Source: Amphibalanus amphitrite (Eukaryota; Arthropoda; Thecostraca; Balanomorpha; Balanidae). From it: a stretch of 64,000 bases of DNA. The notes below the pieces were generated by a model that was not told the origin of the DNA, ran no database searches, and saw only the letters and a list, made by a program, of their open reading frames with translations. Below, in pieces: positions 1 through 64,000 of this stretch. Each line of letters starts with the position of its first letter. Positions within the stretch are counted from its first letter, which is position 1. The stretch is from the NCBI RefSeq assembly GCF_019059575.1, contig NW_024881693.1, positions 372,001 through 436,000 of the forward strand, written 5' to 3'. Made by a program: the position numbers and the translations under genes.

Positions 1-428
1 AAGATTTCATCAGAAAGCCTTATAGCGCTTCGGGGCCGACATCGCGAGTGCTGAGCTCTAAATAGCCAAATTTCTTTCAATTATTTCTCGTGGTCCCCAA
101 CAAACACTTTAAACAGTTACCGGAAATTCCTCTAGCGAACAGCGTTGCCAGTTCTCAGAAATAAATTTATTCTAAATGCATGACGATGAAAAACGACACA
201 CTAAAATAATGACTTATAATTAATAAAAATTTATTTTGTTTTAAAAAGAAGGGAATAGGAAATATAACTTGCCTTTCTCATGCATAATTTCTCGTACTTT
301 CATGACCAATGAAGCTATTTAATTGCCAAAATCGGTTAGAAGCTTTCTCTGATAGAAAATAATATTATTAAATCATTAAGAAGTGATACTTGTAAAAATT
401 ATTGGGATATTTGTTCTTTTAAAAAGCG
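1..428. other. AT-rich intergenic stretch
   Basis: AT-rich sequence with no ORF or repeat that I can support. It leads into the BEN-like fragment at 429. Confidence 0.5.
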
Positions 429-716
429 ATGAAAACAAACATATTTTCAAAAATGCCGGCGCTGCGTGAAACGCTGCGTTGTTGTTGGCGCTTCATTGCG
501 GTTGAGATGTACGCCTATGTACATTTCCTGAAGGATGGTGTGAAACGTGTGGTGCATAGCAGTGACATCAAGGACTTTTTCCCCAAAAATGTGCAAGATT
601 TCGACCCAAGTCTGCCCGTGAAGGTCCTCTGGAGAGGTTTCCGTGATGAGATTCCGACATCGTCTGCGGAGAGATACAAGGGGCTGATCCTGAAATTAGG
701 ATGTGAGGCAAAATAA
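429..716 (+). CDS. Short ORF resembling the N-terminal module of BEN-domain proteins, probably a fragment
   Basis: The ORF encodes 95 residues. From the internal Met at about codon 27 the protein reads MYAYVHFLKDGVKRVVHSSD, followed by IKDFFPKNVQDFDP and, near the end, RYKGLILKLG. This order (YA.V.FL.D, then V..S.IKDF.PK.V.DFD, then YK..IL.LG) is what I recall from the N-terminal module of BEN-domain proteins that are amplified in some arthropod genomes. The BEN domain itself is absent: the frame stops right after the module and AT-rich sequence follows. It may be a first exon, a truncated copy or a pseudogene. No splice donor was identified with confidence. The match is by memory of the motif, so the family name is tentative. 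Confidence 0.35.
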   Translation: MKTNIFSKMPALRETLRCCWRFIAVEMYAYVHFLKDGVKRVVHSSDIKDFFPKNVQDFDPSLPVKVLWRGFRDEIPTSSAERYKGLILKLGCEAK

Positions 717-898
717 AACGAAATTGGTAAAATTTTTGGGGGATAAATTATTTGTGCCACCGAAATTATAAGCATCTGTCACCGAAATAGAGAAAGTAAC
801 GTGACCGGACACTTTTTCGTCTAGCAGCACTTTTTCGTCCGATTTATTTCCGTTGTAGCTGTTTAGGCTAGGACTTTAGGCAGTGACTATCAGAATTC

Positions 899-940
899 CT
901 GAAACAGTCGCGCCATCAATTGATGGCGCGACTGTTTCAG
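899..940. repeat. 42-bp perfect palindrome
   Basis: The two 21-nt arms are exact reverse complements with no spacer; the centre lies between 919 and 920 at CAATTG. The last arm runs straight into the CCATCAGA minisatellite. It could fold into a cruciform or an RNA hairpin. No known function is visible. Confidence 0.95.
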
Positions 941-941
941 A

Positions 942-1095
942 ACCGTCAGACCATCAGAAACCATCAGACCATCACAAACCATCAGACCATCACAAACCAC
1001 CAGACCCCTGAACCATCAGAAACCATCAGACCATCAGAAACCATCAGACCATCAGACCAGTGGGCCAATTTCCATGCACCATCAGACCATCAGAA
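942..1095. repeat. CCATCAGA-type minisatellite
   Basis: Tandem, slightly varied units of the form ACCATCAGA(AA/CC) or ACCATCACAA repeat about a dozen times. The short ORF across it (His-Gln-Thr repeats) is a by-product of the repeat and is not a gene. Confidence 0.85.
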
Positions 1096-1154
1096 AAATC
1101 CTGATGGTTTTTTTCCTAGGGTATGTTTGCCGACATCACTTTCCTGCCGTGGTG

Positions 1155-1202
1155 TGACGTCATTTTCGCTGGATGACGTCATTTGTGTGCCATGTGACGT
1201 CA
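1155..1202. promoter_or_regulatory. Cluster of three palindromic CRE octamers
   Basis: TGACGTCA occurs exactly at 1155-1162, 1174-1181 and 1195-1202, spaced 19 and 21 bp start to start, about two helical turns apart. TGACGTCA is the full binding site of CREB/ATF bZIP factors. A GC-rich stretch follows (about 1260-1700), with a good splice donor (GTGAGT) at about 1809. The cluster may therefore be the promoter of a non-coding first exon, possibly for the glutathione reductase gene downstream. The sites are seen directly; the promoter role is inference. Confidence 0.5.
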
Positions 1203-2566
1203 CGTTCAGCGGGGCTGTTCATTGATCTCGCGGTGTGTATAACTGGGACAATCTGGCTGCTGTGTGTCCGCTGGTGTTTTGTTTGGATCTGTCGCCACGG
1301 TACACAGATCCGCCCGGCTGGGTCGACCTGGTCCTGGTCCTGTTCGATTGGTCCTGGTCCGGAGTGGTCCGCGGACCGGACCTGCCGCCGGGCGCAGCGG
1401 AAATATCACCGGTACCGTCCTCAGTATGCGTCGGTCAGTGTCTGCGTACGCCGCTTTCTAGACGTGTTCCTAGCCGTAAGCTCGCGCGATGTCGGCCCCC
1501 GACCCCGGGCGGCGGCGGTGTGATGCTGCTGTTCGGGACTCGGAGTCCTGTTGTCCTCAGTCGCAGTCTTCCGGCGGTCCGCTGGGACGGCAGTGGTGCG
1601 CGACAGACCGGCCGGCCGCCGTTCGATGTGGTGTGCCGCGGACGGTCCGCGATCCGGACCGTGAGACACTGGCGGTCTGCAGCGATCGACCAGTGCCGAC
1701 GGCCGAATGTATGTGGCCCCAGAGTACCTCTGTGTTATCATTTCCATTGTGGCGAAGAATACACATATTTTCGTGTTGGTTATGCACATTTTGCTTCAAA
1801 CTATTCGACGTGAGTCTTGAGATTTTACGTCAAAGAAGTATTTTCGGGACTAGGTCATAATAGAAGGAAGGGAACCTAACATTGCAGCTTCCCTAGATTC
1901 CTCATGAAATGCCCAAAAATTTAAGTAAATGTGAAGTATTGCGAAATCTTAGTTTATTATCTCCTAAACTGAGCTTCTTAGCGAAAATAAAGCGCTGTTT
2001 ATTGTAAACTTACTTATTGCTTTGTTTTGTCGCCAACCATAATAAATTGCTGCCAGTGACTTCTATAGACATGTTCGGTGTGGCGCATTTTTGCCCGTTA
2101 AAATAAATCAAAAATGTGATTTTTTAAATCAGGGACTGAATCAATATAATTTTTAATACGTTAAAGATGGCAGAGGAATGAAAATGCATCACAGCAGCAA
2201 ACCAAGCAGAAATAAACCGAACCTCATCCCAATATTTTTATGAAGTCTCTAGCTACTTGAGACTTTTTTAGAATTACCTTGTATTTACATTTATGACGAC
2301 CTTGAGCTATAATATACAGAGACGGGGGCGGCGCGGGTTAGATAATATTGTTTTTTCGTAATTGCTCGCTTGTTAGCATTTATTTGCCTTTTGTACGTTA
2401 ATATATTTATTATATTACTCCTTTGGTATCACCACAGCTGGAGTTGCTACTCACGCTATCTGTCCTTTTCGTTCCAGCCCAGAACAGCCATTTCACCGTG
2501 ACTTGGCAGATGTGGTGGTCTCGTGGTCTGCTGATAAAAGGTGAAACTCACTTGTGGTAGTCAGAT
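1203..2566. other. GC-rich island then AT-rich spacer, no gene
   Basis: About 1260-1700 is GC- and CpG-rich with overlapping ORFs on both strands, none resembling a known protein. About 1860-2450 is AT-rich and without features. A possible donor at about 1809 is the only gene-like signal. Confidence 0.4.
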
Positions 2567-3043
2567 GTTAAAGGGACCCTCCCACCTTAACATTAGTTTT
2601 GAGTTGAGATAGCCAAGTTTGCGGCCAGGCTCAGAAACCACCATTTATCCTGGTCGCAACCCCCGCAGCTTTATGGTGTTCAAGAAATTTCTTCCCTTTA
2701 CTTGCAGGGTGGGACCAGCGTGGTCCCTATCTCTTAACCATTGTGGGAATCTGATGACGTCATCAGGCTTTCGAACGTCCGTTTAATGTTTGACTAAAAC
2801 GTTTTGTAGCACGTGGTGGTATATGCTGCTTTGCGCGCAACAAATGCCGCACTTTCAAATAAAGTCGCTAGGAACAGCGGAGATCCCAAAAAGTAAACAA
2901 AAGTAAAAGTATAATATCTTGAAAACCGGTGAATATTTTTCGATGAAATTTGGTAGATATTCGTTTTTGCTCTTTCTGAACCGAGCGACATCACTTTCAA
3001 GCCAATTCATTAACTTTTTTGAAGGTGGGAGGGTCCCTTTAAC
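2567..3043. mobile_element. TTAA-flanked short transposon with terminal inverted repeats
   Basis: A 22-nt sequence at 2567-2588 returns as its exact reverse complement at 3022-3043. Each copy contains TTAA (2568-2571 and 3039-3042) directly outside AGGGACCCTCCCACCTT. That gives a 467-bp body (2572-3038) with 17-bp inverted ends and a TTAA target duplication, the insertion signature of piggyBac and Kolobok transposons. No transposase is encoded, so it is non-autonomous. Its right end overlaps the 5' part of the glutathione reductase reading frame. Confidence 0.7.
2751..2766. promoter_or_regulatory. 16-bp palindrome with a CRE octamer
   Basis: CTGATGACGTCATCAG is a perfect palindrome containing TGACGTCA (2755-2762). 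It lies inside the TTAA element and 318-333 bp upstream of the likely glutathione reductase start. A bZIP site delivered by a transposon is possible; activity is unknown. Confidence 0.4.
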
Positions 3044-3083
3044 TAGTGTGTTAGGGAGGCAATTCACCAGAAAATTTGCAAGC

Positions 3084-4439
3084 ATGGCTCCTACCATGCA
3101 TAAGTTCGATTATCTTGTTATTGGTGGAGGGTCTGGTGGCATTGCCAGTGCAAGAAGAGCTGCTGAATTTGGTGTGAAAGTTGGATTGATTGAAAATTCA
3201 GCTCTTGGAGGAACATGTGTGAATGTTGGATGCGTGCCAAAGAAGATCATGTTCAATGCTGCTATGCATGCAGAGGCACTACAGTACCATAAGGACTTTG
3301 GGTTTGATGTTGCTCCAGCACCCTTCAACTGGGCAGAGGTGAAGAAAAAGAGGGATGCGTACATTCAAAAGCTGAATGGCATTTATGAAAACAACCTGAA
3401 CAACTCCAAGGTGGAGATAATCAGAGGAAAAGCCATGTTTGTTGGTGAGAAAACTGTGGAAGTCAATGGTCAGACCTACTTTGGGGAACATGTGCTGATT
3501 GCCACTGGAGGCAGGCCATCAGATCCAGGTGCCCCAGGAGCTGAATATGGAATCAACAGTGATGGGTTCTTTGAGCTGGAGCACCTACCTAAGCGAAGTT
3601 TTGTAGTCGGTGCTGGCTATATTGCAATTGAGATGGCCGGCATCCTCAAAACCCTTGGCTCGGATGTCACCTTGATGATCCGACACGAAAAGGTCCTGAG
3701 AACATTTGACAGCCTGATCAGTGATGTCATCACAGATGAGCTGGAGCACATCGGCATCAACATGCTGAAGAACGATGGCTTTGTCAGAGCAACCAAGGAT
3801 GACCAGGGCACGCTCACTGTCACCACCAAGAATGGACACAGCATCTCGGGAGTGGACTGTCTGCTGTTCGCCATCGGACGTGACCCGAACGTGGAGCTGG
3901 ACCTGGACAAGACCGGCGTCACCCTGGAGAAGGGTCACATCAAGGTGGACGCCTTCCAGAACACCTCGGCACCGGGCGTGTACGCGCTGGGCGACGTGTG
4001 CGGCCGCGCGCTGCTCACCCCCGTGGCGATCGCCGCCGGCCGCCGCCTGGCGCACCGGCTGTTCGACGGCAAGACGGATCTGAAGCTCGACTACAACAAC
4101 ATCCCGTCTGTGGTGTTCTCGCACCCGCCGAGCGGCTCGGTCGGGCTGACTGAGCGCGAGGCGCGCGACAAGTTCGGCGACGCGGCCGTGCGCGTGTACC
4201 GCAGCTCGTTCGCCCCACTCTACTACGCGCTGAGCGAGCGCAAGGTGAAGACGCACATGAAGCTGGTGTGCGCCGGCGACGAGCAGCGCGTGGTTGGCCT
4301 GCACATGGTCGGCCAGGCCGTGGACGAGATGCTGCAGGGCTTCGCCGTGGCGGTGAAGATGGGCGCCACCAAGGCGCAGTTCGACGACTGCGTGGCGATC
4401 CACCCGACCTCGGCCGAGGAGCTGGTCACCATGCGCTGA
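3084..4439 (+). CDS. GSR: Glutathione reductase (NADPH), intronless
   Basis: Flavoprotein disulfide reductase that regenerates GSH from GSSG with NADPH. From Met at 3084 it is 451 aa. It has the FAD-binding GGGSGG (residues 14-19), the redox disulfide C45-VNVG-C50, the NADPH-binding GAG (about 176-178), the MIRH/KVLR residues that read the NADPH phosphate, the second FAD motif ALGDVCGR, and a C-terminal [12 protein letters not shown] with the catalytic His-Glu pair. There is no Gly-Cys-Sec/Cys-Gly tail, so it is not thioredoxin reductase. The frame is open back to 2919 with no intron anywhere. The 3084 start was chosen because homology begins there; the residues just before it (RQFTRKFAS) look like a mitochondrial leader and may be used. 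Third codon positions are AT-leaning up to about 3840 and almost all G/C after that. Confidence 0.93.
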
Positions 4440-4858
4440 GCGGCGCCGGCGGCGATGGGTGCTTCTACGGAGTACAGAGCCCTGCTGGGTGCCGTCGTGG
4501 TGCTGATTTGATCAGGAGTCAGGACCAGAAGATATAGGTACCTATCCTTGGGAAACTCGATATGAGAATAGATGGCACACTTATGACTAGAACAAAATTG
4601 AAATGCATTGGTATTTTGTTGTGTAGTAACAACTGCATAGTATCTGTCCTCTTGTGCCTTGGCGTTGTTAGATGAGAGTGACCTCCATACTGGAGTTGGA
4701 TAGCATCTTATTGATGCTGCATGTATGTGAATATGTAGCTGTTGGTTTTTGGGATCGGTTAGGAGAAGATACGTTTTCCGAGTGAAATGGCTTTGAATAA
4801 TATCGTTATATTTTGTATGCCTTATTATTGTATACTGCTCATTGTTTCTCATCTGGCT

Positions 4859-4891
4859 AATAAAGGATTCTGGATATATGTGTAGAATAAA
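4859..4891 (+). terminator. Polyadenylation signals of glutathione reductase
   Basis: AATAAA occurs at 4859-4864 and again at 4886-4891, 420-450 nt after the stop codon, which suits a 3' UTR of that length. Confidence 0.6.
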
Positions 4892-7035
4892 TGTGTACCC
4901 GACAAATTACAAGAATGCTATTTTGGTTTGTCAGGCAATTGCATGCCATAATCAATCAAATATGCGAAAATGACCAGTACTATAATAACCCCGTAAACCC
5001 CCCAGTACTATAATATCCGCTTGGCGCTTATTTGTGAACAACTCGTGATCATTCAGTACCCTGCAGCAAGATCAGCATTTCATCAGTCTGTCTCTTGCTA
5101 ACTTATACGCGTGTGAGTTTGGCTTAAACTATCTGTAAGAATCTTGGCTTAGACCGCGCCCGTGCATTGCGTTGAAACCATGTTGAAACCAGGGGTTGAA
5201 ACCACCAGTTTTACGCAAAAAAAAGCTGAGCTGAATCAAAATGTATTGCATTGAAACTTGAAAGTGACGATAAAAGGACGGGATTCGTCGAAATCAAGCA
5301 TTAGGCCGAAAGGTCAAGTGTATCGCAGGTTCCTTTACTATGATAGGTCTTCGGGGGGGGGGGAGTAGTCTTCCCATCGGCTCTAGAAATAGAAAATACA
5401 TGAAAACCTAGAAAATAGCAGCAATTTAAATGAGACATGTATAACGCATTTGTTTCATTAAACATATTCATAGATGCTAAAAGCAGTTAACGAAGGATGA
5501 CTCAGGAATCGATGATTGGCTAACTGACATGTGAAAGCACGAACTTTCACATTGTCAGCTTGTTATTGAACATAAAGTTGTTACTTTTACCCAATTTGTC
5601 GTCAACAACTGCAACCTAGGTTATATTATGGCCTTGAACCTAGATAACATATTGATGTTCCTGGTTGATATTACAGTCAAGATACCTATAAGAAACCTAT
5701 AAGATACCTATAAGATTACAGTTGGAATTCAATTGAACTTTAAGTCTTGCAAGACTCTGACAAGGTAAGGATTTGGATTGCACCAGATTGCACTTGGTCG
5801 AATCTTGATCTTGGCAGGGTACCTAAGGCTAGATATGGATTTCGAAGGTGGACGTTCGGGGGAGCCGCGAGCCGGCAGGTTAATAATAGTGAGCACGTAT
5901 TTTGAGACTGCAGAACAAGTTGTGGCACTTTTTGATAATATTGTTCCAAATTCTTGGAGGTTGTTGATTATTATATTCTGTAGGCAGTAGTTTTTAAACA
6001 TGTGGGTAATTCAGATTTCAGGAATGCACACTGCTGTAATTGCAAAATATGCCCCGCGTCCACCTCTCAGGAGTGGTCAACATCTTGAAGGATCATCTGT
6101 TCTGAGTTCTGATGCTGATGTATCTAAGAAAAATATTACTGGAGAAATAACTAGAACAATTTGCTTGAGGTTTTCTTCTCCTGGTTGAGTGGTGGCTACT
6201 GGGTGGTGGGTGCTACTGAGGTACCTAGGTAATAAGGTCAAGCTTATCCATGCAATAGGAGGAAATCACCCAAATCACCCACAGATGCTAGAAGTATGAG
6301 TAGTGAGTACCTACCTATATCAATCTGAAGTAGGTAGCTCTTACCTGGGTACCTACCTACCTTTTTAAAACTACCTGGCAGATGTTGACTTGTGTCATGC
6401 ATTGCATAGTGCAATCACTGGATCAGGTTAATAATAATTGACAGCCTACCTCAGCAATGAACGGAAAATGAGGTGTGCCTACCAATTATCATATTGATAT
6501 AGATGGCGCGGTTTAGTGTTAGTTGTCACCCAGTCCAGTAGTCACTAGTCAGTACCAAGCAACAGCCAGTGGCAGTACCTATCTAAGCATTCAGCACTGC
6601 ATCACAGCCAATGCATACCTTGCATGCTCTTATGTTAAGCAATTTTTATTGCAGAGTCTTCCTTTTCTGATTTTGCTCTGCAAGGATTATATCAAGTGCT
6701 GTTGAGCTAGTTTGAGTTGCCTCATGCCTGATCCTCTAATAAACCTGGACCTGCACTTATCTGAGGCTGCTTCCTCCAGATAGCATAAAGGTTTTGTCTG
6801 ATACAAAGCCTCAGATGTTTTGAACAGATTGGCTGATGAGGCTCTGGGCAGCACTGTGTAATATTGGTGGTGTCTGCTTCCAACTCCTGCAACCACTGCT
6901 ACCGTGCTTCAGATACATTGAGGTCAGAGTCCAGTCCTGTGAGATACAGGCATTCTCAGGCATCATGCTGCAGGCTAATGGATGGGTGAATAACACCTCT
7001 CAGGGCGAGCTGCATTCCTATGGTTGCTTTGGTCT
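4892..7035. other. Intergenic, small repeats only
   Basis: No supported gene. It holds short direct repeats: GTTGAAACCA-like at about 5172-5205, CCTATAAGA at about 5685-5716, and TACC(T)-rich stretches at about 6220-6370. It also has a G run at about 5347. Confidence 0.5.
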
Positions 7036-7039
7036 TTAA

Positions 7040-8216
7040 CCCGCGCACGGCTGGGGGTCCACGCCCATGTATTTCCACGCCCTGCTGGGGGGGGGGGGGT
7101 GTTTGAACACCCCCCCTTGTAACTCGGCTCCTGGTCCACGGAGCGATACGCGGAAGGCGGCGTTCGAAAGAGCGTCGAAAATAATGGCGAAATCACTTCA
7201 GTCAATTTTTTGATCAGGTCAAAGGTCAGGTCACCAGAGGTCATTGAAGGCAAAATTTCGCCGATTTCCAGGTCGAATGTCGAAAATTTCCAAGAAGCCA
7301 ACGCATAACTCGGGAACCAATAGAGCTACAGCGCCGCGGAAAAGCGTATTCGATAGCCCTATTACGCTTTTTCTGAGTAATTACCTCAGATTTGACCTAA
7401 CGTCAACGGTTTTGCCTGCAGGGGGCAAAAACTGCAAAAATAGCCGATTTTTTTCGGAAACAGTTTTTCTGCAATAACTTTTGACCCAAGCCTTGTACGA
7501 GCTTACTTTCACCGGCATCGTGTTCCTCTCGTCAAGACGCATCGAATGAACTATAACTTGACCTTGGAAGGTCAACTTGAAAATTTGACCTCAGGTCAAG
7601 GTCATGACCTGACCGGAAAGGGTCATGTTGCATATCATTCGATCCGTATCGTCGAGCTGAACACATCTAATGCGTTTTCATCGCTCTAGCATGCCTCTAT
7701 CAAAAGTTATTTGCGAAAAACTGTTAGAAACCATTCGTGACCTAAGATGACCTCAGGGCGTAAACAAGGGTCACGGACACCATTTTCATGTTCAGTTTGT
7801 CTAAACCACTTGTAATTCGGTGTTTGGGAGTGTTTATAAAGTCTTTCGTCCAAAAGAGGCGCATTTCAATTTTCTCCCATTGACTTATAATGGGGAGGTC
7901 GCAAAATTGACCTGACCTTAGGTCATCGATATCAAAATTCTGAGATATACATTTTGTACATGCTATTGCTCTTAGCAATCGCTGAAAGTTTCAAAGCGAT
8001 CGGTCACTCGGTGTAGCTATGACAGACATTAAAACTTTTTATGAGGTGAGGTCGCTTCAAGTGACCTGGTGACCTGACCTTGAATGACCTGGGTCTGAGA
8101 TTTTCACAACAAGTGTAGAATTGATGTATGATAAGGTGGAGCGCCGCCGTTTTTGAGATATTCGCGAAAAACCACAAGGGGGGTGTTCAAACCCCCCCCC
8201 CCCAGCAGAGCGCGGG
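7040..8216. mobile_element. TTAA-flanked non-autonomous element, copy 1, rich in AGGTCA half-sites
   Basis: TTAA at 7036-7039 is followed by CCCGCGC, and GCGCGGG at 8210-8216 is followed by TTAA at 8217-8220. Inside both ends lie CTGCTGG, a G run, a (TG)TTTGAACACCCCCC segment and TTGT in mirrored order; the left end has about 40 extra nt. TTAA duplication with ends starting CCC fits a piggyBac-type element. No transposase is present. The interior contains 20 exact AGGTCA/TGACCT hexamers, for example at 7216, 7223, 7228, 7238, 7593, 7599, 7908, 7913, 7920 and four at 8062-8090. The interior is related, in the same orientation, to 18.78-19.66 kb. Confidence 0.75.
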
Positions 8217-8220
8217 TTAA

Positions 8221-9740
8221 CAGACATAATTTCTGTTCTAAAACTGCTCTTGTAGGTAGCGAATTCCATGCTGCCCACCCCCTCTCTTCTCTCTCCCCCC
8301 TGCCATTTCATATTTCTCTTGTTTGTCCCTTTTTTACCTTCTGGCTCCCATTCCGTTATATACCTAGTTACCTACATACACATAGCCCAGATTTTGAAGT
8401 CACTGTTCACTGATTCATATATGCCATTCCAAGACAACAGTCCTTCCATTCTAACTGCTTTGGCTAGCTTCAAGCTTGCCATGCTCAGTTCCTGGCTGCT
8501 TTGCATGCGTGTAATTCTTTTTTTATTTAATGGCTGTATTTAGCAAGGGCGCCAACCAGAACGACTTTCAGGTAAAATTATCCAGTCTTATGTGGAATGT
8601 GGAAAGACACAAAGCAGATCCCTTTGGTCTTTTGGGCACGAGAGGGACCTGAATGAGAATTGGTCAGTCATTCCAAGATTCTTGGTAACGAGTAATTTTG
8701 TTTCGAACTATCTCATTCCATTTCAAAGTCCCAGGGCGGTTATTTCTGCAACTTTTCCTCATATGTGATATTGAGTACGGCACAGTCGATCCACATTTTT
8801 GTCCGCTCCTAACCTGAGTACGGGTGTTTCGTGTCCTTCTGCCCATAGCCAGCGTGCTTTCCTGCACTTCAGACTTTCGGAGACGCCATTGAGCAACTTT
8901 GTTTGTTTTCTTGGTTGTTTAACGACGCATCAGTCAGACTTGACTATTAGCGTCGGTTCTTCTTATTCGTCTTGCTGTTCTTCCATTGAGCAACTGAGCA
9001 TATCAGAACCTACAAAGTGAGGAGATTCTCTCGTTTGTATTAGGTATCTCAAGCACATGCTTTGACGCTTGGTGTATTCAGCACGCTATCTCTGCCCGGC
9101 TGATAGTCATGCTTAGACGCAGAGTAGTTTGACTTTATCAACGTCGACGAGCTGGGTATTACGGGTTTTTACTACCACTTAGTGATTAGGAGGTCCCGCA
9201 TCCCGCACCCCTTCCCCTCCCCGTCGGCTGTTCATTGAGCTGACCAACGATGCAGACAGATATTGGACTTTGTCCCCGTCGGGGTAAGATATCACCGTGT
9301 GAAGTAAACAGAGTGGCCGATTTTATCCATAGTTACAGGTCCGGCGAGACCAAGACGACAGCGTTGAGGAATGAGGATGAGCGCCAAATAGTTGCTAAAT
9401 CAGCCAGATGTTTGATGGCGTGTAGGTAATTGTGGTTTTAAGGGGATAAGTTTGGGTTTCTTTATGACCTTGTTTGTGTGGCGTCTCCCACAATAATAAC
9501 GTCCAGCTGCGCTATTCATGTTCTTAAAATAATTGAGGCTTATGACCGCCTCAATCAACAGGTCTCTTTATACCGTGAATCGACAGCTGTGGCTGCTGCA
9601 GGGGGGTGGTCGTAACCGGGCCGAAAACTGGCCGCTCTAGAGGCGCGCCTCCGCCCCGCCTCCCTCAGCCGTCAGCCGGCGTCGTGCCGCGGCCGCCGGG
9701 CTGGCAGACCCCCACCCCAGTACGTCGGTAGCTGCGCCCA
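8221..9740. other. Intergenic, no gene seen
   Basis: Nothing resembles a known protein. It ends in a GC-rich stretch (about 9625-9740) that probably belongs to the promoter at 9747. Confidence 0.5.
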
Positions 9741-9746
9741 AGGCCC

Positions 9747-9780
9747 TATATACCACCGCCCCGCTGAGACACACCAGACT
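9747..9780 (+). promoter_or_regulatory. TATA promoter, probably of CROT
   Basis: TATATA at 9747-9752 lies after a GC-rich stretch. An initiator-like CCAGAC sits about 28-30 bp downstream (A at 9776). The first coding exon of CROT is about 4 kb downstream on the same strand and nothing else on this strand lies between, so I assign the promoter to CROT by position. Confidence 0.5.
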
Positions 9781-9972
9781 TCCCGGTGACGGTCGCAGCT
9801 GTTTCCCTGGTTGTTTTGGCAGGTGTTGGTGTCTTATTTAGGAAGTTCGTTCGATCGCCGTGTGTGCGATAGTGCTGCTTTGCTTGTGACGGATTATTGC
9901 ATGGGAGGACTGCGTTACACGTCAGACTAGTTGCAGACTCCTCGGACCAGCGCAGACGTGTTGGTGGTCGTT
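9776..9972 (+). other. Probable non-coding exon 1 of CROT
   Basis: From the predicted start at 9776 the sequence runs to a consensus donor GTGAGTAC at 9973. It contains one small ORF, ATG at 9901 to TAG at 9928-9930 (9 codons), which would be an upstream ORF. The next exon would start at an acceptor such as 13732-13733. Evidence is splice consensus and position only. Confidence 0.4.
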
Positions 9973-10610
9973 GTGAGTACGTTTATTTGGTTCTGTGTCA
10001 CAATTTACTTACCTTGGGGGTCCTGGGATTGAGCTGTAGGGTGTGATCTGTCACATAGTTCACTGGCTGCAAGGCTAAATAGCCACTCCAAATCAAAATA
10101 GAATCTAGTCTGTTATGAAGTTGAAATGTTGTTTGACCCAAATATATGTTTGCCCAACATACCTACTACACTTGTAGGTCACGCATAGCATTGGAGCATC
10201 TCCTGTTGCACTTGCTTAGAGTAATGACTTCCGTGCAATAGCATTTGTGTGGCACCAGATATGCCGTGAAATGCTGAGGAACGTGTTTAGAAACCTGTTA
10301 CGGTGCTGTGCGGCGGATGAGCTCCAATGACACCGGATCCGGTTTGGAGTGTCGGGCGAGCCTCTCGCTGGTGAACCTTGAACCCGGGAGGGGGAGGGGG
10401 AGGGGTAGTAATCTGTCTCTGTGCGGGGCAGTGGCGACCGGCCACAGTCGTAATGGGAGCGATTGGGGTTGTTGTCGGTCAGAACTCGGAGCACTGGAGT
10501 CGAGATTCAGATGAGAACTGCCAGTAGCCAAACTCTGACACTGATAATAGAGTGTAGTTATCCCACTGATATCTAGTAGAGTTGGATGACGCTTGGATCG
10601 ACATTGGGCA

Positions 10611-10899
10611 CAGGGCTGCGGAGTCGGAGTCGGAGTCGGAGTCGGAGTCGGTCGGAGTCGACAGTTGTGACCGGAGTCGGAGTCGGAGTCGATTTTAGAA
10701 ACCCGAGCCGGAGTCGGAGTCGGAGTCACCGAAAATCTGTCGACTCCGCAGCCCTGCTAGGTCTGCGGAGTCGGAGTCGGGAGTTGGAGTCGGTCGGAGT
10801 CGACAATTCTGCCCAGAGTCGGAGTCGGAGTCGGAGCTGGTTTTTGAAAGCCGGAGTCGGAGTCGGAGTCGCCGAAAATCCATCGACTCCGCAGCCCTG
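10611..10899. mobile_element. hAT-like MITE built of GGAGTC hexamers, with 8-bp target duplication
   Basis: It starts CAGGGCTGCGGAGTCGG and ends with the inverted CGACTCCGCAGCCCTG. The 8 bp ATTGGGCA occurs immediately before (10603-10610) and after (10900-10907), a perfect target-site duplication. CAGGG ends and 8-bp duplications are hAT hallmarks. The interior is mostly tandem GGAGTC, with a second pair of ends inside (CGACTCCGCAGCCCTG at 10741-10756, then CTGCGGAGTCGG), so it is a dimer of two units of about 145 bp. It lies in the predicted CROT intron 1. Confidence 0.88.
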
Positions 10900-11082
10900 A
10901 TTGGGCATACTGGAGGTTTTTTTTTGGGGGGGGGGGGAGTGATTGTTTTGGCGGGACTTTTTATTATCAACAGCCCATACAACTCAACCACTCCAGTAAG
11001 CGTCTTTCAGCGTCTTTGGATAAACATGAACGTCACCATCCGAGCTTGGCATCGGGAAAGCGATAGTGTGATAGGATAGTGT

Positions 11083-12070
11083 CAGTATAGATTTCAAGTG
11101 GTACAGATAGAAGGGGTCAAGTCAACTGAACGAGAAATAAAAAATAGGAGTGCCGCAGGGGTCAATTCTTGGACCACTCCTCTTCATTCTATACTTAAAT
11201 GACATTGCAAATCTTCCAATTGAAGGGCAAATTATGTTGTATGCAGATGATACTGCAATATTTTTCAAACATAAAAACAGAGAAACACTTCAAGAAATAA
11301 CAAATGCAGCCCTGTCAAAAATATCTGAATGGCTAGAAGCAAACTACCTCACAGTGAACCCATCAAAAACATTTCTCCAAGTATATTCAAAACGGAGAAC
11401 TGCTGAAAAGTTAAACATTTACATTAGAAACACAGCAGTAGTTGAAATGAAAACAGTGAAATATTTAGGAATCCTTATTGACTCTGACCTCAAATTCACA
11501 TCTCATATCAGTAGCATATGTAAAATTATCAGCAGAAACATTGGAATGATTGCAAGAGCTAGACGCTTTATCCCAAAACAGCAGCTCATTCAATTATATT
11601 ATTCTTTGATTTTTCCTTATATCAACTACTGCTGTTTCATTTGGGGTTCCAACTATGAAAACCACCTTCAAAGGCTGGTAATTCTGCAAAAAAGGTTCAT
11701 GAGACTAATTGAAGGTATTTTCCCACCACAAAGTGCTACCCCAATATTTAAAAAATATAGTATTCTTAAAATTAAAGACGTAGCCAAACTTCAAATAATG
11801 CTTATCATGCATAAGTACATAATGCAGGAATTACCAGTCTCTGTAAGACGATTACTTCATCTTTCAACTGACCCTATCCATCAGACAAGAAATATCCATC
11901 ATTTTCAACCTGTTTTTTCAACAAAAAATTACAGGCTCTACTCATTTCCTTGCATCGGACCCAAACTCTGGAATGACTTAATAGCTAAAGATCTTCTATT
12001 AGAAGAAGTACCTCAATCGAAAAACACTTTCAAAAAATATGTAAAGAATATCTTACTTAGTGATTACTAA
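11083..12070 (+). mobile_element. Non-LTR retrotransposon fragment: C-terminal half of reverse transcriptase
   Basis: The main frame (11150-12070) begins VPQGSILGPLLFILYLND and contains YADDT, the RT catalytic motif, then the thumb and C-terminal region ending in SDY. The upstream residues (about 11083-11139, QYRFQVVQIEGVKSTEREIK) belong to the same protein but lie in another frame. A one-base shift inside the A-rich run at about 11137-11146, with an in-frame TAA at 11138, breaks it. The endonuclease and N-terminal RT are missing, so this is a 5'-truncated copy of the jockey/RTE-like type. It lies in the predicted CROT intron 1. Confidence 0.88.
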
Positions 12071-12308
12071 GCAAAAGTACTTATCAAAAGATTAAGTGAA
12101 GTATTAGCAAAAGTATTAGTTAAGTAATCCTGGGTACTAAGTATCCTCGTAAATATACCTATAAATGAATATGAAAATACCTATGTTAAATCTTACAATA
12201 AGAAAAACAACAAGAACATGATAATAAATAGCAATACATACCTAAATAGCGTAATACACACGCTTACCTAGTACTTTTCATACAAAGTGCTTAACATCTC
12301 GACAAGTG

Positions 12309-12350
12309 GCCCAATAATAAATGGACATATTGGTGCATTTATTATTGGGC
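12309..12350. repeat. 15-bp perfect stem, 12-nt loop
   Basis: GCCCAATAATAAATG (12309-12323) is followed by its exact reverse complement (12336-12350). It lies about 240 bp after the RT stop and could be part of that element's 3' UTR. Confidence 0.85.
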
Positions 12351-13535
12351 TAGGCTGACAATGATGTGTTGATAATGTAACCTACCTTTATGATTATCAA
12401 CACAGGAGATACGTCCCCACTCAAATGGAACGCCGGACTTGAAGGGGTCCATCAGCAACAAGCCCTGCTTAGCTGGTGGGCCCTAGAAAGTCTGGCTGTT
12501 GACCTGCGCTCGAATTGACCAGAAATGTTTCCCCACTGGATTGCCATTTGCTGATTTTTCTTCTAGGAGTGAAAGGCTGAATGCACTCTACTAACCAATT
12601 ATGTATGCATGTATGAATGACTTCTTTCTTAGATGTAGTAGAACAGTCATCTGCTGCTTTCAGCAATGACTACTTTGGCTCTCTTTATTTATTAACCGGT
12701 TCCCGCACTTCTTTTGCTTACTTTGTTTTTTTTTTTCAATTTTCCTAGCTGGGAGTGCCGCGACTTATCCTTTTTTATTTTTGTCTGGTGTTAACGTAAG
12801 GTGCTGTGAGTCGCTGGGCTGAGGGTGGGGGCACTCCTGGTCACCTAATAATGGGTGGCGGAGTAGTTCGAAAATTTAAAAAAAAAAAGTATGACAAGTC
12901 ACATGGTCTTTTTTTACTGATCGATCTTGTACTGTTTACCCTTCTCATTGTTTACGAGAAAAAAGCATGACTTGCGAAAACTTGGAGATCATACATATAC
13001 GTATATGCGATGTCCCTCCTAAGTGCCCTGGCCCATCTGTGATCGCATGGGACACTGCTCGAGTAAGGTTGTGGTGGCCTCGACTTTTTGAAGCCCTTTA
13101 ACGTCGGCATAGCAACAAGCTTGACACTCATCTACTTATCCTTCCGCTTTGTTACGATCCATCATTTCAATCATCGCATGACTCCCTGTCTGCTGACGTA
13201 TGCATTTCCTGGCGGGTGGAGGAAACCCAACAACCGCAGTCTGGTTGAGTTAATGTTTTCTAAAGTGACTAACACCGCTGAAACGTTGGGTCCAGGTTTA
13301 GAGTGTCGGCATGTCTAACGTCGAGTGAGGGCTATTGTACCAAAGTCTCTGGCATGTCTAATGATGCACCCAGCGTTTCAGGCCCAGCCTGGGCTGATCG
13401 TTTTTATGTGTGTTGGATAACCATATTTACGTATGTTCAAAATTGTGACCTAAATAAGGCATTTTTTATAATATGCAATGTTTGCACTGTTCTGCCTGCT
13501 CCTTCCTACTTCAGACGTGGTACGGTCTAACTCAA
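12351..13535. other. Intron sequence without recognisable features
   Basis: No coding similarity, only homopolymer T runs at about 12720-12740 and A runs at about 12880. It is part of the predicted first intron of CROT. Confidence 0.4.
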
Positions 13536-13760
13536 TACCCCTTCCTACGTCACACCTGTTACGGCCACAGTGTAACACAGTACCCCTTGTTACGTCAGAT
13601 CTGGTACGGCCACTCGGTCTGCCAGTACCCCTTCCTACGTCACACCTGGTATGGCTTCTCTGTCTGACAGTACCCCTTCCTACGTCACACCTGCTACGGC
13701 CACAGTGTAACACAGTACCCCTTGTTACGTCAGACCTGGTGCGGCCACTCGGAGGACGCC
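13536..13760 (+). repeat. Five 45-bp tandem repeats ending at the CROT start codon
   Basis: Units start with TACCCCTT at 13536, 13581, 13626, 13671 and 13716. Each is 45 bp, and the fifth ends at 13760, directly before the ATG at 13761. Units carry a T/C-rich stretch followed by TACGTCAC or TACGTCAG, and in units 2 and 5 this gives an acceptor-like CAG (13732-13733 in unit 5). The array therefore repeats the region holding the likely 3' splice site and 5' leader of the first coding exon. Confidence 0.9.
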
Positions 13761-16700
13761 ATGAAGCCGCAGGAGCGTCTTGCCGAGAAGACGTTCGTCT
13801 CGGAGACAGAGCGGACCTTTCAGCACGACGACCACCTGCCCAGCCTGCCGATACCCAACCTGCGCCAGACGCTAGACAAGTGAGTGAGGCGACGCACTGT
13901 GTGATACAGCAAAATTTTCCTGATGCTTGCCTTACATTTCTTGGCTCGCATTGTTCTTCTTAGCACTCAGTGAAATCGATGATTTGAGTGTTCGTCGTAC
14001 GCATTGTTTTTGTCTTGCAGAACGTCTCACATTTGTCTCTGCTGCTACTTGCTTCAAGTTTGCTGTGTTGTGTGTAACTTTTCGATAAGATCTGCCAAAT
14101 GCCTTGACTCTTGAGCGGTACTGTCTATGTTTCCATCCCGGTCGTCCTGTGATATGTCTGATATGACAGACATAGCGTGACATTGAAGGACACGTGGGGA
14201 ACGGTTTCAGAAGCTCCGAGGAACTGCGAGTGGCTTGAAATCTGCATTGCTTTGCGCCTAAAGGCTTTCTGGATAGGCAGTTGTTGTAATTAGAACATAT
14301 AACTTTGTTTTTGTTTACTGATTTGAAATGATTGAAGTCCGGTGAACTGTTGAACTATGGCCCGTCACTGGACCATATTGTATCTCGTTTGTTTGTGACA
14401 GGTACCTCCAGTCAGTGTACCCGGTGGCCAGCAGTCGCGAGTATGAGAACACGCGCCGCATCGTGGAACAGTTCGAGAAGGGAATCGGTCGTCAGCTGCA
14501 CGACCAGCTGCTCGAGAGGAACAAACACACACGGAACTGGGTAAGGAAGGAACAGACACACACGCAACTGGGTAAACAGAGAACAGACACACACGGAACT
14601 GGGTAAATAGAGAACAGACACACACGGAACTGGGTAAGGAAGGAACAAACACACGTACGAGAAACTGGGTAAGGGAGGAACGGAACTATATTGTGAGAGA
14701 AATTACGACGCGGGAGACTATGTGAGAGAGAAACGAACATGCTTAAATATTTAAGGAAGAAGCAAACGCAGTCCATCTCGTTCTTCCCTAGCTCTCCCTC
14801 CATCTCCGCTCTCCCCATTTACTTGAACATTTGAGAAAGAAGCAAACGCAGTCCATCTCGTTCTTCCCTGGCTCTCCCTCCATCTCCGCTCTCCCCATGT
14901 GACCGTTTACTCACTCCATTCGCCCGTCCACAGCTGCAACACTGGTGGCTGGACTACGCGTACCTGTATCAGCGGGAGCCCATCGCGCCATCGCTGGCGT
15001 TCGCCGGACCCTTCACGCTCTCCGAGACGCTGTGGCCTCCCGGAGAGGGCACACAATGTCAGGTCGGTCAGCGACGGTCACCGTATAAATGGCGTTATTC
15101 TGGGTATGAGACGTCCGGTCTCGCAGTGGTGTTTTTATCGTAGTATAGTATGTAAGTTGGGTGATGAAAGATGGATCCAGTTTTTCCCTTTACGTATGGC
15201 CAATGGCCGCCTGGATTCTCTAAAAATAACGAGGCCCGGGTTAGACTCAGCAATCAACACTCGGAGGGAAGCAGTGCTTGTTGTGATACCTATTATGAAA
15301 CATGGTCAGGACTATTTATAATTGATTGCGGTTGAATTTACACAGCTTTACTGTGTTACGGCATATTGACGTAGTGAGATGGTTTCGTCACAAATCGTTG
15401 CATGAATCTTGCACAATCGGGTTATAGATGAAGTTGTGTGAATACCGTCTGTGATTTGTATTAATCCAGTCCCGCCCCGCTCGGCCACCTCTGACCTCTG
15501 CGCGCTCCCCTCCCCAGTACCTGGCGCGGTACTTGTACGGCGTCGCCTCGTTCTGGTGTCTGCTGCGCCGGGAGCGACTGGCCCCGCACCGCTCACGGGA
15601 CGGCACGGCGCTGAGCATGCACCAATGGCGCCGACTGCTGAGCACCACCCGCCTGCCGGGCGAGCACAAGGACGCCATCCGGGCCATGTTTCAGACCGGT
15701 TAGTGTGGTGGAATAGGGGGGGGGGATGCCGGGGATGGCTGGTTAACTCTGGTCACTTATATACAGGGTTGGAACCGAGGGGGCTGTGTAAGGGATACTA
15801 GAACTTGGCATTGAATAAGGCTTAGATTTCGCCGGTTGTGGACTAGGTTTATACTTTCCCCATTCCTAAGATGTAGTGGTTATCCGTCTTGAACATAGTC
15901 TGAGGGCTGCATCTCGATTCTCGACCCACCTTGTAATTGTCTGTAACGGCCAGCTTTGTACCCTTGTTACAAAGTCTGAGGGCTGATTATGTGTCCCTCT
16001 GTTCAGAGTATGAGGGCTGCACCCCGACCCACCTGGTAATCCTGTGTCTGTAACGGCCGGCTGTGTCCCTCTGTTACAGAGTCTGAGGGCTGCACCCCGA
16101 CCCACCTGGTAATTCTCTGTAACGGCCGACTGTACACCTCTCCCCTGCTGGAGCCGGAGACGGAGCGTCCGCTCACCATTGAGGAGTATCAGACGATCCT
16201 GGAGCGTGTGAAGGAGATGGCCGCCGCCGAGCCGGGGCCCGGACTGGCCGCCCTCACCATGGACAACAGGACCAGATGGGCGGAGGTGGGTGGAAACGGA
16301 CAGACTGAGGAGTGAGGATAGGGGTAGCGAGTGGGCGATAGACAGGCCCCAGACCCAGGCTCAGTGTGAGAGTCGTAAGAAAGGAGTAGACATTTCGGGC
16401 TTAAATCGTATTTTGAGACGTCCAAAACAAGCAGTATTTTTGTGGGGGATATTTATATTGTTGATTACAAACTTCAGGAGCAGGAACTGTTGCGTCGATA
16501 TCGCTGAAGGAGCATCTCAAGGTGCTTGATATGTTCAGAGATGTGGTTTATGGCACACGTCTTTCGACTAGATTATGCAGTGCTCGACTTTTCATTCAAC
16601 CTTCAGCATCTAACTAGGATATTTCCACCTTCCCCTTCCCCGCCCGCCCCCAGAATCGCGAGTACCTGCGCAGTCTGAGCCCGGAGAACGCTGCCTCCCT

Positions 16701-19700
16701 GGAGGTGGTCGAGTCGGCCGTCTGCCACGCCTCTCTCGAGTCGGTACCGGGTCTGAACCGAGACCGCACGCTCCGTCTGAACCTCTGCGGCGACGGATCC
16801 AGTCGCTGGGCCGACAAGAGTCTGACCGCGGTGGCCTACACGGACGGCTATGGCGGAAACTACTGTGATGTGAGTGATGAGTCAGGGGGTTACCTAGATG
16901 TTAATGGGGGTGAGAGACGGGCGGATGGTGGGTTGTGATTCAGTGAGGAATTCAAAGAAGTGGAGTGGTGTTTTGAATGAGGTGGGCTGGTTTAATCGGG
17001 AACGGTTCGTGTTAGAGTTACCACAGTTATCGTTATGGTTGTGTTGTTGCTCTGTAATTTTATTGTGCTTTTTCCTTTGAGAGTTATGCGAATCTGATGA
17101 ATTCATGTTCGAATGTCCCGTAAGTAAGGCTGACTTAAACGTCCGACTTGTGCCGATCGTTCGATTCTGTCTTTTTCTAGTATCTGGGCTGTACCCCCCC
17201 CCCCCCTCCATCACTCCCATCCCTGACTCTTGCCTCCCCTTTCTCTCTCCCTCAGCACTCTCCGATGGACGCCATGACGCTGGTCACCCAGGGCTGGTTC
17301 AGTCACCTGCAGGAGCTCGACTTTAACCGCTACGGACGGCTGGTGGCGCCCGTCCGCGAGCACCTCTGTCAGCCGCGCGAGCTGCGCTTCACCGTGGACG
17401 AGCGCATCAGGAGGGACATTCTGGTGGCGCGGGACATCAGCCGGCCGCTGGTGAGTGAGGAGAGAGGAGGGAGGAAAGGGGGTGGTATTTTGGGAGGGAA
17501 GAGCATGTGAGAGCGGGAGCCTGTCTTGAGAGTCGGCGTGGTTTTGATGAGTGAAAGGGGAGGGGGCGAAGCCGGAAGGCAGTCCATATCTTGTTGTTGA
17601 CTGGGAACTGGGAGGAAGGGAATGTTGTCGGTCTTTTTATATCGTCAGAGTGAAGCCATGCTCTTCAAAATAACCAACTGGCAAGCTTTCAAAATAGCCA
17701 AATGATATTGCTACCTGCTACCATCATCTTTTGATAGCCGGCTGACCCTTACCCCACCTTCTCAATTCTCATCACATCTGCCCCTATGACCTGTTCCGTC
17801 CTCTGCCTCAGCTGAACGACGTGATTATCATCAGTCGTCGGTACGGCCGGTACGGGAAGCTGTGGATCCAGACGGAGGGATTCCACCCGGACGCCTTTAT
17901 ACAGATGGCGCTGCAGCTGGCCTACTGGAGTCTGCACGGACGGTAAGAGGAAGGGAGAGTGGAGGCTAGGAGAGGGGGAGGAGAGGAGAGGACGTGAAGT
18001 TGATAGGAAGCATTTTTAATGTTGAGAATTATACTGTTGCCAGTGCTTTTTTATACAAGCACTGACGTGTCATATGGATTCAGAACTAATCAGAACTTCA
18101 ACTTGGTATGGGCAACCAATGTGCCTGATGCCACCCAACTCAGCTAGCAATCTCAAGTAGCCCTACTCTCTAGTCACTTCAGAATTATGTACCCTAAAGA
18201 CATTCGCGTCTAACCCGCCTCCCCTCCGCCCCCTCAGCGCGGCACCGACCTACGAGACGGCTGCCACCCGCCGCTTCTACAAGGCGCGCACAGAGACGGT
18301 CCGCTCCTGTACGCCCGAGGCGCTGGCCTGGTGCCGGGCCATGACCTCCGACTCGGCTGTGGTGAGTGACGCGCTGGTTAGGGAGAAGGACGGTTACATG
18401 GGAGGGAGGGAGAGAGTGTAGGGGTGGGGGGGGGGAGCAGGCGCGTAACCACCACTGGGGACACTGGGGACCGGTCCCCAGTAACTTTTAGGTTACTGGG
18501 GACCGTCCCCAGTAAAACCGAAGACCTCCTTAATTTGCTGCCAACTATTGTCTCTAAATCGACGTGAAGAGTAATATGTAGGTAGTAAAAAAGACAAAAC
18601 TATGGATATTTTGTTTAGCCAGCGCCCGGGTGGGCCTCTCGGCCAACTTCGCCATGGTGGGGGGAGGGGGGGAGGGGGGGCTTTTTGGACGCACCAGATT
18701 ATCTCGGAAAGTAAGCAAGCTAGAAAGACGCGGTAAAAGGCAACATATAGCTCGCTACAGTGTCTTTCAGAATTGCTTCTGTCAATTTTAATCGGCTCAG
18801 CGATGAGGTCACTGGAGGTCACCAAAGGTAAAATTTTCACGAACGTTTGTTGCCAATTTTGACAACTTTTCACAAATCGGCGCATAAGTCAGGAACCGAT
18901 AGAGCTGCATTGCTGCGGGAAAGCGCATTCGATAGCTCTTTTGAATGCCTTTCTGATTAATGTTCTCAGATTTGACCTAAGGTCAACGGTTTAGCTTCCA
19001 GGTTGGCGTTTTTGCGGAAAAGGTTTTTGGATCATAACTTTTGACTCAAAACTTGTATGACGCTGATTTTACCGGCATCGCGTTTGTCACGTCGAGACGC
19101 GTCGAATGAATTATAAATTTACCTGAAAAGGTCAACATGAAAATTTGACCCCTGGTCAAGGTCACGGAAAAGGTCATGTTGCATGTCATTCGATTGGTGT
19201 TGTTGAGCTGAACCCATTCATGGTGTTTTAAGGGCTCTAGCATGTTTCTACCTAAAGTTATAATTAAAAACTGTTGCAGATGTTTCATGACCTGGAGATG
19301 ACCTCAGGGGCATAGAAGGGGTCACAAGGGGCAATTTTCCGGTTCAGTGTTTACCTGTGTCACGGTGTTTGAATGTGTTTTCGGCCAAAAGAAGAGCATT
19401 TCAATTTTTCCCAATGACTTATAACGAAGAGGTCTCAAAATTGACCTGACATTAGGTCACCGATGTGAAAATTTTGAGACGATTGTTCATACTGATTTGT
19501 TCATTTCCTCATGCAAAAGTTTGAGTTTCAAACTTCTGGGATGTAAACTGTAGGAATGACAGTCACAAAGTTTTCTAGAGGCATGGCTACTTTACTTGAC
19601 CTGGTGACCTCACCTTATAGGTGACCGGCGGTCGAAATTTTCACACACGATGCGAAATTGAGGTATCATAGGCTATACCTACTAAGTTTCGCGACGGTGC

Positions 19701-21257
19701 GCGCCGCGGCTTTCCTTACACGCCCAACAAAAAAAAAAAAAAACTGGCAGGTGTGGCTAAAAACGCCCCCCCCCCACCCACCCTCTGCCCCCCCCCCACC
19801 CCACTCGGACCAAGGCTGATCCTGAAATATAATATTTGGTCTTCGCGGCCCTCCATGTGGTCCCAAGTAACTTCAAACTCGTGGTTACGCGCCTGGGGGG
19901 GAGGGCGAGGCGTGATTTGAGTGTTGGTGAGTTGACTGGAAGAAATGCAACGCCTGCCAAGAATCTTTTAAGTCTTGTGAATGAGGAACTTTCCAGGAGG
20001 AGTTTTAAGGAGTGGAGTTTTTAGCGTTTTAAATTGCATAATGATATCACAGGCACCGGATCATGCCATTCTCACCCACCCTGTGTCATGTCCCAGCTTC
20101 TTTCTCAATGCTCCCACTAGGCATATTAAGCCGGACACCTTCCACCCGTCTTCCCCAGGCGGCGGACCGTCGTCGTCTGCTGCGTGCCGCCGTGGACCGG
20201 CACGCCGACCTGGCTAAGCAGGCCTCGGACGGACACGACTGTGACAGACACCTGATGGGGCTGCAGATTCTGGCCGGGGAGGCCGGCCTGCCCACGCCGG
20301 ACATCTTCACAGACCCCATGTGGAAGAAGAGGTGGGCGATGTGGGAGGTGTAGGATGTGATGAACGGGAGGGAGATGAGTGTTACGTATAATGCGGCCAG
20401 CTTTTTGTACCTAATGAAAAGTATTGTATCGTTAACATTTATGGTAATATCGTGACCTGTATTCAATATTGAAGTGGACTGCAGCCCAGGTGTGCATGGT
20501 TAAATGCAAAGGTCATATTTTAGCTTTTTACCACAAGATCTGAAGTTCCATATTCAAACCCCATATCGTCATGACCTGTTCGTTATTGAGCCCACCACTC
20601 GCTTGCTTGCAGCGGCGGCAGCGGCAACTTTGTGCTCTCAACCAGCACCACTGGCTACACGCCGTGTTTCGGTGTGACGGCCGCCATGGTACGGGACGGC
20701 TACGGCTGCTTCTACTCGATCGAGCCGGACCGGTGAGATGAGGGAAACTGGGAGAGGCGGGGAATATAGAGGGACTGGGTACTGGGTACTGGGTAGTGAG
20801 GTGGGCCAATGTACGGGACGGCTACGGCTGCTTCTACTCGATCGAGCCGGACCGGTGAGACAAAGAGGGTGGGGAGGTGGAAAGGTGGAGGGATGGGTCA
20901 GGGAGGTGGAGAGATGCGTGCTAAGGAGCTGGGGAAATGGTTGTGACATTCGTGGCATTCCGTGGATATGGAATCTGCCAGAGGGTCGGTCACTTGATGT
21001 ACATGTCGCTTTTATTAGGAGAAGGGCAGAATAGATACGCATCAACCGGAAAACTTCCGTTTCGATTTGTAAGTTCAGTCGATTTCATTGGTGTGGATTG
21101 TCTTTTCATCTGAAATCGTCTCGTCTACTCTAGGCTCAACATCAACATCTCGGGCTTCGTGAGCAGCCAGGAGTGCGACGTCAACAAGTTCTACGACTCG
21201 GTGGCCTCCAGCCTGGACGGCATGCAGCAGCTGATGCTGTCCCGCAGTAACCTCTGA
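13761..21257 (+). CDS. CROT: Peroxisomal carnitine O-octanoyltransferase, 12 coding exons
   Basis: It transfers medium-chain acyl groups from CoA to carnitine so that shortened chains can leave the peroxisome. Exons: 13761-13879, 14402-14540, 14934-15062, 15518-15698, 16080-16285, 16654-16869, 17256-17450, 17812-17942, 18238-18361, 20159-20331, 20613-20732, 21134-21257. All joins keep frame with GT-AG borders and give 618 aa (human CROT is 612). It starts MKPQERLAEKTFVSETERTFQ and has LPSLPIPNL, NW..WWLDYAYL, FAGP and WPPGEGTQ. The segment GLAALTMDNRTRWAENREYL separates CROT from carnitine acetyltransferase and ChAT. The catalytic His (CD-HSPMDAM) is residue 331, the first codon of exon 7. 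TETVRSCT and SGGSGNFVLSTS follow. The C-terminus is SNL, close to but not a canonical PTS1. Most introns are short; the long ones hold transposons. Confidence 0.93.
14541..14675 (+). repeat. Five-fold ladder of the exon 2 splice donor
   Basis: The exon 2 end ACACACGGAACTGG plus donor GTAAGG is repeated in the intron with a period of about 31 bp. GT dinucleotides in the same context lie at 14541 (used here), 14572, 14603, 14634 and 14669, followed by AAGG, AAAC, AAAT, AAGG and AAGGG. Confidence 0.9.
14757..14898 (+). repeat. 80-bp-period duplication of the intron 2 pyrimidine-rich tail
   Basis: 14757-14818 recurs at 14837-14898 with one mismatch. The unit contains the C/T-rich tract that precedes the exon 3 acceptor (AG at 14932-14933). 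Confidence 0.9.
15898..16079 (+). repeat. Degenerate copies of the exon 5 acceptor and exon start
   Basis: The true exon 5 start (AGTCTGAGGGCTGCACCCC from 16080, acceptor CTCTGTTACAG) is preceded by copies at about 15898, 15973 and 16007. The copy at 16007 is nearly complete. It has CTCTGTTCAG (AG at 16005-16006), then a one-base variant of the exon start, ACCCACCTGGTAAT and TGTAACGGCCGGCTG. It is a ready-made alternative acceptor and pseudo-exon start, though its frame and later sequence differ. Confidence 0.88.
18438..19895. mobile_element. Half-site-rich element, copy 2, in CROT intron 9
   Basis: CAGGCGCGTAACCAC at 18438-18452 returns as its exact reverse complement at 19881-19895. Just inside the left end is a 14-bp hairpin (18472-18485 with 18492-18505). 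The interior, about 18780-19660, is clearly related in the same orientation to 7190-8110. Shared stretches include AGATTTGACCTAA.GTCAACGG, GCATAA.TC.GGAACC.ATAGAGCT and CATTCGATAGC. It holds 13 exact AGGTCA/TGACCT hexamers. The outer ends differ from copy 1, so either the core lies in two different carriers or one copy is nested. Confidence 0.75.
20811..20860 (+). repeat. Exact 50-bp duplication of the exon 11 end with its donor
   Basis: 20689-20738 (last 44 nt of exon 11, donor GTGAGA) recurs exactly at 20811-20860, 122 bp downstream, so an identical donor stands at 20855. No acceptor-like sequence directly precedes the copy. Confidence 0.93.
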
Positions 21258-22989
21258 GGTCCTCCCGGGACGCTCAACGTCAGTGCACAACGCCGAGGTG
21301 GGAGAACCGAGCTGAACAGTTGTCCGACTTGCCTGGACGTGGAAAGTGCCCAATGTCTACCGGAGACGCTGGCGGAAATAGGTAGATATGCGAGGATCGA
21401 TCACGGTTTACAGGGTTGTGGACGGAGTTTTATGCGGATGCCGATACCCGCAACAATCGGAATGTCAGCTAATGAATGACTTGAATGTCATGTTTCAGAG
21501 CTCGATAAACAATGCAAGATTGTAGATGACTTGACTCATTTGTGTTCATATTATGCTCTGTTTGTATTAGAATATTGAACTTGTTCTTAGCAAAATGCTG
21601 TTCATCCGGGACTTTTAGTTAATTGCCTGTGTACTTGAGTTTATTCTTTTTCGTCGCGTATCGCTGTATAGGTTCTTCGTTCTGGCTTAGCGCTTCAATC
21701 TTGACCCGAGGCATGTTTATCAACACGTTTTAACAAAGAGGTTTTAACCGTTGGACAGCAGCCTTAGGTGTTGGATCGTTCGCGCAAAATTCATACTGTC
21801 TACGTTTTTATGGGTGCCAACAAACAACCCGGAGATTCGAAATAAAATGGAATATGATAGCCGCGGGTTGAGCACGCCTGGTCATTCTAAATGCAAGGGA
21901 TATGCGTTGCTGCAAAATAATATGCTGGATTCAATTATAATATGTATATCATTCCCTAGCAATGAGCTGTGGCAGCGTTACAAATGCAATGTTTACTCGT
22001 TTATCCTCTTGCCACTTCTTGATGTTTCTTCAATGCAATGTTTGATGCAGATTCGTAGTAATAGTTCATTCAGAGCTTGCCGTTGTAATAACGCGTTCCT
22101 TTTTCTACACATTCCTGTTGATCAGAGTCGCAATGGTTGGAGCTTCGAAAGAAGGGTATTGTATGGCATAGCTGTTGGGGTGTGTGGCGAGCAGAGCCGC
22201 TGCGAGGGAAGTATTCATCGTTTGAGCTTGCTGAGTTTGGCATAGGACTGCGCGGTGTGCTGTGTAAGTTCTGTGCCGGAAAGTGCCTGTACCCACTGCC
22301 GGTAGCCTGATGAAGGGAGGGAACAGGTTAGAGTACCGTATTTCGTCAACTCTTTCACCTATCGCGCTGGCTGTTGTGCTCAGTGGCTGAGATTGTGCTC
22401 GAGGTCTCTCTAGCAGCCACTTGCACATTAGAAAGCTGCAGACCGGAAGGTTTTGTGATGCAGTGTAGCGTGGATTTCCTCACACCCTGGTTATATTTGT
22501 GCAATCACTGTATTTCTACCGTATTACACGGTACCGCTCTGTTCAGAGCCGTATCCAATAACGGCGGCTGTGGCTGGATTTGGCCGGATTGTTACACAGC
22601 GAGTGTAGGAACGGAGCCGAGAGACAAAATGTTCACCTGTCAGCGGTGATTGTATATGGAAAATACTGGCCTCGGACGCTGGTCGCCAACGCCGAGAGAT
22701 GCGACGTGTGGTGTCCGGTCATGTCTATTTGAAAGTCGTGTCAAATATACGGTAAGAGATCAGACGTGTGTTCTGGCTATCTGAAGTCGCAATGTGGGAA
22801 GTGACGTTAAGAGTAGCTCGCTGTTGTGCTATAGGTACTGGCAGATAATCACACGCGATTTGACGTACGACAATCGACTCTGATGCATTAAAAACCATAC
22901 AAAGTGTAGACATTCAACATACGATTTCATCATAATTGTTTCAGACAAATTACACAACCACCAATCGTGACCAGAGAAATACAAAATGA
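21258..22989. other. CROT 3' UTR and intergenic spacer
   Basis: AATAAA at 21841-21846 is the first clear polyadenylation signal after the CROT stop. Beyond it no gene or repeat could be supported. Confidence 0.4.
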
Positions 22990-23408
22990 GGCTAAGTGAT
23001 ATCACAGCCTTTTCCTCTGAGGAACACAAACAACGGTGCCGTCCATATTTTCATATCAGTCCAGTCGACACTGACCATATTTTCTATAGGAAACTGGACG
23101 TTACACCGCTTCTTCCTTCAAGCGACATCGTAGTAAAAGCCCTGTATGTACATACGTGGAATATGATCAGTACTGGTGGGAGACGCCAGATGCCCAGCGG
23201 CTTGGTGCCCCCTTCGCTGCTTAGGGCATTCCGGGCAAGTCCAGCCGCTGATTGTGTCGCCCTCCACAAGAAGCTGGATGCACTCATGAAGCGAACACTG
23301 ACTGGACCTGGCTGGCATCGGCACGGAGAGGAGTGAAAACGCCTCGAACTTCGCCGAGTGGTTCCCGCAGCTGATGCAGCGCAGCGTGGACTTGTACTGG
23401 TCCCATAT
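22990..23408 (-). pseudogene. Ubiquitin-specific protease (USP8-like) fragment, frame-shifted
   Basis: Read on the minus strand, QYKSTLRCISCG then AKFEAFSLLSVPMP, CSLHECI, WTCPECPK, IWRLPPVLII and RCNVQFPIEN follow one another in the order of the USP finger/palm region of USP8/UBPY-type deubiquitinases. They lie in three different frames: shifts occur after the CPECPK Cys pair and near the LLIHLKRF-equivalent position, and there is a stop before RKKRC. The Cys and His box regions are missing. It is contiguous, with no introns, so it could be a processed copy. It ends at the start of a candidate LTR (23409), which may have cut it. Confidence 0.7.
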
Positions 23409-23761
23409 TGTAAGGGAACGATTGTACCCTTGAAGTCGTCGTCCAGGGCCAGTTTGGCCGCCTGGGAAGCCGTCATGTCCCTGCCTTGAGTGCGGTTGTT
23501 TCCGCTGCACCTATAACAGATCCTCACGTAGGAACTCCAGCAGGCACAATATGAGTTGTGGGTCCTGCGTCAAGTCGTGTGCTGGTGTCCCCGCCTCCAT
23601 TGTGCGTGGTGTGCCGGTGTGTGCCCGAGTTGAGTCCCTGGAGACGCCACTGCCGTGCCCTGCCCTCCGGCAGTCGGCCGGCCGGCTGGGTTCCTGGTCC
23701 CTTGGTGGTGAGTTGGAGCGGAGCACCAATACACGCCGGAACGTTACTACCGCGTCTCACA
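23409..23761 (+). mobile_element. Candidate 5' LTR
   Basis: It begins TGTAAGGGAACG and ends GTCTCACA (TG...CA). A primer-binding-site-like TGGCGCAGCCGACAGGG follows immediately at 23762-23778, and a gag ORF 54 bp after that. Only one full copy is in the window. The last 17 nt of this segment (23745-23761) recur at 25400-25416. Confidence 0.5.
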
Positions 23762-23831
23762 TGGCGCAGCCGACAGGGTAGTGAACCGCGGTGTTAAGTG
23801 ATAAGTGTTGCGGAACCGACGAGTGACGGCG

Positions 23832-25634
23832 ATGTCTCATAACGGTGAGACTGTGGACGTTTCGCGGAGTGGTGTCGTGGCTCCAGCTGCAGGAGCTGGC
23901 CCGACGTGGGCCGGCCGGCACGCACGACCGGACAGGCTGGACATCGCCAGCGACCGAGGCGAGTTATTTCACGTCTGGCGAGAGCGATGGGAAGATTATG
24001 TGCTGTTGTCTGGTCTGGAGCGGGCAGAGCCCCGCATCCAGATAGCCGCTCTCCGAGACTGCCTCACGGACGACACAATCAGATTGCTTCGGAACCTGGA
24101 GCTAAGTGGACCCGATCGTACTGACGTGAGAAAGTCCATCGAGGCTCTAGAGAAATACGCGAACGGCCAAATCAATGAGGTCGTTGAGCGCAAAAAGTTC
24201 AACGAACGGGTACAGGAACAGGGCGAATCCTTTGATGACTTTTTAACGTCCCTTAGAGAACTCGCCCGCAGCTGCAATTTTTGCACTGAATGTCGCGATT
24301 CGCTTATAAGGGATAGAATCATTATGGGTCTGAGGTCTGCAGAGACCGTTCGATGTCTGTGTGCAACACCGGACCTGTCTCTGTCGGCCACTGTTACTGT
24401 TTGCAGGGCGCAGGAGGCGGCATCTCGCGACGCACGGGAGCTGCACGGCGGCACTGCGGACGGCCCGTCGGCCCTGCAGGTGTGGTCGCCCCGGACCGGT
24501 GGCGGTCCGGCCGCCTGCACTGGCTGCGGTCGGCGGACGCACCGACCCGGCCAGCAGTGCCCCGCCCGCGGGCTGCGGTGTCGGGCCTGCCGGGGACCGG
24601 ACCACTTCGCAGCTGTGTGCCGGTCGAGGACCGACGGCCGGCGGAGCCGCGAGGGGTCGTACGGACGGTACCGATCCCCGCCGCCCCGGGACCGGTATCG
24701 GTCCCCACCGCTCCGTGATCGGTACCTGTCATCTCCGCCGCGAGACCGGCCTCAGTCTCCGAGAGGTCGGCACATGTCGTCGCCGCCCCGAGAGGTGTAC
24801 CGGTCACCATCTCCCCGCGATCGGCACCGTGCAACGACAGGGGATCGTCGCGCCTCTCGTAGTCGCCAACGGCAGTCTCCAGACGGGTACGGCCGAGTCC
24901 GTTTCCGGCGGGATGGTGAAACGGCGAATCACGTGGACCGCCGGAGCCCCAGCACATCGGCTATCATCGCGTCTGCATCGGTACAGGGTGCCCCGAGGGT
25001 GCGGGTACGCGTAGAGGCGTACTACTCTGCTGATGTGGACGCGCTGCCCGACACCGGAGCGGACATCAGTGTTGGAGGTATCCAGTTCCTGGACGACATG
25101 AATGAGTTCCCTGAGAACCTTCTACCGCCCAACGAACACCCGAAAGCAGCTGACGGAGCCACCGTCAAGTCTATCGGCGTTCTTCCCGTTCGTATCACCC
25201 TGGGTGACGTCACGGTTGATGACGACATACACATTCTTCCGCGCGTCACGGGTCTGCTGATGTCATGGAGGACCACCCGCCGGTTAAACATTATTCCAAA
25301 GGACTACCCGCGTCAAATGAACAGCGCGACCTCGACGCCCTACGTCAACAGCGCTGGTTCGAGACACCCGGCAGCTCCAGACGACAGCAGTACGACTGCT
25401 ACTACCGCGTCTCACAAGTCGCAAGTTGCGAAAACGGAAATGGCGCCGACCCAACACATAATAAGCTCACACAGAGCCAATGACCTGTGCTGTCCACTCC
25501 AGAGTACCTTGAAGGCCGCCAGCTCCTGCGCCGCCTCACGCCGGACAGCTCGCTGTCGTAGCTGGTGCAGCCCCGGGACCTCGTGTCCACAAGTGTTACT
25601 CCGGCCGGGTGTGTTGTTGATGCTGACTGAATGA
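23832..25634 (+). mobile_element. Ty3/gypsy-like gag-protease ORF, truncated before reverse transcriptase
   Basis: The ATG at 23832 starts a capsid-like region (WRERWEDYVLLSGL, then QGESFDDFLTSLRELARSC and DRIIMGLRS), typical of gypsy-type Gag. Two Cys/His zinc knuckles follow (CTGCGRRTHRPGQQC; CRACRGPDHFAAVC), then an Arg/Ser/Pro-rich linker with RYRSPPPRD repeats, then an aspartic protease with the DTGA active site (LPDTGADISVGG). No reverse transcriptase, RNase H or integrase is found. After the protease the frame continues without similarity, so the pol region has been lost. The frame is otherwise open for 600 codons. The remnant lies between CROT and WRAP53. Confidence 0.85.
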
Positions 25635-25817
25635 CGGCCTTCATTTTGCGTTGATGTGACAAAATTTGCCAAGGTTCCTTGAGCCGGTGAGAAAGGGAAG
25701 TATGCAAATTCCCGTTCTTCACACACTTGATGGAGGTGCTGTCAGTACCTCAGCCACTACATATTGACGGCACGATCAGTCCATAAGTTAGCACATATTG
25801 AGGGATCTCTCGGTCCA

Positions 25818-28800
25818 TCACTCCCCTACCCACCACAGTTTGACATAGCTCTCCTGACGGCGGTGGGGCGGATCACCGTCCTCCTCCTCCTCCTCGTCGT
25901 CACTGGAGTCCAGCAGATCGGACAGGTGCCGCTGGCCGGAGGAGGTGGCCAGGACCGGCAGCCACGGGTGCACGCTGAAAACAGGGCAAAATGAGGGTTA
26001 GATGAAGTGTAAGAGAGAAAGGCGACTGCTGCTTAGATGGCGACAAGCACAAACCACATAGCACACACGGTTAAACTTGCTTTTGAACTTGACAAAAAAA
26101 AAATATGTTCACAAAAATCACAATTTTATTTCACTTCTTTTCATTTCCTTTTTTACTAAAGAATCTCGTTCACATACTCGGGTTTCATGAGACATTCGCA
26201 CGGTGGTCTCTGCAGCGTACTAACCTGACTCCGTTGCAGCAATCCCGGTGCGCCCCGAACTTGCGGATGCTGGGCAACAGGAGTGTTTCGCTGAGGTCAG
26301 AGGCCGTGTCGTCCATGGTGTCCCACACCTGGACACAGCCGTCACAGTCGCCTGCCGGACCGAAAAGCTGGACTTCAGTAAGGGATAATAAGAAAAAAAA
26401 AAATGAACGGAAATACCGGGAAGTAGAAGGGTCTGTATATGGTGTTCCGCAATGACGTTACGATTTTACACGTAAGGAACATTACGAAAAAACTAGGCAG
26501 CGACATTGATAGTGAACTGACAACTGGAATGCGGCTTTTATCAGCAATACGCAGTCGAAACAAAGATCGCAGCGCTTGACGTTGAAGCTCGAAAGTCATT
26601 TTCGTGTCTATCCAATAGAATCAGACACACGACTGACTACACATTCAGTAGCACAGACTCTCGTCGCCTCCCTAACAATCTCCCCCTCTCCTCCCCACCG
26701 CCTCACCCACAGTCACACTCACCACTGAACAGATACCTCCCGCTCCAGTCGGTGTCAAAATACACCCGCTGGTTCGTCGTCACATTTCTCTGCATGGAGA
26801 ACAGAATCCTCCCCAGGTTCCGCAGGTCCCAGCAGAGTACTTCCGGGTCTTTTCGTCCCCCCGAGTAGAGTCGCCGGCCGTCCGGGCTGAACTGGAGGTG
26901 GGTGACGCCGCCCGTCTGTCCCTGGAGCACGCACAGCGGCGCGCCGTCCTCCGTGCCGTACAGGCCGATAGAGCGGAGATAGGAGCCGGTGGCGTACACG
27001 TCCGGCGCGGCGGCGCAGAAACGTATGCAGGAGACCAGGCCCGGCTGGGAGGTCAGACTCTGCTTGTCTGTGGACATAGCAGAGCGGGATGGGTAAGATA
27101 TTTCGCTGCCATAAATATATCTGATATTTAGGACCACCCGGTGTTTTTTTATGAATGACAAGCTAATGACATAAAATGTTACAACTTACATTAGCAAGAC
27201 TTATTCGAAGTGGAAAAAATGGCAAGGTGTTCCGACTTCCGAGTTTTCGTTCTTGGGTGCAGCCAACGAAATAAATTAGCATTATTATTCGACTTCCTAA
27301 TGTGAAACAAAAAATAGCGACTATTCGCTGGCACTTGTCAAGTGCAGAAGCATAATCCATGTTTTCAGGACATCAAACTAATACGCATTCATTGTTGATT
27401 GTAACCGCTTCATAATAGGTACGGAACACGAATATTACAGCGCCATAAATCTTCTAACTCTACGCACCTTTCATTTTCCGCGTCTCCACCTGTCTCCCGG
27501 GCCGGTTGACGTCAAACACGCTGACACAGCCGTCCAGGCCGGCGAAGAGCCGCTCACCACACGGGTCGAAGGCCACGCTGTACGCCGCGGCCACCTCGTC
27601 CACGCTAAGGGGAGGGAGTTCGTCAGGGTCTACCACCACAGTGTGATTACGATGAGGAAGCTGGCGAACCGTTGCGCCTGATGAAGCAGCAGGTTGTGGG
27701 ATGTCTTATTCGAGCCGTAGAATACGAGATAACATATTGAATTTCACGTCATGACAACGCTAGAAAGAAAAATTATTCAGTAGAGAAACATGGTGACACT
27801 TTCAAATAACCGTTCTGCTGGTATTGCTGGCTTTACTATTCTCACCTGTTGTAGGCACGGTAGGAGCAGCGCAGCCCGCCGTCAAAGGCGTCAAACAGGT
27901 GTATCGGATGAGCCCGACTCGTGGATGCGTAGCTGCGGGAAGAGGCGACTTTGTATTTCATAGGTAAACATTGAACTGAGACATAACGGCACGGCCGAAA
28001 CAGTGGACCTTTTATGCAATTTCAATGGTGAATGCAGGTTATGCTGATAAAGTGTCAAGATACGAGTCTCGATGCCTGATCCGAATATCCATCGTCCTCC
28101 CTGGCACAAAACCACAAAAAAAACTCCCTCATATTTAGCACACAAAGCCATCTCACCAGCAGGTGGCAGGGTCGTCGCTCCGCATCAGCGGGAACCACGT
28201 ATAGTCGTAGATGAGCTCCCCCTCTCGCGACTGGAGCGCCACCTGAAGCGACGACAGGGGCGTCTCGGGCGCGGCGCCGGTGGCCGCGGAGCTGTACAGC
28301 GACTCTGGGAGGTTCAGCACCCGCAGACGGCCGTCCTCGCTGCACACCAGCAGACATGTGCCGTCAGGTGACCTGAGAGGAAAGAGGTCTTTGGTGAGAA
28401 AGGTTACTGGGATAGTCATGTGTGCATTGAACGGTGGGATTTACTCTGGTGAGTGGTGATAAAGTGAATAAGCACCCAGCCTACAAGTGGCAGCTACCAG
28501 ACCTATGATTAAATATTGCTGATGCTAAGCTTTAATCAAATCTGAAACCCCAAGCTGAGGAGTCCCTTGTTCCTTTGAAAGGGCTCTTCTTTTACACAAG
28601 ATGAAAAGTGAGACTGGTAGTCCTCTGGGCTCACCATTTGCATCCCTTGGTGAAGTTGCTGGCCGAGAATGGTGCAGTCACAGTGGTGAGGAGCTGTGGC
28701 TCGCCAGTGTAGCTGAGGGAACCCCTGTCTGTGACCATGCCCTCAGGCTGCTGGGACACTGTGCTGTCGCCTGTCACCTCTGGTACAGCCTCTCCATTCT

Positions 28801-29110
28801 CCAGAGACAGATCAGCAGCCTCAGTGGGTGGCTCAGGGTATTCCAAAACAGGATCAGATGGCTCGCATACAGGATCACCCGCATTCTGAGCAGAACCTGT
28901 GGCCTGGCTGCTGGTTTCATTAGCAGCCATCAGCATTTTACTTTGTACAGGATTGCCAGTGATAATGTCCACTGCCATTGGTTCCAGCCCCTCCTGCTTA
29001 GCTGGTTCAGTTGGATTGACTGCTGCAAGGATGGATCCATCCAATCCATCACAGACTGAGATATCAATATCCTTTGCTGGTAGGTCATCAGTTGGATATG
29101 GCTCATCCAT
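25818..29110 (-). CDS. WRAP53: Telomerase Cajal body protein 1 (TCAB1), WD-repeat protein, 7 exons
   Basis: This WD40 protein binds the CAB box of scaRNAs and telomerase RNA and brings them to Cajal bodies. Exons in transcript order: 29110-28635, 28372-28157, 27932-27846, 27604-27468, 27067-26723, 26351-26225, 25974-25818; all joins are GT-AG and in frame, giving 514 aa (human 548). The N-terminal 140 residues are acidic and not conserved. From FTKGCKW-SPDGTCLLV the WD repeats begin; NPIHIWDAF-like HPIHLFDAFDGGLRCSYRAYN, GGVTHLQFSPDGRRLYSGGRKDPEVLCWDLRN and VTTNQRVYFDTDWSGRYLFSG are diagnostic. After NGVSVHPWLPVLATSSGQR comes an acidic run (DDEEEEED), and the protein ends KLWWVGE. No AATAAA is visible on the minus strand before the LTR remnant 184 bp downstream. 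Confidence 0.94.
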
Positions 29111-29664
29111 TGTCTGAAATTAGAATAGTGAAAACATTTAGCAGTCAAAATCAGAATCAAGTTTGAGCTCAGAACAAAATAGCTCAAAGACACTGTACTA
29201 GTCCTCCTAGACTGATCAGGTTCAAAGCTATGCCATTGAATCAAGGCATCTTTTAGTGATTTGTGATCAGCATATAATAAATGTGTCATTTCATTATCAG
29301 AAAACACAATCTGACACACCCATAACATTATATATTGACCACAACATGACAAACACCAAAAACACGTGTTTACCTTACACATTTACAATTTTTACAATTG
29401 AAGCGCCTTTTGCTTGTCATTTTATATTCATGTGCGTTTTTATGACGTCATGGTAAGCGACCAATCGAATGCGATAAAAGAAGAATATCAGCGAATGAAC
29501 GCATCAGGCGTAAGATTTGATGACGTCATTTTTGAAAGCTATATTTTTATTTAAGATTCTTATTCAGAAGCATGTTGCAGAAGCTGCGACGGCAGGTAGC
29601 GCGTGTTTCTGCCGGGTATTTGCGTTAAAATCGATTAATTATTTGATATTTCTGGTTGTGCGTA
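29111..29664. promoter_or_regulatory. Bidirectional promoter between WRAP53 and PRPF19
   Basis: The 554 bp between the two divergent start codons hold TGACGTCA at 29443-29450 and 29521-29528 (both perfect CRE palindromes, 78 bp apart) and a CCAAT at 29461-29465. No TATA box is evident. An ATG at 29572 would give an 18-codon upstream ORF ending at 29628 if PRPF19 transcripts begin upstream of it. Confidence 0.65.
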
Positions 29665-32600
29665 ATGGCTTTTGTGTGCGCAAGTAAGTGCATATTTCAA
29701 TATATTCTATCCAGTAATTGGTAAATTATATCGTCATGTTTTCGCGAGAATAAATACGGATTCCTCTGCGTCATGATTGTCTCTTTTTGTTTCAGCATAG
29801 AATATTGATATGCTGATTGATTTGGGTAATTCGATTTTAAAGTGATATTTTGATCGGCTTCATGTAATTTTTCGCGTATTTTATTTATCATTTATTTTAC
29901 CCTCCATATTTTATATTTAAATTGCATCATTATGTCGTAATTTATGCCTATTGTCCACGTCCATCCCTTAGCACGTTTGATTGAAGTCTGAAAGGTATAA
30001 TAGAAAGATATAAGTATAATAGAAAGGTATTAGTAAGCCTGGCATCCCAGGTTGATGGCAGATTGGGATGGCAGAGATATACAGAAAAAAAACTAACCTG
30101 ACCTGACCAAACCTTACCTACAACTGAACCTACCCTACAAACCTACAGCCTAGTTACAACAATATCTGGCATCTTCCTGGGATGCCAGGCTTACTTATAC
30201 CATCTGAAATATTTCTGGGCATTTTATACCAGGCATCTCACATGCTGTCACCTGTTTGTGGAAAGTCGTTAAACTCTAGTTCTTGAGATTGAGATATTTA
30301 CACGAATTTTGTTGTTGGTTGCACATTGGTAGTTGTAGGTTGTAGATTGGTAGGTTGTAGGTTAGTAGGTAAGGTTAGTTCAAGTTAGATCAAATATGTT
30401 TTGCCCTGTAAGACCATTTGTTGAGTGACTTTGTTAAGTAAAATTTGTGTAAATATCTCTAGTCTAGCGACTTTTCACAGATGGGTGGCAGCAGTCTCGC
30501 TATAAGAATACCTATTTATCTATAAGCTTACCCTACCAATTTTTTTCCTTAGACTAGTCTTACCAACAGAAGAATGATCAGCTGCAGTTATTTTTGCCCT
30601 TATTTGCATTAAATTTCACCAGCTGTGCACAAGAAAATAACCACTGATATATCAGTGAATAACAGCCTACTTGATATGTTTCAGTACCTAATTAATTTGT
30701 AATGCTTGGCTGGTTAAGCTTATGGGGAGCTTTTGGAAATGAAAACACCAATGTCCAACAGCCAATGATATTTGGCTGTTTCACTGTTGCTATATTCCAG
30801 TGTTAATCAGTCACTATTTATGTTTTTCTTTGAATGCACACTCTTACCCAGTAAACATGCCGACGTCGGCCCGACGTCGGCCGACGTCGGGGTGACGTCG
30901 GCAACTCGGCATCGGCATGCCGACGTCGGTCCAACCTCGGCACGACGTCGGCTGGATGTCGGATATGCCCGCATGTTCCGACGTCCAGCCGAGGTCCAGC
31001 CGACGTCGGGCCGACGTCGGACCGAGATCAATTGCTGAGGTCCAGCCGACGTCGGGCCGACGTCGGACCGACATCGGCCGCTGTTTTGACCGTTAAAATA
31101 ATATAAAATACATGTTTCATGTTTCATCAAGAGCTCCTGTATTCAAAATATCCTCAGGAAACTCAAATCTTCCTCCACGCCGCAACCCCCTGATCCGAAC
31201 TGGACGGGAAACTTTATCCCATTTGGGATTGCCCGTAAGCCGAGCTCGCCCGTAGCCGGGTGCGGTGAGCGCTTGGGGGCTGCTCGGCCTATCCTTTGGT
31301 CAGGCTCAGACCCGGCTACTCACCAGGGCGGGGCCCAGTTCATATAGAAAGGCCAGTCGGCAAGTGTCACTTTGCCAAAGTGCCACTAATCAAAGGGACA
31401 CTTTGGGAAACGTTGGTGCAGGTGTGTAAGAGTGGCTATATGAATCCATTGTGGGGTCACCCTTTCCAATAAGTGTCACATAACAGCAATGGGACCAGGG
31501 ACTCTATATGAACTGGACCCAGGGTGCTCGCCAAGAAGACCAATATCTCCATCCTATCATCCTTCCGGCTCTGAAATGGTCTTGTCAGACCGAAAGGGCA
31601 TAACCCAACAAAACAAACTAAGTTCGTTATCTGGCTGCGTGGTGTAGTGGTTAGCGCACTAACCTCGCGTTCAAATGACACGTGGTTCGAATCCCATCGC
31701 CGGATGATGCTTTTGGCGTGTTGTCCCAGTAAACATGCCGACGTCGGCGACTGGGGGGCTCGAATCCCGCCGCCGGTTGATATTTTTGGCGCGTTGTCCC
31801 AATAAACATGCCGACGTCGGCCCCGTCGGTCCAACGACAAACGATCTCGTCAACCTTGTTGTTGTTGTTGTTGTTCGTCCTCTCGGCGTCTAGCGACGCG
31901 AAGCCTCGCGGCTTAGCATCCCTCTGCGCGCGGCCGCCATGGCCGCGATGTAACTTGTGCTCCTTGCAGTTTCTCTGGTTGGGGCGTGTATGCTTCCCGT
32001 CAGGCGGAACCGAAGCCCCATCTGCGCTGGGCACCGCAACAGAATGTGATCTGGGGTGTCGGCTTCCTCCTTACAGAGTGGGCAGAGGGCTCCGCCGCAT
32101 GCTCGTTCATTGCAGGCGTCGCACTGCCGTGTGGGGCTCTTGCCGATGCGATGCAGGTACTGTTGCGACCCTGACCAGTGTGCGGCTCTCAGCTGGTGGA
32201 CGTCGATAGCCGTCAGACGGTCCAGGCCAGACACTGTGGGTGGGCGCGTTGTCCCCATCAGGGTTCGGAACCAGCCTGGGGGTCGCTGCTCTCGTGTGCG
32301 AGCGTCCGCCGCTCGCGCCGCTGCTCTATGCACTGTGCGCGTGTCCACCGGTACCTGCTCTTGGGGGAGAGATGCCGCCTCCTTGGCTAGGCTGTCGGCC
32401 ATCTCATTCCCAGGCAGCCCGCAGTGGGACGGGACCCATTGAAGGCGCACCTGCCGCTCTCCATTGTCGGACACCAGGGCCAGAGCGTCCCAGACAGCTC
32501 GGTTCAGCTGCGTCCTTTGCTCGGCCGGGCCACTCCGTAGGGCAGATAGAGCTGCTTGCGAGTCGGTACACAGTATGATGGGGTCCTCCTCATGCTCAGT

Positions 32601-35600
32601 GTGGTTGCCGATGTAGTGTAGTGTCTCGCGGAGTGCCACCATCTCCGCTCGGTAACTCGAGCAGAGCTTGCCCGCTGGTGCGCGGAGCTCGTGGCTCTCC
32701 CCGTCGGGCCACTCGATATAGCTCTCGTCAACGACCTCGATATATATCTCGTCAACCTCGGCAAACGACCTCGGCCCGACGTCGGCTCGACGTCGGCTGG
32801 ACTTCGGATGGACGTCGGAACATGCGGGCATATCCGACGTCCAGCCGATGTCGGGCCGAGGTTGAACCGACGTTGGGCCGATGTCGGCATGTTTACTGGG
32901 TAGTTTGTTTGATATGATCAGTATTTTGGAAAGAAAATAATATGTGTAATATTATTAATCAAAAATAATAATTTGATGCCAATGCCAACTGTCAATAGCA
33001 TTTGACTTCTAGCTGTTAAAACTTCCTGCCAAAAACATTTCTTTTATTTCTGTGTTTCCACACTGCCTATATGACAACTCATCAGTTCTGTAATTAAAAA
33101 TTACCTGTATTAATATATTGTTGTGTGACTCAAATGTCTTTCATTAATTGCCTTTTCATGCATGTTTTACAGGCATGAAACATCATGATTCTAGGACACC
33201 CTTCATAGGCGTGTGCCCCCTCCCCCCCCCCCCGCCGCCCTATTTTCTCCCTCAATCAGTCTCTCACTCCATTAATGCTCACTCACAGTCAGTAACGAGG
33301 CGCCAGAACACCCGTGCGTCTCGCCCGTGTCTGGAGCCGTGTTCGAGCGCCGCCTCATCGAGAAATACATCACCGATAATGGCGTCGATCCGGTGGCCAA
33401 CAAACCGCTCTCGGCAGACGACCTCATCGATATCAAAGGTAACTGACGATGACAATGACAGCATTTGTCGCTGGTGGCATGAACCGCCGGTAGTGTGCCC
33501 GTCATTAGGGAATGGTTTTCAGGCAAAACCATTGCTGTATTGTTGTCTATTTGGCTGCTTCAATATTTGGCCTATTTTGTTCTTCAGTTACGACGAGTCG
33601 AATATGGGTGAGTCCTCGTGATTTGAATGAGTTAACGTGATTCCTTGATTGCTTTTTGTTAGCAAGCATAAAACATCCGACTCTTATAGGCATATTAGCT
33701 GGCTACCCATCTAAGGTCTAACTGCATCCCCACCTTTCCGCAGTGTCGGCGCTGGTGAAGCCCAAGGCGCCGTCGGCCACCAGTATCCCGGCCATCCTCA
33801 AGTCGCTGCAGGACGAGTGGGACGCCGTGATGCTGCACAGCTTCACACTGCGGCAGCAGCTGCAGACCGCCCGTCAGGAGCTCAGTCACGCGCTCTACCA
33901 GCACGACGCCGCCTGCCGCGTCATCGCGCGCCTCACCAAGGAGGTGACTGCCGCCCGCGAGGCGCTGGCCACGCTCAAACCGCAGGCGGGCGTGCCGTCA
34001 GCGGCGGCCGCCGCGGCGGCGGTGGGCGCGCACACACCCCAGCCGGCGGCGGCTGTCGACACGGCCGCCAAGCCCGAGCAGGCGCAGCCGGAGGCCGGCA
34101 TGACGGCCGAGGTCATCAAGCAGCTGCAGGACAAGGCCACGGTCCTGACGCAGGAGCGGAAGAAGCGCGGCAAGACGGTGCCAGAGGACCTGGTGACGCC
34201 GGAGACCCTGCGCAGCTACAGGACAGTCAGCAGCAACCCGGTCAGTGGCGGGGAGAGGGTGATATGGAGGAAGGATGATAATGTTGGATGGATTGCTTAG
34301 AATCATCTGCTACGTTAAACACTATAAATTAAAGGTCGTGTTTAAACGTGTGCTTTGCGCCGTGGTCTGTCCTGTCATTTCGCCGTTTATCGTCGCCACC
34401 ATATTACCCTAAACATATTTTACCCCGTATCATTCGACTTTTCTTGTTTCACTAACCCCTACCCTATCCTCACACCAACAGGGTCTGCACAGTGCCTCTG
34501 TGCCGGGTATCCTGTCTTTGGACGTGCACCAGGAGGACACCAGCAAGATTGTCACGGCCGGCAGCGACCGCAACTGTACCGTCTTCAACAAGGACACCGA
34601 ACAGGTGGTCTGCATCCTCAAGGGTCACACCAAGAAGGTCACAAAGGTCATCTACCATCCGGAGGAGGTACGAGGGAGTCGCCGAGAGTGGAACTGGCTT
34701 TGGGGAGGCTTTTGGTTTGGCAAGGAATGGTCAGAATGTGGTCTTCGATAAACAGATGTTAATGAAATAAATTTGAACGATTTTACGACCAAATATGCAA
34801 ACAATCATAGTGCGATCCATTTCTGTCCTCTGTTTACAGATAATGTAGTTCCTAGTTCCCCAATATTTACGAGGCAGTCTTAGCACTGTCCGTTTATTTA
34901 TATTGTTACTGCCGCATACATTACGCTTACCGTTTACTCTACGCCTTGCTGTTGAGTCTTGAAGACTATCCTCCCTCGCTTATCACCACGTGCGGCTGCA
35001 CCTGCGGCTGCACCTGACCTGCTAACGCCTGCCGCTCCACAGGACACGGTGCTCAGCGCCTCCCCGGACGCCACGATCCGCGTGTGGAACGTGCCCACCT
35101 CCCAGACGGTGCAGCTGATCCGCGCCCACGACGGTCCCGTGACCGGTCTGTCACTGCACGCCACCGGCGACTACGTGCTCAGCTGCTCCAGCGACGAGAA
35201 CTGGGCCTTCACAGACGTGCGCACCGGCCGAGTGCTCACCAAGGTAAGTGGCAGAGATGGTAGACCAGAGGAAGAGGAGTTTTCCGGCGTCACTTGGTGG
35301 CCACTGGTGTGGGTGATGCTTGTCTGAATAGATTTAGTGTGAGTGGCTGAAAGGGGAGGGAATGTCCAGTTATCAGAATGCCGAGTTTTCGTGATGAGTG
35401 ATAAGGCTCGGGGTAATACGTACTGCATAGCGCAGATAGTTCAGCCAGTATACTGTAGCTAACTGTAGCCTCTCACTCAGTGGCACTCATCTGCGATTGG
35501 AACTAACCGGTGACCTGTGTCTTACCTTCAGTTCTGACCAGTTCCCCGCGCCCTCACCCACGCCTCCGTCCCTACAGGTGGCTGACAACAGCTCCAGCGG

Positions 35601-36587
35601 CTTCACCACTGCTCAGTTCCATCCGGACGGTCTCATCTTTGGCACTGGCACCTCCGGCTCGCAGATCAAAATCTGGGATCTCAAGGAGCGCAGCAACGTC
35701 GCCAACTTCCCCAGTAAGGACGACACTGCGTGTGTGATTTCTCATTGTGCTAAGTTGTGAAGCATCGTACAATTAACTGAGGCTTTGTCTCGTTTCAAGC
35801 TACTCATTTTGTATCACGTACTAATTAAATAAGGGACTCGGCACTGATTTCAATCACAGAAAGAATCCTCAAGCCATTGACGCACCTTGCTGACATGCGT
35901 CCCCGCCCCGCCCCCGCAGGTCACTCGGGTCCTATCACTGCCATCTCGTTCTCTGAGAACGGCTACTACCTGGCCACATCGACCGATGACTCTTCCGTCA
36001 AACTGTGGGATCTGCGCAAACTGAAAAACTTCAAAACGATCCAGCTGGACGATGGTTACGAGGTGAAGGACCTGTGCTTCGACCAGAGCGGAACGTACCT
36101 GGCCGTGGCAGGAACCGACGTCAGGTGAGAAATTGGAAAAGATGGAGGTACGAAGGGGAAGGGGCTGAGAGATCATTGGGGAAGGACAGGCGTATCGTTT
36201 GAAGTGACGTGACGCGGACCGCTTGGGGTTTGCGGACGTGCGTGATGGGGTGACCACCAGCCCGTAGGAAGGTGTTGTGATCAGATGAGCATCGTTGAGT
36301 CCTGAGGTTTGTAAATGGTAAAAGACTGGTGATTAGTTAAACTAACCGCATGGTCGCTCGTCTGTTTGCTCTTTCTCTTCCTTATGAGTACTGTCGACTA
36401 AAATGTTTCCGTGCTCATCTGACGCCGTCCCTCTCGCTCCCTCAGGGTGTACATGTGCAAGCAGTGGCTGGAGTTGGTGACGTTCACCGACCACACGGCA
36501 CTGGCCACCGGCGTGCGGTTCGGACAGCACGGCTCCTACATCGCCTCGGCCAGCATGGACCGCACGCTCAAGGTGTATTCCATCTAG
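29665..36587 (+). CDS. PRPF19: Pre-mRNA-processing factor 19, U-box E3 ligase and spliceosome subunit, 8 exons
   Basis: Core of the NineTeen complex: a tetrameric ubiquitin ligase needed for spliceosome activation and also acting in DNA repair. Exons: 29665-29683, 33289-33438, 33744-34240, 34482-34667, 35043-35243, 35578-35713, 35920-36124, 36446-36587; in frame, 511 aa (human 504). Exon 1 is only 19 nt (MAFVCA + A) and joins to [15 protein letters not shown], the U-box start, which fixes the start. U-box about 1-57; then the conserved [20 protein letters not shown] and [20 protein letters not shown] coiled coil used for tetramer formation; an Ala-rich linker; [20 protein letters not shown]; then seven WD40 blades from about residue 223 ([59 protein letters not shown]). 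Intron 1 is 3.6 kb and full of mobile elements; the others are 241-375 bp. ATTAAA at 36934 may be the poly(A) signal. Confidence 0.95.
30026..30201. mobile_element. MITE with 26-bp inverted ends in PRPF19 intron 1
   Basis: 30026-30051 and 30176-30201 are inverted copies with one mismatch (core AGTAAGCCTGGCATCCCAGG). The 176-bp unit has no coding capacity and no clear target duplication. Confidence 0.8.
31331..31520. repeat. 17-bp inverted repeat pair, possible MITE
   Basis: GGGCCCAGTTCATATAG (31331-31347) and CTATATGAACTGGACCC (31504-31520) are inverted copies with one mismatch, 156 bp apart, within the composite element. Confidence 0.55.
31632..31727 (+). mobile_element. tRNA-derived SINE fragment
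   Basis: It begins GGCTGCGTGGTGTAGTGGTT, a pol III A box, and has a B box GGTTCGAATCC at 31684-31694, as in a tRNA. The acceptor ends do not pair properly (GGCTGCG against CATCGCC), so it is not a working tRNA gene. It runs into TTGTCCCAGTAAACATGCC, the end sequence of the host element. A partial copy (31753-31800) repeats the B box and tail 73 bp later, again followed by that end. Confidence 0.65.
31857..32745 (-). mobile_element. Non-LTR retrotransposon 3' fragment with RNase H, nested insertion
   Basis: The minus-strand ORF (about 32745-31890) encodes an RNase HI domain: [14 protein letters not shown], then [14 protein letters not shown] and [25 protein letters not shown]-terminal zinc-binding [19 protein letters not shown] follows. 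This order is typical of the end of ORF2 in I/R1-like non-LTR elements. The 3' end has an (AAC)n tail (minus strand of 31857-31875). The 13-bp sequence ATCTCGTCAACCT flanks it at 31844-31856 and 32746-32758, a perfect target duplication. It is a 5'-truncated insertion into the CGACGTCGG element. Confidence 0.9.
32901..33288. other. End of PRPF19 intron 1
   Basis: AT-rich intron sequence, then a C run and pyrimidine tract before the exon 2 acceptor (AG at 33287-33288). Nothing else is seen. Confidence 0.5.
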
Positions 36588-38695
36588 TGACACCTGTCGG
36601 CGCTGGCGGTAACTAAAACTTCCTGCTGCGGCCGCCTACGGGGCGGCTGAAGGCCGGTTTACACAGGCAAGGCACTACGTGACTGAGCGCAGTTCATGTC
36701 GATGTAATCTATGCTGTGGTTTAATGAACCCCTAAAAGGGCCTGAAATTGATTTGCTGGCCTGGCAGTGGTAAAAAAGTGCGGCATTCTTGAGCCGCCGA
36801 AAGGGCTCTATGAATTGCTCAGAGATGGGAGTAGTCAAAGCATGAAACTGAAGCTCTGCGTTTGCTACCCACCAGCAACAGCAGTCTGAATGTTTTCTGA
36901 GGCACATGTACGATGCCGATCCATCCAATTTCGATTAAAATTTTGGGTACCTGAAAAGGCTGGTTTTCATCTCTACTTCCCAAGGCTCTAAGTTTCCGTC
37001 GCTCACGCTAATGAACTCCAGTTCGCGGCTGTACTAGCCCGGTCCTCTTACCGGCCGGACAATTTTCATTAGGGTTCCATCATTCCGAGAGACCCCCTGG
37101 TTCTCTTGGCTGTGTGTGGGAGCGGCTGATGTGCATACTTCACTGAAGAGCGGTGAATGAGTGCGTGTGCGTGTGAGTGTCTGTGACAGAACGAGAGAAA
37201 TGTGTACACGGACAGTGAGATGGAAACTGGTGGAGACAGATCGTTTGTGAACAGTTTTGCCGAGTGGTCTAACGTGCGGCGGGTGTCATTTTTCATCACA
37301 ATACATCAGGAAAGATGCGATAACTGCTGTGTAATAGGAGTTGGGAAGGGAGACATACCGGCCAAATTGAATAGTGCAATCATGGCTGAAATTGTGCTCG
37401 TATCTCAGGCTCGCGTGTTTCGATTGTTAAGGTCGGATTCGTTCTGATGCATTGAAACATTTTGATTGTTTTCAGCTTCAATAGGTGAGCTTTCAGAGCT
37501 TCCCTGCTTTGTGAGTTGTGCAATTTTTAATCTGCGGTCGGTAAATACTGCCGGCCAGAAGCCGGTGGGAATCCCAAGGTGAAAGAAAGTTTCTGCGGCA
37601 ACCGGTATTCTGGAGGCTTCCAAACTGACCCAGTGGGCTCCCCAGGGATGTTCCATGGGTTTACCGGTGAAATACCAATCGTCTCCTTAAGTTCTTGCAA
37701 TCTCTGGCCACTTTGAAGAGCGGGGAAACTGTTAAACCGCGCGGTGTGAAATTCCTCTTGTGTTCCTGGCGCCACCCACTTGACTCACCGACATTACACT
37801 GCGATTATCTTTGAGAGTCCGTTTTCGCGGGAGATAGTGTATTCATTGCGACTGAAATATCAAACATTGTCGGCGAATGGAAATCAAAACCACATCACAG
37901 CGCTCATAATCGTTCACTCCCGCCCGCACGCCAACACATAACGTCAATGCACACACACGCTCGCCCACACGCACACTACAAATCATGGCACTATCCCTAT
38001 ATACCGCCAGCAGTGTGCGCGTCGCGATTAAAACCGGTACGTAACAACATGATGAGCTACGTTGTACCACACACTCGACCGGGCCTGGAACATGATGATG
38101 TCACTTTGATGACATCAGCCTGGCAGTCGATGTTGGATAACTTAGCGCGGGTCGATCGTCGTTTTATTAAATAGACGCGGGCGGGGGCGTAGAAACTACA
38201 AAAAAGAAGGCCTTTCCCGCGAAGAGACGCGATGAGAGTTCACAACACGTTGCGGGTGAAATCCGAGGCTCGCGGGCCTAGGAACGTTCAGTCTAATGTT
38301 GCAGACCACTGACTAGCCCTGCATCCAAATCGCACCGGAGTCACGCGCGTTGGCGCTCGAAACACTGGCGATAGTTTGTCGATTGCCTGCATTGGGGAGG
38401 CGCCGATAGTTCTGCGCCTCTGTTGGTGGTTGTAACGCCACCTGCCGCCTGTGACGTAAGTGTGACGTCACACTGCGCGGGACACCGATTTATCTGAGGT
38501 CGGCGACATCAGCTCTGTCGTGAACTATCGGAGACCACTGCGTTGATGAGAATCATCGCTGGCGCCTACCTCAGCAGGCATCTTGAAAACCCGCTGAAAT
38601 AGGCAGACACAGCTCCTCACAAAGCGTTCCTCGAGGTCCTCGACAGTTGTCAGCGTGTCCCCTGCTCACGTCACCGGGTCACTTGGGTCACGGCG
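36588..38695. other. Convergent intergenic region between PRPF19 and the matrix-like gene
   Basis: It should hold both 3' UTRs: ATTAAA at 36934 for PRPF19, and a minus-strand AATAAA at 38163-38168 for the gene at 38696. A full CRE (TGACGTCA) is at 38463-38470. No other gene is recognised. Confidence 0.45.
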
Positions 38696-41600
38696 TTAGA
38701 CGGACGCCGTCTGACTGCGCAGCTTCTCGAACAGCGAGGGCCGCGGCTTGCGGTCCCGCCGCTGGGGGCGGATCCTGTTCCGCCGCCGCGGGCCGGGCGC
38801 CTCCGTGGGCTCCTCGGTGGGCGCCTCAGTGGGTGCCTCAGTGGGCGTCTCGGGCTCGGCCGGGGCGCTCTCTTCCTCAGCAGCAGGGGCGGCCTCGGTC
38901 ACCGCTGCCAGCTCCTCTGTGGTGGAGAGAGCACAGGGTCAGAGAGGGAGAGAGAGCGGGGAGATGGAAGGGGGAAAACAGTAGTCAACGATGAGGGCGA
39001 TCTCGGTATTTTGTTAGGGGGCGGGAGGTTGGCAGCGAGCGCAGTGGAAGAATCTGTTGATTGGCATTGACGGATATATTCTTATCTACCTGTGACGCGC
39101 GAGACTTTAAAGTCGATATGCGAAAACAAACAGATACGATTCATATTTACAAGTTACAACATTCAACTTTCATGCTGGCGGATCCACGGTGGGGAGGAGA
39201 TTAGCCGAAATGGCCGAAATATGTCAGCAATCGGTGAAAAATTACCCCAAACCAAGCAAAATGAGCGAATTTCTTTCAGCTTGCCATTCATGGATCCGCC
39301 AATGATAACAAATACATAGCATACAATACACTTGCATTCCAATAAAGCCAATGCGAAAAGAGACAGAGCAGTGAAGTTTTATAGTTTTCTGATAGCGCAG
39401 TGAAGCTGCCGAGAAGGACGACCATCGTGGGTCGTAGGCATTTGATGAACGTTGTGCAGAAACAGAGACTCGAAATAGGCATAGATAATGCTCAAGTAAG
39501 TCACAAATTGGCAACAAGCATGATGCACGGGGGATGGTCTCGCTCGCTACCTGGCTGAAAGCGTTTCATGGGAAGCACAGCGTGGGGAGGACACGGACAT
39601 TCAGTGCGACTGCTCACCATATGTCAGCATTGCACACATTCAAACACTCAATTTGAATTTACACGCCCAAACAGTCAGTGCACTGAAGCGCCTGGCGTCC
39701 TGCCGCCCATTCTCCGTAAGCCCGATTACCTGCGTCAGCATCCCGGATCGCCAAGCTAGGTCTCACCCTGAACCAAGAGCTCGATGGCCTGTTGCGCCTC
39801 CTGTCGCTCGCTCTCTGACTCGTCAGCCTGCTGTTCTGGGACGGGGGTGGGGGCGGCGGGCGCGCCCGGCCGCTGGAATAGAGAGGCGAGCCGCCGACCG
39901 CCTGACCGGCCCCCGGTCCTACCCCGCCTCAGACCAGGGATAAAGGCCCGGCGCTCCCCGGTCGGCCCACGGCGGCGGCCGCTAAACGGACGCCGTGCCG
40001 GCGCCGGAGCGGGCTCCTCCTGCTCCTGTGGAACCTCCTGCTCCAGCTCCTGTGGGACCTGCGGCTCCTCGGGCTCACCCTGGGGCGCGGCGGGCTCCTC
40101 GGCGGCGGCCGGCTCCTCCTCGGGCGTCTCCTCGGCTGCGACAGTGACGGTGGTGACCTCCGGCTCCTCGGCAGCGGGCGCCGGCGCCGGCGGGCGGCCG
40201 AACAGCGAGCTGCGCCGGCCGCCCGGCCGGGTGACGCTGCGGGCGCGCGGCAGGGGAGGTAGGTTACGGCGGCCGCCGGCAGCTCCGCGCTGTCGGAACC
40301 GGAGGCCGGCCACCGGCGGCGCCGGAGCCTCCTCCTCCGCGGCGGCCGGCTGCTCCTCGGCAACCTCAGGGGCGGCGTCAGCGACAGCAGGCTCAGCTGT
40401 CTCCGCCGGCTCGGCGGCCTTCACCGCCGCCTCCGCGGCAGCGGGGGCCTCGGCGGCGGCGGGTCCGGCCCTCCTGTCGGTGCGGCCCTCCTGGCTGGCG
40501 AATCCCACAACACCAGCGGCCTCTCCGCGGGCACGGCTGGCCAAGAAACCACGGGTGCTCGGGCGGCGGCCAGGGCGGCCAGCGCGGCCTCGGAAGCTGC
40601 GCCGAGAGCCAGAGGTGGCCTCCTCTTCCGCAGCAGGGGCGGCGTCCTCGGTCGGCTCGGGGCGGCGACGGAGGCTGCGATTGCGGCCCACAGCCGGTCT
40701 TCCGCTGGTCTCCGAGCGGGAAGACGCAGCGGCCGTCTCGTCGTCAGCCTCGACACGGCCTCGTCCGAGCCTCCGTCCACCGCGACCGAACAGGGAGCGG
40801 CCCCGGGCGACCGGCGCCGGCTCGGGAGTCTCCTCCGCGACCTGGGTCTCAGCCTCGGGGGAGGCGTCGACCTCGGCAGCGACGGCATCAGTGGCAACAT
40901 CAGCGGGGGCATCGGCAGCGGCCTCGACGGTCTCAGCTTCAGCCGGCTCCTCACTCTTCTGTTCTTCAGCAGCAGCGGCGGCGGCGGCGGCGGCGAGGGA
41001 CGGGCGCCTGCCGAGGCCGGGACGGCGACGACGACCGAGACCGAGGCGTCCGCGGCCGCGGCCGGGCCTGGCGATCTCCTTCTCAGCGGTCGAGTCGGTG
41101 ATGCTGTTCACTTCCGTTTCTTCCTCCGAGGCCTGCGCCTCTGCGCGCCGACCGCCGGGCCTCCTGGAGGCCAGGCCGCGCCGGGAACCACCGAAACGGC
41201 GGCCCGGCGCCGGGGCCGGTGCGGCCTCAGCGGCGGGGGCCTCCTCAACTGTCTCTGCGTCTGTGCTCGTCTCCTCCTGGCGCCTGCCTGGGCGGGGGCG
41301 CCGGCGGCCTCCAAGGCGTGATGACCTCAGGGGAGCGCGGCCGCGGGTGCGTCCGAAAGACCTGCTCGGCTCCTCAGCTACGGCAGTCTCTTCCTCCTCA
41401 ACGGCGGCGGGAGCCGGGGCGTCAGTGGGCTGCTCCTGGCTCTCAGCGGGAGTCTCCGGCTCAGCGGCGGCGGGGGCTTCGACAGCCTCAACGGCAGCCT
41501 CAGGGGCAGCGGTCTCGATGGCGACTTCAGCGACAGGCTCCTCGACGGCGGCGGCGGGCGCTTCGGTCACTTCAGGCTCCTCTACAGCCGAGGGGCGCGA

Positions 41601-43767
41601 GGGGCGGCCGCGCGTGCGGAGTCCGCCACGGCTGCGGAACGTGGCCTTGGGGCGGAAACGGGACCCTCTGCGGCCGGTGGGCCCGCGCCGCTTCTCTTCG
41701 GCTTCAGGGGCGGCCTCCTCGGCGGCATCAGCGGTCTCAGGCTCGGGTTCGGCCCTGGCGCCGGGGCGGGGCCTCGGGCGGCGGCCGCGGCCACCCCTGC
41801 CGCGCAGCCCCGGGCGGCCCAGCCGCTGCGGGGCGTCCGTCGGGGCAATCTCCTCCTCAGCGACAGCCTCAGGGGCCGGCTGGACCTCCTGCTCCGTCTG
41901 CGTCACGGCCTGGGACTCGGTCTGAACCTCGGCCTGGGCCTCCTCAGAGACCTCAGCGGCGACCTCCGGCTCGACTTCAGCGGGCTGCTCCTCCACCTCC
42001 GGCTGTCCGGGGCGGCGGGAGCGGCCGCGCAGGCTGGAACGACCACCGAACCGGGGACGGGGACCACGGCGGCCACCGGGCGACAGGCGGCGCGGCGGGG
42101 CGGCGGCCTCCTGCTCAGCAGGGGCAGCATCAGCAGCGGCATCAGTCTCTTCGGCCTGGGTCTCAGCGGGCTCCTGACGGCCTCTGGCGGGTCCACGGCG
42201 GCCAGCACCCAGGCGAGGGCGGCTCTGGCGTCCGCCGAACCTCCTGCCGGGCGCGGGCTCCTCTGCGGCCTCCACTGCCTGCTCGGGCTGCAGCTCCGGC
42301 TGACGGCCTCCGATCGGCTTCTTGGTCACTTCCTTCTTCTGCTCCTCCTCCGAGCTCTGCCGTCCGCGGAAACCGCCGGGCCGGCGACGGAAGCCGCCGC
42401 CGAACGAGAGGCGCGGCCGCGGCCGGCGCGCTCCCGGCTGCTCGGTGGTGGTGGTCTCCTCAGCGGCCGGCGTGGTCGCCGCCTCGGTAACTTCCTCCAG
42501 GGGCGGCAGCGGCGTCAGCTTGACGATCGTGTCGGGCCGCGTGCGCAGCTGGCTGAAGTCGATCTCTGTGGTGACCTCGACCTCCGGGGTGGTCTCTGTA
42601 GCGGCCTCTCCGGCGGCAGCGAGGGCCTCGGTGGTGGCAGCCGGCTCGGTGGCGGGCAGAAGCTGCTCGGCGCCTCCGCTCGTGGTCGCCTGCTCACCGG
42701 CGGCTCCGACGGCCAGACCTCCGAGGGCGAACAGGCTGGTGACAGCGTGCTGCTCAGTGACAATCTCCGTCTCCGGAGCCGGGGTGGTGCTGTCACGGGG
42801 CGGGAAGCGAGTCTGCGCCGGCAGACGCTCCTCATCGACAGCGGCGGCGGGGGTGTCGGTCACGTCCTGCTGGGAACGACCGCGGCTGCCGAACCCGAAG
42901 AAACGACCGCGACGGCCTTCCTCCGCCTGAACGGCCTCCGGTACCGGCTGGGCGGCCGGCGCAGGGGCGCGGGAACGGCCACGGGAACGGGAGAAGGGGG
43001 AAGCGCCCGCCTGAGGGGGGAACCGGCTGCCACGGCCGCGGCCCAGCGAGGGCGCGGCGGCGGCGGCGGGCTCTCCGCCAAGGACATCATTGACTGCAGC
43101 GGACTCGGTGGGGAGCTCGGGGGCGGTCGGCCGGCCGCCGCGGCCGCGGCTCCGGCCACGGCTCTGGAACCGGCTCTCGGTGCTCTGGGCAGCAATCTCC
43201 TGGGGCTGCAGCCGGCGACGTCCACCTCCAAGCGGCCGACGGGAGCGCGTGGCCTCAGCATCCTCATCGACCGAGTTCTCAGCGACCGTCGGCGGCCGGC
43301 GGCCTCGCGACGAGGTCCTGCCGAAGAACCGGGACGATCCGGTGGAGGTGCTGGTCAGCTCAGGCTCCGGGGCGATGGGGATCGCCACGGGCTCTGTGGA
43401 GAAAGAGCTGGGGCGCAGACCGCCGCGGCCGCCGAAGCGGGGCCGTCCTCGGCCGCGTCCGAGCAGCGTCTGCTCGGTCACCTCATTGGTGATGCTGTTA
43501 GGCGGCGGCGGCGGCGCCTGGGTGGTCGTGGTGGTAGTGGTAGTGGTAGTGGTAGTGGGCGCCTCGGTGGTCACAAAGGGAGCGGCGAAATCGTCCTCGA
43601 AGTCGAGCGAGTTGGTGCCCTCCTCGTCGTCGTAATAGTAGACGTATTCATACTCGAGGATGGTGCCGTTCTCCAGCTCCTTGCGGACGATCCGCGAGGA
43701 TACGGGCTCCGAGGAAAATTCCTCCTGGCCCACCGCCAGCGACAGCAGCGCCGCCAACGGCAGAAGC
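38696..43767 (-). CDS. Secreted alternating-charge (Ala/Glu/Pro- and Arg/Gly-rich) repetitive protein, matrix or cuticle type
   Basis: No named family is recognised. The main exon is 43767-39767 (4,001 nt); donor GTGAGA joins in frame to exon 38916-38696, which ends KLRSQTASV. The main exon opens with LLPLAALLSLAVGQ, the hydrophobic core and cleavage region of a signal peptide, so the ATG lies in an upstream exon. Next come IVRKELENGTILEYEYVYYY, an acidic patch, a run of 12 Thr and a Pro run. The rest, about 1,250 residues, alternates acidic Ala/Glu/Pro/Thr blocks with basic blocks such as RRPRPRLSFGGGFRRRPGGF or SRSFGRTRGRAPL, a dozen or more times. There is no Cys-rich or chitin-binding domain and many dibasic RXXR sites, possible furin targets. 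A secreted matrix or cuticle protein is inferred from the signal peptide, the YEYVYYYDD motif and the composition. GC is very high, creating long antisense ORFs. Confidence 0.8.
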
Positions 43768-44377
43768 CTGAAACACAGACGGAGGGAGTAATAAATAACA
43801 TGAACATCGATGCATAGGTTTGACAGTGAAGGTAATGCAGCTCAAGACGGCCCAGTGCTTGGACCAATTTCATAATCTAGAGAAAGGAAAAGTGGGTGTT
43901 CATTGATATGCAGGACGTGAGAAGACGCTGCAAGTAAACATCGTGTCGACCCGTCTACGACCTTTCGCTATCCATTTATCTTCCATTTACCATCCATCCA
44001 TATCATAGCGTACACAGTCAGCCTCCCCGCGGGCTAAACCGTCTCGATCGTAACGTCCCGATAGTGCCTGTCCACTTGGCAGCGACTGGGGGCTACTAGG
44101 GGCTGTTCAATATTGATAATTGGTGAAAGGATTCGCTGCTTCTGATTGCTGCAATCTCCGCTTCAGTCCAACTTGTATAGGTATGCAAATTGTTTATTCT
44201 GATAAGATGGCCATCACACCTTTCATTTTTAATAAGAATTAATCCGTGCCAGCACTTCGGTAAATGTAGAATGTATTTACCTTATCTAGTGCATACTCCT
44301 TCTACCCCCGCCCCCCAGTCCTCATTTCTTCTCTCCCTCCCTCACTCCCCCCCCCCTCCAGCAACAGCGGCTCTCAC

Positions 44378-44385
44378 GGTTCCAT
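44378..44385 (-). other. Candidate first coding exon of the alternating-charge protein
   Basis: On the minus strand ATGGAACC is followed by a consensus donor GTGAGA. Joined to 43767 it keeps frame and reads MEPLLPLAALLSLAVGQ, a plausible signal peptide; total 1,409 aa. It is the only phase-compatible candidate I found within about 2 kb, but an 8-nt coding exon is weak evidence. Confidence 0.3.
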
Positions 44386-46680
44386 TGTCCGTCCCCCACA
44401 GCGCCGTGGCCGCGTCTGCGCCTGCGCCCTGGCCTGGGGCTACGAGTCGGGACCGCGCCCCTTGTATCGGCGACCTGTGACCACGCGGCCGACACGCCTT
44501 TCACGTGGCGTCACGGCTGCGTGTGACCTCGACAGTGGGGGGAGAAGGGGGCAGGGAAGGAGGAGGGGCACGCCCTGTTATACCGGCGTTCGGTGGGGAA
44601 TTGGAGGAGGAGTGGTGGAATGGAGAGGAGGGGAGACTGGCACTAAGAAAACGAGAAGAAGGGGTTCAGTGTCACGGAGATTATGTGAAAATGGGAGAAT
44701 CGGGGACCAATCGGTACGAGCCGATCATCGTAACAGATGAAAGAGCGTTGAAACCAAGGTTAAGGCTCAGATTGATTGTTACAGATGACGGTTCTACTAG
44801 AAATATTCTGAATCTGGATAGCTTTGTTTCCGAGCGTTGCGGTCTCGAGACTGCAACGGCGCATAGAACGGTATCTTTCAGTGAGCGAGCGAACGTTGAA
44901 GTCTTCGGGGACTTCAATGCCGAGTATAGAAATATCCTTTCATATTCTGAAGGCCAGAGCCAGCCATTGAGATGTCAGGCGGGTGAATGGACACTTGAAA
45001 GCTTTATCTAGAACCGACCTTTTTCTCGGAGCCAGTGAATCATTGGACATTCACTACTATAACCTTCACGCAATTCGCCGTTTACATTTGTTATTAAGGC
45101 ATACCTTCCTGTGAACGCTTTCTTTCATGTTCATACTGACCGAGATAATTGCCAACAATGCCGCCTATAAATCCAGCAATAAACCAATTAACGAATTGAC
45201 AATTAACCACTTAAGCGACTACCTAGCCTGCTGGCCAAACCACTTTCACTTTCCCCATAGTTCAGCTGTACCGCCAATAGCTTCTCCCGTGCGTCCTTCC
45301 CTGCTCCAGCATGGACGCGTGGCATGAGCTTATCATCGCTTCTCAGCGCAATGTAAACCTGAGCCATTTCTCGCTACAGCCAAATCCATTGTCCATCCCC
45401 AGCTCTAGAGCTCCTCTTTTCCCAGTCTCACGGCCACGGAACAGCGGCAGTGACCGGGCGGACTAAAGGCAGCCAACTTTCCCTCTCACAAAGACGAACG
45501 GGTGACCAGCTCACCGTCTCTCTCCGCCCTGTAAATGTCCATGAGATGAGGAGGAGGTGAGCCACAATCTCCGTGCACGACCTTGGCGCCGCGGGGGCCC
45601 GTGCCAGTCACCGTGCTCGGTCGATCGGCGAGGTAGCTCACTTTTCGATCACACAGCCCGGCCGGGAGCCGCTCACGGCTCAACGCAGGTCGGAGAGGCA
45701 GTGACAGGATTAGAGATCACGCGGGGCGGCTGATTCAGTGGCAGAGTCCGTCTGCAAAGCTGCAGAATTGCAGAGGCATGAGGGTGGTACAGTGTCGTGC
45801 CTGGTACCCTGTCAGGTTGAGAGGCTGCGGACACGCGGTGACGAGAGCAAAAGGAACGGGTGCAGGGGGAGCGGTGGTAAAACTGGACAGGGTGCTACTG
45901 TTGTAGTAATGGTATTGATGCGTTTTATTGAATGGTTCCCGGTGCCGCAGGTCACGGTCTCGGTCCTGGAAAATAATGTTTGTTTGTGTTGACTTAGTGT
46001 TGACTGTCGACTGAGTTGCTTAAATGTGATCGCTGGTTTTAAATAGCACTCAGATCAAATATCTGTAACGCGTCCTTCTTTGTCGTTTTCTCGTCCTTTT
46101 TACTATGTTTTGCGAATGTGCTGCTCTGGTCTCATTACTGCATTCCTTTTTAATTTCGTACGCCATTCTACCAAACAGGCATTTACCTCGCGAGAAAATT
46201 ATCATAGGTCCGTGATAACGTGTCTTTTATGTAGCGTGTTGCCCACTCATACAGCACTGAACACCACTGTTGAGCAGACCAGCTTGTGAGCAACTATATG
46301 CACCTTGCGTCTGCATAGTGCATAGACGGCCGTTGTCCGTTGCATTGTATTATGGCTTATTAAAATGAGCAAAGCACTTTTCATTGCTGACATTCGCACA
46401 TTGAAAATAATGAGTGTGTGTGCTGGAGACCAGTGAAAGCATATCATACACCAAACTAAGCTTTACAGGTAAAGAAATGATAAAGCAAATATAGGCGTGC
46501 GTTGCTGCAATACCGCTATCGTAGCATGTTGCGAATGTCGCACATAAAACTCCCCTAAAACACATAGCGCATAAACATGTGGTACGGTGTCATGCTTAAT
46601 GACACATCAAAGCTTCCAGTGCTGTCCCGACGTGCTCCGTAACGTTAACTCCCGCATACCGTACAATCTCTCCCACACAC
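44386..46680. other. No gene supported
   Basis: GC-rich near 44390-44600, otherwise mixed. It probably contains the promoter and 5' UTR of the alternating-charge gene, but I could not locate a TATA box or start site. Confidence 0.4.
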
Positions 46681-46740
46681 GGCGGCACGGTGGGCGTGTC
46701 TTTTCTCCTCGGCTCGTGGGAGAGCGCCTCTGGGGAGCTG

Positions 46741-46746
46741 TATAAG
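46741..46746 (+). promoter_or_regulatory. Possible TATA box
   Basis: TATAAG follows a GC-rich stretch, with a C/A-rich start-like region 30 bp downstream. The first ATG after it (46784) opens only four codons. No gene can be attached to it. Confidence 0.2.
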
Positions 46747-46789
46747 GTGCACCACGCGCACGGGACGCCACCGCAGCCAACGCCATGGT

Positions 46790-49700
46790 TACGGTGTGAA
46801 CAGGCCGTGAGGGTTGAGCAATTTATGGCTATGTTCGGTAATGTATGGGAGGAAACTTCAGCGCTGTCGCGGCATGCGTTTAGTTCGCACCAAGCGCTAC
46901 TGTTGTGGAAAGTTTCGCACGTAAAGTGATAACTCATAAAAACTGACGGGTCAGTGCGCTGCTATTTGACTTTAGGGTAAACACTTAATGGGTTGTTACT
47001 TCTCCCGCCATGGATACATTAAACATCTATCGAAACTGTCATGTTTCAGCTAGAGCTCCTCTGGATTACCTACACATAAAAGAGATAAACGATAAACATA
47101 ATTGGGTCACACTGATCCCTCCCCAAATCATCCCTCCCCAGCGCCCGAAGCCGGTGATAATCTCGGGCTGTGCGCCGGCGGCGGTGGCTGCCGCGAAGGC
47201 CGCGTCGGTCACCCAGTGCCGGTGCCCCTGTCACGGTCACCCCTGGACGAGACGCGTCTCCGCTCCCCGGATTAGCTCGCCGCCAAAAACTGCCGTAGAA
47301 AGTTGTTTCCCGAAGGACGGAGACCGCGACAAGTAGGGGAGGGTGGAGAGAGGAGCGGAGGGGCGGGGAGAGGAGCGGAGGAGGTCAGCAGGTCTCGGTG
47401 CTGATGGTGGATTACGTCATCGACATCGGATCAGAAGAACGGATCTTTGATAGTTGACAGACGAAGGGAAATGTTCTTTTCAAGGACCTGTAGTGCTATT
47501 TCCTAACGAATAAAACGCCGTTATCGGCTTCATCAGATTCAAGCAAAGGCAACTTCCTTAAATTATGCATATTTACCTACGCTCTCTGAATGAAAGAAAC
47601 GTAAAAACACTGAGGCGAAACCCGTCTCCTGATTTGTTTGACTCGGACCGAATTTACTGCGTCCGCACTGTCACCCACGGAGGTGTTTTTGTGGCCCATG
47701 TTGTGGGTGTCGCTGCCAGAGAGGTGTTTTTGTGAGTGTCCGGTCCAGCTGGCAATGGTTCGGAGGTTAGGGCGACGCTCTAATGTGGCACGTGCCGCCC
47801 TGCACCGACTCAAAAGGAACTTGAGCAAAGCTTAAAAACCGGGGAGATCACATCAGTGATCGTCGTCCCACAGCCCTTGTCGTGACGGTTAGGAAATTAT
47901 GCCTTTTATACTTGACGATCACATTCATATTATGTATGACACGCCAAAGGAGGAGAGAACGCTTTATTTTTTTTTAAATATAAATAAAAAAGCCAGGTAA
48001 ACAAATGGCATGTCTTCAATCGTAAAAAAGCAATAATAATGATCGGGGATGCCATTCACACGAACGTAAAAAGCGATGTGACAGACTTCACATCCAAGTT
48101 CATCGCTTTTTAACAGTGCTTATCATAAAACAAACGTCACGGCATCATAAAGATCTTCCCTTGACCGATTGAACCGAGAGCTACATACAGCCTTCAATAA
48201 TCCACTAAAAGCTACAGCAACACGAAAACTAGCCGTCACATACGAGCCGCTATTCCTCTTTCCCATGGTATTGAGTCGTCTTCACTCGCTATAATTCCAT
48301 ATCAGGACCTTTTACGGTCCATTTAATCTCCCCAACCTCCTTTCGATCATCACGTGACCCCACGTGACCTAACGCTCAGGTATCTCTCAGACAGCGGGAT
48401 GCCATCAAAACCGTTCAACGGCCTGGCCCGCGATCCAGGTCAGTCCGTGCGTTCACTTTCGTTGGCCGCCCCGGCTAAGGTCGACCGGTTCAAAGGAGAT
48501 GCGCCAGCCGGTACGAAAAACCCGCCGGCCCGCCGAGCCGTGCCCGACTGTGACCCATGAAAGGTGAATGTGTCTCACACATGCGTGACATGCTTCACAA
48601 GCAAAATTGACAGTTCAATGATGTCAGAAAACCCTTCGGTCTCGGGACACTGTCTTTACATCTGTTATACCTAAGCTCATTGCTTGATTGTTTGATTCTA
48701 CGGAGAGCTACAACATAAAAATACTCCGGTAACTTCTTGGAATCCTGCATCTGGCAGAAAAGAGCGATTAACCACAAGGGAATTTTTATTGAGCCGTAAA
48801 CAACGAACACTTCTCAGCGATCCTACAACGATGGTATGAAGCCAGGCAACTCCCAGTGGGTGTGGTCGCCCGTCCTGCACTAGTGACCTGCTATACTCGG
48901 ATACAGGGCGTGGCCATTCGCGTACTGTGGCGAGCCAGTCGTGACGTATTAGCGTGATAAGATATGCACCAGAGATCGGCCACACTATAAAGATCGCGTG
49001 AGTGACATAATAGACCGGTGACATGAAAATAGTAGGTATCATGAGCATTCCAATTTTAGACCAATTCGAGTATTGCGATCGGTGATTTAATGAAAGGTTA
49101 TGCGGAAATCATTGGAGCCGATTTTAGTATTGCATGGATATGACACGATTGACATGTCCTTTAGTCAATTTACCTTTTATGCCATTTGTCGCTTATTATT
49201 CAAGATATATCGAGGCATAGGCATTAATTTTGGTGAAGAGGCATGCAATGCAATGAACACTGCAGTGCCTCAAGTAAGATTTTAATGACTTAATACTTTG
49301 AGCAGCGCATACTGCCTCATACGGGTGGAACGTCGCATGTCTCCATGCATACATTTCCACCTGGCTTGCGACTACCGAGCCTAGAACCACAGCGCTTTCA
49401 CACGCCGTCAAAATAGAGTGTCAAACGACCGCACGACACGCGCGAAACCCCTGGAGCTCTCATTTTCACTGTCATTGCCTTCGCCAAGCTACGTCGTCGA
49501 GCGAATCTCAAACTTCCGCGCACCGAGAAGAGACGGGGATGACTGTCGCCTTTTGAGAACTCGGCTGGGCAACGTCTCGACGACAGATGTCAAGACGTTG
49601 TTGTCGCGAGTTCCATGAAAATCGGTTTGCCATGGATGTCGTTTCTACCCACTGCGTATGTAAAAGGGAAGGGAGACGGTGGGTGTTGTCATGCTTGTGC

Positions 49701-52700
49701 CGAGCTCATGTGGAATTTTCGCGTACATTTTATGTTCTGAAAAGCGCATCAAATAAATGCGATATGCTTGCACTAGCCTGCAGTCGTCCATGCAATATTT
49801 TGGAGATCTCACGCCACGCTACTTATAGGTACACTAAACAATCCCTTGACATGTCTGATATACCATAAAGATAACTGATGGAGCATAGAGTACATACAAT
49901 ATGCTTGCACTTGCACTTGAGGCCGATATATGGCACCAAAGCTCCTACCAGTGGAGACGTACCGTTCGTCAAACCGCTCAGCGTAACACGACTTAGAAAG
50001 TGTATGTAACTATGTGTGTGAGACGTGTGTGATGTGCGTGCTTATGGTGCTGCATGTGTGCAGCGTTTTTATATGAGACTTCGTCCATTCTTGGGTTTCT
50101 ATGCCTGTGGATGATGAATCAAATAAACAAATAAACAAATAAACAAGCATGTTCTTACCCATGCATTATTTGCCTAGAATAGCCTAGAATAGCCTAGAAT
50201 ATCAATATCCCACATCGCTAATGGTAGAAATAGCCATGGCATGTTGAAAGCATGTCCCAGTCGGCTATGGTGCTACAGCTGCATGTTTTCCCCCTCTGCG
50301 AAGGGGCATCTCACAATTGTCACACGTTTACCACGCTTGGAAGTCGGATAACTTCCCTCGCATGATTACTTTACGCTTTCTTATGCAGATACAATGCCGT
50401 GAGCGAAGCAGGATCTGATCACGCTAAAAGGAGAAAAGGACATTAGTGGCTTGCGGTATACGAGCTGAAGTATCACATGGATACCACTGGTTTCATTCGT
50501 TTAATTATTTAATATGTGTTCTGAACCAAAAACACTCATCGCTAAGGAACGTCAGAGTCCATAATCAGCTTTACGGTAGGGCCTTGTCAAAATTCTTGAG
50601 TCGTTGAGACTCCTTGCGTGCCAGGTTGGGGCTCGGCCGCGCGGATAATGCCCATTTCAGTAAGCTCTCCGCCTGCCCACACTGATCTGCGGTTAGTCTC
50701 TCTAAGGCTACCCTCTCCGCCGTGACCCGTTCCACCCCGCCCCTCCCTGAGCGCGGCAGCTGGGCCGGGCGGTGCCAGGCACAGAGGTCTACCGTCCGCG
50801 GCGCCCGTCCCGTCCTCCTACCCCACATCTCCCACCTGGGTGGGGCTGGGGAGGGGGAGGTGACCTCACCCAGACCGGCCCCTCAGCTGCGTGCCCCCTC
50901 CCCCAGCCCTCCACCCCGCCCTGCCCCACAGTGGAAGGTCAGATAGCTTGAAGCCCGGGGCTCGTTCTCATTTTAAAACGATGGGGAGGGATCAGCCGTG
51001 GGCTAGTGCCGGAGGATGCTAGGAAAATGATGATTTGCCTGCCTAATTGTAGCACCGGGGCAATTTGGGTACCAGCTGGCATTTTTAATAGTACACTACT
51101 CGAGGAAGAGAATGCCGCAAGGAATAACGTAATAGGTTTATAATAGAGCCAAGGCAGCCAAGGTTAACGTTACCAAATACCGGAGTTCCGTTATTTGTCG
51201 CGATAAAAAGGCATCCTCTTAAAGACGCTCTTGTAGGCACAACACTATTGATTTTGTAAACAGCCGACAGTCTAAAAATATTGAACACCTACGGAACAGG
51301 ATGTGAGAAATCAGGTGCATTACTTCCCAGAAATCTGCCAGAATTCCCTACACTTCGCACGCTTCCACTGAAGGAAAACTCTCTGGCTTGGAGAGTACTG
51401 AAACACGTCGCTCAGCCGATCGGGCGTGGTCAGTCACGTGACCTTCCCGGTTTCCCCTCCCCATTATCAGCAGTTGAACGAGGCCCAGAGCAAGGCTAAG
51501 GTCTGTCCTCGACGGCAAACGAAGTGGGGCACCGCCCGCGGTATCCCAGAGCCGGCCGAGAAGGAGATTTACTGCGATTGGACGGCGTTTTGTGAGATCG
51601 GTGGCTGATTAGCTCGTGTTTCGCTCATTAGACTCGTGTCGGACGTTATCTGCCCAGGACGTGACGACATAAGACCAATTGACATATCACGACCCACCAG
51701 ACTACTACGTGGACGGCGTGAGGACCTTGAGATGTTTTCTTCCGCTGGCCTTACAGTGATAAAGGTAGCATTACATCTGAGATAGCAAGCTGTTGGTCCC
51801 GGAGTGTCGAGATAAAAACCGAGCCTTTGCCATTGAAATACTGCTGACCTCAGGGTGCATTACAAGCCGCGATACCTGGACAAGACATTAGTGTTTTGTT
51901 GATAGGTTAGAGTTCAAATCAACAGTGCAACTAAAAGCGCACTCGACAATCTTGTCTCTTCTGAGATGAAGGGGAAATAAATCGCGACTGAATAGCCGTG
52001 GCACGTTTCCGTTTTTGCTGGATGACTGGTCATTGCGCGGCGTTTCTTACTGAGAATCTATTGCAGCGACCTCGCAGCGGTAAGGATATTTATGCTGACC
52101 TAGTTACATCACAGGACAAAGGTCAACAGAGGCTCGAGGGAGTTCCGGGAGCCGCCGGGGATGTCATAGGGGGCCCGAGGGCGACGGTACTACGGAAGGA
52201 AGTAAATACTTAGACGCTAAAATAAGAAAACGACGCGCTAGTTTTCCAGGCTACTTATTGAGAAGGCGATTACCGATGGATAGTCGGTCAACACCCAGTG
52301 GAAGCTGAGAGTGAGCCCTGATATTGTAAGCATTACTTCGGCATTGAGTGACATCAGAAAGGGCTCTTTGACTTCCAAAGCAAGCACAATTTGCCAACTG
52401 GTCTAACCAGGATAGCAACTCACTTATCGTAATAAGATTCGGCGCATAATTCAACTGCAGCGACTGATATTAAATCCCGCTTACCAAACAGTGAATAAGG
52501 ATGGAGCAAGTCCTCCCAGCGTTGGGCAACATTGGCCGTATGAAATGAGCGCTATAGGCCAGAGGCAGTGTCGAGCCGCTCTCCTCGTCTGTGATCAGGC
52601 CCGCCCCGTGATCTGGGCAGGGTCGTGCGCCACGACGCCGAACTCTGGGCGTGGCTCGAGCACGGCGGGAGGGGTGGGGCGGCCCGGTTACGCCACTCAC

Positions 52701-55560
52701 GGCGCCCGAAAACACACATGCACACAGCCATCATGGGTAGATGAACGACAAAGTCCCATCTCAACCTGAATGGGGAGCTGTGCGACACCATCAAACTAAC
52801 TACATTGGACAAATAATGTTTCAGCTTACGACAATAAAAACTAAGAGGCTGATCTGAGACTATCATCCCAACAGATCAACTTGAGACCAATATCAGCAAT
52901 TGAGCATTTGTACATTCGCAGCTTCAAAGCTTCCCATGCGATTCTCCCGCGACCCTGGCTCTAGTCGGACCTCTACCCTTGGCGGTTTGACCATTTTCCA
53001 GGCACCTTGCACCGTCTCGGGGTCCGCCCGCTTATTCACCTCGCATTCTTCCACACCGCTCGAGGCCGTCTGGGCAGCCCCCCATGTGTTCCGATGGGCG
53101 GTGTCCGGTGGCCTGTTGGTTTTGTGGGCCCGCTGCCCCGCCGCGCCCACTGCTTGGCCTTGCATTGGTCGCACGCTGGGGTCTGGGGCGAGTGGTGTGG
53201 CCGGGGGCTCCGCCCCAGTGGTAAACAATGGGGAGAACCGAGTCGTGAAAGAAGTCTCGACTTGACCCAGTCTCTCCGAGGCTGTGGGATAATGGCGGAC
53301 TAGCTGGGGTGCAGCTCCGTGTTTGTCGTCGTGAGAATTGAATAGTTCGTGCAGCACAAAACAGTTGGGTACTCCACTCCTTACATTATTCTGGAGAAAC
53401 GTCAGCGTTCTGGCTCTGATCGGCTAGTTCGCCGCACATGCTTAGTTTCTCTACTCCATCGCAGTCATCGTACGCCGAGACTTTTCTCGCTGCCTTTTGC
53501 TGAAAATCCCACCGCAAAAGTCCGGCTGGGAAACCAATTACAGATTGCACTTTGCAGGCAGTATTTTCAATTATGCATAACTCTAAGTTCATATCCGTTT
53601 TCTTGGACCACGTTTTCCTAGCTTCTACAGCACTTAGATGAGAAGAGCATGCAACAATCTCTCCTCATCACGCTTGTTTCTCCCTAATATTGTAATGGCT
53701 CTTTATCACGTACGCCTGCCCATCCTCTCTGCCAAACTGTGACCAGCCACCGCGCATTTCCGCGTTTTCACAACACTTGTTCGTCATCTGGGTACGTTTG
53801 CAGCACAATGGCTCAGTAGCCGATGGGACAGCCGGTTCCATTCCACATGCCATGCAATCGTCCCGTTCACCCCCGATTGCGGCACCGGCCGACCCGAAGG
53901 CGACTTGGCGCGCGGGGGCGTGCGAGAAGCCACCGGGCCACACGCCAGACTGGCCGCTGTTGCCCAAGCGTCGCCCACAGTCGCGCAGAGCTGCCGGCAG
54001 CGGCTGCCGCCACCCCTCCGCCCCCGCCCCGCCGCGCCGGCCGGCCGACATTCAGCTGCAGATGAGCGGAGCGGCTGCGCCGGACGGCACGGGAGCGCTG
54101 CGGCGCAGCCTACCCTCTCGTCTCGCCCAAGGTCGCGGCGCCGCAGGTAAAAGTGAATGCATAGAAAGGCGGCAGCGCCGAAACCGGTTGTGGCGCGCAA
54201 GCCGGCGGATTACGTCCGAGGTGACCTATGGCCGGCCCGAGATGAGGTTCGGGGGATGGGGAAGGGATTTGGGGTCAGCACGGGTGGCCTATAGTTACCT
54301 ATGCAGACCCTGCCTCGCCCGCCCGGTCCCTGGCGCAGCCCCAAAGATGGGACGGGACAACACTCCCCGGCCTTTCGCAAACTGTCGCCTGACTTCTAGG
54401 GCCCAGTAAGAGCGTGAATATCAACAAGGTTCCTTTCAAGAGTGTCGTGTCGCCAATACGTGTGCCATCAGCAAGGCCCTTAACATTGGGCACGGTTGAA
54501 TGCATCCAAAGTTCCCAGTGATTTCTGTCAACCACATGTTCTCGGTTATTTCCCAGCGAATTGTCACTCATAAAAGTCTCTTCTCTTGGGATTTCCATTG
54601 ACAGTTTTCCACTTTCAATTGCACTGATTGACGGCCAATGCATGTGCCAGGATTCCTCGCCTGATATAGTACGACAGAAAATTACCATCGGTCTTGTGGC
54701 GCTCACTCTGACCTCACAAATGGCTCGCTCGACCCAGCTAGCCGGTCACGATTTGACCTAGCGTCTCGCACGAACCCCGTCTGCCGGTCCCGCCAACGCG
54801 GGGGAGGGTAGTGGAGAGAGGGAAGCCGGCCGACCGGAAAGTTATTATTGTCGGGGAGCACGCGCGACGCTTCGAGCAGCAATGTTTCTTCACCGCGGGG
54901 TCTGAAGTCTAGGCTGACAATTTCGATTGATCGTGTATAATCATACGTTTGAATCTAGGCTGATTGCACCCACAACACTTTGATTGTCATTGTCGTTTTA
55001 TCTGTTCAACACTCTGGAATGCTTAATGCATTGTTTCGTAGTTGTTAAAATGTTAAAATGAGTTGCGAGGCCTCATTACCTAATAAAGAACAAATTGGAC
55101 TTATGATTTAATGCATCTAAAGGCTGTCTATTTTTATAAACGTTCCGTGGACGTCAAGAGACTGGGCGTTAACATAAGATACATATGATCCAAAATAGTC
55201 GGCGTGGGAATAAATTCATACGTAACGTAACATTAACAAACCGATTCAGGACGATGGACATGCTGATATGATCAACCGATGAGTTCTTTTTTAGTAATTT
55301 TGTGTAGACAGTTACACTAGAAGGTGTTTTAAACGGTTGCATATGTTAGTGAAGTGGCTCAATTTTAATGGCATCAGTAAGAATACGGTAACATTTGTTT
55401 GCGATGCTAAAAAAATTAAGATAAAATATAAAGAATAATGACAATGATGACAATACAAATAACTAGACATGTGGTGAACGAAAGCGATTTTGTATTCATA
55501 GAAAACAAATTTATGTATGCAGGAGAAATTGCAAAATAAAGTTCTTTGATTGCCATTACT
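46790..55560. other. Gene-poor stretch
   Basis: Read in all frames for long or recognisable ORFs; none supported. GC-rich islands stand out at about 47140-47400, 50590-50950, 52560-52720 and 53880-54150. A short inverted repeat lies at 48068-48078/48101-48111 (11-bp arms). I could not tell whether this is intergenic or long introns of an outside gene. Confidence 0.4.
50121..50144. repeat. AAATAAAC x3
   Basis: Three perfect 8-bp units. A second simple repeat, GCCTAGAATA x3, follows at 50172-50200. Confidence 0.9.
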
Positions 55561-55761
55561 CCATTTTTTATTCACGTCCTGATTCCCGGCCGTTTCTGTC
55601 CCGCTCGTGGACCCACCTTTTCAGGATCATGGCCGGTGTCCTGGAGGGGACCTCCTTTGTCACCAGCGGCACCGACCGAGCACTCGGTGTAGCAAACGGC
55701 ACGTCTCGCGTCCCTGCCCGAATGAGTCGCAGCGCGGGCCGGTCACATAGTTTTATAGGCC

Positions 55762-55793
<32 letters not shown>
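55762..55793. repeat. (CCG)n trinucleotide run
   Basis: About ten CCG units in a GC island (about 55600-55880). On the minus strand it reads as ten Ala in an 82-codon ORF starting at 55816, which has no other sign of being a gene. Confidence 0.9.
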
Positions 55794-55799
<6 letters not shown>

Positions 55800-55931
55800 G
55801 GCTCGACTCCCGGCACTAGCTCACGGCGTCAGAGCCAGAGCCGCCGCCCGAGCGCCGCGAATCGGCCGTCTGCGCGGGGCTACGCCCGGTTATTCAGGGA
55901 TTTTTTCTTCATTTTTAAGTCGGGAAATTGA

Positions 55932-58900
55932 TACTGGTTAGCTCTGCATAGCATGATTATGATGGACTGACTTATCGGAAAGGCATTTGGCGTTTGCAAT
56001 GTAAATTTCCAGCCGACGTAAAATATTTTTATTGCTTAAAAGATTAGCACAATCTGGAAAAGTTTCGTTACAGAAACATTATATTCATTCCTAAAGCCTG
56101 TTACTTTCTTTCAACATTTTCATACTGTGTAATATTTATCAGTTTAAAAGGATTAAAGTCTTAATTTTACAGCCTAAATTACAATTAATGTCATTATGCC
56201 GGATGAAATTAACGAAATATCAACTACGAAAATAAAATTGCAATAGGTGAGCAACGGACATATTTCAATAATTTTAAACCAATTCACGTTCTTTCATTAC
56301 CACATTCATTCAGTTAAAACATAAAACATCACATCCTAGTTAGAACATAGCGTTTAGCACACCAGCATTGTTTTTTGCTTGCACGCCTGTGTAATATGTA
56401 ATAGGATGTGCATCATTAAAGACTTTTATCGGTAATGCTTAGCATGAATGACCTCCCTATCGAAAATGAAAACAATGTGGTATTGAAAATCACAGGCATA
56501 GCATCCAGCGTGCGGTTTAGCCCTTGCTTAGGGCCCTGTAGTCAATAGATTGGCAATGGACATCTGATCGAGAGTGACGTGGGCTGCTTTTTGCCCTTAT
56601 CCACTGCAAAAGTCCAATGCAAGCCAAGTTGCTCCAATAAATACTGGTTACCGCCTGTTTAAGCCAGTTGCTATAAGTAACTTCTGTGTTGCATATCACC
56701 GTAATGAAATCGATCCTTTCCCGTCCACCTTCCACTGAAGTGTGTCCACGGACAATAACCGGATAAAGTTGTCTATTCCCGAGCGAGGGAAACTGGTTTC
56801 TCGGCAAACACAAGCAGTTGCCTGGTGCATCCATGACCTCAGATAATCCTTCGGTGCAACAGCAATATTCGCGTACCAATACTGGACGCTCTATAAACGA
56901 ACGACGAACCCATCGAGAAACCACAGTATCCATCCATTTTTGTCTAGTATCCATGCAATATGCATAGTATCCGTAGTGAGCCACCAGTGACCAGCAATCG
57001 ATTTTTGCGTTTAGCTTACGTAACATTCCAATCACCACGCCGAGCTCAGTCAGATATCTCTATCCTGGCTGAGGTATTTACAATCCTTCAGCAGCGCGAT
57101 TTTTGTGTTTTGTGGACATGCTTCGGAATCCATCATACTTTCTAGCTGGGCTTAGCGGCATTGTCGGCGCGCTTCTACATCTGTTACATCACCTATGCAG
57201 CGCATCTGCACCAACCATCGGAATTCCTGCACGTCAAATAAAAACAAACCTTCTGCTCACGGGTCACTCTGCATCGGAGAGCGATTTACATCAACGCAAC
57301 GGCCAGCCAAATGACAGTGAAAGTGTTTACATTATGCGCCGAAATGCGAGGAACGCAGACTCGGTGTGGTATAGAATGATGCTATGCTATAAGGTTGGCT
57401 GTGTTTTGACCGACTGACATCGAAGCAGATGAAGCTGCTTAGCTGAAGCCCAGCAAACCTGCTTACTGAAACAAAACACGATTTGACAAATACACGCAAA
57501 ATAACTGCACTGATCTTATGAAGAATACCTACATTAGAAAAGAGCCCAAGGGTAACTTTAGATAAGATGCCAGAAGGACAAACGGAAGAATAGTATGAAT
57601 GCTATCGATATGCATAAAGTCACTTGTCTACAAGCGGCCACAACCCCATCTCACGAAGCGTGGCTTTACCTGATGCATCTTTATTCAACGCCTTTCTCGT
57701 TCATGCATTCGCCCGCCCATCTGCAACGGAACCATTTTTTTTTTTGCGCGATGTGGAAAACGATCAACCCTCGTAGTTATCATCGCAGGCCGCAGGCCAC
57801 CCTCTTCCTTGTAAAGGCGCCAGCCTCAGCGACAGACCCGACCACTTGCAGCCCACCCTATACTGGCCAGCCCGAAGTCCGACCCCGAGCGTGCAGGCAG
57901 TCTGTCACCCGGCTGACCCGGGGCCGGCAGAGGCCAGAGCGGCGTCAAACCGTCAGCGGGCCCGCCGACAGCCGCGGGCGCCACAGCCGTGCTGTCCCTG
58001 ACCTTTGTGGTCGCCCCGCCTCGGGCGGCTCCGTGCTGCTCATCCGAGTCGGCCCGGCCGTTAGCTGAGCGCGCCCTGCGGCCCGACGGCGTGGGAGGCG
58101 ATTGCTACAGGTTTGAGACACGCCGACCGGCGCCCAGGAGGTGTCAGGGGTCAGAACGCACGCGAGCGCGGTCTGCGGCCGATTGCAGAGCGGCTGCGGT
58201 GGCAAAGTCTGGCTGCCGCCATTAGGTTCGATTGCGTGTGCGGCGTTTGGTTGACATCGTTAAGAATTGTATGGGACGGTGTAAATGTCGCGTGTTAGGC
58301 TCCAGTAGCTATAGCGTGAAATTTACCACCGCCATGAACAGATGTAATCGACGCGACACGAACATCGCCGCGCACTGCCCTTGTATAAAGCCTTAATAAA
58401 GACATCGTAAAAAATTTACAATCATTTTATCAAGACTTCAATAGATAAACAAACTACTGTTAGCACACCATATAAATGGTTTGTTGTAAGACAATTAAAA
58501 CAATTATCAATGCTAAAGATAACGACATACCTATGTTTGGAGACCAGTAGCCCTTCGTCCATAACATAAGTTAAGTGTGCCTCTAAAGTCAGCCGTGAAC
58601 TATTTTCGTTTTCCCGGCACACTAATCCATGAGCCTTAAGCCCATCATGACCCGACGTAATAAGAAAATCCGCCACGGCAGCCTCAGCCCTCAGGCCGGA
58701 TCGCAAGCTAAGTTCGCTCCAAGGACCCCTACACGTAATCTGCCACCAAGTCGAGAAAAAGCTACCGGCCTGTCGAGCTTCTTACAGGAGGCGGCTTCAT
58801 TGTCCCTTCTTCTTGTCCCACGTCGGAGACTGCAAGATAGCCTAAGCGAACGATCCGCTCTAATCTGGAGATAAGGGAATAGAGTTGCGATCAAAGGCCG

Positions 58901-61900
58901 TATCAGCGTTCAGCAATCACCTCCGCTTCATCGCGTCTTTACGACATCTCTTTACGGGGGATCGTAAAGCGAGCGACCGAAGACCGAGCGGCACTGAACT
59001 ACTGACACCGGGTCATTCAATTTACACTCCCTGCCTTGAAGACAACAAAATTAAATACAATACTACTCCAGTGATGGTCAGAACTCAGAAGTGCAAGAAT
59101 GTATGCGACAAGAAAATGTAAAGCTATGCAGTAGCACCTAAGCGATGGCAAAAGTCGAGTGTCGAACACACGTCACTGCCAGTCGTTCTCCGGCTGAGCT
59201 GAGAGTCGTGCCTGGCCACCGGATCAGACCAGGTGCATGGCGACACGTTCCACACCGCCGGACGTCAGGGTCACTCTGGGTTACTGCGAATGACAGGGTG
59301 TGCGAAAGGAATGAGTAGCGAATCTTTTTGTTGATCAGTAGTAGATGGCCAGTGCTAGATGGCCGACAGCAGATGGCTGCACTCCCGATAAACTCTGATC
59401 AAACTTCTACACAACAACTAGACTTGAGACATCACTATCATCTACATCACTATCATCATCAACATCAGCAGCTAACTCTTTTTCCATAGTCCATGCGTTC
59501 CGGTTCTACCCAAGCTCAGACTGTTCCGGTCCCTGCAGCCAATAACAAGACCCGAGTCTTCAAAGAGCGGCACTGCGCCTCCCATCATCAGCTCATATCG
59601 TGGAATCAGTTCCGCTACAATGACCCGCCGCGAAGGCCGGCCGCGCCCACAAAAACCCTGATCTCCGCGCACAGTGCACACGGAAGCCGCAAACAAAGAT
59701 GAATCAGGGAGTATCACGGGCTGAGGTGGTGTGCTGTGAAAGCTCGGGTGTGAGCGCGTGCCAGGCGAAGGGTATCAAATAGATGCCCTCACGGATGGAT
59801 GGTGCAGCGCTGAGAGGATATGATTCCTTCTGAAGGACACCGATACGGGAGTTTGCTCATTAGATGATATAAAAAGTGGTAGTTGTCTTACGAGACCATA
59901 ATATTTAGCTGAACAGGTTTGTGATAAATGATATAAATTATATCAAAGTCCATTTACCTGATATTAATGAATATACCTAAATGATTCATAAGTTAGACCC
60001 CAACAGTTGTTTATCTTCAACTAAACAAATGGCGAAAATATCCTTTCGCTGAATAATGACACGATAATTGATCTCACCTGAAGTAACCATTTGTAACAAA
60101 ATATGCGAAAGAGTCGATGATCATTTGTAAATTTATGTCATTTTCTGCGCAAAATGTCCAGCATCATGCAGTCATTTACCAATATTACGCAACACTACTA
60201 TTTCGCCACCTACGATGCTGTTGGCACCAACAGTCGCTTGAAAACGCAAATGGGGTGGCCAGTGCGTCTCGCTGCCGGCATTGTCTGCCACTGTGCCACC
60301 GGTCTGGCAAGGAACATCCATCGGACGAGTGCCGCGGGTCTTACCCCACACATCCGGGCGGCTTAGCTCTGACCGCTGCCTCACGAGACCCGCCGACAGA
60401 CAGCGAAAGTCCCCACCCGCTGCACTGATGGAGATAAGCCACCATTGGGGTGGGAGGGGCACTTGGCACCCGGTTGAGATTATTTAGGATCAATGTTGGA
60501 GAGATTCGTCATCGAAATCTATGTGCCAAGAAGAGGAATCGGCGCCCGACAGTTGCGTGAGTGAACACACGCATAAATTGGGTAACACAGACAGTCGCTG
60601 CCTTCCATCGTCAAATGCAAGGCCCTAAAAGTCAAATGCCTTGTCCAATATTCATTTCAATTATTTCTAACCACAAATGCTCATGCTATCAGGATATGAT
60701 AGTGAGCACATCTCGATGCATTATGTTATCACTCTATTTCCCCAATCACCGTCTCTATATCCGGCATCTAGAGTGTCTTAGTCTCTCAGCAGTCAAAACA
60801 ACATTCCAGCTCACTTCACCATCTCACTTTCATCTGATCTCCAGGGCAATTCAGGAAGTCGCTCTGTCCTAGTGCTATGGCCCTCGGGCTCCATTCATCC
60901 AGACGTATCTACTATCTATGCCCGCGCACGGTACTATATCGTAACGCGCGTCACGACTGAGCGACCGTGACAACGCGCGATCGCTGTTTGCCGTGACGGT
61001 CACGGTTGTGCCACGGGGTGACGGTCGGCCGGCCGGGTCAGGTCGGGTCAAACGCAGGTCACAGGCCGACATTGCCGCCGGGAAGGCATGACAAGATGTG
61101 GGTCTGGGATCCGGGAGTGGTTAAAATTCACCATACATATTGCCATATTTGGACTGGACTGGAGCCATTATACTCTGCTGCGTGAACACACAGTAACTAC
61201 ATTCAAATTCACCCGGTTATGTTGATAAACGTAGCCCCATCCATTTATTAGTTGGACGACACTTATATTAGACATTCTTCTACTTCTCAGAACGCATGCA
61301 CTGAGCTTACGAAATATCCTTTGTTTCTCATCGGTGTGAGATCGTGACTGCTTGCCCCTCGGAGTCCCGACCCGCCCTGCCGGCATGCCACGGCCGCTCT
61401 CCGCCTTCCATTTACCCCATCTGATGTCCGGTCAGTGTTCACCAATCAATGGAACACTTTTGAGTTGGGCGAACAATGAACAGGACATCCATTCACTGCG
61501 CCCGTCGACGGCCGTACCAGGCGGATCGGGCGGGGGCACTTCAGCCCCGACCGGCCGGCCTTGAACGAGATGGAAAGTTGCTGCCCGCGGCGCGTCGACC
61601 ATTTCCTCGGGGTGTATCGTTCGGTTAGAGTCGCGCCACGGCGGTTCCGGACGCTCCCTGGACGGATAATTTTTCACAGAAAGCATGCAGGTGTGCCCGG
61701 GAGGAATGGTTGTCAGCGAAGAACAGCGTTGTCCTGCTCTTATCTCGCCGTGCAAGGTGTGGTGGAGAAATTTCAGCCGCTTCCGAAGGATAGGTGATGA
61801 TGTAGGCTTAACGCATCTCGTGTATACCTACTTACATACATCGCCTCGCCCAGGAATTATAATCTGTAGTAATCTGTGGAACTTCGCCCTTAGGCATTCT

Positions 61901-64000
61901 GTTGAGCTACATGAAGTAAATAAAATCAACTGTTCCTAAAGTATTCAATAAAAAAAGATGGATGAATCATTCACTTGGCGTTGGGATGTCACTGGACGTT
62001 GTGATCCCCTGATGTGATAAAATGCTCCTCGAATATTTTTTTTTCTTTGCGAAGAAAGCGTCAAGAAATAGACCTGCTTATTATTCATAGCTCGAACGCT
62101 TTTATGTATTTACTCATTTGCTTGCAAACTTGTTGCAAAATAAATAATACCGTTCGTTCGCCTCATATGGAAAATAGCGGAATACCTCTGCACTATGCCT
62201 CGACCTTCTCAAGATCCGCCGCCGAGTAAACTGAAAGGCCGGGCTCCGCTGGTCTGATAACCGGTGTCCTCCCGGACAGGCCGAGTGAAAGCGGTCTGTG
62301 ACATTGCAGCTTCCCTCAGGGTCATCGGCCAACTCTGAGCACAACAGGACCGAGTTGCGGATGGTGAATAATTTGATGGCAGGGATCAGATAGGGCAAAA
62401 ATGGTTTGTTCGGTGCGTCAATATTTTCATTGAAAGTTACGGGTTACGTTTGAAGGTTATTCAAACAATAACACAATGAACAATACCATTTTTATAGGTA
62501 AATTGGTTAAAAAATGCATTCATTCACAGCCTCAATAATTGACTAGCGTATCCGTGTTTTCCATTTGACATGCACAGGTCATGTTGTTTGCCGAATATCG
62601 TATCAAATTTCATTACAAGATAGTCTGCTAACCATGGGTTAAAACTGTTACTTATACCACCGCCAACAATTCAAACCCATCGCGTCGTCAGCTCATTTGA
62701 GTCATCAGCACCATGACTTCATAATTTAGAGAAATCAGGTCTGCATTCACGATATTCAGCATCCACCCGAAATGTTCATTGTCGTGATCGACCGGGATCC
62801 ACCCGGTATTTTAGATCCCGCAGCACCATCGGTCCCGTTGGTTACAACTCCGTCCGACTGTCCCGCATCTCCAGCGGGCCCCGTGCCTCCGGGGCGGTCG
62901 CCGTGCCGGGTGCCGGGGGTCGCCGGTGCCGGGTGCCGGGCGGTCGCCAGGTGCCGCCTTCAGCAGCGCTGGACGGTCAGACAGCGGGCCTGCCCACCAG
63001 TCACCGCCTGACCTCCACCGGAGCCGGTTGGTTGCCCCACGCCGGTGGCTCAACGCCTGTCCTAAGACGCCGCGACCGCTCGGCTATCTCGCTGCCGCTC
63101 GGCCACGTCGAACACGAGAGGACGATGTAGTCGCTGCCGGCGGCGGGGGCTCGGGGCTCCCGGGAGGGTCCCAGATGCTGGCTTTGGTTGGCATACAAGT
63201 GCAGACTGAGACGGAAAGCTTAACGGGTAGCTGGGTGTGCATTAGATTGAGCTGTGAGCTTTTCGCGGCAGCTGAAAATGCTACAAGGCAAAAGCAAAGG
63301 TTCCAGTCTTCAAGCCGGGGAAACTTTTACAATACACTCGACACGCTTGTTTTGCTAGAGGGATCACAGGCAAAAGGTCACCTCAAAGTACCAGGCTGGA
63401 AGAGCAATAACACTTCTCAGGGTTCTGCATGGTGATTTAGCATAAAGCCCCCCAAAACGCATCTTTCAGAACCGCCTTACCGCAAGATCATGCGGTATTT
63501 ACATAATACGAAATCCCTAGCCACGACGGGCATTTACATAAGGCATTATGTCGGTACTGAAGGGTATATCCGTGCATCACAGCCCGTTTACCGGCTCCAC
63601 GACTGTCATAGTTTTTGTCACGACGCTCCCTTAAAAGCTTCACGAGTAGCCGAGAAAAACATGAATCATGAATAGGTAATGCGTCGTGTTGCGACTGCTC
63701 GGATCGTGATTAAAATATAAATTACGTGCTTGACTGACAACCCAATGCCATTTGTGTTTCATCAGTATCGCGCTTTCTTTTCAATTCAGACAGTTTCCCA
63801 TTACTTCAGCCGTTTCGGACGTTTTATAATTAACTTTGATATTCCTGCATTTCCACTTTTCCTGTCTGTCGGAACCGGATTACTGCATATCTCGTTTCCA
63901 CCACGGCACACGCCCTCCTACACTCCCTTCGTTGTTTCACTGTGCTCTTGAATCACGTGAGAACGGTGCAAACATTTCATTGCAGGGCAGGGCGGTACAA
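55932..64000. other. Gene-poor stretch to the end of the window
   Basis: No supported gene. GC islands at about 57840-58170, 61010-61080 and 62820-63170. Simple repeats: CATCACTATCAT-like at 59431-59470 and GTGCCGGG-like at about 62900-62950. The rest is unremarkable AT-leaning sequence. Confidence 0.4.

Follow-up and report, generated by a model that had tools for sequence, protein, structure and literature searches.

In the human CBS gene, the variant c.844_845ins68 is a local duplication of an intron/exon junction. As described in PMC2630376, the splicing machinery prefers the more distal of the sites, the exon-proximal one, and the resulting mRNA is normal. CBS also carries a 31-bp VNTR at exon 13/intron 13, a tandem array over an exon end, which the excerpt of PMC5188458 presents together with a second border duplication in this gene. 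By analogy with CBS, it may be regarded as already known that splicing can tolerate the duplication of splice borders. For potato, a tandem duplication with intron gain is described in an RdRp gene, where, according to the relevant section of PMC4974935, the duplicated stretch extends over an intron-exon boundary and includes the 3' splice site. The same section summarises the Rogers-type intron gain by AGGT duplication, in which a tandem duplication provides extra splice sites. In the open-licence PMC literature we found no report on a border enrichment of tandem duplications in a genome such as the one studied here.

We analysed CROT, the gene of a fat-handling enzyme, in a window of 64,000 nucleotides (contig NW_024881693.1, positions 372,001 to 436,000) of Amphibalanus amphitrite. 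The gene model has 12 coding exons and encodes 618 aa, with an open joined frame and GT/AG borders throughout, and its 22 splice junctions lie within about 7.5 kb. The top solved-structure match of the protein is the peroxisomal carnitine O-octanoyltransferase 1xmc_A (E 1.1e-149, residues 14-612). The exon predictor, which found 189 of 196 homology junctions exactly when trained and checked on the same gene set, agrees with the model at all exon borders except the 5' start.

13761 to 21257, plus strand: CROT coding region (joined frame, structure match, exon predictor)
13761-13879, 14402-14540, 14934-15062, 15518-15698, plus strand: CROT coding exons 1-4
16080-16285, 16654-16869, 17256-17450, 17812-17942, plus strand: CROT coding exons 5-8
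18238-18361, 20159-20331, 20613-20732, 21134-21257, plus strand: CROT coding exons 9-12

Self-blastn, a repeat search and TRF revealed five local duplications in CROT: three over coding borders (donor 2, acceptor 5, donor 11), one within intron 2 and one just before the ATG. A small extra array (17946-17992), just inside intron 8, was found by TRF.

13491 to 13752, plus strand: 45-bp tandem array in which a 25-bp core occurs about six times, in the 5' leader or a possible acceptor region, ending 8 bp upstream of the ATG at 13761
14517 to 14684, plus strand: 31-bp tandem array, about 5 copies, over the donor of exon 2 (14540/14541)
14742 to 14898, plus strand: 80-bp pair of 93.5% identity within intron 2 that stops 35 bp short of acceptor 3 and spans no junction
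15893 to 16141, plus strand: three-copy array over the acceptor of exon 5 (16079/16080)
20683 to 20738, plus strand: first copy of the end and donor of exon 11, exon end 20732 (20732/20733)
20805 to 20860, plus strand: second copy of the end and donor of exon 11, within intron 11, exon end 20854

The border arrays include 24 (donor 2), 62 (acceptor 5) and 50 (donor 11) coding bases, and their copies hold the splice site together with intron and exon sequence. Donor-like exon ends in the 31-bp array are found at 14540 (the one of the model), 14571, 14602, 14633 and 14668, scoring 2.9, -0.4, 1.0, 2.9 and 2.9. The copies at exon 5 have offsets of 72-73 and 103-110 bp; the acceptor at 16080 (model) scores 3.6, the one at 16007 scores 3.0, and in the copy that looks oldest the site, at 15975, is lost (score -1.5). 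At exon 11, 56 bp match at 96% identity with an offset of 122, the flanks before and after this match align at 55-60%, and the donors 20732 and 20854 score equally (4.5 each).

A sequence-only reading of this DNA had named four CROT borders with tandem copies. Three of them were recovered; the fourth, the acceptor of the first coding exon, was not, since the 45-bp array contains acceptor-like AGs (candidate exon starts 13515, 13599 and 13734, the last picked by the exon predictor) but an upstream exon is unproven. The duplicated pyrimidine tract it saw in intron 2 corresponds to the 80-bp pair. Its units of 45, 31 and 80 bp were found as well, but exon 5 has three copies rather than one pair of about 77, and 122 is an offset and not a unit. 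The different CROT arrays gave no match to each other in the self-comparison (E <= 1e-3) and are therefore separate events, as had been supposed. DNA searches with 13536-14536 and 14500-16150 for dispersed copies of the units returned the locus itself only, which is no proof because the search skips simple repeats.

With its direct copies of splice site, intron and exon sequence, CROT resembles CBS c.844_845ins68, and both are alike in the local duplication of a splice junction. However, the CBS variant as described is a single copy event that is polymorphic in humans and backed by RNA evidence, whereas CROT has several borders with up to five copies, seen at the DNA level. The array at 14517-14684 resembles the CBS 31-bp VNTR in having several tandem copies (31 bp x about 5) over an exon end with an approximately equal unit length. 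The VNTR is called non-coding in the excerpt of PMC5188458 and varies in copy number among people, while the CROT array was read in one assembly copy. Potato RdRp, in the account cited, gained an intron together with new exon sequence; in contrast, the CROT protein aligns to 1xmc_A without inserted residues at the borders of donor 2, acceptor 5 and donor 11. In the Rogers-type the duplicated segment is summarised as exonic, whereas the CROT segments straddle existing borders.

It had been argued that random duplications would mostly land within introns. This premise fails when the arrays are 157-262 bp long, the lengths taken in our placement tests, and the gene has so many junctions in so little sequence. 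When arrays are placed freely over CROT, 2.4-2.6 of five are expected to span a junction, and three were observed (P(>=3) 0.48-0.52). Stricter placements gave 0.95-2.0 expected (P 0.05-0.31), and in those capping the coding content or adding the upstream region P(>=3) was as low as 0.049. The arrays cover 3 of the 22 junctions (13.6%) and 10.7% or, with TRF added, 11.3% of the intron interior. Because the arrays are long and the gene is compact, several border strikes are therefore expected, and a targeting of borders argued from CROT alone was rejected on the basis of the free placement. Per intron base, arrays are more frequent in CROT than in other genes (P 0.005), CROT being a picked gene.

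For comparison we took 18 other genes from the same genome, represented by 20 pieces. The wider census combined self-blastn and TRF, and its shuffle control covers the self-blastn arrays; the narrower census is based on self-blastn only and misses short periods near the main diagonal (e.g. a 47-bp pair in L042). Local-composition shuffles of these 20 other pieces yielded at most 0.2 arrays per set. The counts exclude junction pairs whose profile gaps fell outside the accepted range, exons predicted with a score under 6, introns of more than 6,000 bases, low-complexity self-hits and self-hits with copies more than 150 bp apart. Matches to PF00118, PF00755, PF01602 and PF00209 were used partly and those to PF00171 were unused; a spurious mini-exon of L052, formed from the upstream copy, was deleted by hand.

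In these other genes arrays cover 6 of 236 junctions (2.5%), 5.1% of the intron interior and 0.6% of the exons. Taking the other haplotype where present, the values are 6 of 230 (2.6%), 3.2% and 0.7%. Junction coverage is therefore below or near that of the intron interior in both sets, and the mechanism targeting exon-intron borders proposed by the sequence-only reading finds no support in coverage. When arrays are counted instead, the excess at borders is weak at most: 6 of 18 arrays outside CROT span a border (expected 3.8-4.5, P 0.15-0.28), in a second set 6 of 14 (expected 3.2-4.1, P 0.07-0.19), and in the narrower census 4/8 and 5/8 (P 0.03-0.30). With CROT included, which is the gene where the pattern was first noticed, P for the border excess is 0.008-0.24.

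This weak surplus speaks for a bias in which pyrimidine tracts, co-transcriptional splicing, R-loops or GC steps raise local duplication, chiefly at acceptors. Acceptors indeed hold the clear cases in four other genes (L032, L042/L043, L044/L045, L052), and the two donor cases outside CROT are weak (M134_1, 35.6 bits; L057, 38 bp). Moreover, the acceptor copies in a CCT gene differ between haplotypes (four in L044, three in L045), and L041 carries a 38-bp acceptor-like insertion which is absent from L040. But the surplus shrinks as the permitted exon overhang rises, and two of the three coding cases in CROT are donors. The 63 introns compared between haplotypes hold 45 indels of at least 12 bp, of which only 5 are tandem-like, or 4 when low-complexity sequence is set aside, and such a small number cannot reveal a bias. 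We consider it unlikely that in this genome exon borders, chiefly acceptors, are preferred places for local duplications to arise or persist, giving small copy-number-variable arrays of competing splice sites in housekeeping genes. If true, each border array would be a natural test of spliceosome choice among near-identical sites.

Similar arrays were seen in adaptin genes and in CCT genes, two of the latter having them in both haplotypes; therefore, they are not peculiar to CROT. They also bear on the idea of an assembly artefact. CROT is present as a single copy in the assembly, so that there is no second haplotype in which its arrays and their copy number could be compared. However, the CROT copies diverge (80-96% identity), unlike a simple assembly repeat, and like arrays exist in separately assembled haplotypes (L042/L043, L044/L045, L052/L059), which makes an artefact very improbable.

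In silico, all six alternative CROT splice sites tested lead to a premature stop; therefore, the exon-proximal copy alone yields the full, normal CROT protein. This fits a model in which one copy per duplicated border would be productive. Exons elsewhere, unlike borders and introns, hold almost no arrays (0.6-0.7% of bases). Both findings agree with the tolerance for splice-site redundancy suggested earlier. The decayed sites in older arrays (CROT 15975; 3404 in L032, score -5.0) look as neutral decay would leave them. Other decoy sites are as strong as the used one (14633, 14668 and 20854 in CROT, and the acceptors of L044 and L045), and decoys kept at full strength are more than simple tolerance requires. 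These strong sites, with 16007 and the premature stops, could speak for functional decoys, the use of which would lower CROT expression in some conditions via nonsense-mediated decay; for the CBS 31-bp VNTR, the excerpt of PMC5188458 also links more copies to lower CBS activity. Nevertheless, most random insertions of such lengths bring stops anyway and in other copies the site is lost, and we regard this function as improbable.

Random local duplication plus tolerance by splicing, rather than a border-aimed mechanism, is the probable explanation of the CROT arrays. Short duplications, for the most part in head-to-tail order and with units of tens to about 100 bases, would arise locally along the genes of Amphibalanus amphitrite, possibly by slippage or templated repair. 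Those wholly within exons would be purged by selection, and those in introns or across borders would persist. A border-spanning duplication would survive because it keeps one exon-proximal splice site in its former context. If splicing in the cell relies on the first donor copy or the last acceptor copy, the old mRNA would result and the remaining copy would turn into intron.

If tolerance alone is at work, CROT would be a clear example of why duplications of splice borders survive, as they would leave the mRNA almost unaffected. The adjacent, near-identical strong sites of CROT and of the CCT genes, with up to four acceptors in haplotype-variable number, would be useful for studying how the spliceosome chooses.

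Joining the twelve coding exons at 13761-21257 (plus strand) yields an open frame of 618 aa. Its best solved-structure match is the peroxisomal carnitine O-octanoyltransferase 1xmc_A (E 1.1e-149, residues 14-612), and by sequence the gene is CROT. The window represents positions 372001-436000 of contig C196 in a genome of 807.55 Mb and 2,644 contigs, in which CROT occurs once, whereas many of the looked-up genes are present on two contigs, as uncollapsed haplotypes.

Self-blastn of 13000-21800 reveals five clusters of local direct repeats, 157-262 bp long, without any cross-matches among them in this search, and an additional array is found by TRF. From its first to its last coding exon CROT measures about 7.5 kb and has 22 junctions.

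13491-13752, plus strand: leader cluster, ending 8 bp upstream of the ATG
14517-14684, plus strand: cluster containing donor 2
14742-14898, plus strand: cluster inside intron 2
15893-16141, plus strand: cluster containing acceptor 5
20683-20738 and 20805-20860, plus strand: cluster containing donor 11
17946-17992, plus strand: 47-bp array just inside intron 8 (TRF)

Three of the five clusters thus contain a coding junction, and for donor 2 the sequence-only reading of local tandem copies across the splice site is confirmed. An array also spans the border at acceptor 5, but instead of a single pair there are three copies, the oldest-looking one decayed at the AG. The border at donor 11 is copied as proposed; however, the repeat is not a 122-bp head-to-tail unit, because the flanks of the copies align on both sides no better than 55-60%, and 56 bp are repeated at a distance of 122 bp. 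The leader array, supposed to include the acceptor of the first coding exon, does contain acceptor-like sites, one of which was selected by the exon predictor, but the acceptor itself is unproven.

When five arrays are placed freely, 2.44 are expected across a junction for the span 13200-21500 (P for at least three 0.48) and 2.56 for 13491-21257 (P 0.52). Capping the coding content at half or 36% over the same two spans lowers the expectation to 1.45-2.00 (P 0.15-0.31), and a span starting at 10300 gives 0.95-1.80 (P 0.049-0.25). Counting the unproven 5' border as a junction raises the tally to four of five arrays (P 0.005-0.20 across these settings). Therefore the border count of CROT is mildly unusual only under chosen spans and rules, not under the plain null. 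Array density is higher in CROT, a gene picked for its arrays (four in 5.2 kb of intron versus six in 46.8 kb of sampled genes at 43 bits, P 0.005). Five of the eight window arrays at 43 bits fall in CROT and a sixth lies 2.6 kb upstream.

At 10612-10899, 2.6 kb upstream of the leader array, lies an array rich in CGGAGT whose higher-order period is 143 bp; together with the CROT arrays it belongs to a group of long-period repeats clustered between about 10.6 and 16.1 kb. Several short arrays with an 11-bp unit like CCGACGTCGGC are found at 30860-31077 and 32766-32887.

For comparison we used gene stretches from the same genome that matched the Pfam families Cpn60_TCP1, Carn_acyltransf, Adaptin_N and SNF (20 pieces, 18 genes; 12 pieces, with one haplotype used, are common to both haplotype sets). 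Junctions were placed by homology and a small exon predictor, which is exact at 189 of 196 homology junctions and recovers every CROT border but the 5' start. Arrays were detected by self-blastn and TRF, in an earlier census by self-blastn alone.

In the first haplotype set arrays cover 6 of 236 junctions (2.5%; four acceptors, two donors), 2,400 of 46,837 intron-interior bases (5.1%) and 158 of 25,847 exon bases (0.6%), and none lies wholly within an exon. The second set gives 6/230 (2.6%), 1,422/44,692 (3.2%) and 189/25,481 (0.7%), with one array in an exon, and CROT 3/22 (13.6%), 586/5,200 (11.3%) and 136/1,857 (7.3%). The earlier census had 1.7% of junctions versus 4.0% of the interior, and 2.2% versus 2.7% in the other set.

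Counting arrays, with an exon overhang of 60-150 bp on which the result depends, 6 of 18 span a border in the first set (3.8-4.5 expected, P 0.15-0.28), 6 of 14 in the second (3.2-4.1, P 0.07-0.19) and 3 of 5 in CROT alone (1.8-2.6, P 0.23-0.53); the 60-bp value was set by the largest overhang in CROT, a choice that favours an excess. With CROT added to the other genes P is 0.03-0.24. The earlier census found 4/8 and 5/8 outside CROT (P 0.03-0.30; with CROT 0.008-0.22). A duplication mechanism targeting exon borders, as had been suggested, is unsupported by the census: junction coverage in the 18 other genes does not exceed that of the intron interior and the excess in counts is weak, which leaves at most a slight border bias as a faint possibility.

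Border duplications do occur in other genes. One CCT gene has four acceptor copies on one haplotype (L044 5832-6125) and three on the other (L045 6052-6270), the upstream copies scoring about as high as the used site, and another has its acceptor twice on each (L042, L043). An adaptin gene (L052) carries two identical copies of an 81-bp unit including the acceptor, and its second contig (L059) is identical at the site. In L041, the intron that precedes the exon at 6052 holds a 38-bp acceptor-like insertion, which is absent from the other haplotype, L040. The upstream acceptor copy in the gene stretch L032 is decayed (site score -5.0), with no stop in the stretch translated from it, while the translated decoy sites of L044, L045 and L052 lead to stops.

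The haplotypes also differ in intron length. The third placed intron has 2465 bases in L046, including a 663-bp repeat array, versus 369 in L047, and one carnitine acyltransferase intron seems to span about 5.1 kb (C8:633947-639009) versus 47.5 kb (C391:462926-510445), from either a large insertion or a misassembly. A carnitine acyltransferase gene (L002/L003 on C83 and C181, two haplotypes) is apparently intronless across the matched stretch, with profile positions 1-573 in a single open frame of 693 aa.

A study on potato describes an intron created by duplication crossing an intron-exon boundary (PMC4974935). For the border duplications of CROT the most likely explanation, judged from its sequence, is tolerance by splicing. 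A duplication crossing a border would keep the old splice site adjoining the remainder of the exon, and use of the first donor copy or the last acceptor copy would restore the old mRNA. All six alternative CROT sites tested (donors 14571, 14602, 14633, 14668 and 20854, acceptor 16007) bring premature stops in silico. Because the exon-proximal site would restore the old mRNA and the other sites would not, selection may tolerate border duplications like intronic ones, while exonic duplications would be removed.
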